NCBI RefSeq assembly: GCF_002887595.1
Contig: NZ_PEBU01000001.1
Coordinates: forward strand, 248,001-312,000
Direction of reading: 5' to 3'
DNA length: 64,000 nt
Source: Bowmanella denitrificans
GTDB lineage: Bacteria; Pseudomonadota; Gammaproteobacteria; Enterobacterales; Alteromonadaceae
A model generated the notes under the pieces. The model searched no databases, was not told the origin of the DNA, and saw only the letters and a program-made list of their open reading frames with translations. Shown piece after piece: positions 1 to 64,000 of this stretch (position 1 is its first letter; each line of letters opens with the position of its first letter). The position numbers were made by a program, and so were the translations under genes.

Positions 1-41
1 CAAAGTCGCAAATTCAATTCAAGTGAAATTTACACACAAAT

Positions 42-944
42 TTAATCAGGATATGACGAGCGTCGAGACCAGGTTAGCTTTTTGAGTTTGAGCATACCCG
101 TGGCAAGTCCGACACCAAACAAGATAAATGCCGCACCAATCAACATAACGACTGTAACGGATTCCTGCAGAAATAATACGCCCCAAAGCACACCAAACAC
201 GGGCACCAGATAGGCAACCGTAATTGCCTTACCAACCCCCACCCGGTCAAGTAAATGAAAGTACATAATATAGGCAATGCCTGTGCAAGCCACACCCAGT
301 ATAAATACCTGAATCCAGGCACTGTTGTCGGGCGGCTCAATTGGCCAGCTCCACCAGGCCAGCGGCGCCAGAACCAAAGCAGAGAATATTTGACTCCCGG
401 AGGCAATCGCCATGGAGGGCACCCCTTGTAACCGGGATTTGCTGTAATTGGCGGCAAAGCCATACAAACTGGCGGCACCTAACGCACAAAGCATTGGCAC
501 AATCTGAACGGATTGCTCAGGCCCTTGCCTGGCGGTTAACAAAACAAACACGCCGCTAAAACCGATCAGCAAACCTGCTACAGCAGCCTTTGACAACCTG
601 TGTCCCAGCCAGACAAACGCAATCAATGCAGCAAACATGGGAGCCGTAGCATTTAATATGGAAGTAAAGCCAGCCCCCAGAAATAAACTGGTGTAAGCAA
701 ACAAGCAAAAGGGTATGGCCGTATTGGTTAGTCCGACAATCAGAATTGGTCGCCAGTGCTGTACCACGGCTTTTTGCTGCCTAAGCCACAACAAACAGGG
801 CAATAGAAAAAGAGCGGCAATTGCAGTCCGCAGCATCATCAGTGGAATAGGGCCAAATTGTGGAGCCCCTTCCCGCATAAACAGGAATGACGCGCCCCAC
901 AGTGCAGCAAGTAACAGCAACTCGCCGATATAAATCCATCCCAC
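42..944 (-). CDS. EamA/DMT-family membrane transporter
   Basis: A 300-residue integral membrane protein of the drug/metabolite transporter superfamily. About ten hydrophobic helices are visible, arranged as two EamA repeats (roughly residues 5-140 and 150-285), the usual 10-TM length for the family. The first segment carries the typical LLLAALWGASFLFMR start of these proteins. The start codon is GTG at 942-944 and follows the ogt stop codon TAA (945-947) with no gap, so the gene is almost certainly translated as the third gene of the alkA-ogt operon. The substrate cannot be read from sequence. Being in a DNA-alkylation repair operon may hint at export of a toxic compound, but this is only inference. 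Confidence 0.88.
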   Translation of the reverse strand: MGWIYIGELLLLAALWGASFLFMREGAPQFGPIPLMMLRTAIAALFLLPCLLWLRQQKAVVQHWRPILIVGLTNTAIPFCLFAYTSLFLGAGFTSILNATAPMFAALIAFVWLGHRLSKAAVAGLLIGFSGVFVLLTARQGPEQSVQIVPMLCALGAASLYGFAANYSKSRLQGVPSMAIASGSQIFSALVLAPLAWWSWPIEPPDNSAWIQVFILGVACTGIAYIMYFHLLDRVGVGKAITVAYLVPVFGVLWGVLFLQESVTVVMLIGAAFILFGVGLATGMLKLKKLTWSRRSSYPD

Positions 945-1421
945 TTACCAGTCTCCCAAACTGAATTGTGCTTGCTCATGTTGCAGTAGCCAGGCCTTTC
1001 GTTCTATACCACCGGCATACCCTGTCAGGGTCCCATTGCTACCTATTATCCGATGGCAAGGCACCAGAATAGAAATCGGATTTTTGCCATTGGCGGCCCC
1101 CACAGCCCTGACGGCTGCGGGATTCCCAATACGGCGGGCAATTTGCGCATAACTTGCCGTTTGGCCAAAATCAACGGTTTGCAACGCCCGCCAGACCTGC
1201 TGCTGAAATTCCGTGCCAGGCGCTGCAAGGGGCAACTCGAACTGTCTGCGCTTGCCCTGAAAATATTCGTCAAGCTGTGTTACAGCCTTGTCCAATAAGC
1301 GCGTCGGCTGCGTGTCAAAGCGTTGTGTTTCGACAAATTTAATCGCGCATAAGCCTGAATGAGTGGCTGCAATTTCCACCAGACCAATGGGGCTGTGCAA
1401 ATACTGATATTGTGCACTCAT
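945..1421 (-). CDS. ogt: Methylated-DNA-[protein]-cysteine S-methyltransferase
   Basis: A 158-residue suicide repair enzyme that takes the methyl group from O6-methylguanine or O4-methylthymine onto its own cysteine. The active-site PCHR motif lies at residues 121-124 (Cys122), followed by the conserved GYAGG(I)ERK loop near residues 134-142. Length and layout match Ogt rather than full Ada, since the Ada N-terminal zinc domain is absent here. That domain is found instead in the upstream gene, with which ogt overlaps by 4 bases (ATGA). The EamA gene follows directly. Co-transcription with the Ada-like regulator implies induction by alkylation damage. Confidence 0.93.
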   Translation of the reverse strand: MSAQYQYLHSPIGLVEIAATHSGLCAIKFVETQRFDTQPTRLLDKAVTQLDEYFQGKRRQFELPLAAPGTEFQQQVWRALQTVDFGQTASYAQIARRIGNPAAVRAVGAANGKNPISILVPCHRIIGSNGTLTGYAGGIERKAWLLQHEQAQFSLGDW

Positions 1422-2764
1422 GCCTGACTCCAGAGCTGAAATGTCAGGTAACTACGCCAGGGCGCCACCAGACTGTCATCCACCGCTTGCTGTAGCAGTT
1501 GCTTTTTAATCACTAAATCAGTGTCCAACCAGATATCCGGCTGTGAGTAACCACGCAGTTTCATATAGTTGACTGTCCAGGGGCCAATCCCTTTCAGGTG
1601 AAGCAATTCATCAGCATCCAGTGGTTCACCAATTGTTGCCCAATAATGGGCAAAACGCTGTAGAGTGTCCCGGCGACTGGCAGGCATGCGCAGGAATGAC
1701 AAGTCCGCTTCAGCAATCACCTCAGGCATGGGAAACCAGCGCCCCCGCTCGGTTGAATCCCCTAATGTTTCCACCAGCAAGGTGACTTGACCAATAGCGG
1801 CTTTCACCGACACCTGCTGCCCTAAAATCGCCCGACATCCTGCTTCAAAAGCGCACCACACCCCTGGTAAACGTAAACCTTCGACCAGATGATCTGGCTG
1901 AATACCTGCAGATAACATACGTTCAGATATCACCTGACTGTCGGCATCCAGATCTAATACCCGGCGAATTTGCCCAAGTACCGTGGTGAGCTGACTCATA
2001 TCATCCAATTCCAGACGAACACTAAAGCCATGTTGCTGGGGTTGATATTCAGCGCAAAAATACCCGGAACAGGATGCCAGCCTGAACAGCCTGGCATAAC
2101 TGTTTTCTGTCACCCATTCAGTGCCTGGAACGGCGCGCAAGGCCAAAAAATCACGCAACATCGGCCAGTTGTATGGCGGTCGAAAATTAAGTTGAATCTG
2201 CATACTTTGTTGTCCAGTTGCATTGCTACGAATTTGCCCCGGGCTTAGTTGCAAGTATTGGCGAAAATTATCCTGCAGACGTCGCGACGACTGAAATCCG
2301 CATGCCAGTGCCACTTGCTCCACGTTCAGGTTAGTTTGATGCAGCAGTTGTTTAGCCTGTAACAACTGGCGAAAAAGCTGATAGCGCTTAGGGGCTATAC
2401 CCAGGCGTTGCTGAAACAACTTACGCAGATACCGATCTGTTACCCCCAGTTTGTCGGCTATATCCGCCAGGCTCAGCTCAGGATATTGCGCCAATAATTT
2501 CAGCGCCCGTTCAACACTGGTCTCAACCCCTTTCCAGGCCCAGGATTGCGGAGAACTATCTGGCCTGCAACGCAGACAAGGACGATAACCGGCCTGCATC
2601 GCCAGCTCCGCCATAGGATAATATTCAACGTTTTCTTCCTTGGGTGCTACAGCCGGGCAGATGGGCCGACAGAAAATACCGGTGGTCTTCACTGCCACGA
2701 AAAAACGCCCATCAAAACGTCGATCGCGGGAAAGCCTGGCACGTTGATAAACCTGCTGGTTCAT
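1418..2764 (-). CDS. Ada N-domain/AraC/AlkA fusion (DNA-3-methyladenine glycosylase)
   Basis: A 448-residue fusion. Residues 1-75 are the Ada metal-binding domain with the four zinc cysteines C32, C36, C63 and C66 (motifs TGIFCRP and CLRC). In Ada the first of these accepts a methyl group from DNA phosphotriesters and switches the protein to an activator. Residues about 80-180 form an AraC-type helix-turn-helix pair. The remainder is AlkA: an N-terminal AlkA domain, then a HhH-GPD glycosylase with LKGIGPWTVNY and the downstream catalytic Asp in WLDTDLVIK. So one polypeptide both senses methylation and removes 3-alkyladenine. It heads an operon with ogt and a transporter and probably regulates itself. 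The name alkA/ada2 is used variably for this fusion. Confidence 0.92.
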   Translation of the reverse strand: MNQQVYQRARLSRDRRFDGRFFVAVKTTGIFCRPICPAVAPKEENVEYYPMAELAMQAGYRPCLRCRPDSSPQSWAWKGVETSVERALKLLAQYPELSLADIADKLGVTDRYLRKLFQQRLGIAPKRYQLFRQLLQAKQLLHQTNLNVEQVALACGFQSSRRLQDNFRQYLQLSPGQIRSNATGQQSMQIQLNFRPPYNWPMLRDFLALRAVPGTEWVTENSYARLFRLASCSGYFCAEYQPQQHGFSVRLELDDMSQLTTVLGQIRRVLDLDADSQVISERMLSAGIQPDHLVEGLRLPGVWCAFEAGCRAILGQQVSVKAAIGQVTLLVETLGDSTERGRWFPMPEVIAEADLSFLRMPASRRDTLQRFAHYWATIGEPLDADELLHLKGIGPWTVNYMKLRGYSQPDIWLDTDLVIKKQLLQQAVDDSLVAPWRSYLTFQLWSQA

Positions 2765-2939
2765 AATCGTCTCTGACTGTAAAACTATGCGGAGTATTGT
2801 AACGAGTCGGTGACAAAAAATGCGATGAAAGCGGAACTCAAGCCAAAATTGTTATTCAGATGATAGAATGCCAAACCGAATCTACTGATAGTGGTAACCG
2901 CCGGGCTAACCGGTTCGACATTGAGATAGCATAAACAGA

Positions 2940-4076
2940 ATGAAGTACTTTTTTTGGCTGGTGTTATTGTGCACCGCCAGCCTGACCTGCAGCGCCCAGG
3001 ACAATTGGCTCGGTACCTTTGCCGACGAAGTTAAAACCGCAGCCCACCTTAAGGCCATTCCCGGTTATGCCTTTGCGGTGGTCAGCGCCGAGGAACCAGA
3101 CCAGGTTTTTGTGCAGGGTAAAACCCGAAAAAACGGCAAACAACCTGTGAATCAGGATACGGTGTTTCGTCTGGCCTCAGTGTCGAAGACCTTCACCTCA
3201 GTACTTGCCGCAAAATTAGTGGAACAGGGTAAATTAAACTGGAATCTGCCCCTTTCGCAGCTTGCCCCTGATTATCCGTTCAAACCTGAGCTGGCCAAGA
3301 GCATGACGCTGGGACACATCCTTAGTCAATCAAGTGGTTATATGCCAAATGCCTATGACAACCTGATTGAAGCGGACTATCCGGTTAAGCGGGTACTCAA
3401 CGAATTAGCCGGATTGAAACCTATCTGCTCACCCGGTAGCTGTTACACCTATCAAAATGCGTTATTCGCGGTGGTGGAAGAAGGATTACACAACAGCCTG
3501 CAGCAGAACTATGCGCAATTGCTACAGGAAAACTTGTTGATGCCACTGGGCATGTCCCGTTCAGGAGTCGGACGCCAGGCGCTGATGAGAGACGAAAACT
3601 GGGCACGCCCGCATGTATTGCTGGCCAAAAATCGCTGGCATGAAGTCGCGGTTAATGAAGACTACTATCGTTTTGCCCCTGCAGCAGGGGTTAACGCCAG
3701 CATTCGCGATATGCGTCAATGGCTGAAACTGATGCTGGGCCAATACCCACATCTGCTGTCCAGTCATGCAATTGAGCAATTACTGGCACCCAAAATCCGA
3801 ACCAGCCGCGAGCTGTATCGCCGTCACTGGCGCGATCATTTAAAAGATGCCCACTACGGTTTAGGCTGGCGGGTGTATGATTTTGATGGCGAATTGCTGG
3901 TGCATCACAGCGGCTGGGTTAAAGGCTACCGTGCAGATGTGGGCTTTTCGCCTAAGTATAAAACCGGCATGGTGTTTTTAATGAACGCCGAATCAAATCT
4001 GATGAATGAGATTACGGTTAACTTCTGGGCAGACTTTTTCGAACAAATGAAAATCCGTGCACAAACCGCCCCTTAA
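2940..4076 (+). CDS. Serine hydrolase, class C beta-lactamase-like (PBP/EstB family)
   Basis: A 378-residue secreted serine hydrolase. Residues 1-19 are a signal peptide (hydrophobic core FFWLVLLCTASLTCSA). The beta-lactamase/transpeptidase fold signature is complete: SVSK (the SxxK nucleophile motif, near residue 80), YQN (Tyr motif, near residue 165) and HHSGW (HxG motif, near residue 321). The family includes AmpC, esterases of the EstB type and D-aminopeptidases, so the substrate is unknown and lactamase activity should not be assumed. The gene is alone on its strand, divergent from the alkylation-repair operon and convergent with speA, sharing a terminator with it. Confidence 0.85.
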   Translation: MKYFFWLVLLCTASLTCSAQDNWLGTFADEVKTAAHLKAIPGYAFAVVSAEEPDQVFVQGKTRKNGKQPVNQDTVFRLASVSKTFTSVLAAKLVEQGKLNWNLPLSQLAPDYPFKPELAKSMTLGHILSQSSGYMPNAYDNLIEADYPVKRVLNELAGLKPICSPGSCYTYQNALFAVVEEGLHNSLQQNYAQLLQENLLMPLGMSRSGVGRQALMRDENWARPHVLLAKNRWHEVAVNEDYYRFAPAAGVNASIRDMRQWLKLMLGQYPHLLSSHAIEQLLAPKIRTSRELYRRHWRDHLKDAHYGLGWRVYDFDGELLVHHSGWVKGYRADVGFSPKYKTGMVFLMNAESNLMNEITVNFWADFFEQMKIRAQTAP

Positions 4077-4081
4077 AAAAC

Positions 4082-4115
4082 AAAAAAGCCCTGCTGGCAT
4101 GCCTGACAGGGTTTT
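4082..4115. terminator. Bidirectional rho-independent terminator
   Basis: The stem CCCTG/CAGGG (4089-4093 with 4107-4111) is flanked by an A-tract on the left and GTTTTG on the right, so it can act in both directions. It sits between the convergent serine hydrolase and speA genes. Confidence 0.7.
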
Positions 4116-4137
4116 GAGTTTATCAAGCGGCTTTGAC

Positions 4138-6057
4138 TTATTTACTGGTTTTCAAATACGTATAGCCGTGCAGACAGTCTTCATAGAAATCCGTCCACTT
4201 CACCCCTTCACGCGGTTTGATATTACCTGCAGCAACATGCTTGTCGATAATGCGCTTAACATCCTGAGCCATGGCCGAGGGGTTGTACTGCATAATGGAC
4301 AAGACATTGCTAACCGATGAACCTGTTACCACTTCTTCAATGTAGAAGTCCTGTGGATCGTCGTCGTCACTGAAGATATGCACTTCATTTAAACGCCCAA
4401 ACAGGTTGTGCATGTCTCCCATCACGTCCTGGTAAGCACCGGTCAGGAACAAACCAATATAGTAGTCTTCACCGGGTTTAAGTGGATGGATAGGCAGTAC
4501 ATCCGCCACCCCGTTTTCACCCACAAACTGGTCGATCTTGCCGTCGCTGTCACAGGTAATGTCCACCAGCGAGCAGTTTACCGTGGGTTTTTCGTTCATG
4601 CGGGTCAGCGGCACCACCGGTAGCACCTGGTCAATTGCCCAGGTGTCGGCGGCAGACTGGAATACCGAGAAGTTACACAGATACTGGGACGACAGGTCAT
4701 ACTCCAGTTCCTGTAATTCCTCAGGCACAAACTCCACTTCCTTAATCTTACGATGCAGGTACGTCATAATCTGCCAGTAGAAAGTTTCAATCTTGGCCAG
4801 TTCAGACAACGAAATCACCCGCAGTTTAAAGGCATCAATGGCTTGCTCTTTCCACTGTGAGGCGTCGTTGAAAATTTCCTGCAGATTGTCGCCTTCTTCT
4901 TTCAAAGACTCGGCCAGATCGCGCATATTACGCACAAATACGTGTTCGTCCTCTTCTTCTGAGGTGTCAAACTGCACTGTGCTGTTTTTGATCTCGCCAA
5001 CAATCTGCGCTACCACACAACTGTGGTGCGCGGTAATGGCGCGCCCGCTCTCGCTGACCAGATTAGGGTGTGGCACCCCTTCCAGATCACAAACTTCCTT
5101 CATGCCGTAAACCACATCGGCCACATATTCCTGCATGCTGTAGTTACGCGAAGAGTCGCTGGTCGACTGGGTGCCGTCATAATCGATCCCCAGACCACCG
5201 CCAACATCCACATATTCCAGATTAACGCCCATCTTGCGCAGTTCAGCGTAAATTCGGCCACCTTCAGCCACGGCATCCTTCACCGAGCGAATATCCACTA
5301 ATTGTGAGCCAATATGGAAATGCAACAGCTTCAGGGTATGAGCCAGGCCCTGCTGTTCAAGGTAACGAGCCGCATTGATAATCTCGGCAATGGTTAAGCC
5401 AAACTTAGCCCTGTCACCACCTGAACTTTCCCATTTGCCGCGACCTTTCACCGTCATTTTGGAGCGCAGACCAATAATTGGATCGATATCCAGTTCCTTG
5501 GCAATACGTACCAATGACAGCAGTTCGGAATACTTTTCCACCACCACAATAATTTTGCGGCCCAGTTTGCGTCCCAGCAGTGCCAGACGCATAAACTCTT
5601 CGTCTTTGTAACCGTTGAGAATGGTCAGGGCCGACTCATTGGTGTTAAATGCCAACACCGTCAACAATTCAGCTTTGGAACCGGCTTCCAGGCCGTAGTC
5701 GAAAGGCGCACCGGCATCGACGATCTCTTCCACAACCTCACGCATCTGGTTGACCTTCACCGGGTATACGCCCATGTAACGGCCCTGATATTCGGCTTCT
5801 TCAATCAAGTTGCGGAAGGTCTGGTTCAGCTCCGCAACCTGGGAACGAAGAATGTCATGGAAGCGCACCACCACGGGAAACTGGATGCCCTCTTCCTTCA
5901 TCTCTTCAATTACGCTGTTAAAATCTATCCTGACTTGGGGATTGCCCGGCACCGGCGTAATATGCAGGTTACCGTTCTCACCAATTTCAAAATACCCGCC
6001 GCCCCACCGCTTAACGCGATAGAGACGCTCTGCATCATCAATAGTCCAATCTGCCAA
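4138..6057 (-). CDS. speA: Biosynthetic arginine decarboxylase
   Basis: PLP enzyme converting arginine to agmatine, the first step of the agmatine route to putrescine. From the start chosen here it has 639 residues. The PLP lysine is K101 in VYPVKVNQ; HIGSQ and DVGGGLG motifs of the fold-III decarboxylases follow. An in-frame ATG at 6114 would add 19 residues, but the TTG at 6055-6057 is preferred: it is preceded by AAAGGGAG at 8-base spacing, and translation from it gives MADWTIDDA, which lines up with the MxDWSIDDA start of related SpeA proteins. The gene stands alone, divergent from lptM-lysA, so its promoter lies in the 6058-6380 gap. Confidence 0.93.
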   Translation of the reverse strand: MADWTIDDAERLYRVKRWGGGYFEIGENGNLHITPVPGNPQVRIDFNSVIEEMKEEGIQFPVVVRFHDILRSQVAELNQTFRNLIEEAEYQGRYMGVYPVKVNQMREVVEEIVDAGAPFDYGLEAGSKAELLTVLAFNTNESALTILNGYKDEEFMRLALLGRKLGRKIIVVVEKYSELLSLVRIAKELDIDPIIGLRSKMTVKGRGKWESSGGDRAKFGLTIAEIINAARYLEQQGLAHTLKLLHFHIGSQLVDIRSVKDAVAEGGRIYAELRKMGVNLEYVDVGGGLGIDYDGTQSTSDSSRNYSMQEYVADVVYGMKEVCDLEGVPHPNLVSESGRAITAHHSCVVAQIVGEIKNSTVQFDTSEEEDEHVFVRNMRDLAESLKEEGDNLQEIFNDASQWKEQAIDAFKLRVISLSELAKIETFYWQIMTYLHRKIKEVEFVPEELQELEYDLSSQYLCNFSVFQSAADTWAIDQVLPVVPLTRMNEKPTVNCSLVDITCDSDGKIDQFVGENGVADVLPIHPLKPGEDYYIGLFLTGAYQDVMGDMHNLFGRLNEVHIFSDDDDPQDFYIEEVVTGSSVSNVLSIMQYNPSAMAQDVKRIIDKHVAAGNIKPREGVKWTDFYEDCLHGYTYLKTSK

Positions 6058-6380
6058 GGTATAATCTCCCTTTGGTCGATAAGAAAAACAGGGTTGAAAC
6101 CGCTTGGGCTCCATGCGAGTGCACTTTCATAGTTGAAGGTGCAGGTGTCAGATGTCGAACTGATTCCGTACCACTTTTGCGTAATTCTGACGCTTGCAAC
6201 CTTTTGGTCTGCCAGCAGCGGAAGAAAATCTCTATTGTCTAACGGGGCATATTATAAATGGGTATATTTGCAGAACCCCAGAATTTTTATATGAATGGCG
6301 CAAAATAACAAAGCTTCGCCGTGACACAGACTTTGCTTTTTTAATCGGCAATGCCATCATAGCAGACCCGATATCCTGTG
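6058..6380. promoter_or_regulatory. Divergent intergenic region between speA and lptM-lysA
   Basis: A 323-base gap with no convincing gene. It must hold promoters for speA (leftward) and the lptM-lysA operon (rightward). An AT-rich core at 6247-6268 contains a perfect TATAAT on the minus strand (plus-strand 6251-6256), but no good -35 box lies 17 bases upstream of it. A short open frame runs from 6194 to 6487 but overlaps lptM in another frame and has no recognisable features. No hairpin strong enough to call a riboswitch was seen. Confidence 0.4.
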
Positions 6381-6551
6381 ATGAGACTCTGTGTGAAAAG
6401 GCTGAAAATTGTAGTAACCCTACTGGTATTGATGCTCAGCGCCTGTGGCAAGAACGGTGCACTTTATCTGCCAGACAAGGCTGCTGATAATCAGAAGACA
6501 CAACAGCAAGACGACAGAGCACCAAACAGTCAACCACAAGAGCAAAACTAG
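6381..6551 (+). CDS. lptM: LPS-translocon maturation chaperone LptM (YifL-type small lipoprotein)
   Basis: A 56-residue lipoprotein precursor directly before lysA. The N-terminus MRLCVKRLK is followed by a hydrophobic stretch and the lipobox LSAC (Cys22). After the cysteine comes GKNGALYLPD, the conserved GxxGxLYxP element of the LptM/YifL family, then a polar glutamine-rich tail. In E. coli LptM associates with the LptD-LptE translocon and helps its oxidative maturation, and it also lies upstream of dapF. Its TAG stop (6549-6551) abuts the lysA ATG, so the two are translationally linked. A GTG at 6393 is an alternative start. Confidence 0.88.
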   Translation: MRLCVKRLKIVVTLLVLMLSACGKNGALYLPDKAADNQKTQQQDDRAPNSQPQEQN

Positions 6552-7802
6552 ATGGACTTCTTTTCCTACCAGAATCAGCAACTGCATGCTGAAGATGTAC
6601 CGGTAGCCGACATTGTTGCCCAATACGGTACCCCTTGTTACATCTATTCCCGTGCCACTATCGAGCGCCATTGGCAAGCTTTTGACAAAGCCGTAGGCAA
6701 CCACCCGCACTTGATTTGCTATGCGGTTAAGGCTAACTCAAACATAGGTATTCTGAATCTGCTGGCACGTTTAGGCTCTGGCTTTGACATTGTATCCGGC
6801 GGCGAGCTGACCCGGGTATTAGAAGCCGGTGGTGACCCCGCCAAGGTGGTGTTCTCTGGCGTAGGTAAAACCGAGGAAGAAATTGCCTATGCGCTGGCAC
6901 AAGGTATTAAGTGCTTTAATGTCGAGTCGCCATCCGAGTTGCAGCGCATCAACAAAGTAGCGGGCCAGGCCGGTAAAAAAGCGCCGGTTTCGCTTCGCGT
7001 CAATCCTGATGTGGATGCCAAAACTCACCCTTATATCTCAACCGGCCTGAAAGCCAATAAGTTTGGTATTGAACGGGAACAGGCCATCGACGTTTATCGC
7101 CAGGCAGCCGCCATGGACAACATCAAAATTGTTGGCATGGACTGTCATATCGGCTCGCAGTTAACCCAAACAGCCCCCTTTGTGGATGCATTGGACAGAC
7201 TATTAGACCTGGTGGATGAATTAGCCAAACATGGCATCGAGATTGAACATCTGGATGTGGGTGGTGGCCTGGGCGTAACCTACAAAGATGAAACCCCACC
7301 GGATCCGGATACCTACGTACAGGCCATCGTATCCCGTATGCAGGGCCGCTCTACACTGCCGCTGATATTTGAACCGGGGCGTGCCATTATGGCCAATGCT
7401 GGCATCCTGGTCAGCAAGGTGGAATTTCTGAAACAGGGCGCGGAAAAGAATTTCGCCCTGGTGGATGCCGCCATGAACGACCTGCTGCGCCCGGCATTGT
7501 ATTCAGCCTGGATGAATATTGTTGAGGTGGACAGATCACTCAATCGCCCAAAGGCCCTGTATGATGTGGTTGGTCCGGTTTGCGAAACGGGAGATTTCCT
7601 TGGCAAAGACAGAGAACTGGGACTGGCCGAAGGCGACCTGATTGCGGTGCGCAGTGCCGGTGCTTATGGTTTCGCCATGGCCTCCAACTACAACAGCCGT
7701 TGTCGTCCGGCTGAAGTATTGGTGGATGGAAATACGCCCCACCTGATTCGTGAGCGGGAAAAGCTCGCGGACCTGTTTAAAGGCGAGTATAAACTTCCGT
7801 AA
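6552..7802 (+). CDS. lysA: Diaminopimelate decarboxylase
   Basis: A 416-residue PLP enzyme catalysing the last step of lysine synthesis, decarboxylation of meso-diaminopimelate. The PLP lysine is K60 in CYAVKANSN. HIGSQ, the DVGGGLG phosphate-binding loop, EPGRAI and the active-site CETGD motif are all present. Length agrees with the family (about 415-420). It starts immediately after lptM and is followed after 32 bases by dapF, which makes the enzyme's substrate, so the operon pairs two consecutive steps of the pathway. Confidence 0.96.
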   Translation: MDFFSYQNQQLHAEDVPVADIVAQYGTPCYIYSRATIERHWQAFDKAVGNHPHLICYAVKANSNIGILNLLARLGSGFDIVSGGELTRVLEAGGDPAKVVFSGVGKTEEEIAYALAQGIKCFNVESPSELQRINKVAGQAGKKAPVSLRVNPDVDAKTHPYISTGLKANKFGIEREQAIDVYRQAAAMDNIKIVGMDCHIGSQLTQTAPFVDALDRLLDLVDELAKHGIEIEHLDVGGGLGVTYKDETPPDPDTYVQAIVSRMQGRSTLPLIFEPGRAIMANAGILVSKVEFLKQGAEKNFALVDAAMNDLLRPALYSAWMNIVEVDRSLNRPKALYDVVGPVCETGDFLGKDRELGLAEGDLIAVRSAGAYGFAMASNYNSRCRPAEVLVDGNTPHLIREREKLADLFKGEYKLP

Positions 7803-7834
7803 AATAAGGCGATTGGATTCAACTAGTGGTACCG

Positions 7835-8665
7835 ATGCAGATTCACTTTTCAAAAATGCATGGCTTGGGCAATGACTTTATGGTGATTGATAATGTCACC
7901 CAGAATGTATTTTTTACCAAAGACAAGATTCAGCAACTGGCAGATCGTAATTTCGGCATCGGCTTTGATCAGCTTTTGATGGTGGAACCGCCTTATGATC
8001 CAGACCAGGATTTCCATTACCGGATATTTAATGCCGACGGCTCAGAAGTATCCCAATGTGGCAACGGCGCCCGCTGTTTTGCCCGTTTTGTTAAGTTAAA
8101 AGGCCTGACCAACCGCAATAAAATCGTGGTGGGTACCCGGGCTGGCCGCATGGTGCTGTACCTGGAAAAAGATGGTCAGGTCACCGTCAATATGGGTAAG
8201 CCTCAACTTGAGCCAGCCCAGATACCACTGAAAGCCAATAAAGAAGAAGCCACTTATATTATTCGCGCAGAGGATCACACGGTATTCTGTGGTGCCGTAT
8301 CGATGGGCAATCCCCATTGCGTGATGGAAGTGGAAGATATTGACAGTGCGCCAGTTGAAACGCTGGGCGCTTTACTGGTACAACATGAACGATTTCCCGA
8401 AGGAGCCAATATCGGCTTTATGCAAATCCTGTCGCCGAGGCATATAAAACTGCGTGTATATGAACGCGGTGCCGGAGAGACACTAGCCTGCGGCAGTGGC
8501 GCCTGTGCAGCCGTGGTGGTGGGGCAGTTATGGGGAAAACTGGAAAACGAAGTACAGGTCGATCTCCCCGGCGGCACTCTGAATATCCGCTGGCAGGGAC
8601 GTGACAAAGTGGTCAAGATGACCGGCCCGGCCGAACATGTATTTGATGGAAGCCTCAGTTTATGA
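7835..8665 (+). CDS. dapF: Diaminopimelate epimerase
   Basis: A 276-residue cofactor-independent racemase interconverting LL- and meso-diaminopimelate for lysine and peptidoglycan. The two catalytic cysteines are C75 (SQCGNGAR) and C219 (LACGSGAC), matching the known C73/C217 pair. An upstream in-frame GTG at 7826 would add MVP, but the ATG at 7835 gives the canonical [15 protein letters not shown] start. The 3' end overlaps the next gene by 4 bases (ATGA). Confidence 0.95.
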
Positions 8666-9351
8666 GTGATATGTCGAGACAGGAAAAGCGCGCAGCGTCG
8701 CTGGTTGCAGACAGTGATGGCCTCAATCCCGATCAGGTCAAAGATTATCTGTTGGCCAATCCGGATTTCTTTATGTACTACCCTGGCGTGCTTGACAGTC
8801 TGCGTATTCCACATCAACAAAAAGGCGCGGTGTCGCTGGTAGAAAGGCAAGGTGAGCAGTTACGTCTTAAGGTGCGCCAGTTGCAGCACCAGATCAGCGA
8901 GCTTATGTCTGTGGCTAAACAGAACGAACGTATTTATCGTATCTATGCCGATCTGAACCTGCGCCTGTTTAGCTGTAAGACCTTATTTGAGGTACGCACA
9001 ATACTTGAGCAGGTGCTTTTGCACCAACTGGAGCTGCAAGCCATTTCCTTGCGTCTGTTCGGCTTTGATGATGACCTGCCGGAAACCAATAAGCGTTTGT
9101 TATTGGCCAAACGCTTCTCCAGTGGCTTGTTCTATTTGGGCCGCTTAAGTCAGGAAGAACAACAGTTGTTGTTTGCTGAAAAACGCATTGAGTCGGTTGC
9201 GGTGATGCTGATTGGTGAGCGCGGCGAGATGGGCTTGCTGGCCATTGGCAGTAATGAGAGCCACCATTTCCATCCGGGTATGGATACCTTACTTATTACC
9301 CAGTTACAGAAATTCCTGACATTAGTGGTACCGCAACTGGCGGAGTACTGA
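8662..9351 (+). CDS. DUF484 family protein
   Basis: A 229-residue cytoplasmic protein of the DUF484 (YigA) family, known almost only from its conserved place between dapF and xerC in gammaproteobacteria. The N-terminal part (residues about 20-60) has the [13 protein letters not shown] signature; a helical segment (65-105) leads into a GAF-like C-terminal domain. Overlap with dapF by 4 bases and only 3 bases to xerC show tight translational coupling. The function is not known; a link to chromosome-dimer resolution is suggested only by neighbourhood. Confidence 0.88.
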
Positions 9352-9354
9352 GTC

Positions 9355-10248
9355 TTGCTTACCCCGGCCCTGCAAGAATGGCTGGATGCCTTTCTGGCGC
9401 ATCTGCGTTACGAACGCAATCTGTCGCCAAAGACCCTGGAAAACTACGCCCGGCAATTGCGCCAGTCTGCACAGGAGCTGCCCATTGAGCAATGGTCACA
9501 GCTGCAGACCGAGCATATTCGCCAGGTGTTGAACAAAGCCAGGTTGCAACGACTAAGTGCCAATTCAATCGCACTGCGACTGTCGGCACTACGCACCTTT
9601 TGTCAATATCTGGTACAGATGAAGCAATTGTCTCTTAATCCAGCCACGGGGGTGCAGGCCCCCAAACGCGGGCGACCGTTGCCCAAACAACTGCATGTGG
9701 ATGAAATGAGCAATCTGCTGGATTTTGAGCCTGGTGATGACATTCTGGCGATTCGTGACAAGGCCATGCTTGAACTCACCTACGGCTGTGGGCTGCGTTT
9801 AGCCGAGCTTACCGGTCTGAATTTACTCGATGTACGAGAGCGCGAGCTGCGGGTACTGGGTAAAGGCAGCAAGCAGCGGCAACTGCCCATAGGCCGTCAG
9901 GCCAGACAATGCCTGGATGCCTGGCTGAAAGTCAGGGGGCAATTAGCCCCTGCTGATGAGCCAGCCCTGTTCGTCAGTAAGCAAAATAAGCGGATTACCT
10001 CGCGTCAGATTGCCAAACGTATGAACCTGTGGGCACAGAAACAGGGCATGGCCCAACCTGTACATCCGCATAAACTGCGCCACTCTTTTGCGACCCATTT
10101 ACTGGAGTCCAGCGGTGACTTGCGCGGCGTGCAGGAATTGCTGGGGCACGCCAATCTGTCCACCACTCAGGTTTATACTCATCTGGACTTTCAGCACCTG
10201 GCCCAGGTGTATGATGGTGCGCACCCAAGAGCAAAGAAGAATAAATGA
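9355..10248 (+). CDS. xerC: Site-specific tyrosine recombinase XerC
   Basis: A 297-residue tyrosine recombinase that with XerD resolves chromosome dimers at dif. The N-terminal SAM-like core-binding domain (residues about 5-90) is followed by the catalytic domain, in which R148 (GCGLRLAEL), H239 and R242 (HKLRHS), H265 (LGHANLST) and the nucleophile Y274 (QVYTHLDF) can be placed. The start is TTG at 9355 with GGAG upstream, 3 bases after the DUF484 stop. The gene order dapF-DUF484-xerC-yigB identifies it as XerC, not XerD or a mobile-element integrase. Confidence 0.96.
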   Translation: MLTPALQEWLDAFLAHLRYERNLSPKTLENYARQLRQSAQELPIEQWSQLQTEHIRQVLNKARLQRLSANSIALRLSALRTFCQYLVQMKQLSLNPATGVQAPKRGRPLPKQLHVDEMSNLLDFEPGDDILAIRDKAMLELTYGCGLRLAELTGLNLLDVRERELRVLGKGSKQRQLPIGRQARQCLDAWLKVRGQLAPADEPALFVSKQNKRITSRQIAKRMNLWAQKQGMAQPVHPHKLRHSFATHLLESSGDLRGVQELLGHANLSTTQVYTHLDFQHLAQVYDGAHPRAKKNK

Positions 10249-10961
10249 TTTTCTATCGCCCTTTTCAACGCCCCTGCGCTCTTACCTTTGATCTTGATGA
10301 CACCCTGTATAACAACAAGCCCATTTTGATGCGGGCCGAGCAAGCGCTACTGGCTTTTTTACATTCTTCCTATGCCTCAACAGCCGGCACGGACAGTAAG
10401 TTTTGGCAGACCATCAAACATCAGACACTGCAAGAGCACCCTCAGCTTCAGAATGACATGGGCCAGTTGCGCCTGACGGTATTAAATAAAGGCTTATATC
10501 ATTGTGGCTATCGCAATCAGGAGTTGGATAAAGCGGTACAGGAAGCCTTTGCCTTCTTTTATGCAGAGCGCAGCCGCTTTCAGGTAGATAAGAACATTTG
10601 TTCTGTACTCGCCAGGCTTGCCGACAAACTGCCTTTGCTGGCCATTACCAACGGCAACGTAGATATTCAGCGTATTGGTATTGGTGATTACTTTCAGGTG
10701 TGCCTGCGTGCCAACCTGTCACAGCCAATGAAACCCCATCGTGCCATGTTTGACCTCGCGGCTTCGCGCCTGGCTTGCTCACCAAATACCATCTTGCATG
10801 TGGGGGATAACCTGTATAACGATGTATTCGGGGCATTGCAGGCCGGTTACCAAACCGCCTGGTTTGCCGTCAATCGACCGATGCTGTTAAGCGAGGAGCC
10901 GTCCGGCCCCTTGCCACATTTGCACCTGCATAAGCTTGAAGAACTATTGGTCTTGATTTAA
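10245..10961 (+). CDS. yigB: HAD-family phosphatase YigB
   Basis: A 238-residue haloacid-dehalogenase hydrolase. The motif I nucleophile lies in TFDLDDTLY (residues about 15-23), motif II in LAITNG, and motif IV in HVGDNLYND. In E. coli YigB dephosphorylates the riboflavin intermediate 5-amino-6-(5-phosphoribitylamino)uracil and also FMN. It overlaps xerC by 4 bases (ATGA) and closes the operon. Confidence 0.88.
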   Translation: MIFYRPFQRPCALTFDLDDTLYNNKPILMRAEQALLAFLHSSYASTAGTDSKFWQTIKHQTLQEHPQLQNDMGQLRLTVLNKGLYHCGYRNQELDKAVQEAFAFFYAERSRFQVDKNICSVLARLADKLPLLAITNGNVDIQRIGIGDYFQVCLRANLSQPMKPHRAMFDLAASRLACSPNTILHVGDNLYNDVFGALQAGYQTAWFAVNRPMLLSEEPSGPLPHLHLHKLEELLVLI

Positions 10962-10985
10962 ACCCTGGCCGTTTTAGTTTTTCTA

Positions 10986-11588
10986 TTATGCGACTTCTTC
11001 GGTCTGTTCAAAACCACTGTAATAAGCAATAAACAGCACTCGCTCAATCGCGACTTTAAGCGCCTGATTAATAGGCATATCCTGCTTACCCAGGACATAG
11101 TCCAATTGTCTGACCCTGTCCTTGCCTTCCGCCATTTTAGGCGCAGGCTCAGTTAACATGGTAATCAGGGTTTGCTGGTACTTGTCGCTATGATCCTGCT
11201 TAATGGTACGACACACCGATAATCGGGTTTCCCCCTGTTTACCCTTTACACCAGCGGCACCAAACATACGGCAAATAGCCGGCCGCTGCTGATACACCCC
11301 ACATTGCCCCAAGATGCCATCCAACGAATGACGAACATAGTGATAACAGGCAAACCCTGAGTAAGCCTCCAGCTCAGCCAGCACCTGCTCTGCCCGGCCC
11401 TGGTCATAGAAAGTTAGGGCCAGGGGTAACATTTCCAGTGGTGTGGCTTCAATTTCCGGATTGTTACAGCAAGCACCACATCCGGGGCGACAGGCCAACC
11501 CAGAGTTACGTTGATAGGTTCCGAAGGTATGATCGAGTTCGTCATACACAGCCTCAACAAGACGCGATAGATCCCGCAGTCTTTGCAT
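10986..11588 (-). CDS. YkgJ-family cysteine-cluster protein
   Basis: A 200-residue cytoplasmic protein with a CxxCxxCC cluster (CRPGCGACC, residues about 38-46) and further cysteines in FACYHY, GQCGVY and RPAICRMFGA, the pattern of the YkgJ family (zinc- or iron-sulfur-binding, function unknown). A longer frame to 11666 exists, but the ATG at 11586-11588 is preferred because GGAG lies 5 bases upstream and the extra N-terminus is not protein-like. It converges on yigB with only 24 bases between. Confidence 0.82.
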   Translation of the reverse strand: MQRLRDLSRLVEAVYDELDHTFGTYQRNSGLACRPGCGACCNNPEIEATPLEMLPLALTFYDQGRAEQVLAELEAYSGFACYHYVRHSLDGILGQCGVYQQRPAICRMFGAAGVKGKQGETRLSVCRTIKQDHSDKYQQTLITMLTEPAPKMAEGKDRVRQLDYVLGKQDMPINQALKVAIERVLFIAYYSGFEQTEEVA

Positions 11589-11897
11589 ACAGACTCCGCA
11601 AATAAATTGACAGTAATAATTAGAGCGTGTTCTAAGATGGGCAGTTTGAACTGGCAGACAACACACTGAAGGTGCTGCCGTAAAACGCCAACGGCAGATT
11701 CTAATGTGCGCAAGGATATTTCCACAATAGGGGCTGAAAAATATTCTCCCGCCTGGTAATTGGCTGTTTTGCAGTCAGACAGCTTGTTTGAATTCTAAGC
11801 AGAGCACCCATCTAACGTCCGATGCTGCCAAATGAATGTATAAATACACAGTACAACTGATATACTGGCGCCATCACTCAACTGCCAGCCAAACCCG
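11589..11897. other. Divergent intergenic region before uvrD
   Basis: A 309-base gap between the YkgJ-like gene (leftward) and uvrD (rightward). It holds the LexA-like box at 11836-11851 and a possible -10 TATACT at 11861-11866. No gene or strong hairpin was found in the rest. Confidence 0.5.
11836..11851 (+). promoter_or_regulatory. LexA (SOS) box upstream of uvrD
   Basis: ATGT-ATAAATAC-ACAG fits CTGT-N8-ACAG at every defined position except the first base, with the typical AT-rich centre. It lies 47 bases before the uvrD start and just upstream of a TATACT candidate -10. E. coli uvrD is LexA-controlled, so position and gene agree. Confidence 0.75.
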
Positions 11898-14069
11898 ATG
11901 GATGTATCTGCCCTGCTCGATTCCCTGAACGATAAACAGCGCCAGGCCGTTGCCGCGCCACCCAGTGATATGCTGGTACTGGCGGGCGCTGGCAGTGGCA
12001 AAACCCGGGTGTTGGTGCATCGCATGGCCTGGTTAATGGATGTGGAAGGCATTTCGCCTTATGGCATTCTGGCGGTAACCTTTACCAACAAAGCGGCACG
12101 TGAGATGCGCAATCGGGTAGAAAGCCTGATGCGTTCCTCATTGCAGGGCATGTGGATAGGTACTTTCCATGGTCTGGCACACAGGCTGCTGCGCACCCAC
12201 CATCAGGAAGTCGGCTTACCGGAGAACTTTCAGATTCTCGATTCTGACGACCAGCACCGTCTGATTCGGCGGGTGTTGAAGAGTATGAATCTGGATGAAA
12301 AGCACTGGTCACCCAAGCATATTCAGTGGTACATCAATGGCAACAAGGACGAAGGCTTACGTCCACAGCATTTAGAGACTCACGGTGATGCCACACAAAC
12401 TAAAATGCGTGAGATCTATCAGATTTATCAGGACACCTGTGACCGGGCCGGTTTGATTGATTTTGCCGAACTGCTGTTGCGGGCTCATGAACTGTGGGTT
12501 AATCATCCACGCATTCTGCAACATTATCAGCAACGCTTCCGCGCTATTCTGGTAGACGAGTTTCAGGATACCAACAATATCCAGTATGCCTGGCTGCGCA
12601 TGCTGGCCTGCCCGACCAACAATATGATGATAGTGGGCGACGATGATCAGTCCATTTATGGCTGGCGTGGTGCCAATGTAGACAATATCCAGCATTTTCT
12701 GCGGGATTTTGACGGCGCCACCACCATTCGCCTGGAACAGAATTACCGTTCCACCGGCAAGATCCTCAAGGCGGCCAATACAGTGATTGAAAATAACAGT
12801 GGTCGGCTGGGCAAGGAGCTTTGGACCGAAGGCAGTGAAGGGGAACCCATTTCCCTGTACGCCGGCTTTAACGAACTGGATGAAGCCCGCTTTATTGTGT
12901 CGCAAATCCGTAGCTGGCAGGAAAAAGGCGGGGCACTGAGTGATTGCGCGGTACTGTACCGTAACAATGCCCAGTCCCGGGTGTTGGAAGAGGGTATGTT
13001 GCACGAAGGCCTGGCCTATCGCATCTATGGTGGCCTGCGCTTCTTTGAACGCCAGGAAATCAAAGATGCACTGGGGTATTTGCGTATGGCCAATCAACCG
13101 CTGGATGACGCTGCGTTTGAGCGGGTGGTGAATACCCCGGCCCGAGGTATAGGCGAGCGTACCCTGGAGCAGGTGCGTGAAGCGGCCAAAGCCACCGAGC
13201 AATCCATGTGGCAGGCTGCCTTGTTGATGCTGCGGGAAAAGCGCCTATCAGGGCGCGCCGCCAATGCATTGCAGGGTTTTGTCGATTTGGTGCTCAAACT
13301 GCAGGAAGATTTGCCCGGTTTGGCCTTGGAACAGCAGGCCGATCTGGCCATCAAGGCTTCTGGTTTGTATGCCATGTATCAGGCGGAGAAAGGTGAAAAG
13401 GCTCAGGCCCGTATCGAAAACCTGGAAGAACTGGTGACCGCCTGTAAGCAATTTGTCGCCCCGGATGAAGCCGAAGGTATGACCCCCTTATCTGCATTTC
13501 TGGCCCATGCCTCTCTGGAAGCTGGTGAAACCCAGGCAGACAGCCATCAGGACGCGGTGCAGATGATGACCATGCACAGCGCCAAAGGTCTGGAGTTTCC
13601 GTTGGTGGTGATTGCCGGGGTGGAAGAGGGTATGTTCCCCAGTCAGATGAGTAATGAAGAGCCGGGGCGTTTGGAAGAAGAACGTCGGCTTTGCTATGTG
13701 GGCATGACCCGCGCGATGCAAAAGCTATATATCACTTACGCGGAAAGCCGCCGTTTGTATGGCCAGGATAAATACCACACCCCTTCACGTTTTATCCGTG
13801 AAATCCCTGCTGATTGTATTGAGGAAATCCGTCTGCGGGCCACTCAGGTATCCAGACCGGTACAAAACCGCTTTACCCCGGCCACTTCGCATATGGCGTT
13901 TGAAAGTACCGGCTTTCAGTTGGGGCAACGGGTACTGCACCCTAAATTTGGTGAAGGCACGGTGCTGAATTACGAAGGCTCAGGCGAGCACGCCCGGGTG
14001 CAGGTAAATTTCAGCGACGTTGGCAGCAAATGGCTGGTATTGGCCTACGCCAGACTCACGCCGGCTTAA
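11898..14069 (+). CDS. uvrD: DNA helicase II UvrD
   Basis: A 723-residue superfamily 1A 3'-5' helicase that removes the incised oligonucleotide in nucleotide excision repair and unwinds DNA in mismatch repair. Motif I is AGAGSGKT (residues about 29-36), motif II VDEFQDTN, motif [16 protein letters not shown], and motif VI VGMTRAMQKLY. The C-terminal region (residues about 670-720) with FGEGTVLNYEGSGEHARVQVNF is the tudor-like domain typical of UvrD/PcrA and absent in Rep. Length equals the E. coli protein. A LexA box lies upstream. Confidence 0.96.
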   Translation: MDVSALLDSLNDKQRQAVAAPPSDMLVLAGAGSGKTRVLVHRMAWLMDVEGISPYGILAVTFTNKAAREMRNRVESLMRSSLQGMWIGTFHGLAHRLLRTHHQEVGLPENFQILDSDDQHRLIRRVLKSMNLDEKHWSPKHIQWYINGNKDEGLRPQHLETHGDATQTKMREIYQIYQDTCDRAGLIDFAELLLRAHELWVNHPRILQHYQQRFRAILVDEFQDTNNIQYAWLRMLACPTNNMMIVGDDDQSIYGWRGANVDNIQHFLRDFDGATTIRLEQNYRSTGKILKAANTVIENNSGRLGKELWTEGSEGEPISLYAGFNELDEARFIVSQIRSWQEKGGALSDCAVLYRNNAQSRVLEEGMLHEGLAYRIYGGLRFFERQEIKDALGYLRMANQPLDDAAFERVVNTPARGIGERTLEQVREAAKATEQSMWQAALLMLREKRLSGRAANALQGFVDLVLKLQEDLPGLALEQQADLAIKASGLYAMYQAEKGEKAQARIENLEELVTACKQFVAPDEAEGMTPLSAFLAHASLEAGETQADSHQDAVQMMTMHSAKGLEFPLVVIAGVEEGMFPSQMSNEEPGRLEEERRLCYVGMTRAMQKLYITYAESRRLYGQDKYHTPSRFIREIPADCIEEIRLRATQVSRPVQNRFTPATSHMAFESTGFQLGQRVLHPKFGEGTVLNYEGSGEHARVQVNFSDVGSKWLVLAYARLTPA

Positions 14070-14077
14070 CCGGCGTG
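14057..14077 (+). terminator. Stem-loop at the uvrD stop codon
   Basis: CACGCCGG and CCGGCGTG form an 8-bp perfect stem with the loop CTTAA that contains the uvrD stop. No clear T-tract follows, so it may be a stability hairpin or weak terminator between uvrD and convergent rarD. Confidence 0.5.
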
Positions 14078-14090
14078 TTGGACCAATACC

Positions 14091-15008
14091 TTATTCCTGG
14101 GTGGCCAGTTTTTGCTTCATGGCCTTGCGGCTGTTGCGAAAGTGCCGGTAAGAGTCAAAGCTGAACAGTGCCAGACCGGTCCAGACCAGGGCAAAGGTGA
14201 TCAGACGTTCATGATGCAGCGGCTCGTTGTACAAGAACACCGCCAGCACGAACATGATGCTGGGGCCAATATACTGAAAAAAGCCCAGGGTGGAATACAT
14301 AATGCGCCTGGCCGCCGCAGTAAAGCATAACAGTGGCGCGGTGGTAACCAGCCCAGCACAGATCAGAATGGTATTAAGATCCCAGCTATTGTTGAACATA
14401 TTGCTGGCCGGGCTGGCCAGCCAAATCCAATAGGCCATGGCAAAGGGCATCATCAGCAGGGTTTCCAGCATCAGGCCGGGCAGAGAATCTACCGCCACTT
14501 GTTTACGCAGCAGGCCATAGATACCAAAGCTTCCCGCCAGTGCCAGGGCAATCCAGGGAACCTGACCAAAGGACAGCACCAGAATCGCCACACCAGACAA
14601 TGCCAGGGCCACCGCATACTTTTGCAACTTACGCAGGCGTTCCCCCAGAAACAGGCGGCCAAGGGCCACATTCAGCAGCGGGTTGATGTAATACCCCAGA
14701 CTGGCGTCGAGCAAATGATCATTATTGATGGCCCAGATAAATAACAACCAGTTCCCCCCCAACAGCAAACCTGAAATCAACAGCACCTTCATCACTCTGG
14801 GATTGACGATGGCCTGCCTTACTTTAGGCAGTTGCCCTGAAACCAGCACCAGAATCACAAGAACCAACATGGACCAGACAATGCGGTGTAGCAAAATATC
14901 GGTAGCTGGCACGTCCAGCAGCAGTTTGAAATACATGGGGGCAAAGCCCCACATAGTGTAAGCGGCGATGGCAAGGAGCACGCCGGTTTGCGCGGTTCTG
15001 TCGGTCAT
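14091..15008 (-). CDS. rarD: EamA-family transporter RarD
   Basis: A 305-residue inner-membrane protein with ten predicted helices and two EamA repeats. The start GVLLAIAAYTMWGFAPMYFKLL is the RarD signature, and LGYYINPLLNVALGRLFLGERL in the first half is also typical. RarD is named from chloramphenicol sensitivity in Pseudomonas; its physiological substrate is not established. It is convergent with uvrD and divergent from the sortase-target gene. Confidence 0.9.
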   Translation of the reverse strand: MTDRTAQTGVLLAIAAYTMWGFAPMYFKLLLDVPATDILLHRIVWSMLVLVILVLVSGQLPKVRQAIVNPRVMKVLLISGLLLGGNWLLFIWAINNDHLLDASLGYYINPLLNVALGRLFLGERLRKLQKYAVALALSGVAILVLSFGQVPWIALALAGSFGIYGLLRKQVAVDSLPGLMLETLLMMPFAMAYWIWLASPASNMFNNSWDLNTILICAGLVTTAPLLCFTAAARRIMYSTLGFFQYIGPSIMFVLAVFLYNEPLHHERLITFALVWTGLALFSFDSYRHFRNSRKAMKQKLATQE

Positions 15009-15109
15009 GATTGGGCACCCGGGGGAATATTGCGGCTATCTTCGGTGATCAAGCTCGCAATGACAAACAACGAATTTCAGGGACAGCCATTAGCTGTATT
15101 TATTCTACA

Positions 15110-15162
15110 TTGCCAGGCGTTGCCAGAATGTTGTCATAATTGTTCCCGGTATTGCCTTTTTT
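15110..15162 (+). promoter_or_regulatory. Candidate PdsR-binding region upstream of sortase target
   Basis: TTGCCAG at 15110 and 15120, then TTGTCA at 15131, form a direct-repeat ladder with 10-11 base steps. Bases 15131-15162 match bases 42084-42115 upstream of pdsO at 24 of 32 positions without gaps, including an identical GTATTGCCTTT. The element ends 66 bases before the ATG. OmpR-family regulators bind such repeats; assignment to PdsR is inference. Confidence 0.55.
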
Positions 15163-15227
15163 TCGCCCTCTGTCGGCCATTGGTCATTGCTTCAATAAGC
15201 CTGAATTCACCTCATTGGAAACCCGCA

Positions 15228-17201
15228 ATGTATGTTTACCCAATAGGCAGGACAAGCTTACTGATAAGCCTGCTCACTATATTGTGCAGCTACCCGGTAT
15301 GGGCAACGTCTCCTCAACTGGAACTGTTCAACCTTCAGGGCGACGCCGTAGCGCCCGGAATTATCCTTAACACCGATGTGAAGATGCAGACCACAGGCCT
15401 GATTAATCAGGTCAGAGTCACTCAGCGGTATCGCAATGACAACCCCTTTGCGGTCAATGGCCGCTATGTGTTCCCACTACCAGATGACAGTGCCGTGTAT
15501 GCCATGACCTTAGTGGTAGGCGAGCGGCGCATTCAGGGCAAAATAGACAAAAAAGCTGAAGCCACGCGAACCTACCAACAAGCACGCCAAGAAGGCAAAA
15601 AAGCGGCTTTGGTGCGCCAGCAGCGCGCTAATATGTTCGTTACCGACGTGGCGAATATTGAACCGGGCCAGAGCATTTCGGTGGAGTTGCATTATCAACA
15701 AACCCTGGCTTTCGCCGACGGTGAGTTTTCTGTGCGTTTCCCGGTCACCATTACCCCACGTTATCACCCCATGGTGATGAAAATGCCGGATACAGACGAG
15801 CCAGCCAGCGCTGACAATACCGCGCAACCAAGGGGTTGGATAGCACCACTTTTCAGCCAGAGTGCCAAGCCGCAACCAGTCAATGCGGGCCTTACCCTGG
15901 AGTTGGACATGGATTTAGGCCTGGAACTGGCCAAAGTCAGCGCGGGTGAACAACCACTGGCGCTGGACAACCCGGCCTTTGGCCGTTACCGGCTCTCCCT
16001 TACCGACCCACAGATGAACAAAGATTTAGTCCTGCGCTTTACCCCAAGACTAAAGCAGGACAGCCAGGCGGCATTCTTGGTGCAGCAAACCGAACAGGGT
16101 GAACGCTACGCGCTGCTGATGCTGACACCGCCGGCCGACAGCTTTACCGCCGCACGACGTCTGCCGAGAGAAACTATCTTTGTGATTGATACCTCTGGCT
16201 CTATGCATGGCCAGTCAATGCAGCAGGCCAAACAGGCGTTGTTATTTGCCTTAACTCAACTGGATGCCCAGGACAGCTTTAATATCCTGGGCTTCAATCA
16301 CCGGCTCAATCCTCTCAGTATGCGCCCGCTAGAGGCCAATAAAGCCAATCTGCGCATGGCCAGAGACTTTGTCCATAGCCTGGAAGCCGACGGCGGCACT
16401 GAGATAGCCCAGGCCCTGGATGTGGTGCTGGATGGGAGTGAACAAAATGACAGAGTGCGACAAGTGGTGTTTCTGACCGATGGCAGTGTCAGCAATGAAG
16501 CTCAGCTGTTTGAGAAAATCCGCCAGCAACTGGGTGACAGCCGCCTGTTCACTGTAGGTATCGGCAGTGCCCCAAACAGCCTGTTTATGAACAGAGCGGC
16601 GGATGTTGGCCGGGGCTCCTACACTTTTATTGGCGCCACCTTTGAAGTGCAGGAAAAAATGCAGGCATTGTTTAATCGCCTGCATCACCCGGCCATTGTC
16701 AATTTGTCGCTAAGCAGCGGCGGACAGATGTTGACGTATTGGCCCAATCCGCTGCCCGATTTGTATTTTGGTCAGCCCTTAATGGCGGCCATCAAACTGC
16801 CGGATAGTCCGGGTGACATTACCCTTACCGGCCAAACCCCGCTTGGCCCGTTGCATATTGGTTTAACCCCCACCCTGCAAAGCAAAGGAGACAGCATTGC
16901 CAGGCTATGGGCCAGACAAAAAATCAAATCACTGCTGCTGTACAACCCTGAACAGCAGGTTAAATCCAGCGTCGAACAACTGGCCTTGCAGTTTCAATTG
17001 CTGAGCCCCTTCACCGCCTTTGTTGCCGTGGAAACCGTGCCTTCAGGCCAGCCAGCTACGCAGAATATTCAGGTACCCAACGCGCTGCCCGACGCAGGCT
17101 CCTTAACCCTGCCACAAACCGACGGACAAAGCCGTCTGCAATTGCTGCTGGGCATGCTGCTGATACTGAGCTTTGTGGGAGCACGCAGATGGATCCGTTA
17201 A
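15228..17201 (+). CDS. Marine proteobacterial sortase target protein (VIT + vWA, LPxTx anchor)
   Basis: A 657-residue exported protein. Residues 1-26 are a signal peptide. A VIT domain (about 35-165) is followed by a von Willebrand A domain starting at FVIDTSGSM, with the metal-ion-dependent adhesion motif DTSGS at 321-325. The C-terminus is a sorting signal: LPQTD at 628-632, a hydrophobic helix, then the basic end RRWIR. This is the architecture of the single dedicated substrate of class GN sortases. The start ATG at 15228 is chosen because it opens the signal peptide; upstream in-frame codons to 14988 are not protein-like. It overlaps the sortase gene by 13 bases. It was probably recruited for adhesion or surface assembly, but this is not proven for the family. 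Confidence 0.93.
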   Translation: MYVYPIGRTSLLISLLTILCSYPVWATSPQLELFNLQGDAVAPGIILNTDVKMQTTGLINQVRVTQRYRNDNPFAVNGRYVFPLPDDSAVYAMTLVVGERRIQGKIDKKAEATRTYQQARQEGKKAALVRQQRANMFVTDVANIEPGQSISVELHYQQTLAFADGEFSVRFPVTITPRYHPMVMKMPDTDEPASADNTAQPRGWIAPLFSQSAKPQPVNAGLTLELDMDLGLELAKVSAGEQPLALDNPAFGRYRLSLTDPQMNKDLVLRFTPRLKQDSQAAFLVQQTEQGERYALLMLTPPADSFTAARRLPRETIFVIDTSGSMHGQSMQQAKQALLFALTQLDAQDSFNILGFNHRLNPLSMRPLEANKANLRMARDFVHSLEADGGTEIAQALDVVLDGSEQNDRVRQVVFLTDGSVSNEAQLFEKIRQQLGDSRLFTVGIGSAPNSLFMNRAADVGRGSYTFIGATFEVQEKMQALFNRLHHPAIVNLSLSSGGQMLTYWPNPLPDLYFGQPLMAAIKLPDSPGDITLTGQTPLGPLHIGLTPTLQSKGDSIARLWARQKIKSLLLYNPEQQVKSSVEQLALQFQLLSPFTAFVAVETVPSGQPATQNIQVPNALPDAGSLTLPQTDGQSRLQLLLGMLLILSFVGARRWIR

Positions 17202-17782
17202 GCAACTGGCGCTCATTACTCTTTTACTCCTTGCTGGTGTCTGGTCTGGTTCTGTTGGCCACAGGTGGCCATATGCAGGCTAAAGCGTGGCTGGCCCAAT
17301 ACCTGATTAGTGACGCCTGGCAGCAGGCCCTGGCCGAACCAGACAGCAAAGTTAAACCCTGGTTTTATGCCGATACCCATGTCGTCGCGCAGCTGGATTT
17401 TCCGCACCAGCATCAGCGCCTAACGGTGTTGTCGGGTGCCAGTGGCCGCAATCTGGCCTTTGGCCCCGGCCACTTGCTGGCCAGCGGTGAGCTGGGCAAC
17501 AGTGCCGAAAAAGGCGTATTAATTGCCGGGCATAACGACACCCATTTTGCTTTTCTGCAGCACCTGAAAACAGGGGAGCAATTTCGCATGCAACTACAAA
17601 ACGGCACATGGCAGCATTTTCAGGTAAAAGAAATGCGCGTGGTACATCAGGCCGACACCGGCTTTTTACACCACAGCGGACTGTATCTGACCACCTGTTA
17701 CCCTTATGACTCGCTGGCGGCCAATACGCCCTGGCGTTTGCTGGTCACTGCTGAGCAAATCAGTTTGGGGGAAAACAGCTAG
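17189..17782 (+). CDS. Class GN sortase (marine proteobacterial type)
   Basis: A 197-residue membrane-anchored cysteine transpeptidase. An N-terminal helix (about 9-27) anchors it to the inner membrane. The catalytic triad is visible: H115 in IAGHNDTHF, C170 in LTTCYPYD and R183 in TPWRLLV. These sortases usually serve one substrate encoded next door, and here the target gene overlaps by 13 bases. The associated kinase, regulator and OmpA-like protein are not adjacent but lie at 39.1-42.9 kb. The 3' end overlaps the convergent hipA gene by 23 bases. Confidence 0.94.
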   Translation: MDPLSNWRSLLFYSLLVSGLVLLATGGHMQAKAWLAQYLISDAWQQALAEPDSKVKPWFYADTHVVAQLDFPHQHQRLTVLSGASGRNLAFGPGHLLASGELGNSAEKGVLIAGHNDTHFAFLQHLKTGEQFRMQLQNGTWQHFQVKEMRVVHQADTGFLHHSGLYLTTCYPYDSLAANTPWRLLVTAEQISLGENS

Positions 17783-19097
17783 CTGGCTTAAGCAGTAAAC
17801 GATGTTTTCGCTCTTGCATTCCCTCAAAAATGGGTTGTGCTACCCGCTCAGGAAAATCAGCAGGTAATGCCTGTTGAACTTTTTCAATAACGCCATCCAC
17901 TTGCTCGCACATGCGGGATATGATGGCGTCCATTCTGGATTGGCTGAACTCTGCTTGTTTTGCTGTAGCCAGAAAATGTCGTCGAAACATCTGTGAGATT
18001 TTCCATTTTTTGCCACTGCTTCCGCGTAAACTCATCGCGAGCTTCAGATCTCTAAGATTAAGACCTGTGCCGCCAATGGCGGGATAAGCGGAAAGAATGT
18101 CATAAAGCGGCGTCAATCTGTATGCACCGAATGGATCAATACGCACTGAAAAGTTCTTCGCATGTCCATCTGTGGCGCCCAACAAAAAAAACAGTACCTG
18201 TGCGCCCATAAATACGTCGCGATCTCGCACTGCATTGGCTGAGCCTTGCAGATGCTTCATCACATCGGCAATGCAAGGACCTTTATCCGATTCATACTTT
18301 CTGGCCGAGGGCAGGCCGAATACCTGGCAATAATCTTCCTGCGGTAAGCGCATTATCCAACTGCCATCGCTGGCATATTTGCGATCAAAGCGTTCAATCG
18401 CCAATGCTCTGATTTTCTTGGTGTTAATAATTTCACAATTGGGTGCATCAAAACCAAATTCCCGGGCGATGCGTAAACAAAGCATTTCATTTTCGACGCT
18501 GTCGCTTAAATCAATCGTATGGTCGTGGCTTTGAATTTTCCCAATGGGTAGTTTTACTATGTGGGTAGTAGGTGTGTTGCCTGTCGGCACACACCAGTGC
18601 TCGCCAATTTTAAGCAATGCGGTTTTTTCCTGCGCCCCTGCGATGGAAATCCGGAAGTCGTCGTTCTCACGCAACATGCCAAGTGGGGCGCGGGACTGGT
18701 ATCCCAACAGTATGCGCTCCAACGCTTCTTCACTGAGTGTTTGGTAATTTAACTGGCGAATAGTCCCCGGTTTTTTGCCCGCAGGAACAAACTGTAAGGC
18801 ACCCACACTGTCTCGCCCTATTGCCGCTAACAGATCGAACGTTTGACCTGAATCGGCATGGAAACGGGCAACCACACGGTCACGAATCTCGTCATTATCG
18901 GGTAGTAGGTTGTCAAAAAAATTGATGACTTCCTGGCCTTTATAGACCTCACGGCGTAATGGCAACGACAAAGAAATTGGCCGCGCCCCTTCCTGTTCAA
19001 TCCAGGAGTGCTCATAGCGGAATGAATGGGCACCAGCATTATCGCGACCGAAATAACCGACACAATAACCATTCATATACACATCCAGTGTGTTCAT
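17760..19097 (-). CDS. hipA: HipA-type serine/threonine kinase toxin
   Basis: A 445-residue HipA kinase, close to E. coli HipA in length and sequence. Visible elements are the N-subdomain, the DFRISIAGAQEKTAL segment that carries the regulatory autophosphorylated serine, the THIVKLPIG strand, the catalytic GATDGHAKNFSV loop, and the metal-binding TPLYDILSA. E. coli HipA phosphorylates glutamyl-tRNA synthetase and causes persistence. The ATG at 19095-19097 is chosen because GAGG lies 7 bases upstream; the ATG two codons earlier is too close to it. The start overlaps the hipB stop (TAATG). The C-terminal tail PASCFPPN is encoded inside the sortase gene's 3' end, unlike known HipA tails. Confidence 0.95.
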   Translation of the reverse strand: MNTLDVYMNGYCVGYFGRDNAGAHSFRYEHSWIEQEGARPISLSLPLRREVYKGQEVINFFDNLLPDNDEIRDRVVARFHADSGQTFDLLAAIGRDSVGALQFVPAGKKPGTIRQLNYQTLSEEALERILLGYQSRAPLGMLRENDDFRISIAGAQEKTALLKIGEHWCVPTGNTPTTHIVKLPIGKIQSHDHTIDLSDSVENEMLCLRIAREFGFDAPNCEIINTKKIRALAIERFDRKYASDGSWIMRLPQEDYCQVFGLPSARKYESDKGPCIADVMKHLQGSANAVRDRDVFMGAQVLFFLLGATDGHAKNFSVRIDPFGAYRLTPLYDILSAYPAIGGTGLNLRDLKLAMSLRGSSGKKWKISQMFRRHFLATAKQAEFSQSRMDAIISRMCEQVDGVIEKVQQALPADFPERVAQPIFEGMQERKHRLLLKPASCFPPN

Positions 19098-19372
19098 TAC
19101 CATTCCTCAGTCCATGTTTTACCCGCGCCGGAGATATCATCATTCTCTTCAGGTTTGATTGAACCTTTAGGGGTAACGGAGAGTTCCAATTCCAGAGCCG
19201 ACAATAAACGGAACAGCGTATCGAGTTGCATTTTTTCCGGAGAAGATTCAAAACGGGAAACCGTTCCTTGCCTTAACCCAACTAGATCTGCAACCTGAGA
19301 CTGACTGATACCACGGCGTTTGCGCTCGTCCCGCAGATATACCGAGAGTGTTTTCGGATCCGTAACTTTCAT
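19097..19372 (-). CDS. hipB: HipB-type antitoxin / autorepressor
   Basis: A 91-residue protein with an Xre-type helix-turn-helix (GISQSQVADLVGLRQGTVSRFE, shown here only as a motif region near residues 22-43), a dimerising strand ELELSVTPKG and an acidic flexible tail ending TWTEEW, like the tail that docks on HipA. The ATG at 19370-19372 has AAGG 9 bases upstream; an in-frame TTG seven codons earlier lies inside operator 1 and is less likely. HipB binds HipA and represses the operon through the four operators just upstream. Confidence 0.92.
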   Translation of the reverse strand: MKVTDPKTLSVYLRDERKRRGISQSQVADLVGLRQGTVSRFESSPEKMQLDTLFRLLSALELELSVTPKGSIKPEENDDISGAGKTWTEEW

Positions 19373-19383
19373 TGTTCGCTGCC

Positions 19384-19487
19384 TTATACGCAAGTGGGTA
19401 TAAAATACAATTTATACGCAAATGGAGATAAGTCAAATTTTATACGCATTTGAGTATAAAAATAAATTTATACGCATATGCGGATAA
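19384..19487. promoter_or_regulatory. Four HipB operators at 28-bp period
   Basis: Four 20-bp sites start at 19384, 19412, 19440 and 19468, exactly 28 bases apart. Each reads TTATACGC at its left end and ends in ATAA; sites 1 and 3 are perfect TTATAC-N8-GTATAA dyads, while sites 2 and 4 have AGATAA and GGATAA right halves. E. coli HipB sites have the same half-site/8-base-spacer plan (TATCC-N8-GGATA). The promoter of hipBA must lie within or overlap them. Confidence 0.88.
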
Positions 19488-19515
19488 TTGGTTTGAGTAT
19501 TAAATAAGTTCAAGG

Positions 19516-20751
19516 TGGAGTGACCAGGGGAAGCCGTCCAACTCCGCCGCCTTTGCACTTCCATTTCGCGCGAACGACTGGAGTGCAGTGGTTCTGCCAT
19601 CGGCGTCGATTAACGACCTCGCGCCAGAAGCCATTGAGATCGCGCGCGAGAACTTTATTCAAAAGAATCCCAAGCTGGCAAATGAAGCCAAACAGTGAGA
19701 TGTCGCGACATTCTTGAACAAAGCAAAGCTTATTGTTAATGGTCAGATCACCCGCACAGCGATTTTGTTGTTGGGCAAAGCGGAAGCGTCTCACTTTCTT
19801 AACCCGGCTTCGGCAACCGTCACCTGGATTCTTAAAGACAGAGACGGGCTAGAGCGAGACTACCAGCATTTTGGCTGTGAGCGTAGATGAGGTTTTTCAT
19901 AAGGTGCGGAACCTAAAGTACCGCTATATGAAAGAAGGCACACTGTTCCCGGAGGAAGTGGATCAATACGACCCATACATCATACGTGAAGCCCTCAATA
20001 ATGCCATTGCCCATCAGGATTACGAGCTGGGCGGTAAGGTCTCGGTGGTTGAGTTTGGGGATGGTCATTTGTGCTTCAGCAACTTGGGACAGTTTATTCC
20101 CGGCTCGGTAGAATCTGTTATAAAAGCCGGTGCTCCTGAGAGCCGTTACCGCAATCGTTTTCTAACCGATGCTATGGTCAATTTGAACATGATTGATACC
20201 ATTGGCAGCGCATTCGCAAGATGTTCCTCATTCAAAAGAAACGTTACTTCCCTCTGCCGGAATACGAGCTAAAGAATAATCGCGTTCAAGTCACCATCAT
20301 TGGTCGAGTCGCAGATATAGCCTACGCCAGAAAGCTGGCCGAATACCCAGACCTGACATTGGAACACATTCTGTTGCTGGATCGGGTACAAAAACCTAAA
20401 CCACTCACGGATGGTCAGGCCAAACACCTCAAGGCTCTTAGACTGATCGAAGGCCGTAAGCCTAACTATCATATTCCAGCGCAACTGGCGGATCATAGTG
20501 GAGACAGGGCCCAATATATTCGTAACAGAGCCTTTGATGACCATCACTACAAACAACTTATTGTCGAATATTTGGACAAATTCGGTACAGCAAGACCTGT
20601 AGACATTGACGGGCTACTTTTAGACAAATTGCCTGATGTATTGGACGCCCCCCAGAAACACCACAAGATCAAAAATCTGTAACAAGCCCTGAAAAAAGAG
20701 GGCTGGATTGAGAGCGAAGGTAAGATTTGGAGAATGTCCAGCAAGCAATAG
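19516..20751 (+). pseudogene. Decayed AlbA-type putative ATP-binding/transcriptional regulator protein
   Basis: Remnant of a protein of the family with an N-terminal Schlafen AlbA_2 domain and a GHKL-like middle. The N-terminal domain is missing. Homologous text runs in one frame to a TGA at 19696-19698 (where related proteins have Trp, before DVATFLNKAKL), continues to about 19868, shifts frame, runs through YDPYIIREALNNAIAHQDYE, then loses one G near 20212 (GSGIRKMFL becomes unreadable), continues with FLIQKKRYFPLPEYEL, and hits a TAA at 20680-20682 before its natural end at 20751. At least two nonsense changes and two frameshifts make function very unlikely. It may mark an old accessory insertion next to hipBA. 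Confidence 0.85.
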
Positions 20752-20782
20752 CTTAGACATTTCTAGATATTCTTAGACATTT
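20752..20782 (+). repeat. 11-bp direct repeat
   Basis: CTTAGACATTT occurs at 20752-20762 and 20772-20782, a 20-base period, directly after the pseudogene stop and before the tRNA-Arg 3' end. Meaning unknown; it could be a scar of the accessory patch. Confidence 0.5.
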
Positions 20783-20918
20783 TTACTAGCCAGGGAATGC
20801 TTTACCACCAGTGAAGAATTCGAGCTTAGACTTAAGTTTGGCATCTAGTGGCCTTACCAATTGTGGTCACGGACAATATTCTGATAGTGAAAACTATCGT
20901 AAAAAGCCTTGAAAGGTA

Positions 20919-20993
20919 TGGCGCTCTCGATAGGGATCGAACCTATAACTTGGCCTCCGGAGGGCCACGTGATATCCATTTCACCACGAGAGC
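20919..20993 (-). tRNA. tRNA-Arg (anticodon CCG)
   Basis: Read on the minus strand, a 75-base cloverleaf can be folded: acceptor GCTCTCG with CGAGAGC, a D arm with GTG/CAC, an anticodon stem TGGCC/GGCCA with loop CTCCGGA (anticodon CCG), variable loop AGTT, and T arm ATAGG-TTCGATC-CCTAT. The discriminator is G and the CCA end is encoded (plus-strand 20919-20921). It reads the CGG codon. Its 3' end faces the hipBA/pseudogene patch, the side on which integrating elements usually sit. Confidence 0.93.
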
Positions 20994-21213
20994 AAGACGG
21001 GATGTCTGGAGGCCGCGTACTATGCCTGATTAGACAGTTGAAATCAATCCTGTAGATAACCTTGGCCAAGCATAAGGTGGGTATAACCGCAGGTAAGGGC
21101 AATAAAGACCACACTAATAGTGTATAAATGGTTGTAGGGCACCGATTAACCGTTATAATCTGAGCCCAAAACATACATCTAATGAAAGACCAGAATCGGT
21201 GCGGGAGTAGGTT

Positions 21214-21612
21214 GTGAAAATTAAAGCTTTACTGGTGTTGGGTGCAGGTCTGCTGGGAGTATTCGCTGGCCAGGCCGACGACATGGCTCGTGATGCGATT
21301 AAAGACCGCATCAAACCTGTTGGGCAAATTCACGTGGCAGGTGCTCAGGCGCAAACCGCTGCCGCATCAGGTCCCCGTTCTGGTGCAGACGTATTTAAAT
21401 CGTCCTGCTTTGCCTGCCATGGTACTGGCGTTATGGGCGCACCGAAAGCCGGTGATGCAGCCGCCTGGAATGATCGTATCGCCAAAGGGGTGGATACGCT
21501 GTTGAATCATGCCATCAACGGTTTCAACGCCATGCCGCCAAAAGGGACATGCGGTAACTGCTCGGATGAAGAAATCAAAGCCGCTATCGAACATATGATC
21601 GAAGGGCTGTAA
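21214..21612 (+). CDS. Cytochrome c5-type c-type cytochrome
   Basis: A 132-residue periplasmic monohaem cytochrome. A hydrophobic leader (residues 1-20, LLVLGAGLLGVFAGQA) is followed by the haem motif CFACH (residues 65-69) and a distal methionine in NAMPPKGTC. The extra CGNC pair is typical of the cytochrome c5 family, where it forms a disulfide. The start is GTG at 21214 with GGGAG upstream. It is a single-gene unit ending in a strong terminator and probably carries electrons between respiratory complexes. Confidence 0.9.
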   Translation: MKIKALLVLGAGLLGVFAGQADDMARDAIKDRIKPVGQIHVAGAQAQTAAASGPRSGADVFKSSCFACHGTGVMGAPKAGDAAAWNDRIAKGVDTLLNHAINGFNAMPPKGTCGNCSDEEIKAAIEHMIEGL

Positions 21613-21643
21613 AACCGCCGACAAAGGCTTTTTGGCTATATGC

Positions 21644-21669
21644 AAGACCACCTTTTTGGTGGTCTTTTT
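21644..21669 (+). terminator. Rho-independent terminator of cytochrome c5
   Basis: AAGACCACC (21644-21652) pairs with GGTGGTCTT (21658-21666) around a TTTTT loop, followed by a T-tract to 21669. Confidence 0.9.
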
Positions 21670-21747
21670 GTTTGAATTGCGCTATTTTTGGCCGGTTAGC
21701 GACCAATAAACTATAACACCTAAAGCAATTCGCTTAACAAAGGCAAC

Positions 21748-24366
21748 ATGGCACCTGAAAAACTCGCTGAGTCCATGAGCATTGAAGAGTTACGCGCTCT
21801 TGTGCCAGAACTGCAGCAACTAACAGAAAAATATAAACAGGCAGAAGCCCTGCAGAAGGCCCTGTTTGATATTTCTGAGCTTGCAAACTCCGTTAGCGAG
21901 CTGTCTCGTCTGTATCCCGCCATTCACGACATTATCAGTGGCATGATGAATGCCCGTAATTTCTTTGTTGCCTTGTATGACCAAACCGCCGAGCTGGTAG
22001 ATTTTGTCTATTTTGTCGACGAGTTCGATGAGCTGGAAGTGCGACAGATGCCTTCTGCAGAATTGAACAAAGGTTTGACCGGATACCTGCTGCGCAGCGG
22101 CGAAGCCTTGTTTCTGACTCAGGAAAACTATCACCAGCGGTTAAAACATATTCAAGTGGAAGAACTGGGCTCTGATCCGGTCGACTGGATGGGCGTTCCC
22201 CTCAAACGTGGCGCACAAACCGTAGGTGCCATGGTAGTGCAAAGCTATGATGAGTCGATACGATACACAGAGCAGGATCTGGAATTTCTGGTATTTGTGT
22301 CTCAGCATATCGTCAATGCCCTGGACAGGGTGAAAAACCGTGAGATCACAGAAAAGACCATCCGCGAGCGCACCCGTCAGTTGCGACAGATGAACGAAGA
22401 GCTGCAGGATGAAATCCAGGAAAGACAAAAAATAGAGTCACTGCAGCAGGCCTTATTTGAGATCTCCGAACTGTCTGCCAATGTGGAAGGCGATATGCAG
22501 GACTTCTATTCCAGCCTGCATGACATTTTATCCAGACTACTCAGTGCCCCTAACTGTTACATCGCCATTTGGGATAAGCAGCAGAATCTGCTGAATTTTC
22601 CGTACTTCAGCGATGAGCTTGAGCAAAGTATCGCCCCGCGCCCCCTGGGTAAAGGCTTGACCGAATATGTGCTCACCAATGGCCAGGCTGCCCTGATTGA
22701 CGCGCAGCGTTCCAGATTGTTAACCGAACAAGGCGAGCTGGATAAACGGGTCAGCGACAAAATGATCCAGCGTGACAATTCCTGGCTGGGTTCACCCCTG
22801 GTGGTAGATGGCGAGATTTCCGGCGTGATTGCCGTACAGACCTATGAGAGCAAGAAAGGCTACACCCTAAAAGATCTGGAACTACTGAAATTTGTGTCCC
22901 ACCATATTGCCGTTGCCATGGAGCGCAAGCGGGTAGCCGATGCCTTGCAGACCATTAATCTGCAATTGGCCGAAAAGGTTAAGGAACGCACCGAGGAGCT
23001 GTATAAAACCAACCAGCACCTGAAAAAGCAGATAGAAGAACGTAAAGAGATAGAGCTGAAGTTAATCCATGACGCTCATCACGATGCCCTCACCGACCTG
23101 CCCAACCGGGTTATGTTCAGTAACAGACTGGAACTGGCGGTGGCCAATAAAAAACGCCACCCTGACCACAACTTTGCCGTACTGTTTATTGACCTGGACA
23201 GATTCAAATTAATCAACGACACCATCGGCCATCATGCTGGTGATATGTTCCTGATTGAGGTGTCCAAACGTCTTAGTCAATGTATTCGTGGCCATGACTT
23301 ATTAGCACGGTTGGGCGGCGACGAGTTTGTGATATTACTGGACAGTCTGGAACACGAAGAAGACGCCGAAGAAGTCGCCAGCCGTATTATTGATTTACTG
23401 TCTAATCCCTTTGTACTGGACGATAAGGAAATGTACTCAGGGGCCAGTATCGGTATTGCTTTTATTCAAAGCTGGTATAAAAAGGCCGAAGAAGTGATTC
23501 GCGATGCCGATGCCGCCATGTACCAGGCCAAGGCACTGGGCCGTGGCCGCTTTATGACCTTCGACAGTAGTATGCGGGAACGCCTGTTGGAAGAACTTGA
23601 GCTGGAAAGTGAGTTCCGCCGCATGCTCAAAGAAAGTCTGTTCGAATGCTACTGCCAGCCTGCTGTTAATCTGGATAATCAGGATTGGGTATATCTGGAG
23701 TGCTATATCCGCTGGCAGCACCCAACCTTGGGTAAGGTGAAGCGTGAACAATTCTGGCAAGTTGCCGAGCATAGCGGCCTGACCATAGAAATGGATAACT
23801 TTATGCTGGAACGGGCCTGCGAATGCCTGAGCCAGATGCAGGGTATGGCCAAACAACCTGTACGCGTGGCCCTGAACCTGAGCATTAATCATCTGTTGCA
23901 GAACAAATTAGTCACCCAGATGCTGGAGCAGGTGGAAGCGGCCGGAATTTCCCCCGCACAATTGGTCTTGGAATTTGACGAGAACGATCTGAATAAGCGC
24001 TCCACTCATATTCTGCCTGCCTTAAAGAAGCTCAAGCGGGCAGGTGTCACACTGGTACTGGACAATTTTGGCAGCGGCCTGGCATCACTTTCCTACCTGT
24101 ATTCCTACCCGTTTGACTATGTGAAAGTGGACCATCGCTTTGTTAAATCCCTGCCCAGGTCAGAGAAGAACCTGAAGATGATTCAGTCCGTTATCAGCAT
24201 TGCCGAACACCTTGGCTTTAAACTGATAGCCGAAGGCATTGAAACACAGGCCCAGTTTGACGCATTGCGAGAAATTGGTTGCCAGTTCGGTCAGGGTAGT
24301 TTTGTGATGCCGTCTCAACGTATGGAATTACTGACCAGCGGACCCAGCCGAAAAATCAGCGTTTAA
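21748..24366 (+). CDS. Tandem-GAF diguanylate cyclase with degenerate EAL domain
   Basis: An 872-residue soluble signalling protein. Two GAF domains, about residues 40-205 and 245-395, start with near-duplicate helices ([11 protein letters not shown] and [11 protein letters not shown]). A coiled segment leads to a GGDEF domain with an intact active site GGDEF at 523-527 and an I-site RxxD (RGHD) just before it, so c-di-GMP synthesis with product inhibition is expected. The C-terminal EAL domain is degraded: EAL is ECY (651-653) and the metal-binding DDFG is DNFG (772-775), while AEGIET remains. It is therefore probably not a phosphodiesterase but may bind c-di-GMP or protein. No transmembrane segment; inputs are likely soluble ligands through GAF. 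Confidence 0.92.
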
Positions 24367-26368
24367 GCAAGTTTCTCAGATTGGCGATCCCTACCTCTCC
24401 TTTTTTCTGTCTGACCTCGGCGCTGTCCTTAACTTTTTTATGCTCCCAAACCAGATCATCCTGTGGCAGTTCATACAGGAATCGACTGGGCTCCGGGTTT
24501 ATTACTTCGCCGTACTGACGACGCTCTCTCGCCAGGGTGAAAAACAACTCTCGCTGGGCACGGGTGATGCCAACGTAAGCCAGACGTCGCTCTTCCTCTA
24601 TATTGTTCTCATCGATACTGCTTTGATGCGGCAGCAGACCTTCTTCCATCCCCACCATAAACACATAAGGAAACTCCAGGCCCTTTGACGCATGCAGGGT
24701 CATTAGCTGTACCTGGTCGGACTCCTCACTGTCTTCCCCCCGTTCCATCATATCGCGCAAAATCAGCCGGTTTACCACTTCCTGCAAGCTCATGGGCGGG
24801 TCGAGCTCATTGCCTTCCAGCATGTCGTTGATCCAGCCAAACAGCGTGCTGATATTGCTCATGGCCCATTCTGCGGCTTTGGGACTGGCACTGGACTCAT
24901 ACAGATATTCTTCGTAATGCATGCTTTTGATCATGTCGCGGATGGCTTGGGTGGTATCCCCCCGCACAGCCTGGTCGGACAGTTCCACCAACCAGCGACT
25001 GAAATTCTGTACCGCCGTCAGGGCTTTGCCGGATAACACACTATGCAATTGCCCATGGCAGGATGCGCTAAACAATGACTCATGCAGTTCATTAGCAAAG
25101 TTACCTAGTTTTTCCAGAGTAGCCCGGCCAATGCCCCTGGCGGGCACATTAATCACCCTTAGCAAGGCATTGTCATCGTCCTGATTCACCAGTAAGCGCA
25201 AGTAAGCCATAATGTCTTTAATCTCAGCCTTGGCAAAAAAAGACGTACCGCCGCTGATTTTGTAAGGAATTCGGTTAGTGGTCAGCGTCTTTTCAAACAG
25301 TCTGGATTGGTGATTGCCCCGGTACAAAATGGCATAGTCCTTAAACTGCGTACCATTCATAAACTTGTGTGCCATCAGCTCGGCCACCACCCGCTCGGCC
25401 TCATGCTCCTCGTTTTTGGCCTGCAGTATCTTCAGCGGTTCACCATAACCCAGTTCAGAAAACAGCTTCTTGTCGAACACATGGGGGTTATTCTGAATCA
25501 GAATGTTGGCACTGTGCAGAATACGGCCCGATGAACGGTAATTCTGCTCCAGTTTGATCACCCTGAGTTTGGGGAAATCACTCTGCAGCAACACCAGATT
25601 CTGTGGCTTGGCACCGCGCCAGGAATAAATGGACTGATCATCATCACCAACCACGGTAAAGCGCGCCCGCTCCCCGACCAGCAGCTTGACCAGTTCATAC
25701 TGACTGGTATTGGTATCCTGATATTCATCCACCAGCAGATAACGAATTTTGTTCTGCCATTTGTGCCGAACCGTTTCGTTATGCCGCAGCAGCAGGGTTG
25801 GCATCAGAATCAGGTCGTCAAAATCCAGGGCATTGTAAGCTTTCAGATTTTGCTGGTAGCGCAGGTAATACTCGGCAAACTCCTTTTCACCAGCAGATGT
25901 TGCGGCTCGTTGCAGTTGCTCGGGCAGAATCAGGTCATTCTTCCAGTTGGAAATGCAGCTTTGCAGCAGCGCAAGCTGCTCTTTGTCACCGTCCCACTGC
26001 TCCTGCGTCAGGTCTTTTAGTAGCGCCAGACTGTCTTTATCATCAAACAGGGAAAACCCCGCCTTTAACCCCAGAGCTTTTACTTCTGACTTGATAATAT
26101 TCAGGCCCATGGTATGAAAGGTAGACACCTTCAGGCCCCTGGCTTCCTGTTTACCCAGGGTCTGCGCCACCCGCTCTTTCATTTCCCGGGCGGCTTTGTT
26201 GGTGAATGTTACCGCCGCAATACCGCGAGCGGGCACATCACATTCCCTGACCAGATAGGCAATCTTGTTGGTAATAACGCGGGTTTTACCGCTGCCAGCG
26301 CCAGCCAATACCAGGCAAGGTCCTGAGATATATTTTACAGCTTTGTCCTGGGCGTCATTCAGTCTCAT
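24356..26368 (-). CDS. rep: ATP-dependent DNA helicase Rep
   Basis: A 670-residue superfamily 1A helicase that clears proteins ahead of the replication fork. Motif I AGAGSGKT (about residues 22-29), motif [10 protein letters not shown], motif [16 protein letters not shown] and motif [14 protein letters not shown] are present. It is shorter than UvrD and lacks the tudor-like tail, and the start [11 protein letters not shown] is Rep-like. The 3' end overlaps the 3' end of the GGDEF gene by 11 bases, tail to tail. Only 2 bases separate it from epmA upstream, so the two are likely co-transcribed. Confidence 0.95.
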
Positions 26369-26370
26369 GC

Positions 26371-27351
26371 TCAGGCATTTCCTACATCAAAACTCAGCAC
26401 ATCACTGATGCTGGATTGCGCCAACGCTAGCATAAACAACCTGTCCAACCCTACTGCCACTCCGGCACAGGCGGGAATGCCGGCTTCCAGTGCCTGCAAC
26501 AGCATGGGATCTATGGGTTTTTCCTGCTTGCCCTGCGAGCGCCTTTTCAGATTGTCTTGCTCGAATCTGGCCTTTTGCTCACCGGCGTCGTCCAGTTCGT
26601 GAAAGCCATTGGCCAGTTCCAGATTGCGGAAATACAGTTCAAAACGCTGTGCTGCGCGTGGATCATCAGGATTAAGTTTAGCCAATGCGGCCTGACTGGC
26701 AGGAAAGTCATAGACAAAACAAGGTCGCTGTTGACCGATTTGTGGTTCAACCGCATCGCAAAACAGCAGTTGTAACAGCACATCGCGGTCAGTTTCTGCC
26801 GCTGCCAGCTCGCCATGCCCCAGTTGCGCGGCGGCCTGCTTAAGCTCAGCCAGACTACAGGATAACGGGTCCAGCTTAACATGCTGCATAAACACCTGTT
26901 GGTAGCTGATTCGCTCGGCTGGCTCAGTACTGCAGATCAGTTGTACCAGCTCGTCCAGTTCCTGCATTAAATCGAAATGATCAAAACCTGGCCGGTACCA
27001 CTCCAACATAGTGAATTCCGGGTTGTGCCAACGCCCCGACTCTTCATTGCGATAGGCTTTACAGATCTGAAAGATAGCGCCACTGCCTGCCGCCAATAAT
27101 CGCTTCATAGCGTATTCAGGCGAGGTTTGCAGGTATAAGGTACGCCCTTGGGCAGCACCCGGCCCAACAAATTCAGTACTGAAGCCCTGCAGATGCTCAT
27201 CTGTTACCGTAGCACTTGAAAGACAAGGGGTTTCCACTTCCCAGACACCGCGCCTGGCAAAGAATGACCGTACTGCCACCGTTAACTCAGCGCGTTTTTG
27301 CAAGGTAGCGATGCTGGCCGTTGGCCGCCAGGAAACTGATGAAGATGCCAT
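26371..27351 (-). CDS. epmA: EF-P--(R)-beta-lysine ligase
   Basis: A 326-residue class II lysyl-tRNA synthetase paralogue (also GenX, PoxA, YjeA) that attaches (R)-beta-lysine to elongation factor P. It has the synthetase core without the anticodon-binding domain: FRNEE near residue 100, [13 protein letters not shown], and the C-terminal GVAVGLDRL motif. An upstream in-frame start to 27405 exists, but the ATG at 27349-27351 with GAG 6 bases upstream gives [14 protein letters not shown], matching the E. coli start MSETASWQPSASI. It sits just downstream of efp on the same strand, beyond the efp terminator. Confidence 0.95.
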
Positions 27352-27376
27352 GTTGAACTCAATATCTGCAACAATG

Positions 27377-27402
27377 AAAAAAGCCCACCTGAAGTGGGCT
27401 TT
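27377..27402 (-). terminator. Terminator of efp
   Basis: On the minus strand AAGCCCAC pairs with GTGGGCTT (27381-27388 with 27394-27401), followed by a T-tract (plus-strand A-run 27377-27382). Confidence 0.88.
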
Positions 27403-27419
27403 CAAAGCAAGTTTAGGTG

Positions 27420-27989
27420 TTACTTCTGCGCCCGGGAAACATACTCGCCGCTGCGGGTATCAACCTTAATCACCTCGCCGGTCTGCACAAACAAAGGCAC
27501 ACGCACTACCGCCCCTGTGCTGCAGGTGGCAGGCTTACCACCAGTACCTGCAGTATCGCCTTTAAGGCCAGGATCGGTTTCGGTAATTTCCAGTTCCACA
27601 AAGTTAGGTGGTGTGACAGTGATAGGCGAACCATTCCACAAGGTAATAGTGCAAGGGTCGTTTTCTACCAGCCACTTAACGTTGTCACCTACTGCGGCTT
27701 TATCAGCAGCAATCTGCTCGAAGGTGTCATTGTTCATGAAATGCCAGAATTCACCGTCGGTATACAAGTAGGACAGGCTCAGATCCATTACATCGGCACC
27801 TTCAACGGTATCGCCTGATTTGAAGGTTTTCTCCAGCACTTTGCCAGAAATCAGCTTACGGATCTTAACCCGGTTAAAGGCCTGGCCTTTACCGGGTTTG
27901 ACATACTCGTTTTCGAGGACGTTGCATGGCTCACCGTCGAGCATGATTTTTAGTCCAGCTTTGAATTCGTTTGTGCTGTAAAATGCCAT
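27420..27989 (-). CDS. efp: Elongation factor P
   Basis: A 189-residue translation factor that relieves ribosome stalling at polyproline. Three beta-barrel domains are expected; the modified lysine is K34 in KPGKGQAF, the substrate of EpmA/EpmB. The ATG at 27987-27989 is the canonical [12 protein letters not shown] start; an open frame upstream to 28253 lies inside epmB on the other strand and is not real. The divergent epmB start is only 31 bases away. Confidence 0.97.
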
Positions 27990-28020
27990 CTTTTCCTCAT
28001 TACGTTTTGAGAGCACGTTA

Positions 28021-29046
28021 TTGGCGCAGATAATACCTAAAATTGTCCCCGCTGTAGAGACTTCCTGGCAAAAAGAATTGGCATTGGCATATCGCGATCC
28101 GGGTAAATTACTGGCAGCGCTGGACCTGCCCGCAGAAGCCTTTGTCAGCGGCTTTGCCGCCAGAAAACTATTTCCGCTGATAGTGCCACGGCCTTTTGTT
28201 GAAAGAATGAAAAAAGGCGATGCCAATGACCCCTTATTGCGCCAGGTACTCACCCTGGAAGAGGAACTGCTTGAAACACCGGGATACAGTGCAGACCCAC
28301 TGGACGAACAGCAAAGTGCCGTGCCGGGTTTATTGCATAAGTATCAAAGTCGGGTACTGATGATTATTCGCGGTGGCTGCGCGATAAACTGCCGCTATTG
28401 TTTTCGCCGCCATTTTCCTTATGCAGACAACGCCCCCTCCAGGCAAGGATGGCAACAGGCACTGAACTATATTCGCGCCAATCAGGAGATTAACGAGGTT
28501 ATCTACTCAGGTGGCGACCCTCTGATGGCCAAAGATGATTTCCTCGCCTGGCTTAGCCAGGAGGTTGCAAACATTCCGCATGTAACACGCTTGCGCCTGC
28601 ATACCAGGCTACCGGTGGTAATTCCGGCGCGGATAACTGATGAGCTACTTGGCTGGTTTGCCGACAGCCGTCTGCGCCCTGTCATGGTGCTGCATATCAA
28701 CCATGCCAATGAAGTGGATAAAAAGCTCGAAGAAGCACTACACAAGCTACGTGCTGCCGGTGTTACTTTGCTGAATCAGGCTGTATTGCTAAAAGGTGTG
28801 AACGATTCTGTGCAGGCTCAAGTGGAGCTTAGTGAAGCAATATTTGCTGTTGGCGTACTGCCGTACTATCTGCATTTGCTGGACAAGGTACAAGGCGCGG
28901 CGCATTTTGCGGTGGATGACAGCCAGGCAAGACAAATAATGGCAGGAATGATAAAGCGTCTGCCGGGATACCTGGTGTCCAAACTCGTCAGAGAAATTGG
29001 TCACCAGCCCGGCAAGACGCCCGTCGACTTACATCTTCATCCCTAA
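28021..29046 (+). CDS. epmB: EF-P beta-lysylation protein EpmB (lysine 2,3-aminomutase-like)
   Basis: A 341-residue radical SAM enzyme that makes (R)-beta-lysine for EF-P modification. The [4Fe-4S] cysteines C120, C124 and C127 lie in [21 protein letters not shown] is the following glycine-rich SAM contact and HINHANEVD a conserved family segment; [13 protein letters not shown] and [13 protein letters not shown] are further hallmarks. The start is TTG at 28021, supported by family alignment (MAxI). It is divergent from efp, with which it acts. Confidence 0.95.
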
Positions 29047-29079
29047 CGCAGGCAAGCCTGGCCAGGGTCGGGCTGCCAA

Positions 29080-29271
29080 TCAGGCGAAGGTATCGATAGT
29101 CGATCCCAACGCAGGATTTGCCGAAGAAGCTTTGGGTACGCCAGAAGCTGAATCCAGCAACTGAAGTGCGGCTTTGCCCTCTTGTTCCTGCTGATTTTTA
29201 GCAAGTTTTGCAGAGCGAAGTTCTGCCGACACGTCGGACATTCCAGAGGTAGAAGCACCTTGTAGTTCCAT
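29080..29271 (-). CDS. YjfB-family putative motility protein
   Basis: A 63-residue protein resembling the YjfB family of putative motility proteins: a short polar N-terminus, a helical middle with alternating charged residues, and the conserved end NPALGSTIDTFA (compare the LGxxIDxxA ends of the family). GAGGA lies 6 bases before the ATG. It faces into epmB's 3' side. The role in motility is a family name only; no flagellar genes are in the window. Confidence 0.68.
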   Translation of the reverse strand: MELQGASTSGMSDVSAELRSAKLAKNQQEQEGKAALQLLDSASGVPKASSANPALGSTIDTFA

Positions 29272-29383
29272 ACCTGTTCCTCTTACAGCTTGAGACTGAG
29301 TTTAAAAGCGGGCAGAATTGCCCACCTTCGACAGCTTATCGGCATGCCTTAGCGCATCTTTAATAAAAAAGTGAATTTTTTCC

Positions 29384-29698
29384 ATGCAAAGCATTCTGGA
29401 TAAACTCAAAGACAACATGCAGGTCATCTATCGGCGCGCGTTGGACGCCGACCAGTCACTGGCCAAGCTGCATCAGCAAGGCCAGGGAAAATTCCAGCAG
29501 GTGTTTGCCGATGACGCTGGATTTGAGGTTCAAAGTAAAAGGTTTGGGCCTTATGTTGAAGAACTGGCTCGCGATATCGTTACTCTCGAAAACCAGACAG
29601 ATACCGAAACCTTTGAGCCCCAACTAGCCAACGTCGTGCGCAAAATGGAACTGTTGTTTTCGACCCTGGCCGGTTTTAAAGACAGCCTGAAAGGCTGA
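29384..29698 (+). CDS. Hypothetical helical protein
   Basis: A 104-residue soluble protein that I do not recognise. It is mostly helical by composition, with an acidic-amphipathic pattern and the segment SKRFGPYVEELARDI in the middle; there is no signal peptide or membrane segment. The start ATG at 29384 follows a T-rich leader with no strong ribosome site. A weak resemblance to the short helical PriC type was considered but is too slight to name. It is the first of two small plus-strand genes in this stretch. Confidence 0.6.
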   Translation: MQSILDKLKDNMQVIYRRALDADQSLAKLHQQGQGKFQQVFADDAGFEVQSKRFGPYVEELARDIVTLENQTDTETFEPQLANVVRKMELLFSTLAGFKDSLKG

Positions 29699-29801
29699 GC
29701 CAGACAGGTTGTTTTTTAGCCTGCCTGGTGCATACTTATACAGGTTCCGTTGAAAATCTGATGGAACTGAACTAAGTGCGAAGCATCAAGGGGAGGTTGT
29801 A

Positions 29802-30137
29802 ATGGAAGTACTGGCAACCAACACAAGTTTAAATTCATCTTTCCGCCAACAGTCGGTCAACGCGGCAGAAGAAAAGCCTGTTGCCTTTGGTATCGGTGCC
29901 GGACAACCCAAAGTGGAACTGTCCCCCCAGGCCAGGATATTGCAGCAGACTGAACAGAATCTGCAAGCCCAGCAACAAACACGCCCAGCCAGCCAGGACA
30001 AACAACAGGACGATGCAGAGGATGGCAGCAGTGATTTTGTCAGGGTATCCAGCAGCGTCGGGCCGTCTGCGCAAAGCAATAACTTGTCCGCTGAAAAAGC
30101 GACGGAGTTATATAAGTCTATTGAAAAAATGCTTTAA
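29802..30137 (+). CDS. Hypothetical glutamine-rich protein
   Basis: A 111-residue polar protein of unknown function, with GGGGAGG (29790-29796) upstream as ribosome site. The middle (residues about 40-75) is rich in Gln, Asp and Ser and likely disordered. The segment KVELSPQARILQQTEQN resembles the VxLSxxA pattern often seen near the N-termini of flagellar or hook-length proteins, and the C-terminus LSAEKATELYKSIEKML is amphipathic. It ends in a strong bidirectional terminator shared with the DUF3016 gene. A link to the nearby YjfB-like protein is speculative. Confidence 0.62.
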   Translation: MEVLATNTSLNSSFRQQSVNAAEEKPVAFGIGAGQPKVELSPQARILQQTEQNLQAQQQTRPASQDKQQDDAEDGSSDFVRVSSSVGPSAQSNNLSAEKATELYKSIEKML

Positions 30138-30142
30138 CCAAA

Positions 30143-30169
30143 ACAAAGCCAGGCGGAGCCTGGCTTTGT
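30143..30169. terminator. Bidirectional stem-loop terminator
   Basis: ACAAAGCCAGGC (30143-30154) pairs perfectly over 12 bp with GCCTGGCTTTGT (30158-30169), loop GGA, between convergent genes. Confidence 0.85.
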
Positions 30170-30173
30170 GGGT

Positions 30174-30698
30174 TTATTCTTTAGGTAATATGTCGGCGAA
30201 CGCCTCATTAAACCATTCCCGAATCATATTTTTCTCGTAGCGCAGTGATTCACTGTTAAACAGCGGGTTCACTCTGTCCTGAAAGCTCATATCCTTAAGA
30301 TCCACTTCCTCACCTTTGATCTGCTCACCACTGGCGTCCAATAGTTTGTAATCAAACTTCATCCTTGGAATATCAATACGTTTAATTAGGCGCACATCAG
30401 AGGGACTGTTCAGGCCAACAAAACTGCCTGGCCAGACCTGACCGGCTAAATCCAGATTAGTGACATTCAACTGTAATTTTTGCCCATCGGGAAGCTTCTC
30501 TGCCAGCTTTTCTACGTACTCCTGGATCTCGGCAAAGGTTCTTTCTCTGAACTTTACTCTGGATTCATTGGCAGGGTGTACATCCGTATAACGGTCGGGA
30601 TCCTGCCAGTTTATCTCTACATCGGCCTTGGCCAGACTGACACCACTGACACTCATTAAAGTAGTAGCCAACAATAAGGAACGGGTAACCTGTTTCAT
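30174..30698 (-). CDS. DUF3016 domain-containing exported protein
   Basis: A 174-residue secreted protein. A signal peptide (residues 1-26, ending VSLA-KA) precedes the DUF3016 region, recognised by VEINWQDPDRYTDV near the mature start, the FxERTFAEIQEYVEKLAEKLPDGQKL block and the VNPLFNSESLRYEKNMIREWFNEAF end. The ATG at 30696-30698 has AGAGG upstream; longer frames run into the tandem repeat. The family is common in Alteromonadales and Shewanella and has no known function. Confidence 0.87.
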   Translation of the reverse strand: MKQVTRSLLLATTLMSVSGVSLAKADVEINWQDPDRYTDVHPANESRVKFRERTFAEIQEYVEKLAEKLPDGQKLQLNVTNLDLAGQVWPGSFVGLNSPSDVRLIKRIDIPRMKFDYKLLDASGEQIKGEEVDLKDMSFQDRVNPLFNSESLRYEKNMIREWFNEAFADILPKE

Positions 30699-30765
30699 AC
30701 TCTTACCTCTGCACAAATGTCTGAACGATGAGTATGAGTCTACAGGATACAACTGAATTTTTGCT

Positions 30766-30975
30766 GAACATCGCCGTTCCTGTTCCTCCATGAACCCACG
30801 GCATACCGTTCATCCTGAACATCGCCGCTCCTGTTCCTCCATGAACCCAAGGCATACTGTTCATCCTGAACATCGCCGTTCCTGTTCTTCCATGAACCCA
30901 CGGCATACCGTTCATCCTGAACATCGCCGTTCCTGTTCTTCCATGAACCCACGGCATACCGTTCATCCTGAACAT
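30766..30975. repeat. 51-bp tandem repeat, about 4.1 copies
   Basis: Unit starts at 30790, 30841, 30892 and 30943, each 51 bases, with a partial unit (30766-30789) before. Copies differ at a few positions (for example GCTCC or GTTCC; CCACGG or CCAAGG). Each unit can form ACGG-CATA-CCGT and GAACA/TGTTC hairpins. The length 51 is a multiple of three, so frames stay open on both strands (17-residue repeats such as MFRMNGMPWVHGG on the minus strand), but no ribosome site or domain supports a gene. Confidence 0.95.
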
Positions 30976-31118
30976 AAAAAAGGCCGGTAGAACCGGCCAA
31001 CCACAACACAGGTAAAGGATTAAGTTACCTGCTCTTGCACTGTGTCGGTAACTGCAGGCTTCCTAGCCATAAACCGACAACACAATCCTAGCTTCTGGCC
31101 TTCCTTCGGTCAGATCGA
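30976..31118 (-). ncRNA. Candidate structured small RNA
   Basis: Minus-strand reading gives four consecutive hairpins: 31094-31114 (7-bp stem with one mismatch, loop GAAGGAA), 31043-31079 (TGTCGGT/ACCGACA enclosing GGCT-AGGA-AGCC), 31009-31031 (CAGGTAA/TTACCTG), and 30982-30998 (GGCCGG/CCGGCC) followed by six T. The last is a terminator usable only on this strand. A weak promoter TTACAA-N17-CAAATT lies just upstream of the first hairpin. Two GGA motifs sit in loops, as in Csr/Rsm-type RNAs, but the total count is low. No open frame fits. Function unknown. Confidence 0.5.
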
Positions 31119-31120
31119 AT

Positions 31121-31149
31121 TTGACAGCATTTGTGAATAATTGTAATTC
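31121..31149 (+). promoter_or_regulatory. Candidate promoter of mipA operon
   Basis: A perfect -35 TTGACA (31121-31126) is followed after 17 bases by a weak -10 TAATTC (31144-31149). It lies 60 bases before the mipA start. Confidence 0.5.
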
Positions 31150-31208
31150 ATAGATGAGTCCGGCCTTGGCCTCTGCTACCCTTGTCTGCCGGTGTATCAG
31201 GAGCTGTC

Positions 31209-32051
31209 ATGACGTTGCGGGTTGGTTTGTGGATTGTATTGGTTGGCCTAATGGCTGGTCCCTCTGCTATTGCCTGTGAAAGCCAATGTATTGAAAAGGG
31301 GCAGTGGCAGTTGGGTGTGGCCATCGGGGCGGGCGTCCGAAGCAATCCTCTGGTTGACGGCGATAATATTCCGCTGGTGGTTCTACCCGATATCGCCTGG
31401 TATGGCGAGGCCTTCTATCTGGATAATGATGAAGTAGGTTATCAGGTTATTGATAATGGCACCTTCGCTTTGGAAGGCTTCGTTAATTTAAACAAGGAAG
31501 CCGCTAACTTTGCCTTTTGGCACCCTGCCAATCTATTCTCTAATATGGCCTTGGGGTCTGGTTTTATTGGCCCCTCGATGGAAGTAAAGCGTACCGTTTC
31601 CAAAGATGACGTGGCCACCCGGCGTTGGTCTGTTAATGGTGGCGTCAGGCTGCACCTTCGCCATGAATCAGGCGAGTTTCAGGCCAGTATGGTGACAGAC
31701 GTTGGTAAGGTTCACCATGGTCAGCAAGCCGAGCTTAGCTACAGCCTGTCCTGGCAAACCGGTCACTGGACCTGGGTTGCCACACCATCACTGGTATGGA
31801 AAAGCACAAAACTGGTAGATTATTATTACGGTCTGGATGATCGCGACGAGGTTGACACTTCCCTCTATTATGAAGCCCGTTCCGGCTGGTATCCTTCTCT
31901 GTCAATTCAGGTTATCCGTCCCATAGCTGAGCATTGGCGACTGATTGGCAGCCTGACCTGGACAGAACTGCATAAAGGGATGACGGCCAGCCCGTTGTTG
32001 GATGAAAGCAAGATTAGAGGAATTTTTGTCGGTGCCGCCTACCACTTCTGA
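31209..32051 (+). CDS. MipA/OmpV-family outer-membrane protein
   Basis: A 280-residue outer-membrane beta-barrel. A signal peptide (residues 1-22, LWIVLVGLMAGPSAIAC) precedes GQWQLGVAIGAGVRSNPLVDGDNIP and alternating amphipathic strands; the protein ends in YHF, the usual barrel terminus. MipA proteins in E. coli scaffold murein synthases, OmpV-like proteins vary. AGGAG 5 bases before the ATG at 31209 sets the start. It is the first gene of a unit with a DUF3019 protein, response regulator and kinase. Confidence 0.9.
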   Translation: MTLRVGLWIVLVGLMAGPSAIACESQCIEKGQWQLGVAIGAGVRSNPLVDGDNIPLVVLPDIAWYGEAFYLDNDEVGYQVIDNGTFALEGFVNLNKEAANFAFWHPANLFSNMALGSGFIGPSMEVKRTVSKDDVATRRWSVNGGVRLHLRHESGEFQASMVTDVGKVHHGQQAELSYSLSWQTGHWTWVATPSLVWKSTKLVDYYYGLDDRDEVDTSLYYEARSGWYPSLSIQVIRPIAEHWRLIGSLTWTELHKGMTASPLLDESKIRGIFVGAAYHF

Positions 32052-32063
32052 AGAGACTCAAGG

Positions 32064-32438
32064 TTGAAGCCGGTTTGGTACCGGCTGCTGATATTAATGG
32101 CAGTCAGTGGCTGGCATTTGTCAGTGGCAGCGCAGGATCTGGGATGGCGTGTTAAGCCTAGTGTCTGCATTGTTAAAGAGCTGGGGGAAGCCTGCCAATT
32201 GCAACTGGATATTCAAATATGGGGGGACTTACCTCCTGACAGCTGTCTGTTTCTCAGTGACGAGCAGTTGCAATGCTGGCAGACCCCACGGCAACATATT
32301 CGTTTAAACCTGAGTTACAGTGAAGATTCGGTTATCAGTATGCGGCAGGATGACCGCGACTTATTGACAGAGACACTGGAAGTAAAGGCACTGAGTGCTG
32401 TTCGCCAGCGTGTACGTAAGCCCTGGAGTTTATTCTGA
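32064..32438 (+). CDS. DUF3019 family exported protein
   Basis: A 124-residue periplasmic protein with a signal peptide (residues 1-23, LLILMAVSGWHLSVAA). The mature part has KPSVCIVKELGEACQ and CLFLSDEQLQCW, so four cysteines likely make two disulfides, the mark of DUF3019. The start is TTG at 32064. DUF3019 genes usually lie between a MipA gene and a two-component pair, as here, and may serve as a periplasmic accessory to the kinase. The stop overlaps the next start by one base. Confidence 0.85.
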   Translation: MKPVWYRLLILMAVSGWHLSVAAQDLGWRVKPSVCIVKELGEACQLQLDIQIWGDLPPDSCLFLSDEQLQCWQTPRQHIRLNLSYSEDSVISMRQDDRDLLTETLEVKALSAVRQRVRKPWSLF

Positions 32439-33133
32439 TGGCAAAAGTTTTTCTGGTAGAAGATGACGAGAGATTAAGCCAGTTAACGGCGGAATTTTTG
32501 CGTAACCAACAGTTGGATGTTGTGCAATTTGCGGATGGTACCGACTTACTTCAACAAGTACGCAAACAACAGCCAGATATTATTTTGCTGGATGTGATGT
32601 TGCCAGGTGAAGATGGCTTTATGCTCTGCCGTTCTTTACGCCAGTCCTTCAACGGCCCTATTCTGTTTCTGACGGCCAGAGATACAAACTATGATCAGGT
32701 GCTGGGCTTGGAGCTGGGTGCCGATGACTATGTGATCAAACCCGTCGAGCCTCGTGTATTGCTGGCCCGTATCCATGCCTTACTCAGAAGAGTCAAACCA
32801 ACTGGTATCCCGCAGCCTGCCAGCAAACTGAAGTTCGGTAGTCTGCGTATCGATAGCGCCTCCAGACAGGTCATGCTTGGGGAAGAGCCCATTCAACTGA
32901 CCAGCCATGAATTTGATTTATTATGGATGCTGGCGGAAAACGCGTCACAGTTAGTTGACCGTGAACAGATTTACCGCGATTTAATCGGTCGTGAATATGA
33001 CGGCCTGGACCGTTCAGCCGACGTACGTATTTCGCGATTGCGCAAAAAATTACGTGATAATCAGCAAAACCCACAGCGCATTAAAACGATTTGGGGCAAA
33101 GGCTTCTTCTTTGTGGCCGATGCCTGGGATTAA
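32438..33133 (+). CDS. OmpR-family response regulator
   Basis: A 231-residue regulator. The receiver (residues 1-118) has the acidic pair VEDDE, the phospho-acceptor D52 in LLDVMLPG, and the conserved KPVEP lysine. The C-terminal winged helix (about 130-230) carries LTSHEFDLLWMLAENASQLV and RSADVRISRLRKKL typical of OmpR/PhoB DNA binding. It resembles RstA. It overlaps the DUF3019 stop and is followed by its kinase after 37 bases. Confidence 0.93.
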   Translation: MAKVFLVEDDERLSQLTAEFLRNQQLDVVQFADGTDLLQQVRKQQPDIILLDVMLPGEDGFMLCRSLRQSFNGPILFLTARDTNYDQVLGLELGADDYVIKPVEPRVLLARIHALLRRVKPTGIPQPASKLKFGSLRIDSASRQVMLGEEPIQLTSHEFDLLWMLAENASQLVDREQIYRDLIGREYDGLDRSADVRISRLRKKLRDNQQNPQRIKTIWGKGFFFVADAWD

Positions 33134-33170
33134 TATGCGGGCAGTCTTTGTCACTCTTCAGGTTTAGATA

Positions 33171-34406
33171 ATGGGCAGACTGTTCGTCAGCCTGTATGTT
33201 TTTATTGTGCTGTCTTTAGTTGGGCTGGCGGCAGTTCTGGACAAAGTATTCCTGGAGAACGACAGTAAGCTGGACCCCTGGGTTGCAGCCACGGCTGCCT
33301 TTGTTAGCCAACAACTTTCGCTACCAGAAAATTTACCCAGCCAGCTAGACGGCTTCGGGCTTAAACTTGACCGCCTGGATGTAGACAGTATTGCCTGGCC
33401 GCAAGACATGGCTGAACAACTGCAAAATGGCCAGCCCCTGGTGTTGTTCGACGATGAATATGGGCAGCAGCTATACATCCTCGACAGCCGCAATAATCAG
33501 CTTCTGCAGATTTATCATCCGGATCAACCCAGTCAGTTAAATGTATGGTTGTATAGCGGTGTGTTTTTCGCTTTGCTGGCTTTACTTCTGTCACTATGGA
33601 CCTGGCCGCTTTGGCGCGACTTATCCAAGTTACGAGAAGCCTCACGTTCTTTGCGTCAGGATGGTTCACTGCCCGCCATTTCCGTCGGTTCAGCGTCGGC
33701 TTTGTCCAGCATTATGCATTCATTTAATCAACTCGGAACACAAATCAAACAGTTAGTGCAGAATCAACGGGAACTGACCGGAGCCGTGGCACATGAGTTT
33801 CGTACGCCATTGTCACGCTTGAAGTTTGCTCTGGCCATGGAGCCCCCCCCCGGCTCAGCGCCCTGGCAGGATATGACACGGGATGTTGAAGAATTGGAGC
33901 GACTGGTGCAGGAAATGCTCGATTACGCCAGCATGGAAAATACCGCACCGGAGATGGACTACTCGACCTTACCACTGGCGGAATTAGTGGAAGGACTAGC
34001 CAATCGCATGGCAGCCAACTGCCCGCCACATATTAAGCTCGAATTGCAATTATCCGATGCTGAGTTGCTGGCTGATGGGTACTTTGTGCAGCGGGCGCTG
34101 CAAAATATTATGCAAAACGCCATGCGCTATGCCAAAAGCAGGATTCTGGTCAGTATTGAAACAGATAGAGACGAAATTCGTCTGATGGTGGACGATGACG
34201 GCCAGGGCGTGGAAGAAGCCGACAAAGACAAAATTTTTGAACCTTTCTTCAGACCTGATGCAGGACGGGACAGAAAACGCGGAGGGGCCGGACTTGGTCT
34301 GGCGATTGTCAGACGGATACAACAATGGCACCAGGGCAGTTGTAAAGTAGAACGCTCGCCGTTGGGAGGCGCGCGTTTTATATTACGTTATCCGCAGACG
34401 CGTTGA
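33171..34406 (+). CDS. Sensor histidine kinase (RstB-like)
   Basis: A 411-residue membrane kinase. A first helix (about 5-22), a small periplasmic domain (23-123), a second helix (about 126-145) and a HAMP-like linker lead to the HisKA box with H208 in AVAHEFRTPLSRLK. The ATPase domain has an N box (ALQNIMQNAMRYA), G1 (VDDDGQGV), F box (IFEPFFRP) and G2 (GGAGLGLAIV). It pairs with the upstream regulator and probably senses the envelope state linked to the MipA-type porin. Confidence 0.93.
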   Translation: MGRLFVSLYVFIVLSLVGLAAVLDKVFLENDSKLDPWVAATAAFVSQQLSLPENLPSQLDGFGLKLDRLDVDSIAWPQDMAEQLQNGQPLVLFDDEYGQQLYILDSRNNQLLQIYHPDQPSQLNVWLYSGVFFALLALLLSLWTWPLWRDLSKLREASRSLRQDGSLPAISVGSASALSSIMHSFNQLGTQIKQLVQNQRELTGAVAHEFRTPLSRLKFALAMEPPPGSAPWQDMTRDVEELERLVQEMLDYASMENTAPEMDYSTLPLAELVEGLANRMAANCPPHIKLELQLSDAELLADGYFVQRALQNIMQNAMRYAKSRILVSIETDRDEIRLMVDDDGQGVEEADKDKIFEPFFRPDAGRDRKRGGAGLGLAIVRRIQQWHQGSCKVERSPLGGARFILRYPQTR

Positions 34407-34454
34407 TCTAAGCCAACAGCATCCCAGGGTGCAATAAACAATGCTTTGTGAACA

Positions 34455-34485
34455 ACCATTAAGGCCCGTTCAGGGCCTTAATGGT
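34455..34485. terminator. Long bidirectional stem-loop between kinase and purD
   Basis: ACCATTAAGGCCC (34455-34467) pairs perfectly over 13 bp with GGGCCTTAATGGT (34473-34485), loop GTTCA, between convergent genes. A short T-run only follows weakly. Confidence 0.75.
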
Positions 34486-34492
34486 ATTGGGT

Positions 34493-35782
34493 TTACTTGC
34501 CCTGTTCCCTGGCAATAGCACGCCAGGCAATATCTTTTCGGCAAAACATGCCGTTCCAACTAATTTCTTCAACCAGTTTATAGGCGCTGCGCTGCGCTTC
34601 GCTGACTGTTTCCCCCAATGCTGTGGCACAAAGTACCCGACCGCCATTGGTGACAACCTGTCCATCCTGCATTTTGGTACCAGCGTGGAACACTTTTGCA
34701 GTAGCGCTTTCACCATTACCCAAACCACTGATCACGTCACCTTTAGGGTAATCGCTGGGATAGCCCTTGGCAGCCAAAACTACCCCCACTGCAGCGCGAG
34801 CATCAAAGTCGATTTGAGTGTTATCCAACTTGCCATCCAGCGCCGCTTCACACAAACCGACCAGGTCTGATTGCAGACGCAGCATAATGGGCTGAGTTTC
34901 CGGGTCACCAAAACGGCAGTTATATTCGATCACTTTAGGTGTGCCGTCGCTGGTGATCATTAAGCCGGCATACAGGAAGCCCACATAAGGATGCCCTTCA
35001 GACGCCATGCCCTGTACAGTGGGGAAAATCACTTCGTTCAGAATGCGTTGATGCACATCAGCGGTAACTACGGGCGCCGGAGAATAGGCTCCCATACCGC
35101 CGGTATTTGGCCCTTGATCACCATCACCCACACGTTTGTGATCCTGACTGGTGGCAAAGGACAGCACATTTTTACCATCCACCATCACAATAAAACTGGC
35201 TTCTTCACCGCTCAGAAACTCTTCGATCACCACCCGGCTACCGGCATCGCCAAAGGCATTGCCAGCCAGCATATCGCGAATGGCATCTTCCGCTTCCTGC
35301 TCCGTCATGGCGACGATAACGCCTTTACCAGCGGCCAGGCCATCGGCCTTAACCACAATAGGTGCGCCTTGTTGCTTAACATAATCCAGTGCAGGGCCAA
35401 CCTCAGTAAAAGTCTGATAAGCCGCAGTGGGAATATTATGGCGGGCCAGAAAGTCCTTGGTAAAGGCTTTGGAGCCTTCAAGCTGGGCGGCCGCCTGGCT
35501 GGGACCAAAAATGCGCAAACCAGCGGCCTGGAACTTGTCTACCACGCCAAGCACCAACGGGGCTTCAGGACCGACAATGGTCAGGTCGATTTTTTCCTGC
35601 TGGGCAAATGCCAGTAAACCGCCAATGTTTTCTGCACCAATGGCAACATTCTGGATATTCGGTTCCAGTTCGGTGCCAGCATTACCTGGGGCAATAAACA
35701 CCTGACTAACCTGTTCAGACTGGGCAGCCTTCCATGCCAGCGCATGTTCACGACCGCCGCCGCCGATAATCAATACTTTCAT
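34493..35782 (-). CDS. purD: Phosphoribosylamine--glycine ligase (GAR synthetase)
   Basis: A 429-residue ATP-grasp enzyme joining glycine to phosphoribosylamine, step 2 of purine synthesis. The N-terminus MKVLIIGGGGREHALAWK, the GNAGT loop, PNTGGMGAYSP and the FLYAGLMIT/VIEYNCRFGDPETQ metal-binding segment are all present; length matches (E. coli 429). It is downstream of purH on the same strand, separated by 85 bases with a hairpin that may act as an attenuating terminator. Confidence 0.97.
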   Translation of the reverse strand: MKVLIIGGGGREHALAWKAAQSEQVSQVFIAPGNAGTELEPNIQNVAIGAENIGGLLAFAQQEKIDLTIVGPEAPLVLGVVDKFQAAGLRIFGPSQAAAQLEGSKAFTKDFLARHNIPTAAYQTFTEVGPALDYVKQQGAPIVVKADGLAAGKGVIVAMTEQEAEDAIRDMLAGNAFGDAGSRVVIEEFLSGEEASFIVMVDGKNVLSFATSQDHKRVGDGDQGPNTGGMGAYSPAPVVTADVHQRILNEVIFPTVQGMASEGHPYVGFLYAGLMITSDGTPKVIEYNCRFGDPETQPIMLRLQSDLVGLCEAALDGKLDNTQIDFDARAAVGVVLAAKGYPSDYPKGDVISGLGNGESATAKVFHAGTKMQDGQVVTNGGRVLCATALGETVSEAQRSAYKLVEEISWNGMFCRKDIAWRAIAREQGK

Positions 35783-35840
35783 TCTGTTCTCCCATTGTCC
35801 TTGTTTTAAGCCCGAGTATACCCCGGCTTCAGCAAACAGA

Positions 35841-35862
35841 AAGTCGACCCGCAGGCCGACTT
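35841..35862 (-). terminator. Stem-loop between purH and purD
   Basis: On the minus strand AAGTCG (35862-35857) pairs with CGACTT (35846-35841), with further GCC/GGG pairing and a following TTTCTGTTT. It may reduce purD expression relative to purH. Confidence 0.55.
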
Positions 35863-35867
35863 ACAGA

Positions 35868-37457
35868 TTAATGGCGGAAATGACGCATACCAGTGAAGAC
35901 CATGGTCATACCATGCTCGTCGGCTGCGGCAATCACTTCTTCATCACGCATCGAGCCACCAGGCTGAATCACAGCTTTGATTCCTGCTGCTGCCGCAGCA
36001 TCTATACCGTCACGGAATGGGAAGAAGGCATCCGACGCCATCACAGAACCGGCTACCTGAAGGTTCTCATCTGCCGCTTTGATACCGGCAATCTTGGCAG
36101 AGTAAACCCGGCTCATCTGGCCAGCGCCCACCCCTATGGTCATACCGTCTTTGGTATACACAATGGCATTAGACTTAACGTACTTGGCCACCTTCCAGGC
36201 AAACAGCAGATCTTTCAGTTCCTGCTCACTGGGCTGGCGCTTAGAAACCACTTTCAGATCGTCCATTTCCACCATACCAAAGTCTCGGTCCTGCACCAGC
36301 AGGCCGCCATTCACCCGTTTCAGGTCAAACTCTTCGGTTAACTGCCCACGCCAGTCACCACATTCCAGCAGGCGCACATTTTGTTTAGCACTGACGATTT
36401 CCACGGCATCGGCAGACACACTGGGAGCAATGATCACTTCCACAAACTGACGTTCGATAATAGCCTGAGCGGTTTTACCATCCAATTCGCGGTTAAATGC
36501 AATGATGCCGCCAAATGCAGATGTGGGGTCGGTTTGGTAGGCGCGATTGTAAGCCTCAAGAATATCGCTGCCCAGCGCCACACCACAAGGATTGGCGTGT
36601 TTAACGATCACGCAGGCTGGCTCATCGAATTCTTTCACACATTCCAGTGCCGCATCGGTATCGGCGATGTTGTTGTAAGACAGCTCTTTACCCTGCAATT
36701 GACGGGCAGTAGCCACGGACGCTTCCTGCACGTCGGCTTCCACATAAAATGCAGCAGATTGATGACTGTTTTCGCCATAGCGTAGATCCTGCTGTTTAAT
36801 AAATTGCAGATTCAGCGTACGGGGGAACTGCGAACCTTCACTGGAAGGTTCACCATGAGAAGGCACCATGGCACCGAAATAGTTGGCGATCATGCCATCG
36901 TACTGGGCGGTGTGTTCAAAAGCAGCGATAGCCAGATCAAAGCGGGTGGCGTAGGTCAGGCTGGTGTTGTTGTTCTGCATTTCTTCCAGCACCCTGGCAT
37001 AGTCCTGGGCATTCACCACAATGGCCACATCATTGTGGTTTTTGGCCGCCGCCCGCACCATGGTCGGCCCACCAATATCGATGTTCTCAATGGCATCTTC
37101 CAATGTGCAATCATCGTTTTCCACTGTTTTAGCGAACGGGTAAAGATTCACTACCACCATATCAATGGCTTGGATATCATGTTGTTCCATCACCGCTTCA
37201 TCCTGACCACGGCGTCCGAGAATACCGCCATGCACTTTAGGGTGCAGCGTTTTCACTCTGCCATCCATGATTTCCGGATGACCAGTGTAATCTGATACTT
37301 CAGTGACCTTCAGACCATTGTCGGCCAGTAATTTGGCTGTGCCGCCGGTGGACAACAGTTCGATGTCCATGGCTGCCAGAGCCTGAGCAAATTCTAAGAT
37401 ACCGGTTTTGTCTGATACGCTCAGCAGGGCGCGGCGGATGGGTTTTGCATTTTCCAT
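35868..37457 (-). CDS. purH: Bifunctional AICAR transformylase / IMP cyclohydrolase
   Basis: A 529-residue enzyme for the last two steps to IMP. The N-terminal cyclohydrolase (residues about 8-200) has [12 protein letters not shown] and [11 protein letters not shown]; the C-terminal transformylase (200-529) has [19 protein letters not shown] and [12 protein letters not shown]. The ATG at 37455-37457 with AGAGGA 7 bases upstream is chosen; an open frame to 37532 would add a non-conserved leader. Size equals E. coli PurH. Confidence 0.97.
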
Positions 37458-37518
37458 CAAGAAGTCCTCTTGGCATGAAAATAGAAGAACATGAGATTGG
37501 CCTGGCACAGTGTAATAC

Positions 37519-37535
37519 CAATTGCACTGCAATTG
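37519..37535. promoter_or_regulatory. 17-bp perfect palindrome upstream of purH
   Basis: CAATTGCA-C-TGCAATTG lies 62 bases before the purH start codon and after the fis terminator. It does not look like the E. coli PurR box, but its symmetry and position suggest an operator in the purH promoter. Regulator unknown. Confidence 0.5.
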
Positions 37536-37547
37536 CCGACCGGAATA

Positions 37548-37579
37548 ATGAAAAGAGCACCATCAGGTGCTCTTTTCAT
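37548..37579 (-). terminator. Terminator of the dusB-fis operon
   Basis: ATGAAAAGAGCACC (37548-37561) pairs perfectly over 14 bp with GGTGCTCTTTTCAT (37566-37579), loop ATCA, with the T-run in the stem's end on the minus strand. Located 16 bases after the fis stop. Confidence 0.9.
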
Positions 37580-37595
37580 CGGTGGCCAATTGGCC

Positions 37596-37889
37596 TTAGT
37601 TCATACCGTACTGCTTCAGTTTCTTACGCAGTGTGCCACGGTTGATTCCCATCATAATGGCGGCGCGGGTTTGGTTGCCGCGGGTGAAGGTCATGATTTC
37701 TTCCAGGAGCGGCGCTTCAACTTCAGCCAGAACCAGCTCATACAGGTTCTCGATATTAGTGTTGTCCAGCTGTTTCAAGTATTTGTTGACGGCTTGCTTG
37801 ACGGAGTCACGCAGTGGCTTCTGAGCCTGAGTTTGAGAAGGAGTCGTTACCGTTGTGGTAAAAGGAGAAGTTACGTTTTGATCGAACAT
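37596..37889 (-). CDS. fis: DNA-binding protein Fis
   Basis: A 97-residue nucleoid protein. The variable N-terminus is followed by the near-invariant C-terminal half: [27 protein letters not shown], then the helix-turn-helix [27 protein letters not shown]. In enteric bacteria it activates rRNA promoters and bends DNA. It follows dusB after 21 bases in the classic dusB-fis operon. Confidence 0.97.
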
Positions 37890-37910
37890 AATACTATCTT
37901 TGCTCTTAGG

Positions 37911-38915
37911 TTAATGATACTCGGCGACAGAAGCGAAGCCATGCTTCGGTTCCATCAACTGTTCAAAATACTGATCCAAGGCCCTGATTTGCTCACCGGC
38001 ATCCTCAATGGCATTGAATCGACTACGAAACTGACGATCCTGGTCATGTTCCGCCAAATACCAACCCACATGCTTGCGGGCGATACGTGCGCCTGAAAAC
38101 TCACCATAAAACTGGTGTACATTGCTGACATGCTCGAGCATCACCTGCCTGATTTCAGCTAATGCAGGTGAAGGCAAAACCTCACCTGTTTCCAGATAAT
38201 GCGCGATTTCACGGAATATCCAGGGGCGTCCCTGGGCTCCACGTCCAATCATGACAGCGTCAGCCCCCGTCATGGCCAGCACCTGGCTGGCTTTCTGCGG
38301 GCTGGTAATATCCCCGTTAGCGACAACGGGAATGTTCACCGCCTGCTTGATGGCTCGAATGGTGTCGTATTCGGCTTCCCCTTTGTACATACAAGCCCTT
38401 GTGCGGCCATGTACAGCGAGGGATTGAATACCTTCACCTTCAGCAATTCTGGCGATGTCCACACCGTTTTTATTGTCCCTGTCCCATCCTGTACGGATTT
38501 TCAGGGTCACCGGCACATCCACCGCACTCACCACTGCACGAACAATATCGCGAACCAGTTCGGGATATTGCAACAGGGCAGAGCCCGCCATTTTCTTGTT
38601 TACCTTTTTTGCCGGGCAGCCCATATTGATATCAATTATCTGGGCGCCACTTTCGACGTTATGGATAGCGGCCATCGCCATCAACGCTGGATCAGCACCG
38701 GCAATTTGTACCGATCTGATGCCAGTTTCTCCTTCATGGTCCATTCGATGTTTGGACTTGTCGGATTTCCACACGTCAGGGTTGGACAACAGCATTTCTG
38801 ACACCACCAGTCCGGCGCCCATGCGTTTGCATAATTGCCGAAATGGGCGGTCTGTTACCCCCGCCATCGGTGCCAGGATCAGATTATTGTCTAGTTTGTA
38901 AGGACCAATCTGCAT
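37911..38915 (-). CDS. dusB: tRNA-dihydrouridine synthase B
   Basis: A 334-residue FMN enzyme reducing uridine to dihydrouridine in tRNA D loops. The TIM-barrel start IGPYKLDNNLILAPMAGVTDRPF, the catalytic cysteine in DINMGCPAKKV, the KIRTGWD strand and HGRTR phosphate loop are visible. The start ATG at 38913-38915 matches E. coli (MRIGQYQL); an in-frame TTG at 38930 would add five residues. It is the first gene of the dusB-fis operon. Confidence 0.95.
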   Translation of the reverse strand: MQIGPYKLDNNLILAPMAGVTDRPFRQLCKRMGAGLVVSEMLLSNPDVWKSDKSKHRMDHEGETGIRSVQIAGADPALMAMAAIHNVESGAQIIDINMGCPAKKVNKKMAGSALLQYPELVRDIVRAVVSAVDVPVTLKIRTGWDRDNKNGVDIARIAEGEGIQSLAVHGRTRACMYKGEAEYDTIRAIKQAVNIPVVANGDITSPQKASQVLAMTGADAVMIGRGAQGRPWIFREIAHYLETGEVLPSPALAEIRQVMLEHVSNVHQFYGEFSGARIARKHVGWYLAEHDQDRQFRSRFNAIEDAGEQIRALDQYFEQLMEPKHGFASVAEYH

Positions 38916-38960
38916 AACACCACTGTGCAAAAAACATCCACCCCGTTCAAAAGGGCGCTA

Positions 38961-38989
38961 AGTTTACGGTTTTTTTGCCATGATGAAAA
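38961..38989 (-). promoter_or_regulatory. Candidate dusB-fis promoter with GC-rich discriminator
   Basis: On the minus strand TTTTCA (plus 38984-38989), 17 bases, then TAAACT (plus 38961-38966), followed by TAGCGCCC. A GC-rich discriminator after the -10 is typical of growth-rate and ppGpp-controlled promoters such as E. coli fis. Confidence 0.5.
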
Positions 38990-39026
38990 GGCTAGAAATT
39001 AAACAAAATGTCAGTTTTTTTGCCAT
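38969..39026. repeat. 13-bp direct repeat GTTTTTTTGCCAT
   Basis: Two identical copies at 38969-38981 and 39014-39026, 45 bases apart, upstream of dusB; the first overlaps the promoter spacer and -35. May be binding sites for an unknown regulator or simple poly-T coincidence. Confidence 0.6.
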
Positions 39027-39139
39027 TTGTGACTTGACAGGCAAAAACCTGTTATGCCGCTGTGGCTCAGGCTTGACGGGCGCTAGCGCGTTTATCCCGG
39101 GATCTGGGTATACTGCCGTTTATGCACCTCCTTGGTGCA

Positions 39140-41302
39140 TTACACCAGGGGCAAGGTCAGCCTGACAATCACCCCCGTGTTATCTGCTAAATTGTGCAAG
39201 TTAATCTGACCATTATGGAAATCACTGATTAACCTGGCAATGTGCAGGCCCAGACCAAGGTGGGGCAGCTTACCTGCCTGATTGGGCGGTCGTACCGAGA
39301 CCATGGAATCAAACAGTCGACCTTGCATTTGCGCTGGTAGCAGCGGCCCCTGGTTACTGATTTCCAGCACGGCTTTGCGACCGTGGCGTTTCAGCACCAC
39401 CTCCACTGGCGTCCCCTGGGTGGCAAATTCCACCGCGTTGGCCACCAGTTTATCCAGCAATTGCGCAAACAACTCGGGGGCACCGTTAACCTTAAGCTGA
39501 CGGTCTTCTAATTTAAGCACCAATGCAGTATCAGGGTAAGCAAGCTGATAACCCTGAACACAACCTTCCAGCACCTGATCGAGCTGGTATTCCTGTCTGT
39601 CAGCGCTTTGCAGGCTTTGTTCCAGCCGGGTTGCTTCACTCATATTGGTTAGGATGGCGGACAAGCGATTCAAACCTTCCTGAGCACGCTGCATATAAAC
39701 AGAATCTGTCAGTTTCTCTTCTTCCATCTGCAGGGTTTCAAGGGAAGAGCGCACCACTGCTACAGGGGTCCGAAGTTCATGTGAAAGCCTGGATGACATG
39801 CTTTCCAGATAATGGTGATACTGACCCAAACGTTGCACCATATCGGATACGGTGCGGGACAAGTCACCAATTTCATCCTGTACCTTGGATGCCTTCAATT
39901 GACTGCGGATTCGGCCCTGTTCATCTATAGCGGCATCAGCCTGATCGCGTAACCGCCGGATCCGGCTGGAAATACGCGACGCCAACAAAAACAGCGCTAA
40001 AGTACCGAGCAGCATCACCGCCAACATCAAGGTAAAGAGCTTTTCCAACGCCAGATTGCGCAAACTGCGAATGCCGTTGGTGGTTTCTTCGGCGATTACC
40101 GCCCCCATGACTTTGTCGTCAATATAAATAGGATAAGCCGCCGCCAACACCACGGCTTTATTATCCGGTGTCAGCCGCCAACTGGAGCCTGCCTGCCCGC
40201 GCAACGCCTGTTCAATATGGCTGCCCTGTAAATTGGCAACATCATATAACTCATCAATAAAATCACTGGGGGGCCGGGTCAGAAATTTATAGTACAGTGG
40301 ATGCAACCAGCGTCTGGCAACTTGCTCCCACCAGTTTTCGTTTGTCGTTGTCGCGGGGCGACTCCAGATACCGTCTGAATTCTTGATATCTCCGGATTTC
40401 GCCAGTACCCGCTGATGTTGATCTACTACCCAAATCCGCGAGTTGGTATGCCCCAGGCCTTTTAAAATCAGCTCTATTTCCGGTGAAGGAACCAATACTG
40501 TACCGAGTTTGTCTTCTTCCCATACATTTGAGGTGCCAATCGTCGCCAGGGCCTGCCCGCCCGGACTGTCTACATCGGTAACAGCAAAACTCAGTTTACT
40601 GCCAAGCAGTTCAAGGGGAATACGTAATTCAATATTGTAACCCTGAGGCGTTTCCCGCCAGGCGCCCTGAATGCGGTTCTCCGGCCTCAACGGCTGGTTG
40701 CTCAAGCTGTCCTGAACATTCATTTCATATGGGGTCAGCCAGCCGGGTTTAGCTGTGGCGATCAGATAACGGCGAAAATCCCCCGCAGGCGTGGTAAAGG
40801 CGATTTGTAAATAATCATTGTTGTCCACGCTCAGACTATTGGCTGACCGATACACCACATGATCGTCTGACACTTCAAAATAGGCATACAGGTGCTGACG
40901 ATACTTACCAATAAGATGATTAAAGCTCAGGCTGACCGGAGTGTTGCCATCGCGCTGGCTAATCAGGTGATCCTGCCCATAGTGCAAAGCATGCTGCTGC
41001 TGACGCCAGTCTGACAAATCACCATCCAACCGGATAGGGTCGACTATTGGATAGGCATAGAGATCCCGGCCTTTCTCAACACTCAGGTAACTGGCCTGGG
41101 CATCAAACAGCTTTGGCCTTTCATGCAGCGCCGTTGCCACCGCTCGTACTGTACCCAGCAACGTTCTTTCCTGGCCGGCACGCAGATACTTTTCCATTTC
41201 CCACACATATTCATAGCCAAGCCAGGGAATACTGAACAAAAAGCCTGACAACAGTAACAGCTTAAAGCGCAGGCCGAAAAGATGAAACTTACGTAGTGCC
41301 AA
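39140..41302 (-). CDS. pdsS: Proteobacterial dedicated sortase system histidine kinase
   Basis: A 720-residue membrane kinase. TM1 (about 13-30), a long periplasmic region (31-420), TM2 (about 421-441), HAMP (441-495), HisKA with H508 in SSRLSHELRTPVAVV, and an ATPase domain (about 610-718, ISNQGPLLP, GLGLHIARLI). The periplasmic part begins with IRLDGDLSDW and continues with strands like a carbohydrate-binding CBM9-type domain. This long form with this sensor is the sortase-system kinase family (PdsS). The gene is 3 bases after pdsR. The sortase it is named for is 22 kb away in this window. Confidence 0.88.
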   Translation of the reverse strand: MALRKFHLFGLRFKLLLLSGFLFSIPWLGYEYVWEMEKYLRAGQERTLLGTVRAVATALHERPKLFDAQASYLSVEKGRDLYAYPIVDPIRLDGDLSDWRQQQHALHYGQDHLISQRDGNTPVSLSFNHLIGKYRQHLYAYFEVSDDHVVYRSANSLSVDNNDYLQIAFTTPAGDFRRYLIATAKPGWLTPYEMNVQDSLSNQPLRPENRIQGAWRETPQGYNIELRIPLELLGSKLSFAVTDVDSPGGQALATIGTSNVWEEDKLGTVLVPSPEIELILKGLGHTNSRIWVVDQHQRVLAKSGDIKNSDGIWSRPATTTNENWWEQVARRWLHPLYYKFLTRPPSDFIDELYDVANLQGSHIEQALRGQAGSSWRLTPDNKAVVLAAAYPIYIDDKVMGAVIAEETTNGIRSLRNLALEKLFTLMLAVMLLGTLALFLLASRISSRIRRLRDQADAAIDEQGRIRSQLKASKVQDEIGDLSRTVSDMVQRLGQYHHYLESMSSRLSHELRTPVAVVRSSLETLQMEEEKLTDSVYMQRAQEGLNRLSAILTNMSEATRLEQSLQSADRQEYQLDQVLEGCVQGYQLAYPDTALVLKLEDRQLKVNGAPELFAQLLDKLVANAVEFATQGTPVEVVLKRHGRKAVLEISNQGPLLPAQMQGRLFDSMVSVRPPNQAGKLPHLGLGLHIARLISDFHNGQINLHNLADNTGVIVRLTLPLV

Positions 41303-41305
41303 ACA

Positions 41306-42004
41306 TCAGTCCCTGTCACTCGTCCAGCGGTAACCCATACCATAAACGGTATCAATACAGTCAAAGGCTTCGTCCAGTTGTACAAACTTTTTACGGATGC
41401 GTTTGATATGGGAGGTAATAGTGCTGTCGTCCACCACCACGCGGGCGTCCTGCATCAGGTGCTGACGACTTTTCACATGGCCGGCAAAACGTGCCAGGGC
41501 ATGCACCATCCAAAATTCAGTCACAGTTAAATCCACCGCCAGCTCTTTCCAACGCGCCTGCATACGGTTCAGATCCAGACTCAGACTGCCACACTGCACC
41601 TGCTGCTGCTTGTCGTCGGGTTGACTGAACGCTTCCATACGTCGAAACAGTGCTGAAATGCGGGCTGTCATATGTGGCATGCTGATATCTTTGGTCAGAT
41701 AGTCGTCCGCTCCCATGCGTAATCCCGACACGGTATCCAAATCCGAATCCCTGGCAGTCAGGAAGATGATCGGCAAAGTTGGCGACATGCCACGCAGTGA
41801 CTGACAGAGCAGAAAGCCGCCGTCGATTTCATCCTGTAACCCTATATCTATGATGGCTAAGTCAGGCAGACGTTGTTCAAAGCCACTCATCGCCTCGCGG
41901 CGATTGGCATAGGTCGCAACCTGATAGCCCTGACGTCTGAGGACCGCTGCATAATTCTCACGAATGGCGGCTTCATCTTCAACAATGGCAATTCTTCTAC
42001 TCAT
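41306..42004 (-). CDS. pdsR: Proteobacterial dedicated sortase system response regulator
   Basis: A 232-residue OmpR-family regulator. The receiver has VEDEAAIRE, phospho-acceptor D53 in IIDIGLQDEIDGGF (with an insertion after the Asp that is typical for this subfamily), and TARDSDLDTVSGL. The winged helix (about 135-230) has DSTITSHIKRIRKKF, the variant DNA-recognition helix found in this group. It is the first gene of the pdsR-pdsS unit and divergent from pdsO. The shared element at 42084-42115 lies 80 bases upstream of its start. Confidence 0.88.
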   Translation of the reverse strand: MSRRIAIVEDEAAIRENYAAVLRRQGYQVATYANRREAMSGFEQRLPDLAIIDIGLQDEIDGGFLLCQSLRGMSPTLPIIFLTARDSDLDTVSGLRMGADDYLTKDISMPHMTARISALFRRMEAFSQPDDKQQQVQCGSLSLDLNRMQARWKELAVDLTVTEFWMVHALARFAGHVKSRQHLMQDARVVVDDSTITSHIKRIRKKFVQLDEAFDCIDTVYGMGYRWTSDRD

Positions 42005-42072
42005 AACAACAATCCTCTTGCATGAGGCGGACTATACCTTAAACCACACCATAAACTAGCCGCCCCGGGCAA

Positions 42073-42115
42073 ATGCCATGTTTTTGCCACAATTCATCGG
42101 CGTATTGCCTTTATT
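42073..42115 (+). promoter_or_regulatory. Candidate PdsR-binding region between pdsR and pdsO
   Basis: ATGCCA at 42073 and TTGCCA at 42084 are 11 bases apart; 42084-42115 aligns without gaps to 15131-15162 at 24 of 32 bases, including identical GTATTGCCTTT at 42102-42112. It ends 78 bases before the pdsO ATG. Could serve both divergent promoters. Confidence 0.55.
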
Positions 42116-42192
42116 GCTCCCCTTTTGTGCCAGCCAACAGCGTTTTAATGAAATTGTCGCAACACACATATTCCCTTGTAAGGAGAGCATTG

Positions 42193-42912
42193 ATGAAAAA
42201 GTTAGTATTGGTTTCAAGCATGATGATGGTTCTATCCACCCCAGCCCTGGCCAACCAGGAGATAAAGAAAGCGGAAAACATCGGTTTCGGTTCCGGCCTG
42301 CTGGTGGGCGCTATTGCTGGTGGTCCACTGGGCGCCATCATAGGTGGAGTCTCAGGTATCTTTGTCGGCCACTCGGTGGCAGCTGACAAGGAAATGAAGT
42401 CAATGGAAACGGCCCTGGCGCAAAATGAAGCAGAAATCAATCAACTGCTGGCATCCAATCAGCAGCTTCTGACCCGCCTGCAAAGCAGCGAGGAGAAAAG
42501 TCGCATGCAACTTGCCTCGCTTGGCGAACAGGAGCAAGCCGGTAAAGATAGCAATCTAACCATGCATGTACAATTTCGCACGGGCTCCAGCACGCTGGAA
42601 TCCATCTACAGCCAACAGCTGACTGAACTCGCCGATGCGGTGAAACGCAATAAATCCATGAAAGTTGAGCTGGCAGGTTTTGCTGACCGCCGGGGTGACG
42701 AACAGCGCAACAAACAACTCTCAGCTGAGCGGGTAGAGTCGGTGAAGCAATTACTGGTCCGCCAAGGCGTACCGGCATCCCGAATCAGCAGCCAGGCCCT
42801 GGGAGAAGCCAATCCACTGGACAGCACTCCCAGCCTGGATGGCGATGCCTTTGATCGCCGGGTAAGTCTGCGCCTGAGCGTAGACGATATGCAAACCGCT
42901 GCGACTCATTAA
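42193..42912 (+). CDS. pdsO: Sortase-associated OmpA-like protein PdsO
   Basis: A 239-residue envelope protein. A signal peptide (1-21, cleavage after ALA) is followed by a glycine-zipper hydrophobic stretch (about 32-62: GFGSGLLVGAIAGG and following), a coiled coil (about 65-110) and an OmpA C-terminal domain (about 120-230), with peptidoglycan-binding GFADRRGDEQRNKQLSAERVE. This is the arrangement of the OmpA-family partner of dedicated sortases. AAGGAG before the ATG at 42193 sets the start. It ends at a strong terminator, so it is a single-gene unit divergent from pdsRS. Confidence 0.9.
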   Translation: MKKLVLVSSMMMVLSTPALANQEIKKAENIGFGSGLLVGAIAGGPLGAIIGGVSGIFVGHSVAADKEMKSMETALAQNEAEINQLLASNQQLLTRLQSSEEKSRMQLASLGEQEQAGKDSNLTMHVQFRTGSSTLESIYSQQLTELADAVKRNKSMKVELAGFADRRGDEQRNKQLSAERVESVKQLLVRQGVPASRISSQALGEANPLDSTPSLDGDAFDRRVSLRLSVDDMQTAATH

Positions 42913-42950
42913 TCACTAGTTAGCTTCATTCTCCGATTCCTCAACCCTTT

Positions 42951-42976
42951 GGCGCCTGGCAACAGGCGCCTTTTTT
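42951..42976 (+). terminator. Rho-independent terminator of pdsO
   Basis: GGCGCCTG (42951-42958) pairs with CAGGCGCC (42963-42970), loop GCAA, followed by TTTTTT. Confidence 0.93.
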
Positions 42977-42984
42977 GTTGAAGC

Positions 42985-43500
42985 TCAGACCCCGCCAACC
43001 TTACCCAGGTAATCACGTTTACCCAAATCCACACCAATATGGCGCAGGATGCCGTACGCCGTGGTCAGATGAAAATAAAAGTTGGGTAGCACAAATTGGG
43101 TCAGGTAATCCTGGCCGTTGAAATTCAGGGTGATGCTGGGGAAATTCAGCACAATGGCCTTGTCTTCACTACCTTCAAACTGCTCGGCATGAAGTTGTTC
43201 AAGAAACGCCAGGGTTTTGCGCACTCTGGCCTGCAATTCCTGCAGGTTGGTTTCATCGTCAGCAAAACTGGGGTTGTCCTGACCTGATAACCTGGCGCCG
43301 CAGCCTTTGGCCGTATCACAGGCAATTTGTACCTGCCTGGTTAAAGGCACCATATCTATAGCCAGTCGACTGGCGGCCATCACGTCAGAGGCAACCTTCT
43401 TCTGTTCGGCAAACGTCTCAGCTTTACCAAGGATCACCAATAAGTTATTTAGCCCCTGCATAAGCAGAGGAATGGATGCATTGAACATAGACAGAGACAT
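42985..43500 (-). CDS. DUF1993 family protein
   Basis: A 171-residue cytoplasmic helical protein of the DUF1993 family, related to DinB-like four-helix folds. Recognised by FNASIPLLMQGLNNLLVILGKA at the start, MVPLTRQVQIACDTAKGCGARL, the FxFHLTTAYGILRHIGVDLGKRDYL end. The function is unknown; some fungal and bacterial members are thought to be metal-binding. It is 21 bases downstream of trxC and likely co-transcribed. Confidence 0.9.
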   Translation of the reverse strand: MSLSMFNASIPLLMQGLNNLLVILGKAETFAEQKKVASDVMAASRLAIDMVPLTRQVQIACDTAKGCGARLSGQDNPSFADDETNLQELQARVRKTLAFLEQLHAEQFEGSEDKAIVLNFPSITLNFNGQDYLTQFVLPNFYFHLTTAYGILRHIGVDLGKRDYLGKVGGV

Positions 43501-43521
43501 AAAGACTCCAGATTGTGTGGT

Positions 43522-43968
43522 TTAAGTCAGCGACTGCAGTTGTTGTTGCAGCCACTGGTGGAACTGTTGTTTAGGTAAGGCACCAGATAGTCGCGTAATT
43601 TCCTTACCATGGTGAAAAAGTATCAGGGTTGGAATAGAACGTATACCAAACTGCCCGCCACTTTGGGGGTTTTCCTGGGTGTCCAGTTTAATAAACCGGA
43701 CCTGCTGCTGCATTTGGTTGGCAAGGTCACTGAATATTGGGGCGAAACCCACACAAGGCCCACACCATGGTGCCCAGAAATCCACCAGCACAGGTAAATC
43801 GCTACGGCTGATATGACGCTGCAGACTGTGATCATTAGCCTGGATTGGCGATGCCACAATCAAGGCAGCACGACATTTTCCACACACAGGTGCATGGCTT
43901 AACCGGTCTGCCGGTATGCGATTAATCGCTTCACAGGACGGGCAGACCAGTTGAACAGAGGCTGACAT
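43522..43968 (-). CDS. trxC: Thioredoxin 2
   Basis: A 148-residue disulfide reductase. The N-terminal zinc finger has C9/C12 (CPSC) and C29/C32 (CGKC); the thioredoxin fold has the active site WCGPC with C69 and C72, the PTLILF cis-proline and the GALPK loop. This zinc-finger form is TrxC. The ATG at 43966-43968 has GAGAGAG upstream; an open frame to 44010 would add 14 non-conserved residues. In E. coli trxC belongs to the OxyR regulon; no OxyR site was identified here. Confidence 0.94.
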   Translation of the reverse strand: MSASVQLVCPSCEAINRIPADRLSHAPVCGKCRAALIVASPIQANDHSLQRHISRSDLPVLVDFWAPWCGPCVGFAPIFSDLANQMQQQVRFIKLDTQENPQSGGQFGIRSIPTLILFHHGKEITRLSGALPKQQFHQWLQQQLQSLT

Positions 43969-44146
43969 AAACGCTCTCTCGACAATTCGATAGCTCAGAT
44001 ATTGGCGCATTTAGTGCGCTTTCAATCATAAAAGGTAATTTTTTGTTGAGCTCGTCGCGGAATAAATTCCCCTTGCGACTATTCTTGGAGATTGATACAC
44101 AAGAGATATCACCCCGATAGAAGGGTCTAGACAGGGATATGCCAAT

Positions 44147-48670
<4,524 letters not shown>

Positions 48671-48682
48671 CTCTTGCCTTAC

Positions 48683-49423
48683 TCAAGCACTGAATGTCTG
48701 AAAGTCTGCCAGCAAAGACTTGGCCGCCAGTTGGATTATACGTTCACCACCTTCGACTGTAGCCTGACTGGGATCTGAGCCAATCCTGCCATCAGTAAAG
48801 GTCTGACGGTAAGCATGGGCATGACGAATTTCTCCCATCGGGGCAATTCTGGGAAACATATCAACCTGTTTCTGCGCCTCCGGGTAACCTGCATAGGTCA
48901 CCGCCACTTCCGAGGCGGTAGCATGCATACCATCACCAACGGGATAAAGCTCTTTACAAAGCTCTGCCACGCCAGGCAACTGCCACCAATTTTGCAGCTT
49001 CATATGCAAGTCTTGCGCGGGTGCATGAGATTGAAAACTCATATCAGCATACACTTCGGCAAAAGCGGCGCTAATGGTTGCAATGTTGCCACCGTGACCA
49101 TTCAGCCAGTAAATCCGTTCAAAGCCATGACGGCGCAGTGACGCCGTCCAATCCTGTATCGCTGCAATCATAGTGCTGGGACGTAGTGTTATGCTGCCAG
49201 CAAAGGCCAGATGATGTTGTGCACAGCCAACATTAAAGGTGGGGCCGACAAGTATCTTGGCCTGCTGCGCGGCGCGATGTGCTATCAGTTCCGGGCACAA
49301 TGCGTCAGTGCCAAGTAAACCATTAGGGCCATGTTGCTCCACCGAACCGATAGGAATCAATACTGCCTTACTGGTTCGCAAGTAATCTTCAACTTCCATC
49401 CAACTGGCTTTCATTAACTGCAT
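48683..49423 (-). CDS. Creatininase-family amidohydrolase
   Basis: A 246-residue metal-dependent amidase of the creatininase/MftE/ArfB superfamily. Metal-binding elements are visible: the EQHG loop in IPIGSVEQHGPNG (residues 26-34), GTDA shortly after, the NGHGGN motif (about 109-114), and EVAVT. The substrate cannot be deduced; other members act on creatinine, formamidopyrimidines or peptide precursors. It is convergent with the hybrid kinase, separated by 12 bases, and lies alone on its strand. Confidence 0.88.
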   Translation of the reverse strand: MQLMKASWMEVEDYLRTSKAVLIPIGSVEQHGPNGLLGTDALCPELIAHRAAQQAKILVGPTFNVGCAQHHLAFAGSITLRPSTMIAAIQDWTASLRRHGFERIYWLNGHGGNIATISAAFAEVYADMSFQSHAPAQDLHMKLQNWWQLPGVAELCKELYPVGDGMHATASEVAVTYAGYPEAQKQVDMFPRIAPMGEIRHAHAYRQTFTDGRIGSDPSQATVEGGERIIQLAAKSLLADFQTFSA

Positions 49424-49552
49424 GCTATTTTCCCGCTAAAATTCTATGTACCCAGTATACTTACCTTCATACCGTGAATGATAGTCGTGCTAATACCCTG
49501 ACAATATGTATTGAGTATCCGCAGCAGAATTGGCTGGTTTCAGGGTAAAAGC

Positions 49553-49581
49553 CTGTAATTTCCCGTCGATTCCTCTATAAT
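49553..49581 (+). promoter_or_regulatory. Candidate promoter of phosphoribosyltransferase gene
   Basis: A perfect -10 TATAAT at 49576-49581 has, 17 bases upstream, a weak -35 CTGTAA (49553-49558). It is 33 bases before the ATG. Confidence 0.5.
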
Positions 49582-49614
49582 TCGCGCCCTTTTTAATCAA
49601 ACTGAGTGAGCGGT

Positions 49615-50178
49615 ATGTCGGAAAAGAAATTCATTACCTCACAGGAACTGCTGCAGGACGCGTTTCGTCTGGCCTCCATCGTCTATGAAGACGGCTTCAG
49701 GCCCGATTATATTGTGGGTATCTGGCGGGGTGGTGCACCTATAGGTATCGCCGTTCAGGAATTTTTTGATTACAAGCACGTTAAAACCGACCATATCGCT
49801 GTGCGCACGTCGTCTTACTATGGCATTGGCAAGCAGTCCAAGGAAATCAAAGTTCACGGCCTGCATTATCTGATTGAAAACGCGAATGCCGACGACAAGC
49901 TGCTGATTGTAGATGACGTGTTCGACTCTGGCCGCAGTATCGAAGCCCTGTTGTTACAGATCCGCAAGCTGTCACGCTTGAATACACCACATGATATTCG
50001 TGTAGCCTGCCCTTGGTATAAGCCCGCCAATAGCAAGGTCGACATTGTGCCGGATTATTATGTCAACAAGAGCGATGAGTGGCTGGTCTTTCCGCATGAG
50101 CTATCCGGTCTGACCCCGCAAGAAATAATTGAAGGCAAGAAGGAACTTGCGGATATCCTGGATATTCTGATGAAGTAA
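49615..50178 (+). CDS. Phosphoribosyltransferase (hypoxanthine/guanine type)
   Basis: A 187-residue PRTase. The PRPP-binding motif is LLIVDDVFDSGRSI (about residues 100-113), preceded by GIWRGGAPIGIAVQEF, the first phosphate loop. The ATG at 49615 is chosen over the GTG three codons earlier. The next gene, convergent, is an NCS2 purine permease, which supports a role in purine salvage. The exact base (hypoxanthine, xanthine or guanine) cannot be fixed by eye. It ends in a strong terminator. Confidence 0.88.
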   Translation: MSEKKFITSQELLQDAFRLASIVYEDGFRPDYIVGIWRGGAPIGIAVQEFFDYKHVKTDHIAVRTSSYYGIGKQSKEIKVHGLHYLIENANADDKLLIVDDVFDSGRSIEALLLQIRKLSRLNTPHDIRVACPWYKPANSKVDIVPDYYVNKSDEWLVFPHELSGLTPQEIIEGKKELADILDILMK

Positions 50179-50181
50179 AAC

Positions 50182-50206
50182 AAAGGGAGCGGTTGCTCCC
50201 TTTTTT
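50182..50206 (+). terminator. Rho-independent terminator
   Basis: AAAGGGAGC (50182-50190) pairs with GCTCCCTTT (50195-50203), loop GGTT, followed by more T. It ends the PRTase gene and reaches the stop codon of the convergent permease. Confidence 0.92.
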
Positions 50207-51500
50207 AATGATCAAAGAAAGCAATTTTCAATACGAACAGCAGTGTCAGGATCCAGACACTCAGACTCACCTCCCGCCACTTCCCACAAACTGCTTTGGC
50301 AAACGCATAAGTAATAAAGGCCAGGGTAATACCATGGGCAATGGAAAAGGTTAACGGAGTAAACAGCAAAACCACCGTCACCGGCGCCGCTTCGCTGATG
50401 TCGTCCCAGTCAATTTCACGCAGGTTAAACAACATCAGTATTGCCACATAGAAAATTGCGCCAGCGGTGGCATAAACAGGGATCATGCCGGCCAAAGGCG
50501 CAAAGAAGATGCTGAGCAGAAACAGCAGGCCCACCACCACTGCGGTTAAACCGGTACGCCCCCCTGCCGCCACGCCCGAGGCACTTTCCACATAACTTGT
50601 GGTAGTGGAGGTTCCTAACGATGCACCGGCAATAGTCGCGGCACTGTCACTCATCAATGCCCTGCCCAATTGCGGCACATTACCGTCTTTATCCGCCAAT
50701 CCGGCCTTTTGCGTCACCGCAATCAGAGTGCCGGAGGTGTCAAACAGATCCACAAACAGAAAGCCAAACACCACGCTGAGCATGGACAGTTCCAATGCGG
50801 CCTGAATATCCATTTGCAGGAAAGTCGGAGCCAGAGAAGGAGGGGCCGAGACGATCCCCTGATATTGCACATCGCCGCTCATTAGCCCGATGACCGTCAT
50901 AATCAGAATAGCCACCAACACCGCGCCGGGCATATTACGGGCGGTAAAGCCTGCTATAAGGAAAAATCCCAGAATGCTCATCAACGGAACAAAAGCGGTT
51001 AGATCTCCAAGGGTCACCAAAGTGGCGGGATGAGCAACAATAATTCCGGCATTTTTCAGGGCAATCATGGCCAGAAAAGCACCAATGCCTGTGGCAATAC
51101 CCAGTTTTAAAGTGCGTGGGATGGCATTAATAATCCACTCCCGCACCTTAAATGCACTTAAGGTAAAGAACAAAATACCTGATAAAAACACTGCCCCCAA
51201 CGCGGTTTGCCAACTGTGCCCCATGGATTGCACAACACCATATGTAAAAAAGGCGTTCAACCCCATACCAGGCGCTAATGCCAATGGGAAGTTGGCCATC
51301 AACCCCATAATCAGACAACCAATGGCAGCAGCCAGACAAGTAGCGACAAACACCGCACCTTTGTCCATACCTGCATCGGCAAGAATGGAAGGATTTACAA
51401 AAATAATGTAAGCCATGGTCAGAAAGATAGTCAGCCCGGCAAACATCTCGGTTCTGACATCTGTTCCGCGAGCAGACAGCTTAAAGAGTTTTTCCAGCAT
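50205..51500 (-). CDS. NCS2-family purine permease (AzgA/AdeP-like)
   Basis: A 431-residue inner-membrane transporter with about 12-14 hydrophobic segments. Signatures of the AzgA-like cluster are the start RGTDVRTEMFAGLTIFLTMAYIIFVNP, ALAPGMGLNAFFTYGV, DLFDTSGTLIAV and the GTSTTTSYVESASGV loop. Members import adenine, hypoxanthine or guanine by proton symport. With the neighbouring PRTase it makes a small salvage pair. No purine riboswitch was found in the 114 bases upstream. Confidence 0.93.
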   Translation of the reverse strand: MLEKLFKLSARGTDVRTEMFAGLTIFLTMAYIIFVNPSILADAGMDKGAVFVATCLAAAIGCLIMGLMANFPLALAPGMGLNAFFTYGVVQSMGHSWQTALGAVFLSGILFFTLSAFKVREWIINAIPRTLKLGIATGIGAFLAMIALKNAGIIVAHPATLVTLGDLTAFVPLMSILGFFLIAGFTARNMPGAVLVAILIMTVIGLMSGDVQYQGIVSAPPSLAPTFLQMDIQAALELSMLSVVFGFLFVDLFDTSGTLIAVTQKAGLADKDGNVPQLGRALMSDSAATIAGASLGTSTTTSYVESASGVAAGGRTGLTAVVVGLLFLLSIFFAPLAGMIPVYATAGAIFYVAILMLFNLREIDWDDISEAAPVTVVLLFTPLTFSIAHGITLAFITYAFAKAVCGKWREVSLSVWILTLLFVLKIAFFDH

Positions 51501-51614
51501 AAGTGGACTTCGCAGCGTTGAAAAAAGGCCGCGATTCTAAGCTAATGCGGTGAAAATTTCAGCTTTTTCACACCAAGAGACACTGGCTGTTATCTTCACA
51601 GCCGGTGAATGTAG

Positions 51615-52136
51615 TTAATGTGTAGCGGTTAACTGCGGTGCCATGTTGTAGACTGCCATTTCCTGCATATGCCGACTGGTGACAGGATCTTTCACGCTTC
51701 GCACCCTGGCAATATTGGCAATATGCTCGGAGGGCAATTGGCTTTCCCGTGCACCTGTCAGAACATGGTTCTTATACCAGGTAAAAGGCTTCAAATTGGC
51801 TTGGGTATGCTGGGCAATATAGGTTTGCGCTTCAAGGCGGATATCATCCAGATAAACAGCAACGGTGCGTCTGATATAACCGTCACCTTCGATACTATCC
51901 AGAGTCGGTATAGCGGCAGTATCCATTTGATATACCACCCCCCATACACTGTCACTCGGATCACCAGTGCGCCACACGTTACCTTTACCTGAACCATCCT
52001 GCCCGGGTTTATCAAAACGTAACACAAAGCCCATTAGTTCTGCCGCCAATAGTTTGCATGCACACGGGATCCTGGCGGCAATTCTGGCTTGCGACATATT
52101 AGAACCGTAAGCGAAATATAAAGTCTGGCTTTTCAT
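51615..52136 (-). CDS. Gamma-glutamylcyclotransferase-like protein
   Basis: A 173-residue protein of the GGCT/AIG2 fold. The substrate loop YGSN is at residues 10-13 and the general acid/base Glu is E83 in DSIEGDGYIRR, both intact, so enzymatic activity on gamma-glutamyl amines or peptides is plausible. A DUF or GGCT label is safer than a specific one. It is alone between the permease and the TetR gene. Confidence 0.87.
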   Translation of the reverse strand: MKSQTLYFAYGSNMSQARIAARIPCACKLLAAELMGFVLRFDKPGQDGSGKGNVWRTGDPSDSVWGVVYQMDTAAIPTLDSIEGDGYIRRTVAVYLDDIRLEAQTYIAQHTQANLKPFTWYKNHVLTGARESQLPSEHIANIARVRSVKDPVTSRHMQEMAVYNMAPQLTATH

Positions 52137-52272
52137 CAGCTACTCCCTCCCTTGCCAATGACAGTGCCGATAATCCTTTGGGTATGGATACAAACCCGAC
52201 ACTTACAATACTTAGTTTACTTTATCGGCAAAATTGTTCAAAAAATAATCTCAAAATATTCAAGCCCTGCCT

Positions 52273-52887
52273 TTAGCGGATATGAATCAGACATTCCCAG
52301 GCGCTGATAAACTGTTCCGCCAGCTTGACCAAAGTTTGGCGACTGGTTCCATCCCGGGCTTGAATAGACATACCATGCTGAAAAGTCAGCACAAGATTGG
52401 CAAGGCCTGCACAATCTGTCTGTTCGGGCAGTTCACCTTCCCGTTTAGCCCGTTCCAGCCTGCTGTGCAGTAATTGCATGGAGCGCTTACGTTTTAGCCT
52501 CAGCTCTTCACAGATAGTGCTGCTGCTCCCACACATCTGCGGTGCCGATAAGACTATCATGCACCCTTTGGGTTTGTCCTGCCGGGAGAAATTCAAGGCA
52601 GACGCATGTAACAACTGCTCCACAGCCTCCCGGGCGGTTGCCGCTTCTTCCAGGTGCTCCCAAATTCCCTTACCTTCCGTTTCTTCATAGCGCGCCAACG
52701 CCTCGTTAAACAGGCCCTCTTTGCTTTTAAAACTGGCATATAAACTTGGCGGATTCAGCCCCATACAGGCCGTCAACTCTGACAACGACGTGTTATCAAA
52801 GCCTTTCTGCCAGAATAGCTCCATTGCGTTTTGTAACGCTTTTTCCCGATCAAAGGCCCGGGGCCTTCCTCTTTTACCGTCGCCCAT
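52273..52887 (-). CDS. TetR/AcrR-family transcriptional regulator
   Basis: A 204-residue repressor. The N-terminal helix-turn-helix is seen in ALQNAMELFWQKGFDNTSLSELTACMGLNPPSLYASFKSKEGLF (given as residues about 14-58); the rest is the all-helical ligand domain, with a QxxQxxL-rich dimer face. It is divergent from the SDR and MFS genes with 88 bases between, and a near-perfect palindrome in that gap is the likely operator, so it probably represses them and itself. Confidence 0.93.
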   Translation of the reverse strand: MGDGKRGRPRAFDREKALQNAMELFWQKGFDNTSLSELTACMGLNPPSLYASFKSKEGLFNEALARYEETEGKGIWEHLEEAATAREAVEQLLHASALNFSRQDKPKGCMIVLSAPQMCGSSSTICEELRLKRKRSMQLLHSRLERAKREGELPEQTDCAGLANLVLTFQHGMSIQARDGTSRQTLVKLAEQFISAWECLIHIR

Positions 52888-52945
52888 TATTTAACGATCA
52901 CTATAAAAAACATTTGACATCTCATCTCGCTAAACACATCTTAAT

Positions 52946-52963
52946 ATGTATTGATCACTACAT
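52946..52963. promoter_or_regulatory. Candidate TetR-type operator
   Basis: ATGTATTGATCACTACAT is an 18-bp dyad (16 of 18 positions symmetric) over a possible -10 TAATAT (52942-52947) and 13 bases before the SDR start. GATCACTA recurs at 52896-52903 near the TetR start, a likely second site. Confidence 0.6.
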
Positions 52964-52975
52964 AAAAGGCAAATA

Positions 52976-53716
52976 ATGAAAAATCTAACTGGAAAAACGG
53001 TATTTATTACGGGTGGTAGCCGCGGCATTGGTGCAGCTATTGTCAGAAAGCTGGCGGCAATGGGCGCATTTGTGGCATTTTCTTACCACAACTCTGAGCA
53101 TGCGGCTAACGCACTGGTAGCAGAAATAGAGCACGCCGGTGGTAAAGCTTTGGCAATAAAAGCCGATAATACTGACCATCGTGCATTGCAGGGCGCTATT
53201 CAGCAGCTAGGCGCATCCCGCAATAATATCGATATTCTTATCAACAACGCCGGTATCTTTGATGCCAGGCCTTTGGAATCCTTCTCTTTAGAGGATCTGG
53301 ATAACACCCTCAACGTGAATGTTCGCGCGGTCTTTATTGCCAGCCAGACAGTGCTAAAACATATGCCGGATGGTGGCAGGATCATCAATATCGGCAGCAA
53401 TCTTGCGGTCAGGGTACCTGGTCCGGGGCTTAGCTTGTATGCCATGAGCAAAGCTGCATTGGTTGGGCTGACAAAAGCCATGGCGCGGGAATTGGGCCCT
53501 CGACGTATCAATGTGAACATCGTCCACCCTGGATCAACAGACACGGATATGAATCCGGCCAACGGTGAACATGCCGGCGGTCAACTTGCGCTAATGGCCA
53601 TTCCCAAATTTAACTCTGCCATGGATGTTGCCAATGTGGTCAGTTGGTTAGCTGAAGAAGCTGGGCAAGCCCTAACCGGAACTGAAATTACTGTCGATCA
53701 CGGCGCCAACATTTAG
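52976..53716 (+). CDS. SDR-family oxidoreductase
   Basis: A 246-residue short-chain dehydrogenase/reductase. The cofactor loop TGGSRGIG is at residues 12-19, NNAG in the middle, Ser in NIGSN, and YAMSK for Tyr/Lys catalysis. It resembles FabG-like and BdcA-type proteins; BdcA in E. coli binds c-di-GMP and promotes biofilm dispersal, but the name is not justified here. Start ATG 52976 follows AAAGGC. The MFS gene begins 7 bases after its stop. Confidence 0.92.
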   Translation: MKNLTGKTVFITGGSRGIGAAIVRKLAAMGAFVAFSYHNSEHAANALVAEIEHAGGKALAIKADNTDHRALQGAIQQLGASRNNIDILINNAGIFDARPLESFSLEDLDNTLNVNVRAVFIASQTVLKHMPDGGRIINIGSNLAVRVPGPGLSLYAMSKAALVGLTKAMARELGPRRINVNIVHPGSTDTDMNPANGEHAGGQLALMAIPKFNSAMDVANVVSWLAEEAGQALTGTEITVDHGANI

Positions 53717-53723
53717 CCTTGCT

Positions 53724-54908
53724 ATGGCAGCTAATCAACAGGGTAGCGGTTTAACCGCCGCCCCTTTATTTACTCTGATCACAGGCTGTTGCCTGTTTGT
53801 TACTCTTGAGTTCCTGATAGTTGGACTGTTGCCATTATTGGTACCAAGTTACAACCGCTCCTTGGAGGAGTTGGGAATGTTAGTGTCGACGTTTGCACTT
53901 TCTGCCTCTTTGGCAGGCCCGGTTATCACGTTTTACCTTAGCCGATGGTCGACCTCACGAGCGTTGGCTTTATGCTTGGCAGTGGCAGGCTTTAGTACCA
54001 TGCTGACGGCCTTTTCATCTTCATTTGAAGTTGCCATAGGCTGCAGAATGATTCAGGGCGCAGTGTTAACGGCCTATATCAGCATCGCCAGCAGCTATGC
54101 CGCCTTTCACGCGGCTTCAGGACAACAGGGTCGGGCCGTAGGTCAAATTAATCTGGGTGTAGTTGTCAGTCTGGTTGTGATTATCCCGCTAGGACTTTCA
54201 CTCAGTCCATGGCTGGGCTGGCAAAACATCCTTTTATTGTTAGCCGTTCTTTGCTTCGTTCTTGTACCGATAACCCGCCATGCGATCCCCATAAGGCATC
54301 GGGTAACAATGCACACCAATGTCAGCAATGCATTGCTAAAGCCGCATTTTATCTTGCACTTGTTGCTGTCTCTGTTGGTGTTTACCAGTATGTTTGTCAG
54401 TTACAGTTACATTAGTCCCTGGCTATTGCAGTTAGCCGGTATTACGACAAATCGTATCGGTGTTGCCTTGTTTATATTTGCCCTGGCAGGTCTGGCCGGT
54501 AATGAATTTGCCTCCCGTCTTGTCGAAAAAAAGCCTTTGCAAACGACTGTCTATATAACATTGCTGCTAGGACTGGTGTTGCTGCTGTTAAGTCAGTATG
54601 CAGCGCCCAGTGCCCCAGCATTTCTGTTGTTTGTATTTTGGGGAGTGGCGCATATGGCTGCATTTGTCGCATGCCAGGTCAGGGTGATGGCAGCCGCACC
54701 GGATGCACCTGCTCTGGCAGCGGCACTGAATATTTCAGTGTGTAATCTGGGTATAGCACTGGGGAGTTTTGTGGGTGCTAAGATCATTGCAAACTATGGT
54801 TTGGCGGCTCTGGGGCCAGGATTTGCGGCAACAGGATTGATAGCGCTGCTGTTAAGCGCCATTCTGGCCTGCGTACAATATCAGAGTAGCCGGGCAACGT
54901 CCCCGTAG
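53724..54908 (+). CDS. MFS efflux transporter (AraJ/Bcr-like)
   Basis: A 394-residue major-facilitator protein with 12 predicted helices. The N-half carries YNRSLEELGMLVSTFALSASLAGPV and a charged R(W)-type loop between helices 2 and 3; MIQGAVLTAYISIASSYAAF resembles the antiporter signature of drug-efflux DHA1 members. It shares a unit with the SDR gene, under the divergent TetR, a common plan for drug-resistance efflux. Substrate unknown. Confidence 0.9.
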   Translation: MAANQQGSGLTAAPLFTLITGCCLFVTLEFLIVGLLPLLVPSYNRSLEELGMLVSTFALSASLAGPVITFYLSRWSTSRALALCLAVAGFSTMLTAFSSSFEVAIGCRMIQGAVLTAYISIASSYAAFHAASGQQGRAVGQINLGVVVSLVVIIPLGLSLSPWLGWQNILLLLAVLCFVLVPITRHAIPIRHRVTMHTNVSNALLKPHFILHLLLSLLVFTSMFVSYSYISPWLLQLAGITTNRIGVALFIFALAGLAGNEFASRLVEKKPLQTTVYITLLLGLVLLLLSQYAAPSAPAFLLFVFWGVAHMAAFVACQVRVMAAAPDAPALAAALNISVCNLGIALGSFVGAKIIANYGLAALGPGFAATGLIALLLSAILACVQYQSSRATSP

Positions 54909-54927
54909 CAAAAATACATTTAAACTG

Positions 54928-54958
54928 TTGACCTCAATATTACTTGAGGATTTATCCT
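54928..54958 (+). promoter_or_regulatory. SoxR-type promoter before ABC exporter
   Basis: -35 TTGACC (54928-54933), a 19-base spacer, and -10 TATCCT (54953-54958). Inside the spacer and reaching the -35 is the dyad CCTCAATATTACTTGAGG (54932-54949). The SoxR box is CCTCAAGTTAACTTGAGG, and E. coli soxS has the same 19-base spacer, so the fit is close in sequence and geometry. Confidence 0.8.
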
Positions 54959-54986
54959 TGCCGTTCCACTTCAACAAGGAGAAGTC

Positions 54987-55913
54987 GTGCATCCAATCAT
55001 ATCTGTCAAACAATTGGGCAAGCAATATGCTTCCGGCCATAGCGCCTTAGAGGATATCAATCTGGATATCCATAAAGGTGAAATATTTGCTCTGCTCGGA
55101 CCAAACGGCGCAGGCAAGACCACATTAATCAGCATTATATGCGGTATCGTCAATCCAAGTCATGGCGGGGTTACAGTAGATGGCAACGACATTTTAACCA
55201 GCTACCGGGCATCACGTTCACTGATTGGCCTGGTACCGCAGGAATTGTTTACCAATACCTTTGAAACCGTATGGGCTACGGTCACTTTCAGTCGGGGCCT
55301 ATTTGGTAAACCGGCTAATCCGGCCTATCTGGAGCAGTTACTACGTAGTTTGTCGCTGTGGGAAAAGAAAGACAGCAAAATCATGGCCCTGTCAGGCGGA
55401 ATGAAACGCAGGGTCCTGATTGCCAAGGCCCTGGCTCATGAACCTAAAATCCTGTTTCTGGACGAACCCACGGCCGGGGTGGACGTGGATTTGCGCCGTG
55501 ACATGTGGAATCTGGTAAGAAAGCTGCGTGAGCAGGGTGTCACCATCATACTGACCACCCACTATATTGAAGAGGCAGAGGAAATGGCCGATCGCATCGG
55601 GGTTATTAATAAAGGACGTTTAATTCTGGTGGAAAACAAACATAGTCTGATCAACAAGCTGGGCAAGAAGCAACTGACACTTCATCTGCAAACCGCAATA
55701 TCTGCCTTGCCAAATGGCTTGGACCACTATGAGTTGGAGCTGACGGGCAATGGCAGTCAGCTTGTTTATACCTACGACGTTCATGCTCAGCACACAGGTA
55801 TCGCCGAGTTGCTCAAAACACTGAACGATCACCAGATCGATTTTAAAGACCTGCAGTCTTCACAAAGTTCACTCGAAGATATCTTCGTTAACCTGGTCAG
55901 GGAGCATGCATGA
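54987..55913 (+). CDS. ABC transporter ATP-binding protein
   Basis: A 308-residue ATPase of the DrrA/YadG type. Walker A GPNGAGKT (about residues 38-45), Q-loop VPQELF, signature LSGGMKRR, Walker [11 protein letters not shown] and the H-loop TTHYIEEAE are present; the C-terminal 80 residues are the extra domain seen in exporter ATPases. The start is GTG at 54987 with AAGGAG upstream. It overlaps the permease by 4 bases (ATGA) and is preceded by a SoxR-type promoter, which suggests export of redox-active or otherwise toxic compounds. Confidence 0.94.
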
Positions 55914-56671
55914 ACATTTACGCAATTCGCGCAATTTATCTGTTTGAAATGGCCCGCACCTGGCGCACTCTGATGCAAAGCATCGCCTCCCCGGTCATTT
56001 CCACTTCTTTGTATTTTGTCGTGTTTGGTTCAGCCATCGGCTCGCGCATGGTGGAAATAGACGGCATCAGTTACGGTGCTTTTATCGTGCCGGGCTTGAT
56101 AATGTTGTCACTGTTAACCGAGAGTATTTCCAATGCCTCATTCGGGATACATATGCCTAAGTTTACTGGCACCATCTATGAAGTATTATCAGCGCCCGTA
56201 TCGCCATTTGAGATAGTCACCGGCTTTGTCGGGGCGGCCGCCAGCAAGTCAATTATTCTCGGTATTCTGATTTTGGCAACCGCCAGGGTATTTGTCCCTT
56301 TTGAAATTGCCCATCCATGGTGGATGCTGGCTTTCCTGGTACTCACCGCGCTGACCTTCAGCCTGTTTGGTTTCATTATCGGTATCTGGGCTGACGGCTT
56401 TGACAAGCTGCAGGTCATTCCTGCCATGATTATCACGCCATTGACCTTCCTGGGCGGCAGCTTTTACTCCATCAATATGTTGCCGCCTGTTTGGCAGCAA
56501 ATTACCCTGTTTAATCCCGTGGTGTACTTAATCAGTGGATTTCGCTGGTCATTTTATGGCGTAGCAGATGTTAGTGTCGGTCTGAGTTTGTTTATGACTC
56601 TGATGTTCTTGCTGATTTGTCTGTTCGGGGTATGGTGGATTTTTAAAACCGGCTACAGGTTAAAACACTGA
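55910..56671 (+). CDS. ABC-2-type transport permease
   Basis: A 253-residue membrane protein with about six helices, the ABC-2 export type (YadH/DrrB-like). The [21 protein letters not shown] segment and the end [36 protein letters not shown] (about residues 180-215) are typical. Two copies with two ATPases are expected to form the exporter. Overlaps the ATPase gene. Confidence 0.93.
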
Positions 56672-56727
56672 TGCCTGACAGCCCTGCCTCAGCCTAAGGC
56701 CTGCATAGTCCCATTGACGCCCTCTAT

Positions 56728-56749
56728 GCTGCAATCTGTGGATTGCAGC
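56728..56749 (+). terminator. Stem-loop after ABC operon
   Basis: GCTGCAATC and GATTGCAGC form a perfect 9-bp stem with loop TGTG; TAGGCATTTTCG follows, a weak T-tract. Confidence 0.55.
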
Positions 56750-56808
56750 TAGGCATTTTCGCTGGTTTACGCTAGTTTGTCTGCCTCGCCATGTTTGAAG
56801 GAAGCAGA

Positions 56809-58542
56809 ATGAAAATCAAATTAATCCTAAGCGGCGCTTTACTGGGTATCGGGTTGGCTTTGCCCGCTCAGGCTAATGAAGCAACTGACAGCCTGCAGCA
56901 GTTATTAGCACGTCATTGGCAGCAGGCGAATAAGGAACAGATATTCTTTCGCAAAGATCCCGATACCTTCAGAATGAACGGAAAACTGCCCGATATGTCT
57001 CAGCAAGGTCGCGAGCGCCGCGCTGCCTTTAATCAGGACATGCTGGCAGAGCTGGAAAAAATCGATTGGCAGCAGCTGCCAAAAGCTGACCAGCTGACCT
57101 ATCGCTTATTTAAATACGAACGACAAAGCGAAGCGCAAAGTTACCAGCAATTAGATCATTTCTATCCTTTCACCATTTATGCGGGCTACCACAGTTACTT
57201 CGCCGCTGCGCCGGACAATATGTCATTTCTCAGTCAACAGGACTATGAGGATTATCTGATCAGTCTGGCAGACTTTCCCCGCTACAACGAAGATCACCTT
57301 ACCAGTCTCAAGCAAGCCATTGCTCAGGGCCATACCCAGTACTGTCAAAGCTTTGCAGGCTATGAACAGACAATCAGCAAGCATCTGGTGGATAAAGTAG
57401 AAGACTCAGTGTTCTTTGCCCCTTTGGCAAATATGCCATCCCGCATCAATCAACAAGCCCAGCAGCAACTGATTAAGCAAGGTAAACAGGTGATTATGCA
57501 GGTGGTTGTTCCTGAGTACCGCAAGCTGTTTGAGTTCTTTACCCGCGAGTATATGCCTAACTGCCGCAAACAGGTGGGCATCAGCGCCTTGCCTGGAGGC
57601 AAGGACTACTACCAGTATCTGACTCGCTTCTACACCACGACCAATATGAGTGCAGAACAGATTCATCAGTTGGGTTTAGATGAAGTAAAGCGTATCCGTG
57701 GCGAGATGGAGCAGATCATCCGCGAGGTAAAATTCAGCGGCAACTTTAAAGAGTTTATTCATTATCTGCGCAATGAGCCGAAATTCTACGCCGAATCTGA
57801 ATTGCAGTTGCTGGAAAAGGCTGCCTACATAACCCGTAAAATGGCCGGCCAGTTACCTAAGTGGTTCAATACGCTGCCACGTAACACCTTTGATATTAAG
57901 TCCAGTCCCGGCGGTGGTGCTTATTACGTGGCTTCTGATGGCAGCGGCACCACGTCAGGCACCTACTTTATCGGCACCAAAGATCTTAAGGCAGAGCCAC
58001 TGTATAACCTGGAAGCATTGACCTTTCACGAGGCAGAGCCTGGCCATCATTTTCAATCTGCCATTGCCGGCGAGATGGATATGCCGGAGTTTCGCAAAAC
58101 CCTCTACCATTCCGCCTACGGTGAGGGCTGGGGCTTGTATTCGGAGCGGTTGGGCAAAGAAATGGGCTTCTATCAGGACCCATACAGTGATTTTGGCCGT
58201 TTAACTTACGAAGCCTGGCGAGCCAGCCGTCTGGTTGTGGATACCGGCATGCATGCCCTGGGCTGGTCAAGACAACAAGCAATAGATTATCTGGCCAACA
58301 ATACGGCACTCTCCATGCCGGATGTAGTCAACCAGATAGACCGTTACATCAGCTGGCCGGGTCAGGCGTTATCATACAAAATTGGCGAGCTGAAAATACT
58401 CGAACTGCGCCAACGTGCCGAACAAAAACTGGGTGACAAGTTCGATATTCGCGCTTTCCATGACCAGATCCTGCGCACCGGCAGCCTGCCACTGGATCTA
58501 CTTGAAGAGCTGACCAATGAATGGATAGCCGAACAAGGTTAA
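56809..58542 (+). CDS. DUF885 family exported metallo-hydrolase-like protein
   Basis: A 577-residue secreted protein. A signal peptide (residues 1-23, LSGALLGIGLALPAQA) precedes the long helical DUF885 domain. The HEAEPGHH motif at 407-414 is the zinc-binding HExxH-like motif of this family, followed by GEGWGLYSERLGKE, which supplies a further ligand glutamate. The fold is like M32 or M3 peptidases, so a peptidase role is plausible but the substrate is unknown. The ATG at 56809 has AAGGA upstream; a longer frame to 56791 is less likely. Confidence 0.88.
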   Translation: MKIKLILSGALLGIGLALPAQANEATDSLQQLLARHWQQANKEQIFFRKDPDTFRMNGKLPDMSQQGRERRAAFNQDMLAELEKIDWQQLPKADQLTYRLFKYERQSEAQSYQQLDHFYPFTIYAGYHSYFAAAPDNMSFLSQQDYEDYLISLADFPRYNEDHLTSLKQAIAQGHTQYCQSFAGYEQTISKHLVDKVEDSVFFAPLANMPSRINQQAQQQLIKQGKQVIMQVVVPEYRKLFEFFTREYMPNCRKQVGISALPGGKDYYQYLTRFYTTTNMSAEQIHQLGLDEVKRIRGEMEQIIREVKFSGNFKEFIHYLRNEPKFYAESELQLLEKAAYITRKMAGQLPKWFNTLPRNTFDIKSSPGGGAYYVASDGSGTTSGTYFIGTKDLKAEPLYNLEALTFHEAEPGHHFQSAIAGEMDMPEFRKTLYHSAYGEGWGLYSERLGKEMGFYQDPYSDFGRLTYEAWRASRLVVDTGMHALGWSRQQAIDYLANNTALSMPDVVNQIDRYISWPGQALSYKIGELKILELRQRAEQKLGDKFDIRAFHDQILRTGSLPLDLLEELTNEWIAEQG

Positions 58543-58561
58543 TAGGGCTCCCTGATAGGCG

Positions 58562-58579
58562 ATAAAGCGCAGGCTTTAT
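58562..58579. terminator. Short stem-loop between convergent genes
   Basis: ATAAAGC-GCAG-GCTTTAT, a 7-bp perfect stem overlapping the stop of the downstream minus-strand gene. No T-tract beyond; low confidence. Confidence 0.35.
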
Positions 58580-60258
58580 TGCCCCTGATTCAGTTGTTGG
58601 GTTAAATGGTTTTGCAGGCGTTGGCGCACGGCATCGTCACTAATCTGCTCAAGCAGAAAGTACGCATCATTAATCTGACTGGGATTCAGGTTGCGCATAT
58701 AACCTGAAATGGCCATATTTTTTGCAGGTCCGGTGGGCAGTGACTGTACCCATTGCCTGGCAGACTGGGTATCCCTTGATGCCCAATTCATCGCCACACT
58801 GGCCACCAGATGTTCGTCCACCGGCACTTGCTCAAACACGTAATCAGCCGCTTCGGCCGGGTTCTGATGGGCCAGATTAGACAACAGTTCACGCCTTTTT
58901 TCTGTCCATTGCTGCGGTGGCAGCTTGCTCTGCACCCAGGCACTGGCCTCGGCAAAGCCCATTGCCAGTTTTTCGTTAGCCAGACTGTCGATCAGGCTAT
59001 TACGTAAATTGCCATCCAGGCTGTATTCCAGTAATGCTTCCGCGTCATCCGGATGGGCATAAACCAGTTGACCAGCCACATTACGAATGACGGCTTGTGG
59101 CAGGTTGGCATTAGACACCCACAGCGCCGCGTCAATTGGACGCTGCTGAGCAAAATTACTCAGCATCGGGGTTAGCTGGGTTTTATCAATCCAGGCACTG
59201 TTCTGTTCCACATAACTTAAGGTACTGTCCAAATCATGCGTTGCCCAGGTGGCCAGAATGCCCTGTACGGCATGCGGTTGCATTCTGTTTCTGTGTTGCT
59301 GGAATTGTGTCATGGCAGCCAGGCCGTCCCGCTCTGCAACCGCCTGCAACACTGTGGCAATCAAATCACCGTCACCTTTCTCCAGCACAAGAGCCTGGTT
59401 AAGGGCACTGTTGGCATCAGTCTCTGCCCACTGCCGTAACACTAAATTCAGATAGTTACGCTGTCGATTTGCCGACAGACTGGTTATGATTTTATCCAGG
59501 GCAGCCTGAGGATCTTGTCGGCCCCACTGCAGCAGCGCATTCATCAAACCGGCTTCCCGCTCATTGGTACTGTAATTTCCGCTTAGAAAGTGCTCAAAAC
59601 TTTGCTCCGGTGGCAGATCCTGCTTCAGTCTGACTAACATCCCCTGACGCATTGACGATGGCAGCATGGGTAACAGACTTTCTTTATCCAACAATGATGC
59701 AGCCGCAGGATCATGTATAACAGAGGAAATCAGCCAGTGCTTTATTGGTTTGTCATCCAGTTGAGCCAGGCTCGCTACAGCAGCCTCGGGGGCGATAAGT
59801 ACCCATTCATGCAATACATTTTGCAAGACCTCAAAGTCTTCCATGCGCTCGCCATACAACCTCAGGGCCAGCTGGAAAGCCAGTGCACCATCCAGGCTTA
59901 CCAGGCGACTGAAGTAAATTCTGGAAATACCCTGGCGATAATGCTCATCGGTATTTGTGGCAAGTACGGTCAGTTCATCTTGCAGCGTTCGGACCGACAA
60001 CCCGGCAGCGGTTTGATAGGTTTGCCAGTACAACTGAAATTCCGAATGGTCTGATGCCTGGCGGCCGGACAGTTTTATTGCTTCCTTCATCTGACTTTGT
60101 GGTCGGCTAACGGCTGGAATTGGCGATTGGGGCGAGCTGCCAACCTGTACATATTGTTCCTTGTCGCTCAGAACGGGTTCCATTCTTTGCTTACCAACCC
60201 ACCAGCCTGCCAAAAAGGCTGGAATCATCGCAACGCCAATAAGTACCGCTATACGCAT
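58576..60258 (-). CDS. Membrane-anchored helical-repeat protein of unknown function
   Basis: A 560-residue protein I cannot name. An N-terminal membrane anchor (about residues 4-19, VLIGVAMIPAFLAGWWVG) is followed by a large helical region. A recurring motif of the form W(A/G)xxDxxxAL can be seen about six times: LQWGRQDPQAALDKI, RQWAETDANSALNQAL, ATWATHDLDSTL, SNFAQQRPIDAALWV, AHQNPAEAADYVF and MNWASRDTQSARQWV-LP. It suggests an alpha-solenoid scaffold like those seen in some planctomycete and verrucomicrobial proteins. The gene starts 13 bases after the glpD stop on the same strand, so the two may be co-transcribed. Confidence 0.7.
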   Translation of the reverse strand: MRIAVLIGVAMIPAFLAGWWVGKQRMEPVLSDKEQYVQVGSSPQSPIPAVSRPQSQMKEAIKLSGRQASDHSEFQLYWQTYQTAAGLSVRTLQDELTVLATNTDEHYRQGISRIYFSRLVSLDGALAFQLALRLYGERMEDFEVLQNVLHEWVLIAPEAAVASLAQLDDKPIKHWLISSVIHDPAAASLLDKESLLPMLPSSMRQGMLVRLKQDLPPEQSFEHFLSGNYSTNEREAGLMNALLQWGRQDPQAALDKIITSLSANRQRNYLNLVLRQWAETDANSALNQALVLEKGDGDLIATVLQAVAERDGLAAMTQFQQHRNRMQPHAVQGILATWATHDLDSTLSYVEQNSAWIDKTQLTPMLSNFAQQRPIDAALWVSNANLPQAVIRNVAGQLVYAHPDDAEALLEYSLDGNLRNSLIDSLANEKLAMGFAEASAWVQSKLPPQQWTEKRRELLSNLAHQNPAEAADYVFEQVPVDEHLVASVAMNWASRDTQSARQWVQSLPTGPAKNMAISGYMRNLNPSQINDAYFLLEQISDDAVRQRLQNHLTQQLNQGQ

Positions 60259-60271
60259 AGCCCCTCCTGTC

Positions 60272-61744
60272 TCACCCTTTGTCCATAAATCTCTGCAACT
60301 GCAATTGCTGGCTTTGGTTCATATGCAGCCCCAGTTTAGTGCGTCGCCACAATATATCTTCTGTGGTGCTGGCCCATTCATACTGGCACAAATAGTCCAC
60401 CTCCCGGCGATACAATCCCTGACCAAAATGTTCGCCCAAATCTTCAACCGCCTGGCAATCCTGCAGTATCCGATGACTCAAAGTGCCGTACTGACGGGCA
60501 TAGCGATCAAGCACCGACCTGTCCAGCCAGGGGTAGCGTTGCCACAACTCCGATTGTAAAGCAGCCAGAGAGGTAAAATCCCCCCCAGGTAACAAGGCTG
60601 CTGCCGTCCAGGGCCGCCCCATGGCTGGCAAAAACTCACCCAGTTTGTTGACCGCCGCCTGTGCCAGGCGTCTGTAAGTGGTGATTTTACCGCCGAACAC
60701 CGTTAGCAGTGGTGGCTCATCCTTGGCGCCACTGAGTTCAAAACGATAATCTCTGGTGACTTTACCGGCCTGTTGCTGATTATCTTCCAGTAACGGCCTG
60801 ACCCCAGAAAAGCTGTGCACTATATCTGTGGCAGCAATTTTTATTTTGAAGTAGCTGTTTACTACACTCAGCAAATAGTCCACCTCTGCAGCACTGATCT
60901 GCACCTTAGCCGGGTCCCCCTGATATTCCAACTCTGTGGTGCCAATCAGTGAAAAGTGCTGCTCATAAGGAATGACAAAGACAATACGGCCGTCTGTGTG
61001 CTGCAAAATATAGGCATAAGATTGGTCATCAATACGCGGCACCACAATATGGCTGCCCTGCACCAGGCGGATATGGTTTTGCGATTGCTGATGCACTCCC
61101 TGCTGCAAAAATCTGCCTACCCAGGGGCCCGCAGCATTTACTAGTACTTTGGCCTTAACCTGGCGTTTTTCCCCTGAGCCTGACGTTAATTCCACCAACC
61201 AGTGATCCGATTGGCGTTGCACGGCGCTGCAACGGGTGCGGGGGCAAATCTGCGCGCCCTTGTCACGCGCCTGTTGCGCCACCAGGCTGACCAGCCGGGC
61301 ATCATCCACCCAGCCATCGGAATACTCAAAGCAGGTATCCACGTCATTTAGCAGCGGGCTAGGGTGGTGCATACGCACCCTGGCCGACGGTGGCAAACTC
61401 ACCCTTTTAGCCAGATGATCATATAAAAACAACCCGGTTCGGATTAACCAGGCAGGGCGCAAATGGGGGCGGTGCGGTAAACGAAAACGTAACGGCCGGA
61501 TAATATGTGGGGCGTTTTTAAGCAGTACCTCACGTTCTGCCAGAGCATGGCTGACCAGGCGGAATTCATAATGTTCCAGATACCTTAGTCCGCCATGAAT
61601 CAGTTTACTGCTGGATGACGAGGTGGCCCAGCCCAGATCTTTCTGTTCACACAACATTACTGACAAGCCACGCCCTGCCGCGTCAGCTGCAATGCCTGTA
61701 CCATTAATACCCCCCCCTACCACCAACAGGTCGAATTCATCCAT
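60272..61744 (-). CDS. glpD: Aerobic glycerol-3-phosphate dehydrogenase
   Basis: A 490-residue FAD enzyme oxidising glycerol-3-phosphate to dihydroxyacetone phosphate at the inner membrane, giving electrons to quinone. The FAD-binding GGGINGTG is near residue 11, then KLIHGGLRYLEHYEFRLV, and the C-terminal DAO domain. The ATG at 61742-61744, with GGGAG 6 bases upstream, gives the usual MDEFDLLVVGGG start; in-frame ATGs at 61780 and 61798 would add 12 or 18 residues. It is divergent from glpK, which makes its substrate. Confidence 0.95.
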   Translation of the reverse strand: MDEFDLLVVGGGINGTGIAADAAGRGLSVMLCEQKDLGWATSSSSSKLIHGGLRYLEHYEFRLVSHALAEREVLLKNAPHIIRPLRFRLPHRPHLRPAWLIRTGLFLYDHLAKRVSLPPSARVRMHHPSPLLNDVDTCFEYSDGWVDDARLVSLVAQQARDKGAQICPRTRCSAVQRQSDHWLVELTSGSGEKRQVKAKVLVNAAGPWVGRFLQQGVHQQSQNHIRLVQGSHIVVPRIDDQSYAYILQHTDGRIVFVIPYEQHFSLIGTTELEYQGDPAKVQISAAEVDYLLSVVNSYFKIKIAATDIVHSFSGVRPLLEDNQQQAGKVTRDYRFELSGAKDEPPLLTVFGGKITTYRRLAQAAVNKLGEFLPAMGRPWTAAALLPGGDFTSLAALQSELWQRYPWLDRSVLDRYARQYGTLSHRILQDCQAVEDLGEHFGQGLYRREVDYLCQYEWASTTEDILWRRTKLGLHMNQSQQLQLQRFMDKG

Positions 61745-61864
61745 TTGCCACTCCCGGTCAGATAGGGTCAATGTATCCATATAAATACGCAGAGGCAATC
61801 TGTACTGTTGGTATTCTCTGATGTCTCAGATATGGTTAATGCAGCCAGTCACGAAGGATGTCAT

Positions 61865-63355
61865 ATGAGTCGCTATTTGCTTGCTATAGACCAGGGAACT
61901 ACCAGTTCCAGAGCCGTACTGGTCGACCGCCAAGGCCATATCGTGGATATGGTACAGCGAGATTTCAGTCAGCACTATCCCGAGCCTGGCTGGGTGGAAC
62001 ACCACCCCGGCGATCTATGGCGCACCGTATTAGACTGCTGCCAACAACTGTTAAAAGAACATCAGCTCAATGCGGCTGACATTATTGGTATCGGCATTAC
62101 CAACCAACGCGAAACCACCCTGATTTGGGATAAAGACAGCGGCGAGCCCATTTACCCGGCCATCGTCTGGCAGGACAGACGCACCGCAGATTATTGTCAG
62201 AAACTGACGGACGCCCAGCCCGTTCTTGAAGCACAAGTACAGAGCAAGACCGGCCTGCTGCTGGATCCCTATTTCTGTGCCAGCAAAATCCACTGGTTAC
62301 TGGAAAACGTGCCTGGCGCCAGACACAAGGCAGAGCAAGGCAAGCTGTGTTTTGGCACGGTGGACTGCTACCTGCTTTGGCACTTAACCAAGGGGCGGGT
62401 ACATGCCACCGATGCCACTAATGCATCGCGCACATTGCTGTTTGATATTCATGCTCAGCAATGGGATCTGGATCTGCTCAGGCTGTTTGATATTCCCGCC
62501 GCTTTGCTGCCCGAAGTGAAAGACAGCGCTTGTGAATTTGGCAATACTGATACCAGTTGGTTTGGCGGCGCGATTGCGATTCTGGCCATGGCAGGGGATC
62601 AACAGGCGGCCCTGGTTGGCCAATGCTGCTTTGAAAAGGGCATGGCCAAGAGCACTTATGGCACGGGTTGCTTTCTGATGCTCAATACCGGCGAACAGGC
62701 ATTGCAATCACAAAACCGCCTGTTGACCACCCTGGCATATCGCTTAAACGGTAAATCCACCTATGCCCTGGAAGGCAGTATTTTTATGGCTGGCGCCACC
62801 ATACAGTGGTTACGCGATGGTTTGCACCTGATAGAACAAGCAGGTGAATCTGAGCAATTAGCCCGGGAAACTAAGGTAGATCACGGTGTGCTGCTGGTAC
62901 CGGCCTTTACCGGCTTAGGGGCACCTTATTGGGATCCGGATGCCAGAGGGGCCATTTTAGGCTTAACCCGCGATACCGGTATTAAGGAAATTGTCAGCGC
63001 CGGATTACAGTCGGTATGTTATCAAACCAAAGACCTGCAAAAGGCGATGGAAGCCGACGGTGTGCGCCCTACCTGCCTGCGGGTGGACGGGGGCATGGTC
63101 AGAAACGACTGGTTAATGCAATTTCTGGCCGATATGCTCGGGGCCCAGGTACAACGTAGCAAAGTAAATGAAACCACGGTACTGGGTGTGGCTTACTTGG
63201 CCGGGCTGCAGGCCGGTACTTTTGCATCCCTTGAGGAACTGGCCGCACAATGGACAGAAGACCGTTCATTTGATCCCGTTTTAAGCAAGGCGAAGCGGGA
63301 CGAATTATACAAATCCTGGCAGCAGGGTGTCCGGCGCATTCAAACCAGAGTATGA
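61865..63355 (+). CDS. glpK: Glycerol kinase
   Basis: A 496-residue FGGY-family kinase phosphorylating glycerol. The N-terminal motif [22 protein letters not shown], the [12 protein letters not shown] loop, and the C-terminal [18 protein letters not shown] are all present. AAGGA 6 bases before the ATG at 61865 sets the start. A glycerol facilitator (glpF) and repressor gene are not adjacent, so glycerol entry or regulation is encoded elsewhere. Confidence 0.97.
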
Positions 63356-63357
63356 AG

Positions 63358-63383
63358 GCACCAGTCCGGCAATGGGCTGGTGC
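63358..63383 (+). terminator. Stem-loop after glpK
   Basis: GCACCAGTCC pairs with GGGCTGGTGC (one G-T pair), loop GGCAAT; the T-tract is poor. Lies between convergent glpK and the outer-membrane protein gene. Confidence 0.55.
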
Positions 63384-63389
63384 ATTAAG

Positions 63390-63989
63390 TTAAAACCGGT
63401 AGCTGATACCCACATCCATCCCTGTGACTTTTAGATCACTCATGGTCAGGTATTTTACCCCGACGTTCATGCCAATCCCATTGTCCCAGCGATACTGCCA
63501 GCCCCCTTCCAGATACAGGCCAACGCCAGAATCATCGGCAAGTTTGGCGTTTTGCTGACTGATTTCGTAGTCAAAAAACTGCGCACCCGCTTTGCCGTAC
63601 AACGAATTACGTTCGCTCAGGGGATAGTTTGCCGTCGCCGCAACAACCAGGTTAGTGTAATCCAGTTCATCGGCATTAATTCCGAAAATGGGCTTGCGGT
63701 CATTACGACACTCGTAGTTATCCCGGTCACGCTTTTTACATTCCCAGTCGCTGGCTTCGGTGCCGCCATTGATTCCCACTTCCAGACCAAACTGAGAGGT
63801 AAAGCTGTAGTGATAATACAGATACAGATTGCCTACTCCGTTGCCATCTTCACTGGACCCCTTGTACTTGGCACTGCCGCCCCCTAAGGTCAGGCCCATA
63901 CTATGTGGGGAAAACTCAGGCTCGGCCTGGGCAAAAGCCGGTGCGGCTAAACCCAGAAACAGCAGTGGCAATATTTGTGTTTTGATCAT
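63390..63989 (-). CDS. Outer-membrane beta-barrel (OmpA-like porin family) protein
   Basis: A 199-residue exported barrel. A signal peptide (residues 1-22, PLLFLGLAAPAFAQA) precedes eight or so amphipathic strands, among them GLTLGGGSAKYKG, NLYLYYHYSF, FGLEVGINGG, TNLVVAATANYPL, GLYLEGGWQYRW and the last strand MDVGISYRF, ending in Phe as outer-membrane proteins do. A loop CKKRDRDNYEC holds a likely disulfide. The gene is complete: the start is ATG at 63987-63989, 11 bases from the window edge, with its promoter outside. Function unknown. Confidence 0.82.
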   Translation of the reverse strand: MIKTQILPLLFLGLAAPAFAQAEPEFSPHSMGLTLGGGSAKYKGSSEDGNGVGNLYLYYHYSFTSQFGLEVGINGGTEASDWECKKRDRDNYECRNDRKPIFGINADELDYTNLVVAATANYPLSERNSLYGKAGAQFFDYEISQQNAKLADDSGVGLYLEGGWQYRWDNGIGMNVGVKYLTMSDLKVTGMDVGISYRF

Positions 63990-64000
63990 GATGGTCTCCT

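Follow-up and report, generated by a model that had tools for sequence, protein, structure and literature searches.

Introduction

The hipBA module is the founding persistence locus, and a copy of it is found in the window (i.e., the whole 64-kb stretch of DNA analyzed in this work). Directly 5′ of this minus-strand, E. coli-type hipBA operon, four 20-bp inverted repeats follow one another with a step of 28, 28, and 28 bp (Table 1). The preliminary description of this DNA had reported four near-identical 20-bp sites with an exact 28-bp step, and this was confirmed for all four starts. The idea that such a regular array is special to this locus has instead to be abandoned, since 27 or 28 bp is the usual period among the loci sampled and the 28-bp step is present in both E. 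coli operator pairs. The reading that we favor, with a probability of roughly 0.8, is that the region is the autoregulatory DNA of a standard E. coli-type hipBA operon, in which repression would be cooperative, contacts between neighboring complexes would set the spacing, and an Arg/Gly pair in HipB would account for the TATAC half-site.

Table 1. Coordinates of the hipBA genes, candidate operators, and promoter-like hexamers (positions in the window; operator sequences read in the hipB direction).
Feature	Position	Strand	Sequence or domain match	Remarks
Operator 1 (gene-proximal)	19384..19403	-	TTATACCCACTTGCGTATAA	start at -31 from the hipB ATG
Operator 2	19412..19431	-	TTATCTCCATTTGCGTATAA	start at -59; between the -35-like and -10-like elements
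Operator 3	19440..19459	-	TTATACTCAAATGCGTATAA	start at -87
Operator 4 (distal)	19468..19487	-	TTATCCGCATATGCGTATAA	start at -115
-35-like hexamer	19431..19436	-	TTGACT	last base is the first base of operator 2
-10-like hexamer	19409..19414	-	TAAATT	overlaps operator 2 at its end; weak, consensus match only
hipB (antitoxin/repressor)	19097..19372	-	HTH_3, 6.6e-10	91 aa; ATG start
hipA (toxin kinase)	17760..19103	-	Couple_hipA, 1e-28; HipA_C, 8.1e-50	447 aa

The hipBA Locus and Its Surroundings

The window HipA matches E. coli HipA (2wiu_A) at 7.5e-144 across residues 6-427 and carries the N-terminal Couple_hipA and the C-terminal HipA_C domains in a single 447-aa chain, whereas in HipBST systems HipA is split into HipS and HipT. 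At the positions corresponding to E. coli S150, D309, N314, and D332, which we take to be the kinase/autophosphorylation residues, the same amino acids are found, and so they are at those corresponding to G22, D88, and D291; position 86, which varies across relatives, is Thr (Pro in E. coli). A gene encoding a small Cro-like HTH antitoxin is present just 5′ of hipA; the two genes overlap by 7 nt, and the hipB ATG lies 11 bp past operator 1. The solved structures nearest to the window HipB are those of E. coli HipB, and its score against the NCBIfam HipB equivalog model is 55.2 bits, below a cut-off (79) that is an annotation threshold and no functional test; according to this model, the window HipB does not count as an equivalog. 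Its C-terminal residue is Trp, as in E. coli HipB, a Trp described as universally conserved in HipB (PMC3376134). In E. coli, HipA is reported to phosphorylate glutamyl-tRNA synthetase and Lon to degrade HipB (PMC3376134, PMC7180214, PMC6581861).

As for the neighboring DNA, a class GN (marine) sortase gene (TIGR03784; 17189-17782, plus strand) is convergent with the 3′ end of hipA, which it overlaps at 17760-17782, and is preceded by a large ORF (14988-17201, plus strand). Upstream of the array, the region 19520-20750 (plus strand) holds short ORF pieces, one of them with a sub-threshold HATPase_c_4 match, and a tRNA-Arg(CCG) gene stands beyond them at 20919-20993; the pieces may be what is left of a tRNA-adjacent island gene. 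The same genome harbors, on contig C22, a second and distant HTH-HipA pair (locus L083, 490-2085), for whose upstream region the best period, a weak one, was 30 bp.

Structure of the Operator Array

The mismatches to TTATAC-N8-GTATAA are 0, 2, 0, and 1 in operators 1 to 4, and all of them are confined to the distal half, the gene-proximal half being TGCGTATAA (in the hipB direction) in 4/4 operators. The earlier picture of two perfect and two degenerate sites agrees with these counts, but one invariant and one variable half per site is the better description. At up to two mismatches, the pattern occurs six times in the 64-kb window versus a mean of 1.23 and a maximum of 5 in shuffled sequences (n = 100). 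A scan of the whole window that assumes no sequence (three inverted repeats at equal distances, with a period of 18-45, palindrome scores summing to at least 13, and a total score of at least 43) returned 14 overlapping matches, every one inside the array. Both perfect matches of the genome (5.48 Mb) belong to this array, as do three of the eight genomic places with at most one mismatch. The genomic matches at up to two mismatches are 130, fewer than those of a reversed-pattern control (325), and a wider HipB regulon is unsupported by this comparison.

E. coli HipB is reported to bind cooperatively four TATCCN8GGATA sites with a DNA bend of 70 degrees, HipA acting as co-repressor (PMC3920265). 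Like the window, E. coli K-12 has, upstream of hipB, four inverted repeats (O1-O4) whose halves are separated by an 8-base spacer; they start at -135, -107, -68, and -40 from hipB, which gives 28-39-28 instead of the 28-28-28 of the window. The exact E. coli consensus matches 0/4 window operators, whose main half-site is TATAC; this difference from TATCC and the 8-base spacer common to both had already been pointed out in the preliminary description and are borne out. The E. coli half-site goes with Lys38 and Ala40 in HipB, whereas the window HipB has Arg and Gly at these positions. Likeness is also found in Idiomarina, Aliidiomarina, Pseudidiomarina, and Alkalimonas (loci L001-L006 in our numbering) and in a locus of the same family as the window (L084), with 28-bp chains of four to five, mostly TTATAC-type, sites. 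The operators of L084 and L006 lie at the same positions as in the window (-115, -87, -59, and -31); the differences from the window are point differences, a fifth site in L003, and, in L005, a base 4 other than T in the majority of the half-sites.

The promoter-like hexamers show 9/12 consensus matches and a 16-nt spacer. Since operator 2 is abutted by the -35-like element and overlapped at its end by the -10-like one, occupancy would be expected to block RNA polymerase. This register is shared: TTGA stands 4-6 bases ahead of an operator start in 54/87 loci with at least three sites and in at most two loci at each other offset from -14 to +20. Of the 83 loci with a match in a two-hexamer promoter search, 48 had the -35 at -5 or -6, 16 at -1, and 19 elsewhere, and no such promoter was found in 4/87 loci; in L084, the nearest relative of the window, the best match lies elsewhere. 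In E. coli, TTGACT begins at offset -5 from the operator that is second from the gene, and the window has the same offset at the same operator. Judging from their place, their conservation, their register with respect to the -35-like hexamer, and the way in which the half-site co-varies with the recognition helix of HipB, the four sites look like HipB operators and are treated here as candidates.

Spacing of the Sites among Relatives

A first set of 103 loci comprised the best 80 of at least 584 confirmed collection loci, E. coli K-12, the window, and 21 loci found in near genomes (22/98 of these, the window's own counted, have a HipA match with an E value of 1e-60 or lower); the removal of three exact copies left 100. 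The 220 bp upstream of hipB were searched for three sites, with no sequence or period assumed. The best period was 28 in 48 loci, 27 in 44, and another value in 8. A period of 27 or 28 bp was thus found in 92/100 upstream regions versus 35/500 shuffles, 7/100 stretches inside hipA, and 7/91 far upstream. The median score was 49 and that of the top shuffle 42; all 75 loci scoring above 42 have a period of 27 or 28 bp. The other 25, which do not exceed the best shuffle and are individually weak, include 17 at 27 or 28 bp and 8 at other values; E. coli is among them because its 39-bp gap breaks the chain. The sample is made up of the nearest relatives of the window HipA (down to about 41% identity), and the 27/28-bp rule is therefore demonstrated in that branch alone.

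A second set, for which the method was fixed beforehand, came from a class-wide draw (HipA in 31/369 genomes, own counted), an order-wide draw (60/394, own counted), and by-region loci; G400, with a partial HipA match, was left out. Two of the 77 loci, in which no hipB ORF was found, and 10 near-copies (at least 95/100 bases) were removed, leaving 65. These loci are new, with a taxonomy that overlaps that of the first set. The period was 27 in 24 and 28 in 34 (58/65), with another value in 7; among the 46/65 above the top shuffle of the first set it was 27 or 28 in 46/46, and the remaining 19/65 scored no higher than that shuffle.

As a check on more distant HipA, 10 plasmid loci were hand-picked among the 40 listed. 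The three closer to E. coli HipA (L119, L120, and L124; 61, 43, and 47% identity) gave best periods of 28, 28, and 27, the score of L119 being just 40, below the top first-set shuffle (42). A locus of 40% identity gave 26, and four others were weak (scores 28-37) with mixed periods. The distant hipBA of an Arcobacter plasmid (L118) and of a Pseudomonas plasmid (L123) scored best, in the three-site search, at a period of 50 bp. An extension of the 27/28-bp rule to distant HipA was rejected on the periods of 26, 50, and 50 and the weak, mixed ones among these 10 loci.

The single spacings were read in a 28-bp group of 49 loci, namely those with period 28 and a score of at least 40, minus L047 and plus the hand-added E. 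coli, L037, L041, L048, and L090. Sites were called with a template of the TTANNC type, in which bases 4 and 5 of the half-site may be any base, and were kept when a neighbor stood 27-29 bp away, isolated sites being uncounted. Four sites were called in 30 loci, three in 13, five in 3, two in 2, and none in 1. The spacings (n = 130) were 28 in 122 cases, 27 in 3, and longer in 5 (35, 38, 39, 40, and 52 bp), and the five long gaps correspond to all five rows of one HipA clade, with E. coli and Raoultella (support 99). In the second set, where neighbors at 26-30 bp were allowed, the spacing was 28 in 74 and 27 in 27 of 111 cases; gaps of 37, 39, and 40 bp were found in three further K38/A40 loci, whereas L188 and L192, with gaps of 48 and 95 bp, have chains that are apparently mis-called.

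On a HipA tree of 98 rows, built by a quick method and with four enteric rows hand-labelled 28, the 28 label required six changes and the 27 label nine when unlabelled rows were counted (0/500 shuffles as low for each), and three changes were enough for the labelled rows alone. The period does vary: some clades have 27 throughout, some chains mix 27 and 28, and those of E. coli and its kin are interrupted by one long gap. Across L001-L104, the 27- and 28-bp classes are largely clade-specific, and Aeromonas has mixed 27/27/28 chains. The window falls in an eight-row HipA clade (support 99) labelled 28 in 8/8. Relatives keep the sites in the comparison of hipBA upstream regions that the preliminary description had proposed: 28-bp chains occur in 8/8 loci of this clade. 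We infer that the uniform 28-bp step is the older state and that the long-gap arrangement of E. coli is derived.

Half-Sites and HipB Recognition Residues

In E. coli HipB, the DNA is contacted by residues around K38, Q39, A40, and S43. In the first set, A, S, or G at residue 40 goes with T, not C, at half-site base 4 in 28/29 loci and D at residue 40 with C in 17/18, so that 45/47 loci fit, one of the 48 (N at 40) being left out. The second set gave 23/23 for A/S/G and 18/18 for D (41/41); a usable array was present in 51/65 of its loci, 10 of which, with other residues at 40, were not counted. For residue 38, the base concerned is base 5. K38 goes with C in 22/22 untied loci of the first set (one tie) and in 18/20 of the second (one A, one tie), and R38 with A in 14/19 untied loci of the first set (six ties) and in 12/25 of the second (six C, seven ties). 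Among the R38 exceptions of the second set, 10/13 have D40, with one half TTACAC and the other half often not; in the remaining ones (L143, L147, and L148), residue 40 is a different one. In the R38/G40 group of the window, base 5 is mostly A in 8/8 loci and base 4 mostly T in 7/8 (L005 being the exception). The two K/D loci, one in each set (L030 and L174), have TTACCC, as predicted by the two rules combined. The pattern amounts to one to three independent pairs on the HipA tree, and kinship could explain part of it. On the strength of this co-variation, the presence of TATAC instead of TATCC might be due to Arg/Gly in the window HipB versus Lys38/Ala40 in E. coli.

The greater likeness of the proximal halves was also followed beyond the window. 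In 48 loci of the 28-bp group, the proximal half is the more alike in 30 versus 16, with 2 ties (p 0.054). When both sets are divided by HipB residues, the corresponding figures are 5 versus 3 with one tie for R38/G40 (n = 9) and 17 versus 18 with five ties for K38 (n = 40). In the R38/D40 loci (Shewanella, Providencia, and kin, with L007 and L053), the proximal half is mostly GCGTGTAA and is the more alike in 28/31, with one opposite and two ties.

Discussion

According to the reading that we favor, HipB dimers would occupy the four inverted repeats, as HipB does in E. coli, and adjacent HipB or HipB2-HipA2 complexes would bind cooperatively, the 28-bp center-to-center step being kept by the contact of adjacent complexes in one geometry. 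By simple arithmetic, a step of 28 bp makes about 2.67 turns of B-DNA, so that each complex would be rotated by about 120 degrees with respect to the previous one, and operators 1 and 4, 84 bp or 8 turns apart, would be in phase again. A HipA-HipA contact between complexes has been published for E. coli (PMC7180214, PMC6581861); the N-terminal subdomain of HipA is reported to dimerize on DNA binding, a dimerization that the G22S change is believed to weaken (PMC6581861, PMC7180214, PMC7029023).

The equal period and the near-identical sites might also be the by-product of a 28-bp unit recently duplicated in tandem, the spacing not being under selection. Two loci (L047 and L120) do resemble near-exact 28-bp tandem copies and the linkers of L167 are alike. 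Over 74 loci, however, 8-bp linkers taken from one locus resemble each other no more closely (0.34) than those taken from different loci (0.35), which disfavors a recent duplication, and loci with unrelated half-sites share the period, which is clustered along the HipA tree; we consider this explanation highly improbable. The likeness of the operators over the same loci is 0.72, a value raised by the calling template. It seems that linker length is kept while linker sequence is free, i.e., that selection acts on the spacing. An attribution of the sites to another regulator or to a DNA-mobility function, instead of HipB, is more improbable still, since the half-site tracks the recognition residues of HipB, the arrays adjoin hipB in most loci sampled, and the two perfect sites of the genome are at hipBA. 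As a separate observation, the near-exact tandem copies of L047, two of which are followed by TTGACT, lie upstream of hipB in a MAG labelled Thermosynechococcus, a label that may be a binning error.

A different matter is which of the two proteins sets the step. HipB alone might do so, through DNA bending and HipB-HipB proximity that would be cooperative at 28 bp, with HipA merely stabilizing the assembly. E. coli HipB does bind its operators cooperatively and bend DNA, as also described in PMC3376134 besides PMC3920265, and the 8-bp linkers bring the sites near enough for effects that are direct or mediated by DNA; on the other hand, the higher-order contact that has been published is the HipA-HipA one, and the period becomes 50 bp in the two distant HipA loci and the gaps 53 bp in the Legionella HipBST (PMC10653801). 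HipB and HipA change together in these 50/53-bp systems, which therefore do not separate the roles of the two proteins. On the whole, spacing set by HipB alone appears unlikely, even though it is the most serious of the alternatives, and we retain cooperative autorepression with contacts between neighboring complexes as the preferred explanation.

Evenly spaced operators have been described in other systems. The Legionella HipBST operators precede their operon and are evenly spaced like those of the window, but they are three, with 53-bp gaps and a split HipA (PMC10653801). In Caulobacter crescentus, the inverted repeats upstream of hipBA1 and hipBA2 have already been described in print as a series whose intervals fit the E. 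coli HipA-HipB-promoter structure (PMC7029023), a description that states no period. The 27/28-bp rule and the residue-38/40 pattern were not found stated in the portion of the HipB/hipBA operator literature consulted, which did not extend to the main structure papers.

A broader view can be put forward tentatively, and we regard it as somewhat less probable than its opposite: HipB-HipA might generally form an open-ended, regular nucleoprotein array with a 28-bp step (27 in other clades) and about 120 degrees per step, of which the E. coli pairs would be a derived exception and the crystallized two-operator unit a fragment, the code of HipB residues 38 and 40 letting operator and repressor drift together with the step intact.

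The regularity of the array hints at the way in which neighboring protein complexes touch each other. If the spacing is indeed conserved with free linkers, then the geometry of neighboring HipB-HipA complexes would have been selected across many bacteria; the proposed HipA-HipA contact would become testable by shifting operators, and the 39-bp middle gap of E. coli would stand out as unusual. The residue-to-base pattern, in turn, would let HipB operators be predicted from sequence.
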